A stretch of 40,592 bases of DNA, taken from contig PAHI01000050.1 of assembly GCA_002705575.1 (NCBI GenBank), positions 1-40,592 on the forward strand, read 5' to 3'. This document shows positions 1-40,592 of this stretch, piece after piece. The first letter of the stretch is position 1. Each line of letters starts with the position of its first letter. The position numbers were made by a program, and so were the translations under genes. Source of the stretch: Fidelibacterota bacterium. GTDB lineage: Bacteria; Marinisomatota; Marinisomatia; SCGC-AAA003-L08; GCA-002719095. The notes beneath the pieces were generated by a model. That model was not told the DNA's origin. It made no database searches and saw nothing but the letters and a program-made list of their open reading frames with translations.

Positions 1-99
1 AATTCTCTGATTCTATCTATTTCTGGAGCCAATTGCTGTAGTAAAGAATCCCTAAACTCATAAGGTTTCATTCCAGAAAATTCAGCAAAATAAGATAAT
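1..99. repeat. Terminal overlap, left copy (identical to 40494-40592)
   Basis: The first 99 bases are repeated exactly as the last 99 bases. A reading frame crosses the join without interruption, so this looks like assembly overlap from a circular or circularly permuted molecule. A true short direct terminal repeat cannot be excluded from the sequence alone. The unit genome is 40,493 bp. Confidence 0.95.
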
Positions 100-653
100 G
101 CTCCTAAAGCATCCCCATTTTGTAATTTACTTCTAAAAGTATCAATATACTGATTTACTTGTGTTACATCTTTATCATGTGCTTCTTTATTTTTTGTATA
201 TTGTATTTTTTCTTGATTTAATTCATTGTATCTTTTATCAAAAGGTATTTTACCTGAATAATTATTTAATAATTCTTGTAAAGATACATCTACTTCTTCT
301 CCATCTACTTTATGCTTAAACATAGTTTCTGCTGCTATCTCATTCTCATCTTCACCGTATTTACCCATGTATTTTTTAATTTCTTCCTGGATTTCAGCAT
401 CTTCTTGATCCTCTTTAGATTCCTCAGAATCCTCTTTTGCTTCACTTTTCTCTGAAGCTTGAGGTTGCTCTTCTTCTCCCTCATTTTTTTCTTTATTTGC
501 ATCTAAAGCCTCTTTTAATACGTCACTATCTGACCTATTATCTGTAAGTTCATCTAAATCATCAAATGATAATGCATCTGCATTAGCCGCTTGACTATCA
601 TCTACACTTACTTCTTCATTAATTACTTGTTCATTCACTGCTTCATCACTCAT
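1..653 (-). CDS. Scaffolding protein, N-terminal part (continues at 40493)
   Basis: This is the 5' part of a gene split by the arbitrary window ends. It starts at 653 (ATG), runs to base 1 and continues in frame from 40493 to 39974, giving 390 residues. The start overlaps the portal stop as ATGA and has a GGGAG ribosome site. Residues 1-110 are strongly acidic (long runs of Glu, Asp, Ser and Lys); the later part is predicted coiled coil. A position between portal and major capsid genes, the acidic charged composition and the lack of a recognisable enzyme fold are typical of capsid scaffolds, which shape the procapsid and then leave. The assignment rests on gene order and composition, not on a conserved motif. 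Confidence 0.85.
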   Translation of the reverse strand, partial: MSDEAVNEQVINEEVSVDDSQAANADALSFDDLDELTDNRSDSDVLKEALDANKEKNEGEEEQPQASEKSEAKEDSEESKEDQEDAEIQEEIKKYMGKYGEDENEIAAETMFKHKVDGEEVDVSLQELLNNYSGKIPFDKRYNELNQEKIQYTKNKEAHDKDVTQVNQYIDTFRSKLQNGDALGALSYFAEFSGMKPYEFRDSLLQQLAPEIDRIRE

Positions 654-2782
654 TTTTTATCTCCCTTTTTATTTAATGAATATGGTTCTGCTTCTTCATT
701 TTGTTCTGTTCCTGGCACTATTTCATTTACTTGCTCTCCTCTATTAGATTGTCCCTGTACTATTAACTCCATGTGCCTGCTAGATCTAGGTACAAACCCT
801 TGTGTGAATATAGGAAATAAAGGTAATTCGGCTAATTTGGCTTCAAATAAAGGATTAGCTTGAGCTTTTTCTATCATAGCAAATTCATGTATTCCTATAT
901 GTTCTAATATTTTTTCTCTTATTTCAGGAGGACATTCTTCTTTAAACGTTCTTTTTTGAATTTCTTTTACATGAGTTTTCCAATGTATAATATGATCTTC
1001 ATAATCTTGAGGATCTTCACACACTCTACCTGCCATCATGTCTTCATTTTCTGATTCAGCAGCTCTAACTGCAGCAGTAATTAATGTATTCATTTTATCA
1101 GTATTGCCTAAGTCTAATAAATCAATCCATCTTTCATTGGATAATAAATCTGGCTTTAATTGCATAATTTCTACAATTCTTTGAATTTTTCCAGCTTTAC
1201 TTTCTGGAAGAGCTGATCCAACTTGTACTCTAATATCATAATCTTTACTAAGATTTGCTGTATCAAAATGTCTAATAGAATATTTATTATCTTTACCTAC
1301 AATTCTTAACATTCTACCATCATCTGTTTGATAATAATCTCCTGCTACTGCTATAGTCTTTTTTGCTACATTTTGAATTAAACTGTTGTGTTTTGCTACA
1401 TCTGTAGTAGCTCTTTCTTGCTCCTGTTCATTTAAAAATTGTAAAGCCACGCCAGCAGTAATGCCCTTAGGAGGAGTTCCCCTAGATACACCCTGTACTC
1501 CATAAACTTGTCCCATCTCATCTTTTAACATGTCTCTAAATTGATAAGCCTCTGGGGGATTTGGTCTAGTTTGGAGTAGTTGAGGAGCCATTGGTCCCTG
1601 ATACTGTACAATAGTACTATCATTCCCAAGGCTTTCAATTTTACAAGCCCCCCTCGGCATAACCCATTTAGCATGACCTGTTAAATAGATATTTTTTGCC
1701 AAAAGTGTTGATAAATTATTATGCATATTTTGAATTGGTCTAATCATTTCATAAGAAGATACACCATTTAATACTTCAGGTATATCCATATCTGTTAATC
1801 TTTCAAAAGGTAGCCCTCCATGAGAATAAGGCAATACGTTTTTTTCAAGAATAACATCTTTTGTAAATTTTATATAAGATCCTTCAGGACAATATTCTGT
1901 AACTTTATGAAAAAATTCTATTGTTACAGTTTCTTCTTCTAAAAGTTTATCTGTTAAATCAGATGTATCAAATAATTTAGTATTTTTTTCAGATTTAATT
2001 TTTTCTTTCAATTCAGGATACTTTACTTTTAAATCCTCTGTAGGCTCTACTTTAATTCTAAAACAATATTCTACATCTTCTAGTTTTCTTTTTCTTTGTA
2101 AAAATACTCTCCAAGGAACTTCTATTTCATATTTAATATCCCCAATTTTTACTGGAATATCTTTGTCAATAAATACTTCCTTTCCATCTTTATCTAAAGT
2201 AGGCTGTCCATCAGGATTAGTTAATAATAAATCTCTACCTGAATCTCTTGCAGCTACATATATAGGATGTAAATCACCTTTATCTTTATCCCATTCTATA
2301 AATAAATAACTTTCTCCAAATATTCTAGAATATCTTTGTGTTTTTTGTAATAAAGCATCCATATCATATAAATACCATAAATGATTTATAAGATGTTTTA
2401 CTGCTAATGCAGCGTTTTTATCAGAATGTTCGTCATTAGTTGGCAAAATATCTACACTAGGTTTAATTCTACACATTTGAGAAATTTTAGTTTCAGTCAT
2501 ATCATATAAATGATTAACTACAAATTTATTTACTTTATTTACATTAATTTTATCATAGTTTCTAGGAACGCTTCTATTTAAATCTTCTTTTAAACCTCTA
2601 TAAGAAGTTAAATTTTTTCTAAATACCCTATGTCTATCTAATGATTGCTTTTCTAAAGCTTCCATAACAGTGTTTAACCAAGTAAGTATTTCCTTATCTT
2701 TTTTATCTTTAACACTATGATAAGGTTTTATATTACTTCGTTGATCATGAGCTGTATCTAATTCATCAAAAAAATCACTCAT
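650..2782 (-). CDS. Portal protein
   Basis: This 710-residue protein forms the dodecameric vertex ring through which DNA enters and leaves the head. It follows the large terminase and precedes scaffold and capsid genes, the standard position. Its length is close to the large P22-type portals (about 725 residues). Visible features include an aromatic wing/clip-like segment (ESYLFIEWDKDKGDLHP, near residue 160), a VPWRVFLQRKR stretch near 225, and a C-terminal tail rich in Glu, Gln and Lys. The C-terminal third has alternating helices (QERATTDVAKHNSLIQNVAK) as expected for the stem and crown. It is read with the previous gene's stop directly abutting its ATG. I infer portal from family resemblance and order. 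Confidence 0.85.
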   Translation of the reverse strand: MSDFFDELDTAHDQRSNIKPYHSVKDKKDKEILTWLNTVMEALEKQSLDRHRVFRKNLTSYRGLKEDLNRSVPRNYDKINVNKVNKFVVNHLYDMTETKISQMCRIKPSVDILPTNDEHSDKNAALAVKHLINHLWYLYDMDALLQKTQRYSRIFGESYLFIEWDKDKGDLHPIYVAARDSGRDLLLTNPDGQPTLDKDGKEVFIDKDIPVKIGDIKYEIEVPWRVFLQRKRKLEDVEYCFRIKVEPTEDLKVKYPELKEKIKSEKNTKLFDTSDLTDKLLEEETVTIEFFHKVTEYCPEGSYIKFTKDVILEKNVLPYSHGGLPFERLTDMDIPEVLNGVSSYEMIRPIQNMHNNLSTLLAKNIYLTGHAKWVMPRGACKIESLGNDSTIVQYQGPMAPQLLQTRPNPPEAYQFRDMLKDEMGQVYGVQGVSRGTPPKGITAGVALQFLNEQEQERATTDVAKHNSLIQNVAKKTIAVAGDYYQTDDGRMLRIVGKDNKYSIRHFDTANLSKDYDIRVQVGSALPESKAGKIQRIVEIMQLKPDLLSNERWIDLLDLGNTDKMNTLITAAVRAAESENEDMMAGRVCEDPQDYEDHIIHWKTHVKEIQKRTFKEECPPEIREKILEHIGIHEFAMIEKAQANPLFEAKLAELPLFPIFTQGFVPRSSRHMELIVQGQSNRGEQVNEIVPGTEQNEEAEPYSLNKKGDKK

Positions 2783-3025
2783 TTACACCATCCTATACTC
2801 ATCTTCATTTTCTTCTTTTTGCTCTTCATTTAAATTTACTATATCTTTTTGGTTAGAGAATGCTGGATCTATGGCTTCATTGACTGGCATAAATTGTACT
2901 GAATGTGTTGCTTTCTCCAAACTCTTTGCCAAAATAATGGCATACATAGATAATATTACACCAATTACACCCAAAATGCAACCTAAAAGTGATGTAATAA
3001 TTAAAATTTGTTTAATATCAAGCAT
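2783..3025 (-). CDS. Small membrane protein next to portal
   Basis: An 80-residue protein with one long hydrophobic segment (about residues 7-33) followed by an acidic, soluble C-terminus ending in a Glu/Asp-rich tail. The ATG follows the large-terminase stop immediately, with a GGGAGGA ribosome site inside the terminase gene, and its own stop abuts the portal start, so it is tightly coupled to packaging genes. Small one-helix proteins at this site occur in other marine and freshwater podoviruses, but their role is not known to me. A membrane-docking role in assembly or host takeover would be speculation. Confidence 0.7.
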   Translation of the reverse strand: MLDIKQILIITSLLGCILGVIGVILSMYAIILAKSLEKATHSVQFMPVNEAIDPAFSNQKDIVNLNEEQKEENEDEYRMV

Positions 3026-4513
3026 TTAATCCTCCCAAGGCATTATATCAAATGTCCAATCTTCGTTTTTATGGAATTCATTATAATCGTCTTTCATTTT
3101 ATGGTATCTTCTATCGTCGTCATTTTTTTGTTTAAGCATTTCCATAACTTCTACCATATTATAATTAGCTGCAGCATTTAAATATCTCCAACAATCAATT
3201 AAATGATCATCTCTTTTTGGTATTTCCCCTTTATCATTTTTAGTATATCTCATACATTCCCATTTTAATTTTTTACATCTATCTGATATTTTTACTAATT
3301 TATGTAACATTTGATCTTTAATTAAACTTAATCCATGTTCTTTTTTATTCATATGTTTAGCAGTGGGTATAAAATATATTCCATATTGATGCATAATTTC
3401 TGTTGAAAACCAAGCTGCTGCTTCATCATATATTTTACACCAATCGTCTTCTACTGAAGATCTAGGATAAAACTCCATCATTTTATTGTCAATTCTAGGA
3501 TATATAGATCTAACTGTTGTATTTTCTTGATTAGTTTCATATATTTCATCAAGTAAATACAAAGTTTTAGTATATGGATTAATACACCCAAACAATACAG
3601 CAAAACAAGTAGTTGATCCAGGGTCAGTTACACAAAACCAATCCATTTTTCCTGCATCTCTACTTATTTCTGACATAAGTTTATTATGTTCTATAACATA
3701 ATTTTCTCCAAACATTGGAAAAATAGCGTTTCTGCCTCCTGTTGCAAATTTTCCGAAGTATTCTCTTTGAACGACATCTTCTTCACCACGAAGCCTGAGT
3801 TTTTGGATTTCACGGTCAATTTCATCCCTAGGGGTGAATGGATTATCATAAGATGTGGCGATAATATGGAAACAGTCATTCCTCTCTTCACACTCTTCTG
3901 CAAACTCAATGTATTGATTTGCATTTCTATCTCCTGGTTTAGGGGGTGTACCAATAATTACTAAAGGTGCTTTCCTAACAATTCTATTAGGATTCATTTC
4001 ATTATGAAATTGTGTATGAAAGACTTTAAATTCATCATACACCACAAAATCGGGCGTTAAGCCGTTTGCGGCTGCCCAGTTTTCAGAACCAACAATTTTT
4101 ATAGTAGATCCATTTTTTAAAGTTAACCTAGAATCTACATTAGATACATGTTTAATATATTTTCTTAAAGGTTCTTCTCCTCCAGGAACAATACGTCCCA
4201 TATCATCTCTTTCTCTACCAAATTGAACAAGTCTAGAATTATGCCAAATAATTTCTCTACCGTGAGATAGTTCGGGAGTGATATAGTAACATGTTGATCC
4301 AGGATTTAATAAAGCATGTCTCCATAATAAATATATTGCAAAATCTGTTTTGCCCCATTTTCGCCCACATTGTATAAATAGAGTGTTTACATCTTTTTTA
4401 ATAAGAGGCATCCCCACCTTGACTTGACCAGGGTGAGGATTCCAATTTGAATGCAAATCATCCATTATTTGGAGATATAATTTATCTGAGGGAGATAAAC
4501 TAATAATACTCAT
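3026..4513 (-). CDS. terL: Terminase large subunit
   Basis: ATPase-nuclease motor that cuts concatemeric DNA and pumps it into the prohead through the portal. The ATPase half has a Walker A (QCGRKWGKT) and a Walker B (DFVVYDE). The C-terminal RNase H-like nuclease half carries acidic residues in FCVTDPGS, IYDEAAAW and DDHLIDCW. I choose the ATG at 4513, giving 495 residues, close to P22 gp2. An upstream ATG at 4585 would add 24 residues buried in the protease gene and has no better ribosome site. The start overlaps the ClpP-like gene by 14 bases. Bases 3720-3960 and around 4040-4080 look richer in G+C than the flanks. Confidence 0.93.
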   Translation of the reverse strand: MSIISLSPSDKLYLQIMDDLHSNWNPHPGQVKVGMPLIKKDVNTLFIQCGRKWGKTDFAIYLLWRHALLNPGSTCYYITPELSHGREIIWHNSRLVQFGRERDDMGRIVPGGEEPLRKYIKHVSNVDSRLTLKNGSTIKIVGSENWAAANGLTPDFVVYDEFKVFHTQFHNEMNPNRIVRKAPLVIIGTPPKPGDRNANQYIEFAEECEERNDCFHIIATSYDNPFTPRDEIDREIQKLRLRGEEDVVQREYFGKFATGGRNAIFPMFGENYVIEHNKLMSEISRDAGKMDWFCVTDPGSTTCFAVLFGCINPYTKTLYLLDEIYETNQENTTVRSIYPRIDNKMMEFYPRSSVEDDWCKIYDEAAAWFSTEIMHQYGIYFIPTAKHMNKKEHGLSLIKDQMLHKLVKISDRCKKLKWECMRYTKNDKGEIPKRDDHLIDCWRYLNAAANYNMVEVMEMLKQKNDDDRRYHKMKDDYNEFHKNEDWTFDIMPWED

Positions 4514-5222
4514 ATTTAAAATGTCCTGGTATAAGAGGACAGCCTGAATAGTAATATTTTTTATTAATTTTATATCTTTTAGCAATAAGTTTAGAAGAAC
4601 ATCTTAAATAAACTGCACTATCTACGAATCTTTCTTTTATACATCTTTCATTAGAACACCACCATTCATCTTTAGACCGTTTTCTATAATTTTTTAAAGA
4701 ATAGTCCATTCTAGCAGAGTTTGCTTTTTCTAAATCAGAGACTATATTTTTCCATAATTTTAATTGAGATTCAACTTCTCCATTATTAAATTGCCCAAAA
4801 AAGCCGCCCCTTGCCCTATGTATCATAATTACTCCATCTCCTTTTGAAATATAACGATTTCCAGGGCAAGCTTGTAAGATAGAGTGTGCCATTGAGGCAG
4901 CAAACTTAGCTACACAATGAACTTTTTGAGGAATAGATTGCATTAAATTAATAAAAGACATTCCAGCATATATAGAACCTCCTGGAGAATCTAATATTAA
5001 ATATATTTCAGAATCTATTCTAGTTTTTGCACTTAGTTGTAATAATTCTTTACCTACATTTGATACACTATTAAAAGTAACAGCTCCTTTTAAAGTAACA
5101 GTATTATTTTCTGTTAATTGTAAATAAGCAATTTCTTCAGTAACACATTCTTCACAATCACTCTTCGCATTTACTCCCAGACTTAACATCATCAGAAGTA
5201 GAATTAGTAATAGTTTTTTCAT
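4500..5222 (-). CDS. ClpP-like serine protease with signal peptide
   Basis: A 240-residue protein of the ClpP/crotonase fold. The catalytic set can be placed by spacing: Ser110 in FAASMAHS, His135 in IMIHRARGG (25 residues later, as in ClpP Ser97/His122), and Asp185 in SKDEWW (50 later, ClpP 49). The substrate-binding DSPGGSI motif lies at 79-84 and RFVD matches ClpP GLVD. Unusually, it begins with a clear signal peptide (MKKLLLILLLMMLSLGVNA, likely cut after Ala19) and has nine cysteines after the cleavage site, suggesting an oxidising, extracytoplasmic location. The start at 5222 is preferred over 5246 because of the GGGAG site and signal peptide. It overlaps the small terminase gene by 65 bases and terL by 14. 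Head-maturation proteases usually lack signals, so its role is open. Confidence 0.85.
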   Translation of the reverse strand: MKKLLLILLLMMLSLGVNAKSDCEECVTEEIAYLQLTENNTVTLKGAVTFNSVSNVGKELLQLSAKTRIDSEIYLILDSPGGSIYAGMSFINLMQSIPQKVHCVAKFAASMAHSILQACPGNRYISKGDGVIMIHRARGGFFGQFNNGEVESQLKLWKNIVSDLEKANSARMDYSLKNYRKRSKDEWWCSNERCIKERFVDSAVYLRCSSKLIAKRYKINKKYYYSGCPLIPGHFKYEYY

Positions 5223-5670
5223 TGGCAATCTCCCTGTAGTTTGCATCCTCTAAATAAAAAGGATCACATTTTAGTTTATTTTTCAACTCTATTACAGTTG
5301 AAGGTTTATGTTCTGCGATAATGTCAGTAGGTCTGTCATCATCCAGCCTTATAATTTTATCTATTTCTGATACAATATTAGTTAACATTCTAGCTTCATG
5401 GATAGAGGGAGGGTTCGGGCGATTTTTCAGATCTTCTATTGCTCTGTCAATGCAAGCCAAAGAATTTCCAGTTAATGATACTAGTATTGCTTTTTTATTT
5501 TCAGTTAATTCTTTTAATAATTCATTTCTAACTAGATTTCTTTCTTCTTTCCATTTATTAGTATGGTACAATAAAGATCTATATTTAATACCTGTAGCTT
5601 CAGCTATTTCTTTAACTGGTCGAAATGCCATAAACATTTCTTTTGCTTCTGTTAATTCATATTTACTCAT
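5158..5670 (-). CDS. terS: Terminase small subunit
   Basis: A 170-residue protein with an N-terminal helix-turn-helix (about residues 10-40, FRPVKEIAEATGIKYRSLLY), followed by a helical central region (45-110) suited to ring oligomerisation and a polar C-terminal tail rich in Lys, Ser and Asp. Small terminases recognise the packaging site and regulate the large subunit. Its place two genes upstream of terL, in the same operon and separated only by the protease gene, supports this. The sequence family is divergent, so the call rests on the HTH, size and context. The 4-base overlap with the upstream gene indicates coupled translation. Confidence 0.8.
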   Translation of the reverse strand: MSKYELTEAKEMFMAFRPVKEIAEATGIKYRSLLYHTNKWKEERNLVRNELLKELTENKKAILVSLTGNSLACIDRAIEDLKNRPNPPSIHEARMLTNIVSEIDKIIRLDDDRPTDIIAEHKPSTVIELKNKLKCDPFYLEDANYREIANEKTITNSTSDDVKSGSKCEE

Positions 5671-5984
5671 ATACTAAACAAATATTTGGTTAACTCTCTG
5701 TTATCAGAAAGCATTTGCATAAACACAGGGGATAAAATTCTTATAAGATTTTCTTCTTTATCACTACCAGAAAATTGAAATATAGAATCATATTTATCTT
5801 CGCCCGCCGCATGCATAAGTTCGTGAAATAAGGTTTCTCTTTCAATTTGAGAATTTGGGGATCTATATATAGTAATTATTTTTGTCATAGGGTCAGTTTT
5901 TCCGTACATTTCTTCATTCTTTTCTTTTGACCATTCTATTTTCCATACATAAAATCCAATTTTTACTTTTCCTGGCTTTTTCAT
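5667..5984 (-). CDS. HExxH zinc metallopeptidase-like protein, first late gene
   Basis: A 105-residue protein with the zinc-binding motif HELMH (His54, Glu55, His58) preceded by ETLF, as in small phage metallopeptidase-like proteins. A probable third ligand is a Glu in KEENLIRIL (77-78), followed by a helix ending LSDNREL. The N-terminal half forms predicted beta strands. The start is ATG 5984: a strong sigma70 promoter (5992-6020) places transcription start within about one base of this ATG, so the mRNA would be leaderless. A longer frame to 6020 would start inside the -35 box and is rejected. It is the first gene of the late operon and overlaps terS by 4 bases. The substrate is unknown. Confidence 0.8.
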   Translation of the reverse strand: MKKPGKVKIGFYVWKIEWSKEKNEEMYGKTDPMTKIITIYRSPNSQIERETLFHELMHAAGEDKYDSIFQFSGSDKEENLIRILSPVFMQMLSDNRELTKYLFSI

Positions 5985-5991
5985 ATTTATG

Positions 5992-6020
5992 ATGATATCA
6001 TATCTTTTTTTATTTGTCAA
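5992..6020 (-). promoter_or_regulatory. Late operon promoter (sigma70-type)
   Basis: On the minus strand, TTGACA (6020-6015) is followed by a 17-base spacer and TATCAT (5997-5992): a perfect -35 and a 5/6 -10. The predicted start point (about 5984-5985) coincides with the ATG of the metallopeptidase gene. It is the only strong promoter I see for the late genes. Confidence 0.85.
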
Positions 6021-6352
6021 CTAGGATTAATTTAGGACTATTTTTAATTCACTGAAGTTCATTAAAAATTAGCCCGCCCGACATTGCATATTCAATAGGT
6101 TGGGGGCGTCTAGTTGGGGGAAAAATAGGGGGCTAAGTATATACTTTTATTTATTTTTTCGTATATATTGGAGGGGGGTCCATATCGCAAGGGGGTGGCA
6201 CAGAGTTTGCATATACACTTATCGTGCCAGGATGGAGAGTGGGTGGCTATAGGTGTCCTATCGTGGGTGGACTTGTAAACATTTCATTATGCATTTTTTA
6301 CTTGCAATTCTGTTTCATTGTGATATATTTAATCCAACATAAGGAGGCAATT
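6021..6352. promoter_or_regulatory. Divergent control region with G-tracts and inverted repeats
   Basis: A gene-free region of about 330 bases between the late and early units. It holds a 9-bp inverted repeat ATTTTTAAT/ATTAAAAAT (6040-6048 and 6061-6069), just upstream of the late -35. Five G-runs of five or six bases follow on the plus strand (6102-6106, 6116-6120, 6128-6132, 6173-6178, 6191-6195), notable in an AT-rich genome. A 7-bp inverted repeat TATATAC/GTATATA lies at 6138-6144 and 6161-6167. Two GTGGGTGG copies (6239-6246, 6263-6270) flank a small hairpin ATAGG-TGT-CCTAT (6249-6261). The early promoter lies at its right end. It probably serves as control region and perhaps replication origin or packaging site. 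Confidence 0.65.
6302..6329 (+). promoter_or_regulatory. Early promoter with extended -10
   Basis: TTGCAA (6302-6307), a 16-base spacer, then TGATATATT (6321-6329), which reads as an extended -10. The predicted start near 6336 leaves a short leader containing the AAGGAGG site at 6341-6347 ahead of the ATG at 6353. Confidence 0.55.
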
Positions 6353-6928
6353 ATGTTTTTAACACAGAATAAGAAGATTAAGGCAATGCAGCAGATTGAT
6401 GGTTTAAAGACGTTTAATTTCGGTATTACTGCTTTAAAGTCATGTCCGTGGGCGGGTGAATGTGCTCAGTTTTGTTATGCTCAAAAAGGTACATATATGT
6501 GGAGTAATGTTAAACCAGCATTTGAGAGGAGACTTGACGCAACTAAAAGAGATGATTTTGTAGATTTAATGATAACAGAAATAAGGAAGAAAAAGGCTAA
6601 TAGGATAAGGATACATGATAGTGGTGATTTTTATAGTTTTGAGTATTTTAAGAAATGGATGGAAATAGCTAAGAAATGCCCTGACGTGCTATTTTATGCA
6701 TACACCAAATCATTACCAATTGTTAATTTAACTATAAAACCTATTAATTTAAAGATTATTCAATCATATGGTGGCAAATTAGATCATTTAATAGATACTA
6801 GCAAGCCACATGCAGTTATTTTTGACTCAAAGCAGGAATTACTTGACGCAGGTTATCTTGACGCAAGTAAAGATGATACTATTGCAGCAAAAATAGGTAA
6901 TATTAAGATAGGATTGATTAAACATTAG
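6353..6928 (+). CDS. Gp88-family protein
   Basis: A 191-residue protein resembling the phage/plasmid Gp88 family (named after a mycobacteriophage gene product). Recognisable marks are the cysteine cluster CPWAGECAQFCYA (residues about 33-45, Cys spacing 5 then 3), the conserved RIHDSGDFYSFEYFKKW stretch (about 83-99), and a later YAYTKSLP. The Cys cluster suggests an iron-sulfur or zinc site, loosely like radical-SAM barrels, but no biochemical activity is known to me. The start is set by the AAGGAGG site six bases before ATG 6353; the longer frame from 6224 runs through the control region and is discarded. It is the first early gene. Confidence 0.72.
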   Translation: MFLTQNKKIKAMQQIDGLKTFNFGITALKSCPWAGECAQFCYAQKGTYMWSNVKPAFERRLDATKRDDFVDLMITEIRKKKANRIRIHDSGDFYSFEYFKKWMEIAKKCPDVLFYAYTKSLPIVNLTIKPINLKIIQSYGGKLDHLIDTSKPHAVIFDSKQELLDAGYLDASKDDTIAAKIGNIKIGLIKH

Positions 6929-6937
6929 GAGTGTAAA

Positions 6938-7138
6938 ATGTATCTACTATCTAGACTTGCAGCAATTTTAGTGTTAAGTTTATTTATCTTTGGTCGATGC
7001 GATAAAAAAGCATCATATAACAATAGGAGTAAATATTATGATAAATGTAAAATGTCCAGTAACTCAAGTAAATGCAAAGAATACCTTAAGCAAAGATTAC
7101 AAGTTTCAAAGCACAGACGATTTAATAGAACTAATTGA
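6938..7138 (+). CDS. Small secreted or membrane-anchored peptide
   Basis: A 66-residue frame with an AGGAG site six bases before the ATG. Residues 3-19 are hydrophobic and preceded by little charge; the remainder is basic with three Cys (21, 37, 46). FIFGRC is only a poor match to a lipobox, so lipidation is doubtful. The last 101 bases overlap the DUF932 gene in another frame, which weakens the case or makes it an overlapping gene. No family is recognised. Confidence 0.45.
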   Translation: MYLLSRLAAILVLSLFIFGRCDKKASYNNRSKYYDKCKMSSNSSKCKEYLKQRLQVSKHRRFNRTN

Positions 7139-7829
7139 GTCACATGGCTTTATTTGCGATAGAAATGGTATTCAAAGAGCAGGAATAAGAAAAGAAGAAA
7201 ATAGAGGCTTTCAGAGACATCTTATACCCTTTGATATTAAATTAGAGGATAGATTTAAAAATAGATGGCATTTGCCTGACAGTAAATTTAGGATCATTGT
7301 AATTAATTCACATAATGGCAGAGGATCTTTACAAATAAAATTAGGAGTTTATCGGTTTGTTTGCCAAAATGGTTTAATGGTTGGGGATACTATTACAGAC
7401 TCTAGGATACCACATCGAGGTAAGAACTTTGAAGGTAAGGTTAAGAAGGCTATCAATAATATTGTAGATAGAATCAATATTATAAAAGAAACTATTTTAA
7501 AAATGAATGATAGAATTTTAACAGATAATGAAAGAATTAGATTTGCTTATGAGGCTACTGGTTTGAGATGGGATAAAGCTTATTCTCCTAACTATCAAGG
7601 AGGTGTAACAGTGTCTTTTGAAAAGTTATTATTTAGTTCTAGACCTAAAGACGCGGGCAAGGACTTGTGGACTGTATTCAATGTAATACAAGAGAATTTA
7701 ATTAGAGGTGGAATTGAGGTTGAGAGTAATGGCAAAATTCGCCGTTCTAGTGAAATTAAATGCATCCATAAAAAAACTACAATTAATCAGAAATTATGGG
7801 AGCTTGCTAATAAAGTTATGGTAGCATAA
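7038..7829 (+). CDS. DUF932 family protein
   Basis: A 263-residue protein matching the pattern of DUF932 proteins common on plasmids and phages: VCQNGLMVGD near residue 110, a long helix with NIVDRINIIKE near 140, and the diagnostic LWTVFNVIQENLIRGGI near 210-230. The function of the family is not established to my knowledge; association with mobile elements and recombination-type genes is reported. The start at 7038 is chosen for its AGGAG site; an upstream in-frame ATG at 6990 has none. It lies directly after the Gp88 gene, a pairing worth noting. Confidence 0.75.
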   Translation: MINVKCPVTQVNAKNTLSKDYKFQSTDDLIELIESHGFICDRNGIQRAGIRKEENRGFQRHLIPFDIKLEDRFKNRWHLPDSKFRIIVINSHNGRGSLQIKLGVYRFVCQNGLMVGDTITDSRIPHRGKNFEGKVKKAINNIVDRINIIKETILKMNDRILTDNERIRFAYEATGLRWDKAYSPNYQGGVTVSFEKLLFSSRPKDAGKDLWTVFNVIQENLIRGGIEVESNGKIRRSSEIKCIHKKTTINQKLWELANKVMVA

Positions 7830-7836
7830 TATTAAC

Positions 7837-7913
7837 GGCACTGGGCAACACTAAAGGAGAATACCTTTGTTTTTCACCTTTACACCCAATATTAACTGCT
7901 CAGTGCCTTTTTT
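7837..7913 (+). terminator. Structured leader/terminator before the SemiSWEET-like gene
   Basis: GGCACTG (7837-7843) can pair perfectly with CAGTGCC (7901-7907), which is followed by six T (7908-7913). Inside lies a second hairpin AAAGG/CCTTT that holds an AGGAG ribosome site ahead of a TTG codon at 7867 in frame with the next gene. It could be an intrinsic terminator with a large loop, a small RNA or an attenuator. It has the length of a tRNA and a 7-bp end stem but no T-loop consensus, so it is not called a tRNA. Confidence 0.55.
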
Positions 7914-7923
7914 AAGGAAACAA

Positions 7924-8223
7924 ATGGAAACAATAGGATATATTTCAGGGATCATGTTAGCATTGTGTGGGTTACCAGAAGCAGTCAGGTCTATTAAAAA
8001 TAAAAGGTGTGACATTGGATGGGGCTTTTTACTATTATGGCTTGGAGGCGAAGTAGGGCTTTTAGTTTATGAGCTTCAGACAATGGCAATGCCTAGATTA
8101 ATAAATTATGGATTGAATATAGTGTTTATTAGTATTATGATTTACTGGAAACTTAAAGTTAATAAATGTGATTTTTGTATTAAACCTTGCGGTAATGCTT
8201 GGTGTGTAACAAAGGAAAAATAA
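7924..8223 (+). CDS. SemiSWEET/PQ-loop-like membrane protein
   Basis: A 99-residue protein with three hydrophobic helices (about 4-22, 32-50 and 58-78) arranged like bacterial SemiSWEET sugar carriers: IGYISGIMLALCGLPEAV at the start, with the PQ motif changed to PE, then a basic loop, GFLLLWLGGEVGLLVYE, and a third helix ending YWKLK. SemiSWEETs dimerise to pass small solutes across the inner membrane. The C-terminal 20 residues add a four-cysteine motif (C-x2-C-x3-C-x4-C) not typical of the family. ATG 7924 has an AAGGAA site; a TTG at 7867 would add 19 residues and has its own AGGAG site. The substrate is unknown. Confidence 0.72.
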   Translation: METIGYISGIMLALCGLPEAVRSIKNKRCDIGWGFLLLWLGGEVGLLVYELQTMAMPRLINYGLNIVFISIMIYWKLKVNKCDFCIKPCGNAWCVTKEK

Positions 8224-8409
8224 ATGTCTAAGTTAGATGAGGATACTTTATCAGAAGTAATTAAGAATATTTTGGAAAGAGATGAGTTTGAGGGTGCCGA
8301 CGAAATAACTACTATGGGTATTATTGATATTATAGAAAGTAGTATTGTAAACTATAATGAATTAACAAAAAAGAAAGTAAACAGAAAGTATAAAAATAGG
8401 GGCAAATAA
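8224..8409 (+). CDS. Small acidic protein, unknown
   Basis: A 61-residue protein with an acidic, helical first half (residues 1-45) and a basic tail (KKKVNRKYKNRGK). It starts directly after the previous stop with an AAGGAA site and its stop overlaps the next ATG, so it is translated with its neighbours. No family is recognised. Confidence 0.65.
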   Translation: MSKLDEDTLSEVIKNILERDEFEGADEITTMGIIDIIESSIVNYNELTKKKVNRKYKNRGK

Positions 8410-8639
8410 TGAGTAATACAAGAAAGAAAGCTGGGCGTAAAATTACTTTGCGAAACAGAAAAAAGAAAGGTAAACCAGTTAATATAAAGAAAATTGAAAC
8501 ATTGGAGGAGGCATTAGAGAGAGGAATAAAAATAGAAACTTTAACGCCGATCTCTCATCAAGATAAATTAAACAAAGTGAATGCGGCAATAACTAAACAG
8601 TATAGAATGGAAATTAGAAAAAATGGAGTTATTGAATGA
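8409..8639 (+). CDS. Small basic protein, unknown
   Basis: A 76-residue protein whose first 28 residues are almost all Lys/Arg/Gly/Asn (about 15 basic residues), followed by an amphipathic segment. The basic head suggests nucleic-acid binding, but no motif identifies it. The start overlaps the preceding stop (TAATG), and the stop overlaps the next start (ATGA). Confidence 0.65.
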   Translation: MSNTRKKAGRKITLRNRKKKGKPVNIKKIETLEEALERGIKIETLTPISHQDKLNKVNAAITKQYRMEIRKNGVIE

Positions 8640-8857
8640 AAAAGTTACTATTAATTTTATTTATGGTAGGGTGCGGTGCTAAACCTATAATACCTGAAAG
8701 AATTACAGTAGATGCCCCAGAGGAGATTACTGTAAAGCATGAAATCTCATGGTCATTTGTAGATGAGTATTGTACCAATATAGCAGCAACAAACAATCAA
8801 CTAGAGGAGTGTGTGAATGAGTTTATTGAAAAATTCACGGTCAAGATCGATGTGTAA
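8636..8857 (+). CDS. Small lipoprotein
   Basis: A 73-residue protein with a type II signal: MKKLLLILFMVGC, with cleavage expected before Cys13. The mature part is about 61 residues, acidic, with a beta-like segment ERITVDAPEEITVKHEISW and two more Cys. In phages, such early lipoproteins may act in superinfection exclusion or as outer spanins; with no inner spanin seen and the gene lying in the early unit, exclusion is the better guess, but unproven. Confidence 0.7.
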   Translation: MKKLLLILFMVGCGAKPIIPERITVDAPEEITVKHEISWSFVDEYCTNIAATNNQLEECVNEFIEKFTVKIDV

Positions 8858-9086
8858 TTGCGCAATAGGTGCAATGAGAGAATGTAAAGCAAAAAGTGGA
8901 AAGGTTTATAAATATACAGAAGAAGACGTCATAAGAACGTGGCGTGTAATAACAAAAACAGAAGAGGGATTGTGTCCAGATTGTGGATACTACCCATTGG
9001 AGGTACCGTATGACAGAGTTAGAGAAAATGTTACTGGGGTTCAAGCAAGTATGGGAACTAGAAAAAGAGGCAAGGGAAAAGGCTAG
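8817..9086 (+). CDS. Small cysteine-rich protein, possible zinc ribbon
   Basis: An 89-residue protein with CNC at residues 13-15, another Cys at 23 and CPDCG near 53-57, which could form a small zinc-binding fold. The central YTEEDVIRTWRVI looks helical and the C-terminus is Gly/Lys/Arg rich. An AGAGGAG site seven bases before ATG 8817 supports this start, which overlaps the lipoprotein gene by 41 bases; ATG 8850 has no ribosome site. No family is recognised. Confidence 0.6.
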   Translation: MSLLKNSRSRSMCNCAIGAMRECKAKSGKVYKYTEEDVIRTWRVITKTEEGLCPDCGYYPLEVPYDRVRENVTGVQASMGTRKRGKGKG

Positions 9087-9165
9087 AAAGGAATTGGAAG
9101 AATCTCTATTTCAACCTGAATCAGATAAGAGTCCCCAAGATTCTTTGAAGAGTGAAGAGAAGTAA
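9010..9165 (+). CDS. Short charged helical protein
   Basis: A 51-residue protein, almost entirely a predicted charged helix (residues 2-32, alternating Glu and Lys/Arg) with a polar tail. The start at 9010 has a GGAGGT site five bases upstream; an earlier in-frame ATG at 8983 does not. It lies inside the end of the previous gene in another frame, and its last 83 bases are antisense to the end of the resolvase gene. Unknown function. Confidence 0.5.
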   Translation: MTELEKMLLGFKQVWELEKEAREKARKELEESLFQPESDKSPQDSLKSEEK

Positions 9166-9538
9166 TGAATTTATCATCTATATTTATATTAGATATTATA
9201 ATGTCGTTGATAAGTCTACCATTATATCTTTCTTCAAAAATGTTGTCTTGCACTAACTTTTCAATGTTAGTTAAGTCCATAGACCGCTTGGATATGCCGC
9301 CGGCTTTGGTGAGGAGAATTGACTTTGGATAATAAAAATGATAAGATACTGCTAAAGAGTGTTTTTTGGAGTCAAATTTCTCTGTTATCTTTGCCATTAG
9401 TTTTTGAATCTTTGGATCTTGGAGTTGAAGAAGAAAGTTCTCTCTCCATTGTCTACACTCTTTTGTTAATTGTCTGTTTCTGTAATATGCTTTATTTATG
9501 GAATAGGGAGGAGAAATGATTTTAAAAGATATCTTCAT
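9083..9538 (-). CDS. RusA-like Holliday junction resolvase
   Basis: A 151-residue protein on the minus strand inside the plus-strand early unit. RusA traits: an N-terminal strand and PYSINKAYYRN segment (about 11-21), KSILLTKAGG near 75, then SMDLTNIEKLVQDNIF (about 87-102) with the Asp and Asn of the RusA DxxN motif, and NIDDK near 121 as the second acidic cluster. RusA dimers cut branched DNA, here probably clearing replication or recombination intermediates before packaging. There is no ribosome site before ATG 9538, but an extended -10 promoter sits exactly one start-site distance upstream, so it is probably leaderless. The first 23 bases overlap the gene at 9516 head to head. The plus-strand frames here have weaker support. 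Confidence 0.75.
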   Translation of the reverse strand: MKISFKIISPPYSINKAYYRNRQLTKECRQWRENFLLQLQDPKIQKLMAKITEKFDSKKHSLAVSYHFYYPKSILLTKAGGISKRSMDLTNIEKLVQDNIFEERYNGRLINDIIISNINIDDKFITSLHSSKNLGDSYLIQVEIEILPIPF

Positions 9539-9842
9539 GAGGTTATTTTATCACAAAAAGAAAAAGGAGGCAAAAATGATTAACCCTAAAAAAATGGGGG
9601 ATAATGAAAAAAGTATTAAGTTATTAATTAACAATCTGGAAGCTTTGGCTATCAGGTATAAACCTTTTTTGGAGATGTGCCCAACAGAAACGGCTTTTGG
9701 AGAGCTTCAAAACCTTTTGGTACAGAATATAGAGCTTTTGTTGGTGGAAAGGCAGCACGAGGCAATTACGTGTCTTATAAAGGAAGGAAAGGCTAGACCT
9801 GTTACTAATCATTGGTATATTATTAAGGGGAAAAAAGCTTGA
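9516..9842 (+). CDS. Unknown protein with two possible starts
   Basis: A 108-residue frame with two well-supported starts in the same frame: ATG 9516 with AGGGAGGAG three bases before it, and ATG 9576 with AAGGAGG six bases before it (88 residues). The longer form adds a basic, partly hydrophobic 20-residue head (ILKDIFMRLFYHKKKK). The body has two helices with Leu-rich spacing (QNLLVQNIELLLVERQHEAI) and ends in a basic YIIKGKKA. The second ribosome site overlaps the -35 box of the antisense resolvase promoter. The stop overlaps the -35 of the strong promoter at 9839. No family is recognised. Confidence 0.6.
   Translation: MILKDIFMRLFYHKKKKEAKMINPKKMGDNEKSIKLLINNLEALAIRYKPFLEMCPTETAFGELQNLLVQNIELLLVERQHEAITCLIKEGKARPVTNHWYIIKGKKA
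9545..9573 (-). promoter_or_regulatory. Resolvase promoter, extended -10
   Basis: On the minus strand, TTGCCT (9573-9568), a 17-base spacer ending in TGA, then TAAAAT (9550-9545), reading as an extended -10. Six bases later comes the ATG at 9538, the usual position of +1. Confidence 0.6.
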
Positions 9843-9867
9843 CAGAGGGATTACTATATTGTATACT
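9839..9867 (+). promoter_or_regulatory. Strong middle promoter before replication genes
   Basis: TTGACA (9839-9844), a 17-base spacer and TATACT (9862-9867): perfect -35, 5/6 -10 and ideal spacing. The expected start is near 9874. It heads the transcript for the basic peptide and the primase-helicase. Confidence 0.85.
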
Positions 9868-9911
9868 ATTACGTAGAGACTATATAGTACTATATTGTTA
9901 TAACTATATAG
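9852..9911 (+). repeat. Operator-like repeats over and behind the promoter
   Basis: TACTATATTGT occurs twice (9852-9862, overlapping the -10, and 9888-9898), and ACTATATAG, which contains the palindrome CTATATAG, occurs twice (9879-9887 and 9903-9911). The regular placement around the start point suggests binding sites for a regulator, or AT-rich unwinding DNA. No regulator gene is recognised in the genome. Confidence 0.6.
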
Positions 9912-9937
9912 GTAAACACAGATAGGGAGGATAAGTT

Positions 9938-10180
9938 ATGGGATTTATATTTTATATCATGGGAATAATGATTTTGTATGATGCGGCGAAGCCTAGCCCC
10001 ACCACTACTTTTATTGTAAACCATTGTAAAGTGGTTAATAGGGACCAAGCGGGGTTACATATTAGGTGTAAAACAGGACCAAAGAGGACCATGAGAACCA
10101 AAAAGAAAAGGGACCATCGGAACAAAAGGGGACCAGGACCCAGACCAAGACATAGACCTTTGCATAATTACAAAATATAG
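9938..10180 (+). CDS. Basic membrane-anchored peptide, unknown
   Basis: An 80-residue frame with AGGGAGG seven bases before the ATG. Residues 1-16 are hydrophobic (MGFIFYIMGIMILYDA), a possible membrane anchor, and residues 45-75 are rich in Arg, Lys, Gly and Pro (for example RGPGPRPRHRP). The basic part arises largely from repeated GGACCA units in the DNA (10042-10140), so selection may act on the DNA rather than the protein. It sits between the strong promoter and the primase gene. Function unknown. Confidence 0.5.
   Translation: MGFIFYIMGIMILYDAAKPSPTTTFIVNHCKVVNRDQAGLHIRCKTGPKRTMRTKKKRDHRNKRGPGPRPRHRPLHNYKI
10042..10140 (+). repeat. Cluster of GGACC direct repeats (iteron-like)
   Basis: GGACC occurs six times in the same orientation in about 100 bases, starting at 10042, 10076, 10086, 10111, 10130 and 10136 (five followed by A, the last by C), with near copies GAACCA and AGACCA between and after them. 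Spacing is irregular (34, 10, 25, 19, 6). The position is immediately upstream of the primase-helicase gene. Confidence 0.7.
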
Positions 10181-10186
10181 TATAAT
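10160..10186 (+). promoter_or_regulatory. Possible weak promoter before primase gene
   Basis: TTGCAT (10160-10165), a 15-base spacer and a perfect TATAAT (10181-10186). The 12-mer GTATAATATAAA (10180-10191) is identical to 16352-16363, suggesting a shared middle-promoter core. The short spacer lowers confidence, and the predicted start would fall in the leader just before the AGGGAGG site. Confidence 0.4.
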
Positions 10187-10206
10187 ATAAATTTATAGGG
10201 AGGAAT

Positions 10207-12312
10207 ATGAATATATATAAGCATCATGCGCCCAAATTTCTAAATAAAGGGTACTCTGTTATACCAGATAGAGGAGGGCAGAAATTACCTGCTATCAAGG
10301 AATGGAGTAAATACTGTAATCAGCATCCTACTCAGGAAGAGTTTAATGAATGGAGTCATAACTTACCTAGTACTAATATTTCTGTATGTTTGGGAGAAGC
10401 ATCAGGAATTGTAGCACTAGATTTGGATTGCACAGATGACGCAGTAATTGATCTTATTAAACATATGCTTCCTCCCTCTCCAGTTGAAAAGAAGGGAACC
10501 AAGGGTTGGACTAGATTTTACAAGTACTTACAAGGTCAGAAAACAGAACTAGTAAAGCATAATGGAGAAGTTGTCATAGAACTTTTGTCCACAGGCAAGA
10601 AAACTACTATTCCTCCTAGTCAGTTGAAAGGTCTGAATTATGAATGGACTGGCGAAAAAGAACTATGGGAACTTTCTCCTTCTGACTTACCTACCATACC
10701 TATAAACCTTTTAGCCCAAATTAGGAGTAAACTAACCCAGCATTTTCCTGATTCATATATAGAAGGAACTAATATAGTTAATGGTAGAAATGATGAAATG
10801 AAACAGCTAATTGTTAAATTACAAGGTAGTGGGAACACAGTTGATGATATTATAAAGGAAATGATAAAGTTAGATGAAACTTTTAACAATTCTTTATTCT
10901 CAGATCCTACTGAAAACCACCACACTGAAAAATATACAAATGCTGGAAGATTTTATTTTTCTGTATTAAACTCAATTAACAAAGAAAATTTGATTAAAAA
11001 GAAAGTTTATGATATACCTATATTATCAACTTCTGTAAGTGAGCCAGATAAGGAGGCACTTTTAGTGGGAAAGTTACAAAGCAAGGGAATAAACGTAATG
11101 CCAAAGGCAGATTTACCTACACCAATAGGTGCCCTTGCTGTAATTCAGAATTGGATATTGGATAATTCATATATTAAGCAGCCTGCATTTGCTTTTTCTG
11201 CAGCTCTGTCAGTATTGGCAGTTGCTATAAGTAGAAAATTTGTTTTTGAAGGAGTATGCTCTAACATGTATATATTAAATATTGCACCATCTGGGGCAGG
11301 AAAGGATGCGCCACAACAAAAGGTCAAGGAAATATTTTTTGATATTAAAAAAGACCACTTACTAGGTGCAGGGGATTATGTTAGTGATGCTTCTCTTACA
11401 GACAGCTTGGGTAGTAATGTAGTAAGGTTAGATATCATTGATGAGGCGTCAGGACTATTAAAATGTGTTAACCAAGGAGGGGCAACATATAATAATAAGA
11501 TGGCAGACATTTTAGCAGAATTGTATACATCTTCAAACTCTAAATTTTTAGGTAGACAAACTGCAGCGGGAAGACAGGGAGAGGCTTACCGTCCAAATGT
11601 TAACTTACTTTGCTCAACTACTCCTGCAGGTTTTTCAGAGGGAGTAACAATGAAATCTTTAGAGAAGGGATTACTAGGAAGGTTTCTCTTTTTTAAAGGT
11701 GACTATGATGCTCCAGCTAACAGAGTTAAAGCACCCACTAAACTACCACAAAATGTATTAGATATGATAGATCATTGGTGCGGCTTTAAGCCCAGCGGGG
11801 GCAACCAACTAGCTGGAATTACTCAGGAATTTCACCTAATTGAGGCAACCCCAGCAGCTCATGAAGCTTTAGAAAAAGTATTTAGACATTTTGATGACAT
11901 GAGAAGAAGTACAGATCCTACTCATTCTTTACTACCTTTAATAAGCAGGATGTATCAACAAATGTTAAAAATAATTATGGTACATGCTGTGTCTAGATGC
12001 AATAAAGAATTACCTGTAGTAAATGAAGTAGATGTAGAATTTGGGCATAAAGCTATATTATATATTTTTAATGTTGCTAGAGAATTAATTTCTGACAATG
12101 TATTTTCTGGTTCTATGGAAAAAAATGTAATGAAGGTATATAATATAATTAAAGCTGCGGGAGCAGAAGGAATTAGCAGGAAACAAATTTATAGAAAAAC
12201 AAGGAACTTAACCAAAATGGTAAGGGATAACATTTATAATGATCTATTAGCTAATGAACAAATAGAGCAGTATAACAACAAAATGAGAATATTAAATGAT
12301 ACTAGGAATTAA
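10207..12312 (+). CDS. Primase-polymerase/helicase fusion
   Basis: A 701-residue replication protein. The N-terminal ~180 residues match the archaeo-eukaryotic PrimPol fold: a basic IPDRGGQKLPAIKEWSKY entry, the catalytic LDLD (Asp72, Asp74), KGTKGWTRFYKY and the GKKTTIPPS signature (130-138). The C-terminal part is a DUF3987-like P-loop ATPase with Walker A APSGAGKD (about 362-369, Asp replacing the usual Ser/Thr) and a Walker B-like VRLDIIDEASGLL (about 405-417), probably unwinding DNA at the fork. The last ~80 residues form a winged-helix-like tail. It should supply both priming and unwinding, since no separate DnaB helicase or DnaG primase is present. The start has AGGGAGG five bases upstream. 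Confidence 0.85.
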   Translation: MNIYKHHAPKFLNKGYSVIPDRGGQKLPAIKEWSKYCNQHPTQEEFNEWSHNLPSTNISVCLGEASGIVALDLDCTDDAVIDLIKHMLPPSPVEKKGTKGWTRFYKYLQGQKTELVKHNGEVVIELLSTGKKTTIPPSQLKGLNYEWTGEKELWELSPSDLPTIPINLLAQIRSKLTQHFPDSYIEGTNIVNGRNDEMKQLIVKLQGSGNTVDDIIKEMIKLDETFNNSLFSDPTENHHTEKYTNAGRFYFSVLNSINKENLIKKKVYDIPILSTSVSEPDKEALLVGKLQSKGINVMPKADLPTPIGALAVIQNWILDNSYIKQPAFAFSAALSVLAVAISRKFVFEGVCSNMYILNIAPSGAGKDAPQQKVKEIFFDIKKDHLLGAGDYVSDASLTDSLGSNVVRLDIIDEASGLLKCVNQGGATYNNKMADILAELYTSSNSKFLGRQTAAGRQGEAYRPNVNLLCSTTPAGFSEGVTMKSLEKGLLGRFLFFKGDYDAPANRVKAPTKLPQNVLDMIDHWCGFKPSGGNQLAGITQEFHLIEATPAAHEALEKVFRHFDDMRRSTDPTHSLLPLISRMYQQMLKIIMVHAVSRCNKELPVVNEVDVEFGHKAILYIFNVARELISDNVFSGSMEKNVMKVYNIIKAAGAEGISRKQIYRKTRNLTKMVRDNIYNDLLANEQIEQYNNKMRILNDTRN

Positions 12313-13084
12313 TGAAATATCAAATGAAGATTATCATAGAGATAGAGAATTTGAATCCTCATCTTCTTTAAAATTATTTTTATTTGATCCAAAATCTTAT
12401 TATAAAAAGTATGTTTTACAGGAGAGAGAGGATGATAAAGAAAAAACTGCGTTTATTTTTGGATCTTATATACATTCTTGTATATTGGAGCCTTCTAAAA
12501 CTACTTCTGAATTCGTGGTTTATGAGGGGGCTAAGCGTTATGGTAAGAAGTATGAAAAGTTTAAAGAGGAAAATCCTAAAAAACAAATCCTCACAGAAAT
12601 TGAAGCCGCCAAAGCAGACTGGATGATAGAAAAATTTGCCAATCATGCAGTTGCTCCAAATCTTATTGCAAATGGACAAGCAGAAAAAACTTTATGTGTA
12701 GAAATAGATGGCATAAAAATAAAAGTTAGAGCTGACTATGTTACCGATAATGCTATACATGATATAAAAACTACATATAGTGGGTTAGATAAAGAAAACG
12801 TATTAACAACTATATTAAAATATAATTATGATTTAAGTGCAGCTTTATATGTTGACGCATTTACACAATGGACAGGAAGAGAACATAGTTTTAATTTTAT
12901 ATTTATGAATAAAAAAGACGGAAGTATTGAAGTGTATAGAGCATCAGATGAATTAATAGCTAATGGTAGAAGAAAATATAAAAAGTCATTAAAAAATTTG
13001 GCAAAAGCCAGAGAATCTGGTATATATTATCAAGAGGGAATACAGGAAATAACCATTCCTCCTTTTTTGGAGTTTGAGCAATGA
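12296..13084 (+). CDS. PD-(D/E)XK exonuclease (RecE/RecB-like)
   Basis: A 262-residue nuclease. It opens with ISNEDYHRDREFESSSSLKLF, the usual entry helix of phage exonucleases in the DUF3799/RecB-like group, followed by FIFGSYIHSCILEP (the conserved G-x-x-x-H). The catalytic core is RADYVTDNAIHDIKTT (Asp at about 144 and 152, Lys154), then the QxxxY-like DLSAALYVDAF helix. Such enzymes resect DNA ends for strand-annealing recombination or process concatemers. It overlaps the primase-helicase end by 17 bases. No single-strand annealing protein of a familiar family follows; the DUF669 protein may fill a DNA-binding role. Confidence 0.82.
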   Translation: MILGINEISNEDYHRDREFESSSSLKLFLFDPKSYYKKYVLQEREDDKEKTAFIFGSYIHSCILEPSKTTSEFVVYEGAKRYGKKYEKFKEENPKKQILTEIEAAKADWMIEKFANHAVAPNLIANGQAEKTLCVEIDGIKIKVRADYVTDNAIHDIKTTYSGLDKENVLTTILKYNYDLSAALYVDAFTQWTGREHSFNFIFMNKKDGSIEVYRASDELIANGRRKYKKSLKNLAKARESGIYYQEGIQEITIPPFLEFEQ

Positions 13085-13332
13085 CATACACAGAAGCAAC
13101 TGAAAAAATTAGAGAAATAAAAAGAGCAATAAGTAAAGTAAAACACCATATAATTGCACAACCTTATTATAATAATGTCCAATGGGTTAATATTATTAAA
13201 ACATTAAAAAAAGAAAAAGAAAGAATAGAAGAATTAATACATAAAGGAGAATTAGATGAAAAAAAAGTAAAAAGTAAACCTATATCTGATACTTATGCTA
13301 AAGAATGGGGTATAGAAGTAATTAAATTGTAG
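13081..13332 (+). CDS. Small basic helical protein, unknown
   Basis: An 83-residue protein, Lys/Glu/Ile rich, with two predicted helices (about 3-22 and 34-55, KTLKKEKERIEELIHKGEL) that could pair as a coiled coil. It starts inside the exonuclease stop (ATGA), so the two are translated together. No family is recognised; a helper to the nuclease is possible from context only. Confidence 0.65.
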   Translation: MTYTEATEKIREIKRAISKVKHHIIAQPYYNNVQWVNIIKTLKKEKERIEELIHKGELDEKKVKSKPISDTYAKEWGIEVIKL

Positions 13333-13340
13333 GAGAAAAT

Positions 13341-13499
13341 ATGAATAAAAGGGAAAGAGATTTAATGAGAGATAAAATGTTTGAAGATTTGCTTGAACTA
13401 GTATCTTTGTTAGTAGAAAATCAAAAAACTATTTTAAAGAAACTTGAAAAAATAGAAAACCCTAAAACAACTAAAAAAACTAAAAGGAGGTTACAGTGA
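13341..13499 (+). CDS. Short coiled-coil protein
   Basis: A 52-residue protein with an AGGAG site five bases before ATG 13341. Residues 4-41 form one predicted charged helix with heptad-like Leu/Val/Ile (DLLELVSLLVENQKTILKKL), then a Lys/Thr-rich tail. The stop overlaps the GTG start of the next gene, whose AAAGGAGG site lies in this gene's last codons. Function unknown, perhaps an oligomerising accessory. Confidence 0.6.
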   Translation: MNKRERDLMRDKMFEDLLELVSLLVENQKTILKKLEKIENPKTTKKTKRRLQ

Positions 13500-13714
13500 G
13501 AATAGATGAAAAAGTTTGGAAACAGGTGGAAAAAAGAGTATTTAATGGAGTAGAACATGATGCAGAGAAGTATGAAAAATTTAGGTTTACTTTCGAAGAA
13601 GTAAGAGAAATTGTTATGCATATGTATAATGAGTATAATATCCAAGTGATAAAAGAGTATGAAGAGTTCATGGATAGAAACCAAAAAGAACGGTACTCTT
13701 TATCAGACCTCTAA
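13496..13714 (+). CDS. Small protein, unknown (GTG start)
   Basis: A 72-residue, mostly helical, acidic protein beginning at GTG 13496, with an AAAGGAGG ribosome site five bases upstream that decides the start. Aromatic and charged residues alternate (FTFEEVREIVMHMYNEYNIQ). It overlaps the previous stop by four bases. No family is recognised. Confidence 0.65.
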   Translation: MRIDEKVWKQVEKRVFNGVEHDAEKYEKFRFTFEEVREIVMHMYNEYNIQVIKEYEEFMDRNQKERYSLSDL

Positions 13715-13728
13715 CAAAAGGAGTTTTT

Positions 13729-14139
13729 ATGGTCGGAGAACAAGTGCAAACTGCCCCTAAACAGGCAAAAGCAAAGGTAGTCCCAGAAGGAGATTATCTA
13801 ATTAAGTTAACTCAACTTCAAAAGAAAGACACAAAAGCAGGAAATGCTACGTATCTTGATGGTACTTTTGAAGTTATTGAAGGAGAGTATGCTGGGAGTA
13901 AGATGTATAAAAAATTCTACATTGATCATCCCAATTTTAAGTGTACTTGGTACAGTAAAAAGAGAGCAGAAGAGCTATTAAAATCTACAGGCGTGGGTAC
14001 GTCAGATGTAAATTTAGGTAAAGACTTTTCTATTCTTGAAAGCTGTGTTAACAAAGCCATAGTAGGCAAAGTTAGTATTAACCCAGGGAAAAATGGGTTC
14101 CCTGACAGGAACGAAATAGACAACTTTATTTCAAGGTAG
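13729..14139 (+). CDS. DUF669 protein, probable ssDNA-binding protein
   Basis: A 136-residue protein fitting the DUF669 pattern: PEGDYLIKLTQLQKKDTKAG (about 19-38), a strand-turn-strand with GTFEVIEGEYAGSKMYKKFYI, and a C-terminal GKDFSILESCVNKAIVGKVS. Proteins of this group sit beside recombination nucleases and polymerases in phages and are thought to act as single-stranded-DNA-binding or recombination helpers. That fits here: the gene lies between the exonuclease and DNA polymerase, and no other SSB is visible. GGAG precedes the ATG by five bases. Confidence 0.75.
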   Translation: MVGEQVQTAPKQAKAKVVPEGDYLIKLTQLQKKDTKAGNATYLDGTFEVIEGEYAGSKMYKKFYIDHPNFKCTWYSKKRAEELLKSTGVGTSDVNLGKDFSILESCVNKAIVGKVSINPGKNGFPDRNEIDNFISR

Positions 14140-14142
14140 GAT

Positions 14143-15843
14143 ATGGAATACAATGGCAAACATTATGAAATTAAAATATGGCAGGGAGAACTGCTTAACA
14201 GCGTAATTGCCATTGACACCGAAACTACCTACGGTTCTTTTACTGAGACTCCTGATCTAGTCACTTTTCAGGCTTTTGATGGAGTCTCCCCTATTTATGT
14301 TAGGAACACGGATGTTCTTGACTTTTTAAAATTACATAAAAAACATACTTGGCTTTTTGCAAATGCATCCTTTGATTTAGATGTTTTAGAAAAGGCAGTA
14401 GGTTGGAACTTTTATGAACAAATTGATAACAATGGAGTTTATGATGTACTTATTATGTATTGTCTATACCATTTGGCTACTATGGGTAGTGTGCCTTTTC
14501 AGTATAGCCTTGCTAAAATTACACACCAGTTCTTTGGCATTGAATTGTCAAAAGACAACGAAATTCGGACTAGGTTTGACCAATTCCAAAACCAAAAGAT
14601 TGAAGAAATACCCAAGGAATTTTTAGAATATGGAGCTAAAGACGTTATAGCTACTTATGAAGCATTTATAAAACTTAATAAATTAATTAATGAACTCGGG
14701 TCGGCTTCTTGTTTATCTCACCAAATACAGTTAGCCGGATCTATAGCTTTAAATAGAGTTTACAAAAATGGGATAGGTTTTGATCACGAAAGTTCTAAAG
14801 AATATTTAAATAATATTTATAAAGAAATGGAAATATGCCAAGATATTCTAGCTACTTACGGATGGGCGAGAGGAGTGAAAGGAGCAAAAGATTTATTTAA
14901 TCAAGTTATAGTTAATGAAGAACTAACAAACTTACCCCTTACCTCAGAAGGGGACTTTAGCTCTAAAGAAGAAGATTTAAAACATTACAAAAATAATAGG
15001 TTTATTAAAACTTATTTAAAATATATAGGATTAGAAAAAAGTACTACCTTTATTAGAGAATTAACAGGGAATAGAGTACACCCTAGGTATAATGTCATTA
15101 GAAACACTGGTAGAACAAGTTGTAGTAAACCTAATTTCCAGCAACTCCCTAGAGAAGGAGGAATTAGAAATTTATTCAAAGCTAAAAAAGGACATACATT
15201 TATTATAACAGATTACTCTTCAATTGAATTATCTACTTTAGCTCAAACAGTGTATGACAGATATGGTTCTTCTATAATGAGAGAAAAAATAAATTCAGGA
15301 GCAGATTTACATAAATATTATGCATCCGTATTATTTAATGTATCAGAAGAATCCGTAGTAAAATGGCAAAGACAAGCTGCCAAAGCTGCAAATTTTGGAT
15401 TTCCAGGAGGATTAGGTATTGAAACATTTATTAAATTTGCTAAGGGATATGATATAGAGCTTACTTATGATGAAGCTTCTAACATGAAAAAAACATGGTT
15501 TAATGCATTTCCTGAAATGAAAGAATATCTTCAAGGAGAAGTAGGACATGTATGGACAAGATCTGGAAGACTGAGAGCCAACACTACATTTTGTGCAGAA
15601 AAGAATACGCCGTTCCAAGGCATGGCAGCCGACGGAGCTAAGGTAGCATTATGGAATCTAACTAAAGCAGGGTTTACAATAGTAGGTTTTGTACATGATG
15701 AAATTATTTGCGAAGTTCCTTTAAATGAGGTAGAATTTAAAAAGAAACAGATGGAAAAAATAATGATTGATTCTATGCAAATTGTAGTACCTGATGTAAA
15801 AATTGCAGTTGAATCAACTATTTCAGAGAGGTATTGTAAATGA
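14143..15843 (+). CDS. polA: DNA polymerase, family A, with 3'-5' exonuclease
   Basis: A 566-residue replicative polymerase, compact compared with T7 (704). The proofreading domain is intact: Exo I VIAIDTETT (Asp25, Glu27), Exo II ANASFD (Asp78) and Exo III YGAKD (about 163-167). The polymerase domain has motif A ITDYSSIEL (Asp about 357), motif B RQAAKAANFGFPGG (Arg about 410, Lys about 414) and motif C VHDE (about 517-520). In motif B the Phe matching E. coli Phe762 is kept, while the Tyr766 position is Gly within FGFPGG, a form seen in other phage enzymes as I recall. It starts three bases after the DUF669 stop. Confidence 0.95.
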   Translation: MEYNGKHYEIKIWQGELLNSVIAIDTETTYGSFTETPDLVTFQAFDGVSPIYVRNTDVLDFLKLHKKHTWLFANASFDLDVLEKAVGWNFYEQIDNNGVYDVLIMYCLYHLATMGSVPFQYSLAKITHQFFGIELSKDNEIRTRFDQFQNQKIEEIPKEFLEYGAKDVIATYEAFIKLNKLINELGSASCLSHQIQLAGSIALNRVYKNGIGFDHESSKEYLNNIYKEMEICQDILATYGWARGVKGAKDLFNQVIVNEELTNLPLTSEGDFSSKEEDLKHYKNNRFIKTYLKYIGLEKSTTFIRELTGNRVHPRYNVIRNTGRTSCSKPNFQQLPREGGIRNLFKAKKGHTFIITDYSSIELSTLAQTVYDRYGSSIMREKINSGADLHKYYASVLFNVSEESVVKWQRQAAKAANFGFPGGLGIETFIKFAKGYDIELTYDEASNMKKTWFNAFPEMKEYLQGEVGHVWTRSGRLRANTTFCAEKNTPFQGMAADGAKVALWNLTKAGFTIVGFVHDEIICEVPLNEVEFKKKQMEKIMIDSMQIVVPDVKIAVESTISERYCK

Positions 15844-16133
15844 GATATAGAGTGGGAGATGAAGTTATTGTTATTAAAGATGGAGTACATAAAGGAAGAA
15901 AAGTTACAATAACAGAAAGAAATAAAATAGCAACCAAGTTAACTATGAATTTAGAAAACTACTATTACTATACAGTTCAATTTTTAAATGGGGAAACTAT
16001 AGTAATTAACGAGGAGGATGTAAAACCCCATAAATTAATCAGTGATACAAAAAATAGTTTATCCGAGTGTCAGTGCGGAGGAGATAAGTTAGCATTACCT
16101 CACCACTATGATTGGTGTCCTAAAGGAGGATAA
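15840..16133 (+). CDS. KOW-like small protein with zinc-finger-like tail
   Basis: A 97-residue protein. Residues 1-25 (RYRVGDEVIVIKDGVHKGRK) match a KOW-type SH3 barrel, followed by further strands to about 60 (FLNGETIVINEEDVKP). The last 25 residues contain CQCGGDK, two adjacent His and WCPKGG, a plausible zinc site. KOW barrels bind RNA, DNA or RNA polymerase, so a transcription- or replication-associated role is possible. The ATG overlaps the polymerase stop (ATGA). Confidence 0.65.
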   Translation: MRYRVGDEVIVIKDGVHKGRKVTITERNKIATKLTMNLENYYYYTVQFLNGETIVINEEDVKPHKLISDTKNSLSECQCGGDKLALPHHYDWCPKGG

Positions 16134-16134
16134 T

Positions 16135-16344
16135 ATGTCTAATAGATTTGGATTAATTACTAGAACACAGCAAGAACAAATTGATAAATTAATAAATGAA
16201 AAGAATAAATATTATATGAAAGCAGAAAGATTAAGAAAACAATTAGAGGCTTCTCGTAATGAAGTCAATAGGTTAAAGAAGCTAAATAGAGCTTTAATGA
16301 AAAGAAATCAAGAATTAGTGAATACTAACTTTAAAAAGGGGTAA
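16135..16344 (+). CDS. Coiled-coil protein, unknown
   Basis: A 69-residue protein dominated by a long basic coiled coil (about 15-62), with heptad Leu/Met positions in YYMKAERLRKQLEASRNEV and NRLKKLNRALMKRNQEL. The AAGGAGG site six bases before ATG 16135 fixes the start; an upstream ATG at 16108 lies in the previous gene without a site. It is probably an oligomeric accessory; partner unknown. Confidence 0.62.
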   Translation: MSNRFGLITRTQQEQIDKLINEKNKYYMKAERLRKQLEASRNEVNRLKKLNRALMKRNQELVNTNFKKG

Positions 16345-16358
16345 AAATGTGGTATAAT
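16330..16358 (+). promoter_or_regulatory. Candidate promoter for short RNA or downstream genes
   Basis: TTTAAA (16330-16335), a 17-base spacer and a perfect TATAAT (16353-16358), within the 12-mer shared with 10180-10191. The start would be near 16365, at the left of the only larger gap in this part of the early unit. Confidence 0.5.
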
Positions 16359-16391
16359 ATAAACCTAAGACCTATAGTTAGGGACTTACAA

Positions 16392-16441
16392 AAGGGGAAG
16401 GGAGAGAACACCACTCGCCGTCAAAGCTTCCCCTTCTTTAT
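16392..16441 (+). terminator. Hairpin with T-rich tail
   Basis: AAGGGGAAG (16392-16400) pairs perfectly with CTTCCCCTT (16427-16435) across a 26-base loop, followed by CTTTATTT. This looks like an intrinsic terminator ending a transcript of about 75 bases from the promoter at 16353, or an attenuator before the gene at 16456, whose ribosome site lies just downstream. Confidence 0.6.
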
Positions 16442-16455
16442 TTCAGGGAGGAGTC

Positions 16456-16659
16456 ATGAGTAAACCCTACTACCTTGATATAAAGACTCAACAACTAGAC
16501 CATTTATACGAAGAGCTATACCTTAATGATGAGGTTATAGAACCATATGAACTACTTAAGATGGTAGTTGATGAGTTAGAGGATGATGAGTTTGAAGAAA
16601 TTTACACTATTATATGCAATACTTACGGACTTGTTCCCCTCTCTAGGGAGATACAATGA
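16456..16659 (+). CDS. Small acidic protein, unknown
   Basis: A 67-residue, strongly acidic protein (DELEDDEFEEIY near 40-51) with predicted helices. A GGGAGGAG site precedes ATG 16456 and the stop overlaps the next start (ATGA). Acidic size and shape recall DNA-mimic or inhibitor proteins, but there is no direct evidence. No family is recognised. Confidence 0.65.
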   Translation: MSKPYYLDIKTQQLDHLYEELYLNDEVIEPYELLKMVVDELEDDEFEEIYTIICNTYGLVPLSREIQ

Positions 16660-17426
16660 TGGATACAATAGAATTTCACAAGTATTTAGGGGAAAATAAT
16701 AAAGTAGTCGAAACTCACTCTGTAGAAGCTAAAGACATATCTGCAGGAATAATATGGACATCAGATGGTTGTTTTGTTAAAAATTCTATTAATCAAGAAG
16801 AAAAAGATTTTATCAATAAAAGAATAAAAAAAGACACTAAAAATTATATAAATAATAGAGGTGAACATTCTGTGGATGAAAAAACAATAGGTTCAGGGTA
16901 TGAAGGGGAAAAAGGATGTTTTTTATTTTTTAGTAAACATATGAATATATCTTGTTCCCCTCCTAGTATAACTATTAGACCAGCAATTAATGATCCAGAC
17001 TTGATTTTAGAAGGTAAGGTTGCTATAAATGTAAAATGTCAACCTTATCATAATAAATACCCTTATGGCGTATCTCATTTATATAATACAGGCAATTGTT
17101 CTCTTGAAAGCTTTGAAAAATATAGTAAAAAATATTCAGAGTATAGTAATTTTTGGATGTTTACAGGAATTTGGAAAGATTCTCAAGGAGAAGAGTGGGT
17201 AAAGATTTATGGATTTTTACCTTATATGGACTTACATAAGTATATAGAAGAACCATATACAGGGAATCCCAATAAAAAAGGCACCTATATGGATATACCA
17301 GATACATGTAAAAAATTAAAAGATATACCAAAAAGTAACCAAATTTATACTAACTACCCTCCAAAGGTTTTATTTTTTCAAAATTTAGAATTAATTACAG
17401 GGTTAGTTAAAGATTTTTATGTATAG
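16656..17426 (+). CDS. Possible PD-(D/E)XK nuclease-fold protein
   Basis: A 256-residue protein with no confident family. Its layout fits phage PD-(D/E)XK proteins: SGYEGEKGCFLFF (about 76-88, the first-helix Glu region), then PDLILEGKVAINVKCQ (about 109-124), where Asp and the xVK strand would be catalytic, and a C-terminal FWMFTGIWKD...IYGFLPY strand pair. The middle acidic residue of the motif appears replaced by Asn (INVK), so catalysis may be lost or reorganised. It has several Cys and many Tyr. AGGGAG precedes the start. Function unknown; a nuclease-like DNA-binding role is inference. Confidence 0.45.
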   Translation: MMDTIEFHKYLGENNKVVETHSVEAKDISAGIIWTSDGCFVKNSINQEEKDFINKRIKKDTKNYINNRGEHSVDEKTIGSGYEGEKGCFLFFSKHMNISCSPPSITIRPAINDPDLILEGKVAINVKCQPYHNKYPYGVSHLYNTGNCSLESFEKYSKKYSEYSNFWMFTGIWKDSQGEEWVKIYGFLPYMDLHKYIEEPYTGNPNKKGTYMDIPDTCKKLKDIPKSNQIYTNYPPKVLFFQNLELITGLVKDFYV

Positions 17427-17434
17427 GAGTTTTT

Positions 17435-17980
17435 ATGATTTTGTCTGATAGTGCCATACTAGAAGCAATAGAAAATAAAGAAATAATTATTACTCCCTTT
17501 AGAAGGGAATGCCTGGGATCAAATAGTTATGATGTTCATTTAGGAAATATGATAGGTGTATATGATAGTGATGTATTAGATGCTAAAAAAGACAATGTTG
17601 TAAACTATTATTATTTAAATGACGAAGGATTCACATTGCAGCCAGGACGCGTTTATTTGGCTTCTACGGAAGAATATACTGAGTCTAATACTCATGTACC
17701 TTTCCTTGATGGGAAGTCCTCTATAGGGCGATTAGGGCTGTTTATACACGCCACAGCAGGGCGGGGCGATGTGGGCTTCAAGAACTACTGGACCCTAGAG
17801 TTAGTACCTACCCAACCTATTAAAATCTATAAAGGAATGAAGATAGGACAGCTTTTCTTTTATGTCACTAAAGGAGAAGTTATGACAACATATGATAAAA
17901 AGAAGGATGCTAAATATACAAAGGTAGAGAGTAAACCTCAACCTTCACAAATGTATATGAACTTTGAGGAGGATGAATGA
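17435..17980 (+). CDS. dcd: dCTP deaminase
   Basis: A 181-residue enzyme of the dUTPase/Dcd fold, converting dCTP to dUTP (or, in bifunctional forms, to dUMP), feeding dTMP synthesis for an AT-rich genome. The conserved blocks are present: LGSNSYDVHLG near 28-38, GKSSIGRLGLFIHATAGRGDVGF (about 93-115) with the Ser, Arg and Asp of the active site, and TLEL with the catalytic Glu (about 120), then MKIGQLFFY. A mono- versus bifunctional type cannot be settled by eye. No thymidylate synthase is present, so host enzymes complete the path. Bases 17640-17830 are clearly richer in G+C than the surroundings. Confidence 0.93.
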   Translation: MILSDSAILEAIENKEIIITPFRRECLGSNSYDVHLGNMIGVYDSDVLDAKKDNVVNYYYLNDEGFTLQPGRVYLASTEEYTESNTHVPFLDGKSSIGRLGLFIHATAGRGDVGFKNYWTLELVPTQPIKIYKGMKIGQLFFYVTKGEVMTTYDKKKDAKYTKVESKPQPSQMYMNFEEDE

Positions 17981-18138
17981 GAGATCTTGTAAATGAATTA
18001 GCAACCTATGCTACTTTACGAAAAACTCACCATGAAGAAACTGTAGGTATTAATGATTGTGAAGAATGGGATTATTGGGAAGAGATAAAATATGGAAAAG
18101 AACTTTGGGAAAGACTTAAATATTGGGAACCCCTCTAA
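17977..18138 (+). CDS. Short Trp-rich protein, unknown
   Basis: A 53-residue protein whose ATG overlaps the dcd stop (ATGA) with GAGGA upstream. The second half repeats a Trp/Glu/Lys pattern (EEWDYWEEIKYG, then KELWERLKYWEPL; five Trp in 25 residues). This suggests a compact helical hairpin. The frame extends to 18138 and overlaps nothing important. No family is recognised. Confidence 0.55.
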   Translation: MRDLVNELATYATLRKTHHEETVGINDCEEWDYWEEIKYGKELWERLKYWEPL

Positions 18139-18148
18139 AGGCAGTGTT

Positions 18149-18439
18149 ATGAAAAATCAAAAAGAGCTTGGTATAAAATTTGACTATGATAAAGCACAAT
18201 ACGATTTATTAGATCCATATGCTCTGGAAGATATGGCTAAGGTTTTAACTATGGGAGCAAAGAAGTATGGTAGATATAATTGGAAAAATGTAGATGAGCA
18301 TAGATACGTGGCAGCTATGATGAGGCACTTTGAAGCCTACAGAAAAGGGGAAGTATGTGACCCTGAATCAGGACTATCTCATTTAGCTCATGCTATGGTT
18401 AACTTAATGTTTTTATATAGTTTTGAAAAAGAAAAATAA
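18149..18439 (+). CDS. DUF5664/MazG-like dATP/dGTP diphosphohydrolase-type protein
   Basis: A 96-residue protein with the hallmarks of the phage family annotated as dATP/dGTP diphosphohydrolase N-terminal domain (DUF5664): FDYDKAQYDLLDPYALEDMAK, GAKKYGRYNWKN (about 47-58), and MRHFEAYRKGEVCDPESGL with SHLAHAMVNLMFL. The Glu, Asp and His residues of the last helices would bind metal and the phosphates, as in all-alpha MazG enzymes. Related MazZ proteins serve 2-aminoadenine phages by making dGMP, but no PurZ or DatZ is present here, so general nucleotide-pool control is more likely. I place the start at 18149 (family-like N-terminus) rather than 18092. Confidence 0.72.
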   Translation: MKNQKELGIKFDYDKAQYDLLDPYALEDMAKVLTMGAKKYGRYNWKNVDEHRYVAAMMRHFEAYRKGEVCDPESGLSHLAHAMVNLMFLYSFEKEK

Positions 18440-18587
18440 AGCTTTACTTAAATTTTTATTTAAATGTGGATATATCCTATTTGAAATAGTAGTTATATTT
18501 GTAATGACTGCTACTTTTATTTATTTGATTAAATCAGCATTAGGCATTGATATTTTCCCTGGATGGTCTTTATTTTCCAAACTTTGA
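18423..18587 (+). CDS. Possible one-helix membrane peptide at the convergence point
   Basis: A 54-residue frame starting at TTG 18423 inside the end of the previous gene, with a Lys-rich head, a clear membrane helix (residues 17-36, about LFEIVVIFVMTATFIYLIKS) and a polar tail ending WSLFSKL. There is no ribosome site, so expression would need reinitiation after the preceding stop. Its last 18 bases overlap the holin gene on the other strand. The membrane-protein-like composition over all 54 codons argues that it is real, and it fills the only gap between the two convergent units. It could join lysis control. Confidence 0.45.
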   Translation: MKKKNKALLKFLFKCGYILFEIVVIFVMTATFIYLIKSALGIDIFPGWSLFSKL

Positions 18588-18959
18588 AACTTTAACTACT
18601 TTTTCTATTGTACGTCCACTAGCATAAGCACCTAACAATATTTTAGTTAATTCATATACTTCTTTATCTGGATTCCCTATTCCATAAGCAGACAATACAA
18701 CCAATGCTATAAGGCTTAAACAAGCCACTGGACGCCAAATTGCAGTAATTAAATGTGGAGACTGAGCTTCAGCTACCATTAATTTACTTCTAGCTTCTAC
18801 TACTTTTGCTTCATAGTCTAACATTTGCTTTTGGGCTTTAGCCTGAATTTCGGCTAATTGGTTACGTAGTTTACCCTTTTCTTCATCTGATACGTGTAAT
18901 TCATCTACTAAATCAGCAGCAGGTTTAAATAAATTTGATATAAAACTAAATATACTCAT
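18570..18959 (-). CDS. Holin, three-helix GTA/phage type
   Basis: A 129-residue protein: an N-terminal amphipathic part (residues 1-60, a long charged helix KGKLRNQLAEIQAKAQKQM), then SPHLITAIWRPVACLSLIALVVLSAYG (about 67-93) and a further hydrophobic helix LTKILLGAYASGR ending EKVVKV. The IWRP and GAYxxGR..EK marks match the three-transmembrane holin family of gene transfer agents and phages. It would form inner-membrane lesions that trigger lysis. It is the last late gene, after endolysin and a small membrane protein. Confidence 0.8.
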   Translation of the reverse strand: MSIFSFISNLFKPAADLVDELHVSDEEKGKLRNQLAEIQAKAQKQMLDYEAKVVEARSKLMVAEAQSPHLITAIWRPVACLSLIALVVLSAYGIGNPDKEVYELTKILLGAYASGRTIEKVVKVSKFGK

Positions 18960-19150
18960 TATTTTTTCTTAGATATGTATTTATATAATTCTTTCTCTAA
19001 ACCACTACAAACCATACCACAACCTAAACACCAAATATAAGAAAGTTGAGGATGTATAAATTGCAATCCTAATAAACAAACTATACAAATTATTACAAAA
19101 GCCCCTAGCCCTGCTTTAACAATATCTTTTTCTTTTTTCTTTAATGACAT
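18959..19150 (-). CDS. Small membrane protein, possible holin partner
   Basis: A 63-residue protein with two hydrophobic stretches (about 13-30 and 38-50) between Lys-rich ends, and four Cys in or beside them. It lies between the endolysin and the holin, overlapping the latter's start by one base. Position and topology suggest an antiholin or second holin; no family match is clear. Confidence 0.62.
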   Translation of the reverse strand: MSLKKKEKDIVKAGLGAFVIICIVCLLGLQFIHPQLSYIWCLGCGMVCSGLEKELYKYISKKK

Positions 19151-19159
19151 TTAAACTCC

Positions 19160-19750
19160 CTAGTTAAAATATTCTAAATATCTATAATATTCATGTTTTG
19201 CTTTTTCTTCTTCATAATTAGTCTTACCTAGATCTTTAGAATCCATAGACCCATGAGGTTCTGCGGCTAGTGCATTTGATATTTCCTCCATTCTCGCAGC
19301 AACACCTGTAAATCTCTTACCTGATTCCTTAGGAAATTTTGCACTGGCTTTAGATCTTTTGTACTCTTTATTTACAAGAAAATCTTTTGAAGCTTTTTTA
19401 AAATCTCCATAATTTATAGAATCAACAGTCCGTTTAGCAAAAGCTTTTTTTGTTTGAGGATCAAAATCTCCCCTAAACATACCACTCATTAATTTTATTT
19501 TTAAATTATCTGAAAAAGTATCCCATCTTTTAGGAAACTCTTTCTTTAGCCTAGGTAATCTTTTCTTAACATCTTTTCTTAATAGTGTAATAGCATCTGG
19601 TTTCGATATTTTAGCGTCTTTATCTACTCCATAATGACCATATCCTATAGTATACTTTTTCTCCTTAGCTACTGGTTTATAAGCCTTAGATCTGAATTTT
19701 TCCCATCTCTTTATATTTGGTAAATACATAGAAATATTTTCTTTTTTCAT
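19160..19750 (-). CDS. Endolysin, lysozyme-like (GH24/T4 type)
   Basis: A 196-residue muramidase-like protein. The N-terminus holds WEKFRSKAY with the expected catalytic Glu17, then YTIGYGHYG (33-41) with Thr34, and a later DAITLLRKDV helix typical of phage lysozymes. The usual Asp eight residues after Glu is not where T4 lysozyme has it (the spacing region reads KPVAKEKK), so the second acid may differ, as in other AYKPV-type enzymes. No signal peptide, so release needs the holins. The C-terminal ~60 residues are charged and may bind wall or virion. It overlaps the upstream gene by four bases. Confidence 0.82.
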   Translation of the reverse strand: MKKENISMYLPNIKRWEKFRSKAYKPVAKEKKYTIGYGHYGVDKDAKISKPDAITLLRKDVKKRLPRLKKEFPKRWDTFSDNLKIKLMSGMFRGDFDPQTKKAFAKRTVDSINYGDFKKASKDFLVNKEYKRSKASAKFPKESGKRFTGVAARMEEISNALAAEPHGSMDSKDLGKTNYEEEKAKHEYYRYLEYFN

Positions 19751-20163
19751 TTAACCACCTTATCTACCATTTGCTTAAATTCTTCTTTTCTTTTCATTTT
19801 TAAATTATGTTGTTTTATCATTTCAGCATCATCATGAGGACTTAGCCCCTCCATAAAAGGTAAAGTAAGAGGCATTGTCATTAACCCCCCAACTTTTAAA
19901 ACTTTTGGAGCAGCCTTTTTTAAACCCTTTACAAAGCTTTTTTTCATAATTGCTTTTTGGAGGCTTTTTTCTGATACCATTTTTTTAAAAGCAATATCAG
20001 CTTTCTTTCTTGCTTTATCTGTTTTAGGATAAGGAAATGGTATATGTTTTTTAATAACATCTGGTGCAATCTCTTTATATTTCATAAATCTTTCTAACTG
20101 CCTAACCTCTTTTAGTTCTGGGGGATCTGAAGGCATAATGACAGATTTTGTAACATCATTCAT
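19747..20163 (-). CDS. Basic structural or lysis-associated protein, unknown
   Basis: A 138-residue, strongly basic protein, with an amphipathic, partly hydrophobic helix (KKAAPKVLKVGGLMTMPLTLPF, about 82-104) flanked by Lys-rich helices. Such a helix could insert in membranes or line an ejection channel. It sits between an XhlA-like gene and the endolysin, overlapping both by four bases. No family is recognised. Confidence 0.65.
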   Translation of the reverse strand: MNDVTKSVIMPSDPPELKEVRQLERFMKYKEIAPDVIKKHIPFPYPKTDKARKKADIAFKKMVSEKSLQKAIMKKSFVKGLKKAAPKVLKVGGLMTMPLTLPFMEGLSPHDDAEMIKQHNLKMKRKEEFKQMVDKVVK

Positions 20164-20393
20164 AATTTTTTTACCATTAAATAAGTTATTGTTGATATAA
20201 GTCCTATTAAAAATATTATAAATCTATGGTTTGCTTTAAACCAATTAAAAACAACAAGAGGCATCATAAGGTCTTCATGTTTAAGTACCTTTTCTTCTAA
20301 AGCGTCTGTTCGGGCTATATGGTACTTCACATCTTGTTCCATTCTAATTTGTGATTCCCTAATTGTTTGAATGTCTTTTTTTATTTCGTCCAT
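20160..20393 (-). CDS. XhlA-like protein: coiled coil plus C-terminal membrane helix
   Basis: A 77-residue protein with an N-terminal coiled coil (1-38, KKDIQTIRESQIRMEQDV) and a single C-terminal membrane helix (about 57-73, IIFLIGLISTITYLMV) ending in Lys. This is the layout of phage XhlA-type proteins, which anchor to the membrane and cooperate with holin and endolysin. It overlaps the gene before it by 35 bases and the one after by four. The assignment is by architecture only. Confidence 0.6.
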   Translation of the reverse strand: MDEIKKDIQTIRESQIRMEQDVKYHIARTDALEEKVLKHEDLMMPLVVFNWFKANHRFIIFLIGLISTITYLMVKKL

Positions 20394-20604
20394 TAAAAAG
20401 TTCCCTCCTAAGTTTTAATCTCTTTGCTGCATCTCCCACTTCTTTCCATCTTTTTGCCCTTACATCTTCTGGCACTGAGTTATTTTTCCCTAGCTTTTTA
20501 AGATGTTTTATTTTAATATCCAAAGCCTTTTCTTTCTTGCTCAAAGATTCTTCACTAAATGTATCTACTTTATAATCTCTATTTCTAGTTCTATAAATTT
20601 TCAT
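20359..20604 (-). CDS. Small basic helical protein, unknown
   Basis: An 81-residue protein, very rich in Lys and Arg, with predicted helices at about 19-40 and 46-70. Its start overlaps the stop of the 734-residue gene (TAATG). A basic character beside ejection proteins suggests a virion DNA-associated component, but this is only context. No family is recognised. Confidence 0.65.
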   Translation of the reverse strand: MKIYRTRNRDYKVDTFSEESLSKKEKALDIKIKHLKKLGKNNSVPEDVRAKRWKEVGDAAKRLKLRRELFNGRNKKRHSNN

Positions 20605-22808
20605 TAGTAATCCTTCTTTAATTTATCTCTAACATTTTTGTATATCATCATTTTAGATGGCGGCTCAGGGTGCCCTTGAGTTAAATACTCTTGAGGAATT
20701 TTATAACTAGCTCCAAAGTTACCTAATAATTCTCTTCTCTTTTTAATACTTCTTATCTTTTTTATCCAATCCGTAACAGCTCTTTTAGAATTTTCTGTAA
20801 CAGCATATCCGTCCCACTCCCCTTCTAAATTTGAATGCTCTAAAAATTTTCTGGAAAACTTTCTATCTTGAGATAAAAATTGTCCCATTAATGCTCTAAC
20901 TTTAGAAGAATCATTTGTGTTTAATGCTTCCTCTAACTCATTCCTAACATTTTCATCTTCTACTAAAGCTAAAACATAATCTTTTTTCTGAATTAAATCT
21001 GCAGTATTTCTTTGTAAAGGTTCTTCATCTAATGCTACTTGAGCTTCAACATTTGCCAATGCTTCAGATAACCCTTGTCCACTAGCTTCAGAAGCTACCA
21101 ATAATTTTCTAGCTGCATTTCCCCATCTTTCTGGATTTCTAACAAAAGCGTTAGAGATCCTTTTCATGCCCGCAGCCATCGTTGCTGGTGCACCTGCAGA
21201 ATGAAGCCAAGCATTCATCGCAGTTGCAGTTGCATACGCTGCCATCCCCTTCATTCCTCCATAATGTAAAGCTCCTGCTCCAACTCCACCCCATAATAAA
21301 CCTCCTACACCTCTAAAAGATGTTTTTAATGCGCCTATCGGTCCACTATTTACAGTGTCTGAGGCGTCTTTTAACCATTTTCTTGTTATACCTAAATCAG
21401 TAAATTTAGTTTTTGCAGCTTTATGACTAGCATAAACTTCTGGACTAATTGCTTTAGTTTTCATTAGATCATCAATGTGATTTTGCATTAAAGATCCTAT
21501 TTTTTGTTTTTGCCAATCAATAGCAGGCACTTCTCTAGGTAAAACCATTTTATCAGATTTCATATATCCTGCAGTATCTTTAATAACATCATACACATCA
21601 TTTTTTAATTTGTTTAACTCCCTTAAAGAAAAGTCTTCAACAAAATCTGTTTTAACAGTTCTTTTAGTTTGTTGACTATATACTGTTTTATAAACTGGTT
21701 GCTTATCTGGTCCGATAACTCCAGTAGGTATTTGCTTAGGTATTTGTTCAATTATTTCTTCAGGTGTTTCTTTTAAAAACATACTATTTAAATATTTGTT
21801 TACTTTTTCAGCTAATTCTTTTTTTCCTGGTTCTGAAGAAGATTGCAGAGGTTCTACTATTTCTCTTTGTAATAAAGAATGTAGATCACTAGCTTTAACA
21901 GTCTTACCTATTTCGTCATCAGCAACATCTAAAATTTTATTTACATCGTCAGATACTTGTGACATTCTTTTAGTAACTTTATCCAAAGTTTGAGAATATG
22001 TTTGTTGGAATTCAAATAAATTAGATTTCTTTACCCCATCTTTACTAATTTCTTCAATAGTTTCTTTAGACATAGCATCAGCAAATTCGTCAACACTTCT
22101 TCCTGTTTTTTCTAAATGATTAGATAAAATTCTTTTAGACTGAGCGTTTTTTATTCCAAGAGCTTCTAATACACTCCAGCTTTTCATATTGCCTACAGTT
22201 TTTAAAGCACTTCCTGCCCCTCTTCCTAAAAGTTCTCCACCCATTCCCATAGCAGCTCCACCTAAAGCTCCTTTAGCTCTGCCTTTAAGTGTTTCTTTGT
22301 CAGCTCTTCCAGCTCCGTGTAAAGCAGACATGGCTATACTTTTTGCTAAAGTTAATCCTCCACCTCCATATGCATAAGAAGCTAAACTACCTACAAAATC
22401 TCCTCCTCCATACCAGTAAGGATTATCTTGTTGTGCTCTTTTCAGTTCTTTTCTCTGTTTGGATAATTCCATTTTATAATGGGTACCTAATTGAGATAAA
22501 GAAGCAGGTTTTCCTACATACCTACTAGCTAAATGATGTATTAACATAGCAGGGGCTGAGTCTAAAGCTGCACTGATTTCATCAGAAGTCCCTAAAGTTA
22601 ATCCTTGAGCAACACCCATAGCAGCAGATTTCATTGGACTAACTTTATCTCTAACGTTACCATCTTTGGCTAAAGCTAACTTCATGTTGTCTAACTCTTC
22701 AGGCGTAAGCTTTCTATCCAACTGCTCTTCTTGCTCCTCTTGTTTTTGAGGAATTGGTTCAAGCTGCTGTCTCATTTGCTCTAATTCTTCTGGAGTTAAT
22801 TTTTCCAT
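20604..22808 (-). CDS. Large internal virion/ejection protein
   Basis: A 734-residue protein with the traits of podovirus internal virion proteins. The N-terminus carries two copies of KLTPEELxxM (residues 3-12 and 32-42) in an acidic Gln-rich head. Residues 60-220 include MGVAQGLTLGTSDEI, common to such proteins, and Gly/Ala-rich segments (GGGDFVGSLASYAYGGGG, KGALGGAAMGMGGELLGRG) that can form membrane-active glycine zippers. A long helical coiled region follows, and a second Gly/Ala patch (GGLLWGGVGAGALHYGG) lies near 510. Such proteins leave the head with the DNA and form a conduit through the envelope. It is last in a run of three candidate ejection genes. Confidence 0.72.
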   Translation of the reverse strand: MEKLTPEELEQMRQQLEPIPQKQEEQEEQLDRKLTPEELDNMKLALAKDGNVRDKVSPMKSAAMGVAQGLTLGTSDEISAALDSAPAMLIHHLASRYVGKPASLSQLGTHYKMELSKQRKELKRAQQDNPYWYGGGDFVGSLASYAYGGGGLTLAKSIAMSALHGAGRADKETLKGRAKGALGGAAMGMGGELLGRGAGSALKTVGNMKSWSVLEALGIKNAQSKRILSNHLEKTGRSVDEFADAMSKETIEEISKDGVKKSNLFEFQQTYSQTLDKVTKRMSQVSDDVNKILDVADDEIGKTVKASDLHSLLQREIVEPLQSSSEPGKKELAEKVNKYLNSMFLKETPEEIIEQIPKQIPTGVIGPDKQPVYKTVYSQQTKRTVKTDFVEDFSLRELNKLKNDVYDVIKDTAGYMKSDKMVLPREVPAIDWQKQKIGSLMQNHIDDLMKTKAISPEVYASHKAAKTKFTDLGITRKWLKDASDTVNSGPIGALKTSFRGVGGLLWGGVGAGALHYGGMKGMAAYATATAMNAWLHSAGAPATMAAGMKRISNAFVRNPERWGNAARKLLVASEASGQGLSEALANVEAQVALDEEPLQRNTADLIQKKDYVLALVEDENVRNELEEALNTNDSSKVRALMGQFLSQDRKFSRKFLEHSNLEGEWDGYAVTENSKRAVTDWIKKIRSIKKRRELLGNFGASYKIPQEYLTQGHPEPPSKMMIYKNVRDKLKKDY

Positions 22809-22823
22809 ACTACACCTTATTGT

Positions 22824-23753
22824 TTATTTTTGTTGCTGTTGTTGCAGCAATTGTTTTAATTCTTCATCCGCCTCAATGGCTTGCATCATCCAAGGTTGTA
22901 CTTGCCCATTAGTAATTGCCTTTTTTAAATTATTTTTTAAAGGATCAGGGCTACCTACTTCTTTTTTAGTATTTACATCTGGTAATTCATTTCTATTAAG
23001 TATAGTAGAAGATCCAATTTCTGGAGCTTGTATAAATCTTCTTTCCATTAAAGTTCTAAAATCAGTACCTTCATCTGACCTTTCATGTACAAACCTAGCT
23101 TTACTCCCTTTAAGTAAATTCTGTTCAACTTGCAATGCAGTATTTAAGGCTTGTCTAAATAAATTTCTATTATGAGGTGTTAACTTACCTGTATTTATAT
23201 AAGTAGCTTTCCATTGTTTTAATTGCTCTTTAAATCTTCTATCTCCCTCAAAATCTGCAACGTCTTTATCTGTCATAACCCCAGCTTCTTGACCAATAGT
23301 TCGGGCTAAAATTCTTTTTATAGCATTATCTGTAATTTGATTACCATTTTCTAAATGTTTAAGAGTAGACAAAACACTACTTACACCTTGCCTAGATCCT
23401 AGTATCATTTTATCTCTATCAAAATCTCTAGCAACACTTGTTAAAAACTGTTTTTGTATTCTTTCCATTCTACCTTGAGTCATGCTAAAACGGTTTTTAG
23501 CTAACTTAAGTTCTTTCTTTCTTAAATCTAAAGAACCTTTTTGATATTCTGACATTTCTTCTGACGCTGGTTCCCTATCTTTTTTAAATTTGCTAAAACC
23601 AGAAGATAAGTCCTCTTGTACTGCCATTCCTTTAAGCCCACCTTCGCCGCCGCCTATAGCACTACCTACCATGTAGGCTACTACTTTGGGACCAAAGTAT
23701 TGGAGAGCATCACTAAAGTTGTCTTTTACAGTTTTCTTTTTGTCATCTGCCAT
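22824..23753 (-). CDS. Internal virion protein candidate
   Basis: A 309-residue helical, charged protein. Residues 19-46 (VVAYMVGSAIGGGEGGLKGMAV) are a Gly-rich hydrophobic patch; the rest is Lys/Glu/Arg/Gln-rich helix ending in a Gln tract (QQQQQ). It lies directly between the 386- and 734-residue genes. Composition and position fit the second of three ejection proteins; there is no conserved enzyme motif. Confidence 0.65.
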   Translation of the reverse strand: MADDKKKTVKDNFSDALQYFGPKVVAYMVGSAIGGGEGGLKGMAVQEDLSSGFSKFKKDREPASEEMSEYQKGSLDLRKKELKLAKNRFSMTQGRMERIQKQFLTSVARDFDRDKMILGSRQGVSSVLSTLKHLENGNQITDNAIKRILARTIGQEAGVMTDKDVADFEGDRRFKEQLKQWKATYINTGKLTPHNRNLFRQALNTALQVEQNLLKGSKARFVHERSDEGTDFRTLMERRFIQAPEIGSSTILNRNELPDVNTKKEVGSPDPLKNNLKKAITNGQVQPWMMQAIEADEELKQLLQQQQQK

Positions 23754-23755
23754 AA

Positions 23756-24916
23756 TTAATCCTTAATATATTTTCCTATAAATTTACAAATTGGTAATCC
23801 TACATTATATATTATTTTACCTAATAAATTAGATTTATGATGCTTGCCTTCCCTGTAAGCCATTTCATATGCCCAACTATTTACAAAAGGTAAAGTTACA
23901 TATGCTAATAATGGAAACTTTCTAATTAAATTGGCTATAGGTACTCCAAACGAATGATATCCTTTTACAATTTGTTTAGGTAATTTATTACCAAAATCTG
24001 TATCAGCTTTCCATATATTATATGGTAATAATCCTTGCTCATATGTAGCTGTACATACTGCAGATACTCCTCCACCATCAGGCTTTTGGGTTTCCGCTGC
24101 TTTTTGTTGAGCTTCTGCATTAATTTTTGCAGCTTCAATAGTTGTTTCATTTGCCTCTTTAGCCATTTGATGCTCTAAAGAAGACCCTGAAAATCCAAGA
24201 GAAAATTTAGCCATTGCTTCAGCTCTAGATTTATCTTGCCCTAAAGCTTGTTCTTCTAATTTTTGAGCAGTATCGGATCTCATTCTTGCTATATCTGTTC
24301 CTTTTTGTGCTTGCATCATTAAAGCTTGGAATTGTTCCTGTCCTCCTGAACCTATTCCAAATAAATTTCTTCTAGCTAAATTTTGAATATTTGTTTGGTA
24401 TCCTGACTCTATTCCTGCTTTTTGAGTAGCTTCAAGCCTAGTAGTGTAAGCTGTATCATCTTTTAATCTTCTAAATGGATCTCTTCCCTCATCTTTCATT
24501 TTTTGTTCTTGATCTTCAAATAGATCTACACCTTCTTCAATATTAGATTTAACTATATCTTGACTACTAGTACTTTGTTGTTTTAAAGCTTGATTTTCTC
24601 TTTGTTGTTGCTCTATTACTCTTTCTTTATCGTAATACGCTGCCATGCTATCTGCAGAAGCTCCGCCTCCTTTTTGTATTCTACTTATATAATCACCTAC
24701 AGTTTCACTACCAATTCTTCCGCCCCATTCTTTATCTTTATAAAAATCCATATATTGGTTAGCCAAACTAGCATCTTTTTGATACTGTTTATGTTTTTGC
24801 TCTAATCCTCTTTGTTCTTGAGACGTATATGGATTCATTCTAAATTTGCCTGTAGATTGATCCATCTGTCTCCAATCTTTATATAATTTAAATTTTTCTT
24901 TGTTTGACTCAGCCAT
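23756..24916 (-). CDS. Structural/internal virion protein with phage-type C-terminal domain
   Basis: A 386-residue protein. The first ~275 residues are charged, Gln-rich helix (for example EQQQRENQALKQQ), including GIGSGGQEQFQALMMQAQKG near 190. The last ~110 residues form a different domain beginning CTATYEQGLLPYNIWKAD and ending GLPICKFIGKYI, with a hydrophobic LLAYVTLPFVNSWAYEMAY segment. I recognise this C-terminal arrangement from other phage virion proteins in ejection or tail modules, but its job is not known. It is the first of three adjacent candidate internal proteins. Confidence 0.68.
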   Translation of the reverse strand: MAESNKEKFKLYKDWRQMDQSTGKFRMNPYTSQEQRGLEQKHKQYQKDASLANQYMDFYKDKEWGGRIGSETVGDYISRIQKGGGASADSMAAYYDKERVIEQQQRENQALKQQSTSSQDIVKSNIEEGVDLFEDQEQKMKDEGRDPFRRLKDDTAYTTRLEATQKAGIESGYQTNIQNLARRNLFGIGSGGQEQFQALMMQAQKGTDIARMRSDTAQKLEEQALGQDKSRAEAMAKFSLGFSGSSLEHQMAKEANETTIEAAKINAEAQQKAAETQKPDGGGVSAVCTATYEQGLLPYNIWKADTDFGNKLPKQIVKGYHSFGVPIANLIRKFPLLAYVTLPFVNSWAYEMAYREGKHHKSNLLGKIIYNVGLPICKFIGKYIKD

Positions 24917-24918
24917 AT

Positions 24919-25269
24919 TTACCTCATAAATAGTATTGTAGCCCTAACATTGTTAGTGCTGTGGTTTTGTATATATACATATTCTTTAGTCCATTCATAC
25001 TTACCTTTTACAGGGTAAGAATCAGAAGTACCGTCTAATAATTCATGTGCCATTGTTAAAAGCCCATTGCCCTCTTGGGATAATATAAGATAAGTAGTTG
25101 GAATAAAATCTAAATCATGCCTTATTCTAGTAACTGTTTGATTAGGAAATTTATGTCTTTTAACCAACATTCCTTCTATATTTTCATTTAAAGTTAATTT
25201 AGTAAGCCCACTAGATAACTCATCTATTAGTCTACTTACATCATTAATGTTTTCTAATGAAAACTTCAT
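24919..25269 (-). CDS. Small beta-rich virion protein
   Basis: A 116-residue protein with a helical start (residues 1-25) then predicted strands: TRIRHDLDFIPTTYLILS, a middle turn region, and WTKEYVYIQNHSTNNVRATILFMR. The xxxHDLxFIPTxYLIL and final NVRATILxMR strands resemble short phage proteins encoded beside tail and ejection genes. It starts inside the stop of the large tail gene. A tail accessory is likely. Confidence 0.62.
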   Translation of the reverse strand: MKFSLENINDVSRLIDELSSGLTKLTLNENIEGMLVKRHKFPNQTVTRIRHDLDFIPTTYLILSQEGNGLLTMAHELLDGTSDSYPVKGKYEWTKEYVYIQNHSTNNVRATILFMR

Positions 25270-27866
25270 TCTTTAATTCCTATATTATATGGAGTAGCTA
25301 TTTCTAACTCATATCCACTTATTAAAACATTTTCATTAACAGTGCTATTTTCAAAAGATAGCCTAAATGATTTAGCTTTTCCAGAAGGTAATTTACTTTT
25401 CTTTCCACTTAATGCACTAGATCCCCAACTAAATGTGTCCCATTTTGGAATACCCCATCCACCACTAGATAAACCTGAAAAATCAAATATTATATCTGCA
25501 ATATTATCATCTATAAAATCTCTTTCTGGTTTAACACTTAGACTAAATATACCTGATTCAAAATCATTTAAAGAATCAAGAGCATGAATTTTTATTCTTA
25601 AAAACTTTTTAGGAACTGTAGGTTCTCCTAATGTTTCCCAGTGAGTAGTATATTTAAAATCTATAGGTTCAGCATGATCTGCATAATCTTCTGTATTTCC
25701 AGTATTTTGTATCTTATATAAATTTCTATTTAAACTAATTTCCCCTTTAGATCTTTCTGAGAAAAATACCCCATTTGTAGTAACAGCAATACCTCCTGAT
25801 AAATCCATATTAGTCCACTGCAGCCAAGCTTGCCGATATGTATCATATACAAATAATTCACTTTCTGTATTAGACACATACTCATTAGATTGTATTTCTT
25901 CCACTGGTAACATTAATATATAAGAGTCTTGCTCATTCCAATTAGCCGCAACAGCCCTTCTAAAATTAAAATTTTTATTAGCTTCTTTAAATAAAGGAGA
26001 TATAATAGCACTTACTTCTTGAGGAGGTGCCCCAGTAGATATAGAGTATATTCCCTTTCTATTTAAAAAGAATAATGTTCCCATAACTTCTTTTATAGTA
26101 TGGTGCGCCGTACAGCCGATTCCTGTACTAGGAGAAGATACATAATCTACTCTAATAGATCCATCTTCCATATTACCTGTTGCACTAAATATAGCCTTTT
26201 CTTGGAATACATATAATGTTTTATTTAAAGGAGCAATAGATGTAATTCTACCTCCTTCTCCAGCAGGAAAACTATGAAAATTAACACCTTGAGGAAATGT
26301 TTCTGGACCTTGTAAAGGATCACTCCAATAAATTTTATCTACTGCACTAGGATCTCCTGCTAACACTAAAAGTCTACCAAAAGTAGACATGTATTTACAT
26401 TTAGGTAAGGGATAATTTCCTATAGCATCTATAGTAGGTTGTTCAAAAGCTACTTTTTTTACTAAATTAATGTCAGACATATTATCTACAAAACTTGTAT
26501 TTGCCGTACTACTATCATTAGCTATTTCTTCTACTAAGTAATAGGATAAATCTACATCTGCAGGAATATCAGTACCAGTACCTATGTCTGCAGTTCTAAA
26601 AATTTGAATTCTAAGATTATTAGAAATAACTGTATTATCTTCAATTGTTACAGAAGACATAGCATCAAAACCTATAGTAGTACCAGTAACAGAAGTAATT
26701 ATTTTTTCATGATATTCTCCAGTACTGTCTTTAAAATAAGCAGTATCTCCTATTCTTAAAGTGTGTCCTGAATGTATAGTTAAAGAATTAGTTACATTAG
26801 TTTGCTGAGCATTTACTTTACCATATGCAGTATTAAATCCTTCAGTATTAAGTATAGTAGGAATATTTAAATTTATATCATTGCCAGAATCAACAATTCC
26901 ATGATTTATAAGTTTAGGTTCACTAGCTTGTCCTTCTGTAAATCTACCCTTAGCATCTTTTTGCACATATCTTATTTTATATCTATAATATTTAGAGCCT
27001 GAATGAGAACCTACTTCTGAAATGTCAGAAGGTCTTTTCATTCCTGCATTATATATTCTATTTCCATCATATTTTTTTAAATCATCATACCCATTAGAAC
27101 AATATAATATACCATTTACATTAACAAATGATATATTTTCCATTAAACTTTCATCTCCTGCACTAACAGTCTTTTTAGCAAACCCATTAGTAAAAGGTTT
27201 ACTAGAAGGAGTTGCCGAAGTATTACCATAATTTGTATCCCATTTAGGAACTTCTTTATACACTTTATATTTAATTTTAGTTTCAGAACCTACAGTCTTA
27301 GATATATCTATAGATTGAGCTTTAGGTAAAAGTCCTGCAGGATCACTATTTATACTAGAATCAGATATAGTTATAGTAAATTTATTAAAAGAATCCAGCC
27401 ATGCTTTTAAAGACCCAATAGTAGGTGGAGAAGCTTCTAGTCCTGTACCTAAAGAAAAAGTATAAGAAGTTGTAGTATCCGCCGTATCTTCTGTAAATTC
27501 AAATATTATTTCATTATTTTCATTTGCTTTAATACTGTAAAAAGCACTATTATCGTCTCCAGCTACAGTATATATTATTTTAAAACTTTTTTCTTCGAGT
27601 TTGTATAAATTTTCATCCGCACTAAAGATTTCTTCAACAATTTCTCCCGTAGAAGTATTAAGATTGTGGTACACAGTAGTACCATAGCCACCTTTTCCAT
27701 TTGAAACTCCTTGAAAACCAAACCTTTTACTTAAAGAACCATCTTTTCTAAATCTAGCATTTTGAGATTCAGATGCAAAATCAGAAGGTCTTGTAAGGTC
27801 TGAACTCCTTTTATCAAGTCCTCTAAAGTTGTTAAACATTTTCTCTAGTTTTGGTTGTACAGCCAT
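25266..27866 (-). CDS. Large tail protein (tubular B/stabilisation type)
   Basis: An 866-residue beta-rich protein. It opens with KLEKMFNNFRGLDKRSSDLTRPSDFASESQNARF and KDGSLSKRFGFQ, a signature of podovirus tail tube/stabilisation proteins (N-termini read FxGGLNxxxxPxxLxxxEsqNaRF). The middle holds repeats of strand-rich Ser/Thr sequence, a GIGCTAHHTIKEV stretch and a YDTYRQAWLQWTN segment typical of propeller blades. It likely forms the tail nozzle or needle collar next to the connector. ATG 27866 overlaps the connector stop as TAATG with GGGGA upstream; a TTG start at 27878 is less likely. Confidence 0.8.
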   Translation of the reverse strand: MAVQPKLEKMFNNFRGLDKRSSDLTRPSDFASESQNARFRKDGSLSKRFGFQGVSNGKGGYGTTVYHNLNTSTGEIVEEIFSADENLYKLEEKSFKIIYTVAGDDNSAFYSIKANENNEIIFEFTEDTADTTTSYTFSLGTGLEASPPTIGSLKAWLDSFNKFTITISDSSINSDPAGLLPKAQSIDISKTVGSETKIKYKVYKEVPKWDTNYGNTSATPSSKPFTNGFAKKTVSAGDESLMENISFVNVNGILYCSNGYDDLKKYDGNRIYNAGMKRPSDISEVGSHSGSKYYRYKIRYVQKDAKGRFTEGQASEPKLINHGIVDSGNDINLNIPTILNTEGFNTAYGKVNAQQTNVTNSLTIHSGHTLRIGDTAYFKDSTGEYHEKIITSVTGTTIGFDAMSSVTIEDNTVISNNLRIQIFRTADIGTGTDIPADVDLSYYLVEEIANDSSTANTSFVDNMSDINLVKKVAFEQPTIDAIGNYPLPKCKYMSTFGRLLVLAGDPSAVDKIYWSDPLQGPETFPQGVNFHSFPAGEGGRITSIAPLNKTLYVFQEKAIFSATGNMEDGSIRVDYVSSPSTGIGCTAHHTIKEVMGTLFFLNRKGIYSISTGAPPQEVSAIISPLFKEANKNFNFRRAVAANWNEQDSYILMLPVEEIQSNEYVSNTESELFVYDTYRQAWLQWTNMDLSGGIAVTTNGVFFSERSKGEISLNRNLYKIQNTGNTEDYADHAEPIDFKYTTHWETLGEPTVPKKFLRIKIHALDSLNDFESGIFSLSVKPERDFIDDNIADIIFDFSGLSSGGWGIPKWDTFSWGSSALSGKKSKLPSGKAKSFRLSFENSTVNENVLISGYELEIATPYNIGIKE

Positions 27867-28756
27867 TATATTCCCCAATCATCCCAAGTATTAATTTCTG
27901 GAATAAATTGAACATCATCACTTATCATTGCATAACTTTCAATAATATCTCTTTCCATTTCTTGTAATTCTCCTGTAGCCTCTCTAGAATCTACAGAACT
28001 GTCTCTTTTTAATATTTTCCATGCACAATAAGATATTAAATATCTTTCTACATTTCTTGGTAAATCTGAATGTGTAGTGGTATCTTTGCCTCCCACTATA
28101 AAATCATTTGCTGACACAGATACTGAACTAGTTATATTTATTTGAGTTTCTGTAACAGAACTTATTTTTAAATTTTTATTTTTAGATACGCCTTCATCAT
28201 CTACAATACAAATATATGAATGGTTATTTAAATCAACAGCATCGGTTAACAATGTATTGTTTTCTAAAGTTAATACTGTACCTGTGCTAGATACCCCCAA
28301 TTTAGCTCTTCTTAAATCTAACTCTCTTACTCTTTTAACATAATTTAATCTAATTTTTCCACTAGTAGGAGCTGGGGCTAAAATAATTTTTCCAGAAAGT
28401 CTAATGTATTTAGAAGGTGACCCGCTCGACCCTGGCGCCCTATCTCTATATTCTCCCTCATCTAAAATGTAATAATCATCAGTATCTCCTGTAGAAGAAT
28501 ATTCTGCAGAATGTATTTTATTATCTAAAAATATATCTGATGGCAAATCATAGCTTTCTTGCCCAGATACTATATCTATAGTAGCCTCAGTAGTAAATAC
28601 TCTAGAATGTTTAGCAGTAATTAAAGACTGTAATCTATGTTGAGCATCATTAAAATATTGAAGAAATTCAGCATCTGATATACCTACAAAAGCAGACACA
28701 TCCTCATTTTCTGTTTCTCTTCTTACTTGGTCAATTAAGTATTGTACGTATCTCAT
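27866..28756 (-). CDS. Head-tail connector protein (gp4/tubular A-like)
   Basis: A 296-residue protein preceding the large tail protein. Its first 60 residues are helical (YVQYLIDQVRRETENE, then FLQYFNDAQHRLQSL) and the rest strand-rich, with QESYDLPSDIFLDNKIHSAEY and KIRLNYVKRVREL, as in podovirus connector proteins that plug the portal to the tail. The C-terminus is helical again (YLISYCAWKILKRDSSV). I select the ATG at 28756 with AGAGGA just before it; an earlier ATG at 28789 lies in the previous gene. Confidence 0.75.
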   Translation of the reverse strand: MRYVQYLIDQVRRETENEDVSAFVGISDAEFLQYFNDAQHRLQSLITAKHSRVFTTEATIDIVSGQESYDLPSDIFLDNKIHSAEYSSTGDTDDYYILDEGEYRDRAPGSSGSPSKYIRLSGKIILAPAPTSGKIRLNYVKRVRELDLRRAKLGVSSTGTVLTLENNTLLTDAVDLNNHSYICIVDDEGVSKNKNLKISSVTETQINITSSVSVSANDFIVGGKDTTTHSDLPRNVERYLISYCAWKILKRDSSVDSREATGELQEMERDIIESYAMISDDVQFIPEINTWDDWGI

Positions 28757-28757
28757 A

Positions 28758-29582
28758 TTATCCTCTATATATTTTTCCCATTTCTTCACCTAATCTTTCT
28801 TGTAATTGTTTTATTCTAGATCCAGATTGACGTTGTTGCCTAGCAGCTCTCATCATTCCTTCTTCCATCATTCCTCCAGCATTTCTAATTGCTTGAGCTT
28901 TTTGTGCTTTATATTGTTTTTCTCTAGCTTTTTTAGCTCCCACACCTCCGGCGATGCCTCCTAAAATAGCTCCTGTTGCAGCTCCAATTGCTGTTCCAAC
29001 TCCTGGGGCAAACATGCTTCCAACCTGTGCGCCTGAAAGTCCACCTGTAGTAGCTCCCATCATCATATCAGTACCTGTATCTCCACTTGCTCCTGCACCA
29101 GTTGTAGCTTTTTTAAACATACTCGATATTTCTCCAGCTCCTGCTACTACAGTTGCTGCTCCCCCTGCTGAAGAAGCTGCTTTTTTTAAACTCATTTTTC
29201 CTGATTCTTCTGCTATTTTTTTAGCTGTTTGTTTTCCACTTTCTTTTAATGCAAATTCTTTTGCAGATAAAGTAGCATGTTGTTTAGCCATGTTTAAAGT
29301 TTCTCTTTTTGCTATTTCTTTTGTTATTCCTTGACCAAAAACTTGCCCTCCTTTATGAGCAATAGATCCATATTTAACCATTTCTGCTTTCTTTTTTGCA
29401 ATTTGTTGTTTTAATTGAGCTTGCATTAAAGACTGACCCATACTCTGCAAACTTTTATTAACATTAGTTCCCATTTTTTCAAAAGGATTGCCATATTTTT
29501 CTTGCAACTTTTTTTGAGCTTTCTGTCTAGCTAATCTTTTAGCCATAAGCTCTTTAGATAATTTTGGAGTATATCCAGCCAT
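28758..29582 (-). CDS. Glycine-zipper virion protein
   Basis: A 274-residue protein with a Lys/Gln-rich helical front (LMAKRLARQKAQKKLQ) and a strongly Gly/Ala-rich centre. Residues about 140-220 contain repeated small-residue steps (APGVGTAIGAATGAILGGIAGG), a classical glycine zipper capable of membrane insertion. The tail is basic and Gln-rich. It sits upstream of the connector. A tail-associated or ejected membrane-active protein is plausible; no family is firmly recognised. Long plus-strand frames here are an effect of the biased composition. Confidence 0.62.
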   Translation of the reverse strand: MAGYTPKLSKELMAKRLARQKAQKKLQEKYGNPFEKMGTNVNKSLQSMGQSLMQAQLKQQIAKKKAEMVKYGSIAHKGGQVFGQGITKEIAKRETLNMAKQHATLSAKEFALKESGKQTAKKIAEESGKMSLKKAASSAGGAATVVAGAGEISSMFKKATTGAGASGDTGTDMMMGATTGGLSGAQVGSMFAPGVGTAIGAATGAILGGIAGGVGAKKAREKQYKAQKAQAIRNAGGMMEEGMMRAARQQRQSGSRIKQLQERLGEEMGKIYRG

Positions 29583-29586
29583 TTTA

Positions 29587-30147
29587 TTATTCTCCTAATT
29601 TTTTAATTATATACATCATTTGTAATACGTCTGTTGTTCCCCCATTTTGTAATGGAGAACTATCTGAAGATGTTGAATATTTATAAGTTAATTCATAATT
29701 ACTATCTATAGCAAATTCAAATTCAGTATCTGTTAAATCATCAATATCTTCCCCTATAAAATCTTGTAATATATATGCATTAGAACTAGAGTTTGCTACA
29801 CATATTTCTAAATTTCCACATTGAACAATAGTTTGATCTGGATTTTTTAATCTATATTCTATTTTAGCTGATGTCCCTGCAGATAGAGTTAATATAGAAT
29901 CTGTATCTGTAGCAACTTTTTTTAATAGTGTATGGGCTGCAGAGTTACTTAAACTTACTTCCCCTCTAGCTTGTAATTGATCAGATTTAATATTAGCTGT
30001 ATTTATAGTACTACCTTTAGTAGAACCGTCATGATTATGCTCACTAATTTTATCAAAGCAATATTGCTCTATATCATCTGCCCAGTTTGTAGCACCTTTT
30101 TTAGGAATTTGTAAAGTTAATCCTTTACTAATTGTTTTTAATGCCAT
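29587..30147 (-). CDS. Virion protein with HNHDG motif
   Basis: A 186-residue protein. Residues 24-48 include DIEQYCFDKISEHNHDGSTKGSTI, a motif found repeatedly in phage tail-fibre and neck proteins, where the HNHDG part often lies in a trimer contact. The remainder is strand-rich (KIEYRLKNPDQTIVQCGNLEICV, FEFAIDSNYELTYKYS), like a small receptor- or fibre-associated beta domain. It is located between tail-fibre and connector genes. Exact role unknown. Confidence 0.62.
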   Translation of the reverse strand: MALKTISKGLTLQIPKKGATNWADDIEQYCFDKISEHNHDGSTKGSTINTANIKSDQLQARGEVSLSNSAAHTLLKKVATDTDSILTLSAGTSAKIEYRLKNPDQTIVQCGNLEICVANSSSNAYILQDFIGEDIDDLTDTEFEFAIDSNYELTYKYSTSSDSSPLQNGGTTDVLQMMYIIKKLGE

Positions 30148-30318
30148 CTAGTCCTCCTCATATGGAACATGCTGCTCCTGGGTTTCCACCCTTTCTTTAT
30201 CATTTACTTCTGTATCCCTCTTTTCCTGGGCTTTAAGTCCCCTTAATTTGCCTTTAAGTCTCCACTTTTTAGCCGCATCTTTTATAATGTCTGATGTACT
30301 TTTAGTTTTCTTTACCAC
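30148..30318 (-). CDS. Small charged protein, GTG start
   Basis: A 56-residue gene beginning at GTG 30318, eight bases after an AGGAG site, and ending with TAG at 30148, immediately before the next gene's ATG. It is basic in the first half (KKTKSTSDIIKDAAKKWRLK) and acidic in the second (Glu/Asp/Gln, ending PYEED). The neat fit in the gap between fibre and HNHDG genes supports it. No family is recognised. Confidence 0.6.
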   Translation of the reverse strand: MVKKTKSTSDIIKDAAKKWRLKGKLRGLKAQEKRDTEVNDKERVETQEQHVPYEED

Positions 30319-30330
30319 TCTTATCTCCTA

Positions 30331-32334
30331 TTACCAAATATTTACTTTTTCATGCATTGGTAGTTCTTCTATAGTAGCCGTACTTTCTGATGCAATAATA
30401 GTATCTGACGCGTTAATCATATCAGTCTTAAAATAAATTTCATTATTACTACTTGATGTAACTTCGAAAATAGATTCAAAAGTCATGGTTTCTTCAATTG
30501 CTGCGTTAATGTCATTAACATCATGTTTTAAAGTGCCTAATAATGTGCTACTTCCTTGCCATATTTCAATTTCAACATTACCATCACCACTGAGGTTATT
30601 TAGGTTTTGTATACTAAAAAAACAATTTAACCTATATGATTTTCCTATACTTAAATTTTGAAATCTAAAATCTTCATTATTTGTTACGCTATGAAAAATA
30701 GTATGATCACTTGTGACATTTGCTGTTAAAGCTTTCTTTTGCCATTTTGTCATTGGAAGTGCTGCCAAGAAATTTGAATCTTGAGCACCCCATCCTGTAA
30801 TTGGAACTGTAAATGTTCCTGAAAAACTAGCTCCATCTACGAATTCACTTACAGCAAATACTCCAGTTGTTTTAGAATCGGTAACTACTCCGCCTTGACT
30901 TGCTAAAGAAGGATATTCACCTGCAAATGTAACATAATTATCTCCTCCTCTTACTACAATTAAATCCCCATAAATATGATTGGACATGTTATCAAAAAAC
31001 ATAGCACTTCCTGAAAATCCAGATGCTCTTGGAGTAACAGTACTAGGAAGTTTATTAGTATCTATAGTATGAGTAGGGTCTCCAGTACCACTACCATTAG
31101 GAATATAAAATTTAAGAGTTCCAGATTGCTCATTACCTGTCCACGATGCTTTTGTAGTTATAGAAAAAGATACTTCCATAGAATCACCAACTCTTCTATA
31201 TTTGGCAAAATAATCATGGTTTGCAAGTGTTGCACTATCAGCTTTTACTGTTGGTGTATAACTTACCCAATCAGTTAAATTACTTTTTGCTGGGGTTATT
31301 ATGTGAGGATTAGTAGATCCCAAATTTGATTGAACAAATGGATCTTGACTAAATTCAATATCATCTACGTAAAATACTCCATTTGGTAATGTAGCATTAC
31401 ATTTAAACCCATAATATAAATTAGTTGTACCAGAAGGAATAGTAAATGTGTCTACAAACTTTTTTATAGAACCACTATCTTTTAAATTTGAAACTAATAT
31501 TGTATTTGTAAACCCACTATCAGTAGCTACAATCACATCTATTTTTTCATCATAAGGAGTCCCACCCCCTTCGTTTTCTGTTTTATAATAAAAAGAAATG
31601 CTGCAAGTTTGTCCTTTTTGTCTTTCATTTAAATTAATTGTTGGAAATACAATTTTATCACCTGTAGTACAGGAATTATCAATTGTAACTTTAAGAGTTT
31701 TTTTACTTATTCCAGCATTAAGAATATCTAATGAGTACTTACCCGAAGTTTCATTAATGCTACTAGTTTGTAAGGTTGTAAAGTCTTCCGTGTGAAAAGT
31801 ATCAAGACTTCCTCCTGAACTAGAACCTATTGATGACTCAGCTCCATTGGAATCTAGAATATGTAACTTATTATCATTTTTTGCGTAAACTTTTACCTTA
31901 CCTGAAGCAGGCGTAGCTGGAGTTGTTTCATGATCTAAAGTAATTGGATCTGAAAAAGTTTTATTAGAAAGAGTGCTTGCAGTATCTCTTTCAGTAACAA
32001 TAGAAGAATCTACATATGATTTTGCTGCTTTTGCTGAAGGAATAGTATCATCTGAAGCCGAGGTAGTTGAAATATCAGTATCAAGAACTCCAGATTTTAA
32101 ATTATCTACTTCTATATTTGAAATGGTATTATTATCTGCATCAATATTTTTATTTTCTAAAGTTTGAGCCGTAGTCTTATCTACAACTTCTTCAAAATCA
32201 GTACCATTATGTATAAATAATTTACCAGAATTATCTATATACATAGCTCCTTTTTCTGCATTATTAGGAGGAGAAGCAAGAGCACCCAGCCTAATACCTT
32301 TTTTAAATTTTCGTAATTCTTTAGTATCAGCCAT
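30331..32334 (-). CDS. Tail fibre protein
   Basis: A 667-residue fibre. The N-terminus has KGAMYIDNSGKLFIHNGTDF (about 29-48), a virion-attachment motif common in fibres, and TAQTLENKNIDADNNTISNI with TLSNKTFSDPITLD, phage-fibre shaft repeats of the NKT type. Residues 150-350 form a carbohydrate-binding-like beta domain with YSLDILNAGISKKTLKVTID. The C-terminal part contains DWVSYTPTVKADS and YRRVGDSMEVSFSIT followed by repeated Gly/Ser-rich strands, resembling the trimeric heads of phage fibres. It probably binds the host surface together with the LamG adhesin. Confidence 0.78.
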   Translation of the reverse strand: MADTKELRKFKKGIRLGALASPPNNAEKGAMYIDNSGKLFIHNGTDFEEVVDKTTAQTLENKNIDADNNTISNIEVDNLKSGVLDTDISTTSASDDTIPSAKAAKSYVDSSIVTERDTASTLSNKTFSDPITLDHETTPATPASGKVKVYAKNDNKLHILDSNGAESSIGSSSGGSLDTFHTEDFTTLQTSSINETSGKYSLDILNAGISKKTLKVTIDNSCTTGDKIVFPTINLNERQKGQTCSISFYYKTENEGGGTPYDEKIDVIVATDSGFTNTILVSNLKDSGSIKKFVDTFTIPSGTTNLYYGFKCNATLPNGVFYVDDIEFSQDPFVQSNLGSTNPHIITPAKSNLTDWVSYTPTVKADSATLANHDYFAKYRRVGDSMEVSFSITTKASWTGNEQSGTLKFYIPNGSGTGDPTHTIDTNKLPSTVTPRASGFSGSAMFFDNMSNHIYGDLIVVRGGDNYVTFAGEYPSLASQGGVVTDSKTTGVFAVSEFVDGASFSGTFTVPITGWGAQDSNFLAALPMTKWQKKALTANVTSDHTIFHSVTNNEDFRFQNLSIGKSYRLNCFFSIQNLNNLSGDGNVEIEIWQGSSTLLGTLKHDVNDINAAIEETMTFESIFEVTSSSNNEIYFKTDMINASDTIIASESTATIEELPMHEKVNIW

Positions 32335-32336
32335 GT

Positions 32337-32600
32337 CTACCTCTTACTCACTCTATAATGAACTGTAATTGCTTTGTCCGTAGCTCGTATTTTTGGAAAA
32401 ATTGTACTATCTACTGTAAATAAAAAACCAGAATTTTCAACTGCAGAAAGAGCCACGTCTCTCCAATCACTTCCATCCCAACTTTCTACATCTGGTTCAC
32501 CACTTGTTCCTGCTACAATTAAAATTTCGTCTGCGTAAGGAGGTAATTCAAATTCCTCATTTTGTGCTAAACTCTTACTTTGACTTGCTACTCCTGCCAT
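32337..32600 (-). CDS. Small beta-module virion protein (paralogue 1)
   Basis: An 87-residue protein with the pattern FELPPYADEILIV (17-29), a short acidic turn, VESWDGSDWRDV (38-49), and a closing strand FPKIRATDKAITVHYRVSKR (68-87). The same order of motifs appears in the next two genes upstream, where LPP/MPS is followed by ExSxDxxxW and a final IRV/MRV strand. These three appear to be paralogues of one small beta sandwich. This smallest form may be the basic building block. The virion role is inferred from position beside fibre and adhesin. Confidence 0.65.
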   Translation of the reverse strand: MAGVASQSKSLAQNEEFELPPYADEILIVAGTSGEPDVESWDGSDWRDVALSAVENSGFLFTVDSTIFPKIRATDKAITVHYRVSKR

Positions 32601-32610
32601 ATATTACTCC

Positions 32611-33147
32611 TTAAAAAGTTGTCCAATGTACTGTTGCTACACATTTTCCCCCTGTAGAGGCACCATCGTGTATAATTACTCTTATATATTGCATTAATGC
32701 TGTATTAATTACTTGACAAGTACATACACCTGAAGTTGAACTACATTGCATATTTCCAGGTTTATTCTCGTCATCCTCTGTATAATGAATAGGATTTCCT
32801 GAGCTATCTACTACAGGACACCAATTCTCTCCATCTGGACTCATTTCTAAACTCATTGAACAATTACATACTGTACAAATTGCACAAAATGCAAAATCCT
32901 TTGCCTGTGAAGGCATTACAAAAGGTTTACTAACATTATATCTTGCATCGTTTGCCCCAATACTATCTAAAGGACATATTCCAAATTTATCAGAAGTTGT
33001 ACCAGTAACTGTATTTTCTACAGAACAATTACCTATATTATTAACACCGTCTGCACAATATTGTAATGTTACTGAACTTTTTACGCCATCTTTAGTTTCT
33101 AACACAGTATTATCAAATTCAAATGTATGGTGAAATGCTGAAGCCAT
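32611..33147 (-). CDS. Cysteine-rich beta-module virion protein (paralogue 2)
   Basis: A 178-residue protein with 12 Cys. After a variable N-terminus (1-75), it carries FVMPSQAKDFAF (76-87), then MSLEMSPDGENWCPVV (98-112) and a final YIRVIIHD ... VATVHW strand (154-175). These match the first ~75 and last ~90 residues of the giant adhesin (LEMSYDKENWCPAV and MRVKWSG). Clustered CTVCNCS and CTC pairs suggest disulfides or metal sites, unusual for phage proteins assembled in the cytoplasm. It overlaps the adhesin stop (TAATG). Structural role inferred. Confidence 0.68.
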   Translation of the reverse strand: MASAFHHTFEFDNTVLETKDGVKSSVTLQYCADGVNNIGNCSVENTVTGTTSDKFGICPLDSIGANDARYNVSKPFVMPSQAKDFAFCAICTVCNCSMSLEMSPDGENWCPVVDSSGNPIHYTEDDENKPGNMQCSSTSGVCTCQVINTALMQYIRVIIHDGASTGGKCVATVHWTTF

Positions 33148-36100
33148 TATTTTTTTCTCCTTCTAAACCAAAGTTTTGCTCTACATTTATCTTCCCCTAA
33201 GTCGCAACTTCCTGCTCCACTCCATTTTACTCTCATATGAGCTAATTTTGGTCCTTTTATTATATGTTGTTGTATACTACTTGGAGCACATCCACTAATT
33301 TGTACAATATTAGATTGTAAACCACCTTCTGTAGTTTCTGAAGCTGGTGCTACATACATTGTAATCCCATCTGCAGTAATGTCTCTACTGTATAAAGTGC
33401 CAGACCCTGAGTCTGAAGTAGCTAAAGCATCTGTGTCTGTATGTTGCATATTTATAGCAGTAATATCTCTATCTGTAATTTTAGGATTACCTTCATGACC
33501 TCTAACATCTTTAACAGATTCAGAGCAATCATTTAGAGTGTCTCCCCATCTATAGTAGACTTCCATACCTCCTCCAGGATTTGTAGAGGCATCGTATGGA
33601 TTAGGATTTATATATTGATCTTGTGTTGTAGTAGTTACGCCTGCAGAAGAAGGTTGTCTTAAATTATATGGTTTTTTCCTATTTTGGTATTCTGCTGCAA
33701 CTGCAAAAGTAATTCCATAAATTGTTAAAGGTTTTTCTCCATTGTAATTAGTAGTAGAACTCCACCAATTATCTGAATGAAATGAGCTTTCATCAAAACC
33801 GCCCTGGAATGCGTAAATTGAATCAGTAATATTTGTTTCTACAAAACCACTTGCTAAATATGTTGTAGGCACATATTCTGCTGCACTATTTTCATGCCTT
33901 AAATGTTTATTTTGTATTACAAACCCAGTTTCTCCTTCTTTAGATAAATTATATCCTGACACTGATCCTGCTCCAACAATATCTTCTAAAGATTGTCCGT
34001 CATAAGATACTACAAAATGAAAAGGCTGATCAGATCCTCCAACTTGAGTTTTTCCATATCTAATTTCGTTTTCAGATAATGCAGTTCCTGCATGAGCTGT
34101 AGTACCTTGGTAAGATAATGTAACTGAGTGCCATCTTCCATCTAATAAATTTATTGTAGTGCTTCCGATAGTTTGTGTAGTATTGTAGGCTACCCAATGT
34201 TCGGCATCACTTTCAAATCCATTAAAAGATAAAATTAGTCTAGCAGTTTGATCTTGACTTTCTACCCAAGTACCATCATCTTTTAAATTTTTAGTCATAG
34301 ATAAGGTTAATCCTTCACCCTTAACTGGATTTACTAAATAAGTAGAATCTGAACTTGTCATAGTAACTAAACCATTTCCTCCAGATACAAAATTATTTAA
34401 AGTTAAATCTATATTATTAGATGTTCTATCATTTGCTACTGTAATAGAGTCGCCTGCTTCGTCAAATGTCCACCAACCTTCTACATTAGAATAAGTTAAA
34501 GTATTAGACATTTGGTAATTATGTGGTTTACCTTCAAAACTACCGTTTTTACCGTAAAATTCTTGAGCTTTAGCTAAAGTTGTAACTTCACTATGTAAAG
34601 ATAGGTTGTCTAAAGCTCCTTGAAATGCATAGATAGAATCTGTACTTGCTGTTTCACCCCACCCAGAAGCACCAAAAGTTCCTGGCACAAAAGTTCCAGT
34701 TGTATATTTAAAATGCTTGTCTGCTGCAGTTTTATTTAATTTATTATTTCCTGAATCACTTATAGATAATTCTACACCATCTGCAAAAACTTTTACATCT
34801 TCTGTATCTGTAGAAGATCCGTCCCAAGTTAATTGTAAGTTATGCCAATTTCCGTCTAATAAAGATGACGCATCATAGGCATTAAAAGCATCTGATGCAT
34901 CTTCAAATCCATCAAAACTTAATAATAATTTTGTAGTTTCTGTACCTGCTGGATTCCAAGTTGTACCACTCCCTAATTTTTTAGTAAATGAAGCAGTCAA
35001 CCCATTTCCAAAAACATCATAAGCTGCTGCCCCTGCTGCATAAAAAGAATCCCCTGAAGACAAGTTACCAAAAGTTACACTTGATCCTACAGTACCTGTA
35101 TGCTTTCCTGCGGAATCAGTGCCGTCACTGTTTTCAAATCTGTAATATCTTTTAAGATCAGAACTTTCTATAGTAGATAGATCTTTAAAATTTCCTGAAT
35201 TATATAAATCATTTTGAATTTGGGTTGCAGTAAGTACTTTTTTCCAAATAGCAACCTCATCATATTTCCCAACTTGACCTTGGTGATATCCATTTGCCGG
35301 ATATCCTAATCTAAATTCTCCAGTTGAGGAGGTGTCTGACGTGGTGTCATCTAACCAAGTACTACTAGTAACCTGAGCACTAGGGGTAACTAAAGAGCCA
35401 TCAACATATAATTTCATATTATTAACTATGTCAGGACCAGAAAGACCATCTGCTGCATCTAGTATTAACTGAGGTCCGTCATAGGTAACAGTATAATGGT
35501 GCCAAGCATCTGTGCTAATTCCTAAATTAGTTGTAGTGTAATCTAGGTACCCATAGGATGAGCCACTAGATAACCACCATAACCACAACTTACTTTGTCT
35601 AAATGATACTTGAAATCCTTTCCACTGCCCTACGCCAGGAGATGTATCATAAGCATGTCCGGGACTGAAAACAATATCATGAATAGTTGATGTAGTTATA
35701 GATGGTACATTCATCCACCAACTAATTGTAAAGGTTGATGTTCTTCTATCAAACCAAAAGTTGTCACCACCATCATTAAAATCTGCCTGGGCACCCATTT
35801 CAATTTTATAATTTGTAGTAGTCCCAGTTAGTTCTGTGTACTTTGTGTTTGACGGAACTGCGGGCACAGTATTTTTTGCACCATTATTAAAAAGCACAGG
35901 TAGATAATTGTCTGTATATGAATATGTTGTTGCTACGGCTATTGTTTCAGAAGATGCATCTGCCAAAGTTCCATATGAAGTATTTGACCAGCCTTGTGAA
36001 AATGTAGTTCCATTTGTAGTAGTTTCAGGTATTAATTTTGCAGTTCCTTTACTATCTCTTAAATATGCATTGGTTGCATCTGAAGCATCATATAAATTAT

Positions 36101-38285
36101 CTCCTGCAGTATCTCCACATCTAAACCAGTTCAAAAGTCCTGTTTCATTTGCTAAATCAGTTGGATCTCCTGAATTATATAAAGCAGAAATTTTTGCTGA
36201 AGAAGTTCCACTTATGTCTGAACCTAAGTCTACTGTCCACGTAGATACATTAGATAAACCATGATCCATTGGGTAATAATTATTCATACTAAGAGATTCA
36301 GATCCAGAATGTCCAAAAGTCATGCGCAGATTATCTGCTGTGGTAGTCCAGTTCCCCATTGTAGCTGTGTAACTTGCATCTTTACATACTCCGTCAATCC
36401 ATAATTTCATGTTTGATGTAGTGCTACCTACTGTCCCATTTGTAGAACTTGAAGAAGCTGCATTGGTAATTACAACATGATGCCAGCTGCCATCAAGTAA
36501 AAGAGCCCTTGCAGTAGAACCATAATTTATTTGTGCATAATCACTACCTGAGCCATGTCTAGCAAAAAGATATAAATAGCTTCCTGAGTTTCCTGTATAT
36601 AAAATAATTCTCTTGTTTGCATCATCAGGGTTTCTCATGTCCCAAATTATTCCATATGTATCACTGTCTGTGTATTTGAACCAAAAAGATATGGACCAAT
36701 TTCCATTGGGTTTAAATAAAGTAGCTGAGGCACTTGAATCCCAAAAAATAGAATCAGTCCTCATTCTTTGCTCAAAGCTTGCTGATTTGTTTGTTTCATT
36801 ATTGCAGTCTAGGTATTTTGTAACACCAAAAAGTTGAGTTGATGAGACTGCAGGTTGCTCATTACTTTTAATCCACGTATTTACTGAAAAAGGTTTGTCC
36901 GCGCCCATCTTGGAGTGAAAAATATCTCCAGTAAAACTTACTTTCATATTTTGATCTGGTGTACTTGATGTAAGATTTAAAACCCCAGTAGGTCTTGTAG
37001 CATCTCCATTTCCTGACCAGGTTGTAGTCCCATTTCTTTCTGGGACAAGATGCATCCCATTTCCAGTCATGTCATAAATATACTTTGTAGTTCCATGAAT
37101 AGAATCTACATTAGATGTATTACTTAAATCATAACCATCTCCCATCCAGTACCAGTTTTTTAATCCTGGAGTAGAGTCTGTAGAGATGTGAGATGTTAAA
37201 TTTTTAGGTTTGCCTCCATTCCAAATAAGACTTGAAACTTCTGACTCACTTAATTCTTTATCCCAAATAGTATGGTCTGAATAAGTTGCATCAATACTGG
37301 AGTTATCAATTATATATTCAGAAACAGAGCCTGGGTCCATTATTGCCCCAGTTGTTAAATCTGCACTTGCCCCACTTTGATTGGATGCTGTGACCTTAAC
37401 TCCATTTACATACAAATTTAAATTATCATAAAATTCTGATAAATTATCTGTTCTTGTTGAGTGAGTTATGCACCAATTGATCCATTTTTGATCTGAAGCA
37501 GTATAACTTGGAATTTGGTATTCTATATAGGGATCATTTCCAGAAACCCTGACAGAAAGCTTTATAATTCCAGCAGAGCTTAATTCCATTCTGAACCAAG
37601 TAACAGTGCTATTTAGTAAGTATGTAAAAAATAATCCATTTGCATCTGTGTAATTGTCAGCCAATTGCATAAACCCTGATAGTGACCAATTTTTTGTACC
37701 ATCAAAATCTACTGTTTGATTAGTCACGCCTGTTGGGCTTTTTAAGTATTGTTGATGACCATCAGAATCATAATGCTCATTATATACTGCAACCATTTTT
37801 TGATTTTTAAAAGCAGAACCAGTATCTGTAGCACTAGGTACTGTCTCCGATTTATGCCACCAATTAATGTTAAATGGCTTATTTTTTTGCATAAAATTAT
37901 ATAATACGTCCCTAGCGGAGCCTCCAGGATTACCTGAAGTATCATAAGTCTTTTTACCTTGGCAATATTTATTTTTTTTAACACCTGTGCCAGGAATTGT
38001 ATCTAAATATCTTGCGTTTCCCCATCCTGTAATAGATGTACCAGCAGCATACTCTTCAGTTACCGCCGGACACCAATTTTCTTTATCATAAGACATTTCT
38101 AATTTTGCATCAACAACTCCACTTAAAGAACTATCACATACGCTTGTAAATATAACATCTGTTGCGTTTGGAGGTAAAGTTACTACATCTCCTGTAATAT
38201 CAACTCCACCACCCTTACCTTTTCCATCAGAAACTGCGCCATCATTCGCTTTAGTTGTTAAATCTCTTTTATCATTAGACGACAT
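33147..38285 (-). CDS. Giant LamG-domain adhesin, putative receptor-binding protein
   Basis: A 1712-residue protein, the largest gene. Residues 34-75 hold TLPPNATDVIFTS and KLEMSYDKENWCPAV; the last ~90 end with HMRVKWSGAGSC and a Lys/Arg tail. Between them lies an array of concanavalin-like LamG domains, seen as recurring strand motifs ending in a WH pair: W-x-x-W (about 270), DGSWHHVVIT (about 595), DAWHHYTVTYDG (about 924), DGNWHNLQLTWDG (about 1141) and DGRWHSVTLSYQG (about 1379). The last two domains are clear duplicates, both ending TDSIYAFQG (about 1213 and 1485). LamG domains bind glycans, so this is a candidate host-recognition fibre. Confidence 0.85.
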   Translation of the reverse strand: MSSNDKRDLTTKANDGAVSDGKGKGGGVDITGDVVTLPPNATDVIFTSVCDSSLSGVVDAKLEMSYDKENWCPAVTEEYAAGTSITGWGNARYLDTIPGTGVKKNKYCQGKKTYDTSGNPGGSARDVLYNFMQKNKPFNINWWHKSETVPSATDTGSAFKNQKMVAVYNEHYDSDGHQQYLKSPTGVTNQTVDFDGTKNWSLSGFMQLADNYTDANGLFFTYLLNSTVTWFRMELSSAGIIKLSVRVSGNDPYIEYQIPSYTASDQKWINWCITHSTRTDNLSEFYDNLNLYVNGVKVTASNQSGASADLTTGAIMDPGSVSEYIIDNSSIDATYSDHTIWDKELSESEVSSLIWNGGKPKNLTSHISTDSTPGLKNWYWMGDGYDLSNTSNVDSIHGTTKYIYDMTGNGMHLVPERNGTTTWSGNGDATRPTGVLNLTSSTPDQNMKVSFTGDIFHSKMGADKPFSVNTWIKSNEQPAVSSTQLFGVTKYLDCNNETNKSASFEQRMRTDSIFWDSSASATLFKPNGNWSISFWFKYTDSDTYGIIWDMRNPDDANKRIILYTGNSGSYLYLFARHGSGSDYAQINYGSTARALLLDGSWHHVVITNAASSSSTNGTVGSTTSNMKLWIDGVCKDASYTATMGNWTTTADNLRMTFGHSGSESLSMNNYYPMDHGLSNVSTWTVDLGSDISGTSSAKISALYNSGDPTDLANETGLLNWFRCGDTAGDNLYDASDATNAYLRDSKGTAKLIPETTTNGTTFSQGWSNTSYGTLADASSETIAVATTYSYTDNYLPVLFNNGAKNTVPAVPSNTKYTELTGTTTNYKIEMGAQADFNDGGDNFWFDRRTSTFTISWWMNVPSITTSTIHDIVFSPGHAYDTSPGVGQWKGFQVSFRQSKLWLWWLSSGSSYGYLDYTTTNLGISTDAWHHYTVTYDGPQLILDAADGLSGPDIVNNMKLYVDGSLVTPSAQVTSSTWLDDTTSDTSSTGEFRLGYPANGYHQGQVGKYDEVAIWKKVLTATQIQNDLYNSGNFKDLSTIESSDLKRYYRFENSDGTDSAGKHTGTVGSSVTFGNLSSGDSFYAAGAAAYDVFGNGLTASFTKKLGSGTTWNPAGTETTKLLLSFDGFEDASDAFNAYDASSLLDGNWHNLQLTWDGSSTDTEDVKVFADGVELSISDSGNNKLNKTAADKHFKYTTGTFVPGTFGASGWGETASTDSIYAFQGALDNLSLHSEVTTLAKAQEFYGKNGSFEGKPHNYQMSNTLTYSNVEGWWTFDEAGDSITVANDRTSNNIDLTLNNFVSGGNGLVTMTSSDSTYLVNPVKGEGLTLSMTKNLKDDGTWVESQDQTARLILSFNGFESDAEHWVAYNTTQTIGSTTINLLDGRWHSVTLSYQGTTAHAGTALSENEIRYGKTQVGGSDQPFHFVVSYDGQSLEDIVGAGSVSGYNLSKEGETGFVIQNKHLRHENSAAEYVPTTYLASGFVETNITDSIYAFQGGFDESSFHSDNWWSSTTNYNGEKPLTIYGITFAVAAEYQNRKKPYNLRQPSSAGVTTTTQDQYINPNPYDASTNPGGGMEVYYRWGDTLNDCSESVKDVRGHEGNPKITDRDITAINMQHTDTDALATSDSGSGTLYSRDITADGITMYVAPASETTEGGLQSNIVQISGCAPSSIQQHIIKGPKLAHMRVKWSGAGSCDLGEDKCRAKLWFRRRKK

Positions 38286-38298
38286 GCCTTATTCCTTC

Positions 38299-38643
38299 TT
38301 AATATTGCTCTGTAATATCTGATCCAACGATTAGAATATGTGTTTCTAATCCTGCATTATCAATAGTAAATCTAATCTGATCTGCACCAGAACCACCTTT
38401 CCTGTCTCCGGGAGCAATACTATCAGCATTATTTCTAATAACTAATGGTTTAGCTGCAAATGGTTGGTTTAACTCCATTTCTACAATTTTTGTAGATGAA
38501 TCACAAGTAATAGATTTAACTTGTTTTTTAGCAGGTCCACTTAATTTTGCACTTATATCTCCATTGATACTTGCAGAACCTTCATCTAGAACAAGTTCTA
38601 ATTGTCTCATCTTTCTTTGTGTTGATTTTGGTGATCTTAACAT
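38299..38643 (-). CDS. Capsid-adjacent protein, possible decoration protein
   Basis: A 114-residue protein following the capsid terminator. Its head is basic (RSPKSTQRKMRQLELVLDEG) and the rest shows beta strands (KSITCDSSTKIVEMELNQPF, AAKPLVIRNNADS, IRFTIDNAGLETHILIVGSD). Size and location just after the major capsid gene suggest a decoration or head-completion protein, but no family is recognised. AAAGGAA precedes the ATG. Confidence 0.55.
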   Translation of the reverse strand: MLRSPKSTQRKMRQLELVLDEGSASINGDISAKLSGPAKKQVKSITCDSSTKIVEMELNQPFAAKPLVIRNNADSIAPGDRKGGSGADQIRFTIDNAGLETHILIVGSDITEQY

Positions 38644-38682
38644 TTTTTATTCCTTTGGTTATTTACACAAGTTATTCTCCCT

Positions 38683-38733
38683 AAAACCCCCCGCAAAAGC
38701 AGGGGGAACTAGGCAGGGAGAAACCTAGTTTTT
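38683..38733 (-). terminator. Double hairpin terminator after major capsid gene
   Basis: On the minus strand the sequence first forms AACTAGG/CCTAGTT (38730-38724 and 38713-38707), then an 8-bp stem CCCCCTGC/GCGGGGGG with a TTTT loop (38706-38687), followed by TTTTAGG: a typical intrinsic terminator. The first hairpin is followed by five T on the plus strand (38729-38733), so it could also stop antisense transcripts. Partial stopping here would give more capsid protein than downstream products. Confidence 0.85.
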
Positions 38734-39949
38734 ATACACTAAGATTCTTTAAAACCCCATGAAATGCAGGATTGATATAGATATTAAAATATCCGCCATA
38801 TCTTGCTTCATAAGAGTCTTCAGATGCATGTCTTAAGAAAACAGTTCCATCATCATCAAACCAACCGAAGTCAGGTCTATGATAAAAATGGATGTGGTTA
38901 TCATTAAGAAAATACACTTTATCATCATCACAAAATCTTTCAGGAAAAATCCCTACTGGACCTGAAGATGACATAAATTCTACACCAGAAAAAGATACAT
39001 CAGCACCAGATTTAGTTTTTAAACCAGCTCTAGTAGAAACAGTATATCTTTTTTGATCTTCTAGTAAGTTTAGAATTTTTTCATATTGCTTGTATGAGCA
39101 AACAATAAGGTTAGGTGCTTTACCACACTTTTTTTCAACAGAAAGCATTACTTTATTTAAAAGATCCGTTGATACAGCAGCAGATAAAGCATTTTCTTCT
39201 ACAGAAGACCATCTTCTATCTGAAGTAATACCATAAGCATTTTTACCACCAGAAGCTTTCTGTATTACTCCTGCCAACCCTTCTGGGTCATTATCTTTAG
39301 AATTTTGCATATATATAGAAGTAAGAGTAGATCCTCCAGTAGCAGAAACAGATGCACTTAAAGTAACTTTTTTTGCGTCTGGGTCTACAGCTAAAATTTC
39401 TAAACCTTGAGCTTTAACAGAAACATTACTTGATCCGTCGGTTTCAGTAATATCTACTAAATCACCTTCTTCAAAATTAGCTTCCTTAAAAGAAGCATCA
39501 GTAATAATCATATCTGCTGAGCCAGAACCAGAAGAAATATCTCCTAATTTACCTGAACCATCACTGAAAAGAATTCTAGAAAGGTTTCTCATGTAAGATT
39601 CTACACCTTTTTTAACTACTTCTTTAGTAGCTCTAACAAAAGATCCTTCATCTTTCAAAGCAGCCTTAATAGTTTCTCTATCAATTTCTACTCTAGCATA
39701 TACTTTTTTTGCTGATATTTCAGCTTTTCCATATTTTGCCTTACTTGCAGTAGGAAGACTTCCTGAACCAACACCACCCGCAAAAGATTGGGGTACTGCA
39801 ATTCTCATCTTTTCACCTACAAAATTATAACTCTTTTTACATCTACCAAGTAAAACATTGGCAGAATTATAGATATTTTCTGAGAGTTTCTCATATTTTA
39901 TCTTAAAAAGAGCACCGGCATCATTTAAATTAAATTTTCCAATAGCCAT
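38732..39949 (-). CDS. Major capsid protein (HK97-like fold)
   Basis: A 405-residue capsid subunit. Gene order (portal, scaffold, capsid), copy-number-boosting terminator behind it and length all fit. Visible family marks are the N-terminal helix NDAGALFKIKYEKLSENIYN, MRIAVPQSFAGGVGSG, the KAEISAKKVYARVEIDRETIKAA spine-helix region (about 72-94), and the C-terminal GYFNIYINPAFHGVLKNLSV strand. The middle shows an E-loop/A-domain-like series of strands (MIITDASFKEANF, VTLSASVSAT). It starts with AGGAG six bases upstream. Assignment by context and fold-like composition; a lysine crosslink cannot be judged. Confidence 0.88.
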   Translation of the reverse strand: MAIGKFNLNDAGALFKIKYEKLSENIYNSANVLLGRCKKSYNFVGEKMRIAVPQSFAGGVGSGSLPTASKAKYGKAEISAKKVYARVEIDRETIKAALKDEGSFVRATKEVVKKGVESYMRNLSRILFSDGSGKLGDISSGSGSADMIITDASFKEANFEEGDLVDITETDGSSNVSVKAQGLEILAVDPDAKKVTLSASVSATGGSTLTSIYMQNSKDNDPEGLAGVIQKASGGKNAYGITSDRRWSSVEENALSAAVSTDLLNKVMLSVEKKCGKAPNLIVCSYKQYEKILNLLEDQKRYTVSTRAGLKTKSGADVSFSGVEFMSSSGPVGIFPERFCDDDKVYFLNDNHIHFYHRPDFGWFDDDGTVFLRHASEDSYEARYGGYFNIYINPAFHGVLKNLSV

Positions 39950-39973
39950 TTTTAACTCCTTAAGTTAAACTGT

Positions 39974-40592
39974 TTATAAATCTTCAAAAGAGAGATACTG
40001 TTCCTTCTCTCTTTCCTGTTGTTTTACCTGTTTCTTTGGGGCACTATTGACCTTATTTGAAACAGATTGTGAAGCTTTCTTTTGTTCTAGCCCTAAAGCA
40101 TTTTGTACAACTTCTCTGAGATCTTGATCAGTCCAATCTGGATACTTAAAGATTTCCTCTTGTAAAGATTCTACTAAATCACTCTGCTTTAAAAGACTAG
40201 GATCAACTTGGTTTAAAATTTCCTCTGCTCTAGAGTAGGATTTATTATATTGAATATATTCACCTACTACTGAAGGAGAGATCTCACCTTTGTAATCTGA
40301 TTCTTTCAAAGCATAATAAGCTTGTTCAAATTCTGCCTCTGACACATTAAGAGTTTGCTGAATATTAGCTACTTCCTTTTTGAGTTCCCATTGGGCTTGC
40401 TCTTGTTCTCTAGATTTCGCTTCAGTCTCTTTTTGTGAACTTAAATACTCATTTTCTTGTTTTAATTTTTCTTGTCTATATTCTTCAGAAGTTAATTCTC
40501 TGATTCTATCTATTTCTGGAGCCAATTGCTGTAGTAAAGAATCCCTAAACTCATAAGGTTTCATTCCAGAAAATTCAGCAAAATAAGATAAT
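39974..40592 (-). CDS. Scaffolding protein, C-terminal part (start at 653)
   Basis: This is the rest of the scaffold gene; bases 40494-40592 repeat 1-99, so the true order is 653 to 1, then 40493 to 39974 (390 residues). An ATG at 40564 is internal and not the real start. This half is a long predicted coiled coil (for example YRQEKLKQENEYLSSQKE and EQAQWELKKEVANIQQ) ending in a basic stretch KKQVKQQEREKEQ, consistent with the C-terminal capsid-binding tail of scaffolds. It precedes the major capsid gene by 24 bases. Confidence 0.85.
   Translation of the reverse strand, partial: LSYFAEFSGMKPYEFRDSLLQQLAPEIDRIRELTSEEYRQEKLKQENEYLSSQKETEAKSREQEQAQWELKKEVANIQQTLNVSEAEFEQAYYALKESDYKGEISPSVVGEYIQYNKSYSRAEEILNQVDPSLLKQSDLVESLQEEIFKYPDWTDQDLREVVQNALGLEQKKASQSVSNKVNSAPKKQVKQQEREKEQYLSFEDL
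40494..40592. repeat. Terminal overlap, right copy (identical to 1-99)
   Basis: Exact 99-base copy of the window start. Removing one copy gives a closed circle in which the scaffold frame is continuous. Confidence 0.95.

Follow-up and report, generated by a model that had tools for sequence, protein, structure and literature searches.

An uncultured marine phage family seems to enlarge its surface-binding arrays by placing LamG domains inside LamG domains, Russian-doll fashion. In the window, by which we mean the whole 40,592-base stretch of DNA that was analysed, three tandem genes downstream of the major capsid gene encode a giant protein and two small ones, P178 and P87. The explanation that we favour, with a probability of about 0.75, is that these are paralogous cement-like jelly rolls, and that the giant copy is split, carries nested and exchangeable LamG domains, and is anchored at the capsid.

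Genes of the window and parts of the giant protein

The window record has matches to SU10-type capsid and adaptor proteins, and terminase, portal, primase and DNA polymerase genes are also present. The lengths and positions of the three genes in a preliminary description made from this sequence proved correct: they are minus-strand open reading frames at 33147–38285, 32611–33147 and 32337–32600. On our reading, the layout of the giant is jelly roll [ LamG1 [ LamG a, LamG2 [ LamG b, LamG c ] ] ], a nesting depth of three, in which each outer LamG is divided into an opening part (O) and a closing part (C). The features are as follows.

38732..39949, minus strand: major capsid protein, upstream neighbour of the giant gene (phrog_14242, E 9e-35; PF17236 SU10_MCP, E 6.1e-8)
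33147..38285, minus strand: 1712-aa giant protein, in which a nested LamG insert splits a cement-like module (Pfam Laminin_G_3, E 2.2e-28, 3 stretches)
38058..38183, minus strand: N half of the predicted jelly-roll module, giant residues 35–76 (P178-ortholog HMM, modB, positions 3–41, i-E 2.6e-4; P178 search E 6.9e-5)
37821..37916, minus strand: O1, opening part of outer LamG 1, residues 124–155 (O HMM i-E 1.1e-16)
37200..37733, minus strand: inner LamG a, residues ~185–362 (LamG strand order by eye; a motif pattern picked 200–358 for the inner-LamG alignment)
36846..36932, minus strand: O2, opening part of outer LamG 2, residues 452–480 (O HMM i-E 3.8e-13)
36156..36722, minus strand: inner LamG b, residues ~522–710, at site 1 of outer LamG 2 (inner-LamG alignment residues 530–706)
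35880..35915, minus strand: strand 2 of outer LamG 2, residues 791–802 (O HMM tail 28–39, i-E 0.25 alone; motif also at the corresponding place in L015, L003 and L019)
35022..35864, minus strand: inner LamG c, residues 808–1088, at site 2 of outer LamG 2 (84.6% identical in DNA over 844 nt to the site 1 unit of L019 outer LamG 1; best Laminin_G_3 stretch 849–1024)
34578..35018, minus strand: closing part of outer LamG 2, residues 1090–1236 (C HMM i-E 4.1e-44, positions 1–199 of 200)
33762..34325, minus strand: closing part of outer LamG 1, residues 1321–1508 (C HMM i-E 3.6e-74, positions 2–199 of 200)
33150..33359, minus strand: C half of the predicted jelly-roll module, giant residues 1643–1712 (row of the giant-C family, 2e-27 by construction; family vs P178 family 97.1%)
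32611..33147, minus strand: P178, 178 aa, complete module (profile match residues 75–178) with an N-terminal extension of its own
32337..32600, minus strand: P87, 87 aa, short complete module (hhalign of the P87 family: 97.9% vs the P178 family, 98.6% vs the uninterrupted family)

A single module is split between the two ends of the giant

The preliminary description had recognised one beta module in all three products, divided between the ends of the largest, and both profile halves and profile–profile matches confirm this. Within the window record, P178 residues 76–114 match the N-terminus of the giant at 41% identity (E 6.9e-5). An HMM built from 12 P178 orthologs only (95 positions) was searched against 4,735 ORFs from 88 loci and the window; its positions ~2–42 matched the N-terminus of giants, and its positions ~50–94 matched the C-terminus in 8 distinct complete giants (near-copies entered once), these matches being individually weak (i-E 0.004 to 1.0). 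With the same HMM, shuffled ORFs gave 0 matches at E<1 and reversed ORFs gave 2, at 0.022. An HMM of the uninterrupted relatives described below matched the C half in L028 (1e-6) and L039 (3e-4). In profile–profile comparison, the P178 family matched giant-N at 98.9% and giant-C at 97.1%, the uninterrupted family matched each at 97.5%, giant-C matched the P87 family at 93.2%, and the P87 and P178 families matched each other at 97.9%; the negative control, giant-N against giant-C, gave 0.1%. All ORFs of at least 300 aa that passed the N or C filter were the giant gene (462 ORFs examined). The two halves overlap on the uninterrupted profile, and the module junction is therefore resolvable only to ~10–20 profile columns.

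Against the favoured explanation, the C half of the window giant scores 0.8 bits with the P178 HMM, and the C halves of L012 and L003 also score near nothing; the window C half was assigned through its family, as a row of the giant-C alignment. The L028 giant was folded as a natural relative, but the model was poor overall (pLDDT 56.5) and did not directly show its two ends packed together. Foldseek gave 0 matches at E <= 0.001 with this model and one with the P178 model. Circular permutation of the module was considered and rejected, since the order of the halves is preserved.

Three lines of evidence support the proposal that a small protein received adhesive domains in one of its loops: the profile halves are consecutive, uninterrupted proteins occupy the same gene position in 19 loci, and the C half is a separate ORF in two lineages. 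In these lineages (L022/L023 and L041), the separate ORF has 60/61 residues, its own start codon and another frame (L022 15704–15886; L041 13264–13449); 26 of 60 residues are identical between the two, and a purine-rich stretch is visible by eye before the start. In L041, a 97-aa ORF between the C-half ORF and the LamG ORF has no Pfam match. The P178-profile match of the L041 giant extends beyond the N half to position 69, which we judge doubtful; by this match the giant may retain more of the module, which would weaken the reading, taken up below, that the module is completed in trans. From residue ~105 to ~320 of the same giant, the insert starts with repeats that look cadherin-like by eye rather than LamG-like. 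A second insert of ~330 aa, at giant residues ~42–373 and in another module loop (profile positions 17|22), was seen in L008/L045 (one contig) and L009.

The insert is a LamG that holds further LamGs

The insert had been described as a LamG array. LamG domains do lie between the module halves, but they do not form a plain row, as the outermost LamG is itself split and holds others. The window giant matches PF13385 at 99.8 bits, against a curated cut-off of 27.6. When the giants of 8 relatives were scanned, L022, L028 and L041 were above the PF13385 cut-off and L037 and L039 above the Laminin_G_2 cut-off; L012 was below the cut-off, and L013 and L009 matched no Pfam family.

Opening and closing parts were balanced in 15 of 15 assessable giants, the strings being OC in ten, OOCC in three and none in two. 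Parts were called by start position on the profile (<=5 for C, <=3 for O), a rule that gave the same strings as removal by hand (L028 258–404, L013 298–415). Nine of 25 giants were left out as truncated (L006, L009, L011, L019, L027, L031, L038, L053, L058), and L015 and L002, which come from a single contig and are separated by 10 unseen bases, were entered as one giant. A plain tandem LamG array was rejected on the order of parts, which is OOCC and never OCOC. In complete inner LamGs, the O profile aligned with the first strands (72.6%) and the C profile with the remainder (95.8%), and the predicted fold of L028 joined O and C in one LamG, with low confidence between them. In double giants, the outer C is like the C of single giants (mean score ~323 vs 173–192), and the two O's are about equally like the single-giant O, the second O of L003 scoring higher; the pairing of O1 with C2 and O2 with C1 thus rests on order, and it is from order that we infer which opening part belongs to which closing part. 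The O HMM did not find strand 2 of the window's outer LamG 1, and its match to strand 2 of LamG2 is weak taken alone.

Natural relatives provide both states of each insertion site. We compared 8 shell sequences, with P0083, L026 and L029 outside the count because their strand patterns were unmatched. Among L028-like shells that are 83–94% identical, the distance between strands 1 and 2 is 9 aa in L028 vs 281–315 in P0080, P0081, P0082 and P0084, and the distance between strands 2 and 3 is 6 in P0084 vs 275–367 in the other four. Site 1 is accordingly empty in L028 and site 2 in P0084, and both are filled in P0080. In the distant giant L013, site 1 is filled and site 2 almost closed. Between L015 and L019, the flanks of site 1 share 98% and 95% DNA identity; the site is empty in L015 and holds ~860 inserted bases in L019. 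At the level of sequence, the analysis shows the split module, the split outer LamG with its empty and filled sites, the balanced counts and the moving of units considered next.

LamG units have moved between sites, and gene blocks may have been exchanged

LamG units at least 83% alike occur at different nesting sites in different phages. The unit at site 1 of the first outer LamG in L019 is 83% identical over 281 aa (84.6% in DNA) to the unit at site 2 of the second outer LamG in the window, the unit at site 1 of the second outer LamG in L019 is 84% identical over 288 aa to that at site 2 of the first in L015, and the unit at site 1 of the first outer LamG in P0084 is 88% identical over 43 aa to a truncated unit at site 2 of the second in L015. 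P0080's own two LamG units are 60% identical. Around inner LamG b, the window giant stretch 481–790 is 88% identical over 309 aa to the same-site stretch in L015. The insert does vary among relatives, a point that the preliminary description had left to a search: among complete two-half giants the length runs between 826 and 1712 aa, and a further giant, truncated at its 5' end, reaches 2,063 aa; individual LamG units are found in some, are missing from others or sit elsewhere.

Between the window and the L015/L002 contig, identity is 94% in the last third of the giant and 96% in P178, compared with 84% in terminase, 74% in portal, 70% in capsid and 35% in P87; in the comparison with L002, the highly alike block spans 32611–34685 (the C-terminal third of the giant and P178). 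This difference suggests block exchange. Recombination is the presumed mechanism by which LamG units are gained, lost and exchanged.

The locus in relatives

Relatives, all of them metagenomic or virome contigs, were gathered with the capsid protein (80 of 154 loci kept) and with P178 (11 loci). Some share a contig (L004/L042, L005/L039, L008/L045) or have identical ORF sizes and HMM matches (L022/L023, L065–L068). The gene order capsid, giant, P178-like, P87-like was found in 11 distinct relatives with enough sequence (L012, L013, L022/L023, L028, L037, L005/L039, L041, L004/L042, L048, L049, L056). Extra module paralogs lie between the capsid gene and the giant in several loci, of the P87 type in L039 (8647–8952) and L008/L009/L010/L045, and P178-like with 135 aa in L007 (5203–5610); module genes thus vary in number and order.

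Among 83 other capsid-gene loci, counted at the thresholds used and with some loci on a common contig, 42 had an insert-type gene, 19 an uninterrupted 110–121-aa module at the same place, 3 a module 4–5.6 kb away and 19 none. In the 19 loci where an insert-free relative takes the giant's place, the uninterrupted module gene lies +448 to +534 bp after the capsid gene, with one 109–126-aa ORF between in the five listed. Eight of the 19 loci without a module are uninformative, because they belong to the insert-bearing set of the capsid tree and their contigs break off within the capsid gene or <450 bases beyond it. No module match was found in the 4–10 kb downstream of the capsid gene in L033, L050, L062 and L072; in L033 and L050, other proteins take the module's place, with no module match across 10 kb downstream. 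In the capsid-protein tree (69 of 85 rows; fragments <380 aa and identical rows left out), the insert types all fall within one 42-row set (100/96) and 15 uninterrupted rows fall in another, which, with the change of state unrooted, fits a single origin of the insert type.

Searches of a phage collection by tblastn returned no record for the giant, P178 or two uninterrupted modules (E limits 1e-5, 0.1, 1e-3 and 1e-3, respectively). The capsid protein found 12 records there, mostly Arthrobacter phages and all at 22–24% identity, and its sole match among genome contigs was a 46% capsid protein on a contig binned as an Epsilonproteobacteria MAG.

Identity of the module and alternative explanations

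We take the module to be a probable jelly-roll cement protein of the Bbp16 type. The profile of the uninterrupted family had a single PDB match at E<=1, the BPP-1 cement protein (E 4.3e-5), and Bbp16 was the best of 16 PDB matches of the combined module profile (9.4e-4); Bbp16 was absent from the 15 PDB matches of the P178 ortholog profile alone, and 3j4u was not among the 50 fold matches listed. Over 31 module proteins, Pfam returned DUF6385 most commonly (11, 1.6e-4), F5/8C in 4 and Bbp16 in 2 (best 0.02). In BPP-1, bbp16 adjoins the capsid gene bbp17, just as the module genes follow the capsid gene here. The permutation figure of 3.3e-5 ignores kinship. We infer that the three proteins reside in the virion and would bind the capsid.

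If the module is real and split, it might still be a tail or neck decoration domain rather than capsid cement, and the array a tail-borne adhesin. A PHROG profile labelled 'major tail protein', phrog_9522, was matched by 9 of the 31 module proteins (best 3.4e-9), and its C-terminal part, positions 126–238 of 241, matches uninterrupted modules (1.3e-7 best among the matches listed); on this label the module may also decorate tails, and a 667-aa gene after P87 is tail-like by eye. The module genes nevertheless sit just after the capsid gene in the window, in relatives and in BPP-1, and the uninterrupted family has a capsid cement protein as its sole PDB sequence match. We consider this alternative unlikely, though far from negligible. 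The odds that we give to this and the following alternatives are not mutually exclusive. It is highly improbable that the giant has two separate small domains at its ends with an ordinary tandem array of LamGs in between, the likeness of the ends to P178 reflecting convergence of short beta motifs: the 0.8-bit score of the window C half and the failure to obtain a model with packed ends would fit such ends, whereas the halves are consecutive in several relatives, both match by profile–profile comparison and do not match each other, uninterrupted proteins occupy the same locus, and no long ORF except the giant gene was matched.

Two further alternatives concern the nesting. O and C could be separate domain types that co-occur in tandem, as the shortness of the O HMM (40 positions), the unlikeness of O and C to each other and the low model confidence between them might suggest. 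Set against this are the alignment of O to the first strands of complete LamGs and of C to what follows, the balanced counts in the order OOCC rather than OCOC, the closure of every junction in some relative with an 83–94% identical shell, and the predicted fold that unites O and C in one LamG; we regard an absence of nesting as very unlikely. Assembly chimeras between repeated LamG sequences could in principle create the patterns of presence and absence, given that the relatives are metagenomic or virome contigs and that P0084 is known from a single member, on a contig of 4,576 bases. The arrangements, however, recur on independent contigs, for example L013 (35-kb), L015 (34-kb) and P0082 (5 member sequences), and reading frames are open throughout, which leaves chimerism only a slight chance.

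Proposed mechanism and comparison with known systems

Under the favoured explanation of a split cement-like anchor, the three genes, which lie a short way past the capsid gene, would be paralogs that all encode one kind of small jelly-roll protein, most likely a capsid cement or decoration protein of the Bbp16 type. In the giant, one jelly-roll loop would have been opened to take a LamG, which in turn would be opened at two loops (strands 1/2 and 2/3) to hold further LamGs, one of them opened again. Because the module is split, both feet of the array would stand in one anchor: the two chain ends would fold into the anchoring jelly roll, and the array would form a loop on the capsid, tied at both feet. 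Recombination would add and remove LamG units and swap them between equivalent loops, altering the particle's sticking partners and leaving the capsid-binding surface unchanged; binding of carbohydrates or receptors by the LamGs is a prediction. The three paralogs may occupy different capsid positions, the giant probably being a minor component, as hundreds of 1712-aa copies seem unlikely. A more far-reaching version, which we hold tentatively and at somewhat under even odds, is a recursive display: whatever the depth, units would hop from one equivalent loop to another, and in some phages (L022/L023, L041) a separate protein of 60 residues would complete the split cement anchor in trans.

As far as we know, the adhesive domains of phage decoration proteins are mostly strung in line; those of the giant lie inside one another. 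The closest likeness is to Bbp16 of Bordetella phage BPP-1 (PDB 3j4u chain H; PF21190), a small jelly roll whose gene directly follows the capsid gene (PMC3863775); in our comparison it matches the uninterrupted family by profile. Bbp16, however, has 140 aa and no inserted domain, whereas the window phage has three paralogs, the largest with 1712 aa. T4 Hoc and other Ig-like decoration proteins combine a capsid-binding domain with a row of variable beta-sandwich domains to which a role in adhesion is ascribed (PMC10385173; PMC7602432, as excerpted), and by analogy the giant may work similarly, with a putative capsid-binding domain bearing such a row; in the excerpted accounts the Ig domains of Hoc are attached to a C-terminal capsid-binding domain, whereas in the giant the putative binding domain is split and the LamGs are inserted and nested. 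BIG2 of phi29 is an Ig-like beta-sandwich insertion domain in a phage coat protein (PMC7602432, as excerpted). Insertion of a beta-sandwich into a capsid-shell protein is common to both, predicted from sequence for the giant, but the phi29 type, as that excerpt has it, places one Ig-like domain in the coat protein, and the giant places a LamG, with more LamGs inside, in a cement-like protein. The array resembles Laminin_G_3 or concanavalin A-like lectin domains (PF13385) by profile, and its outer domain does so by predicted fold; unlike PF13385 domains, the giant's LamGs are opened at two defined loops for further copies. The literature searched, consisting of titles and abstract openings with most subscription journals outside its coverage, yielded no report of a split cement protein or nested LamG in phages.

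Since empty and filled versions of each site occur naturally, these alleles can be used to test how well a fold tolerates insertion and how giant virion proteins grow. The arrangement could let phages change their surface binding and keep the contact with the capsid fixed, and recursive display, if true, would be a path to receptor-binding diversity distinct from tail-fibre swapping and from diversity-generating retroelements.
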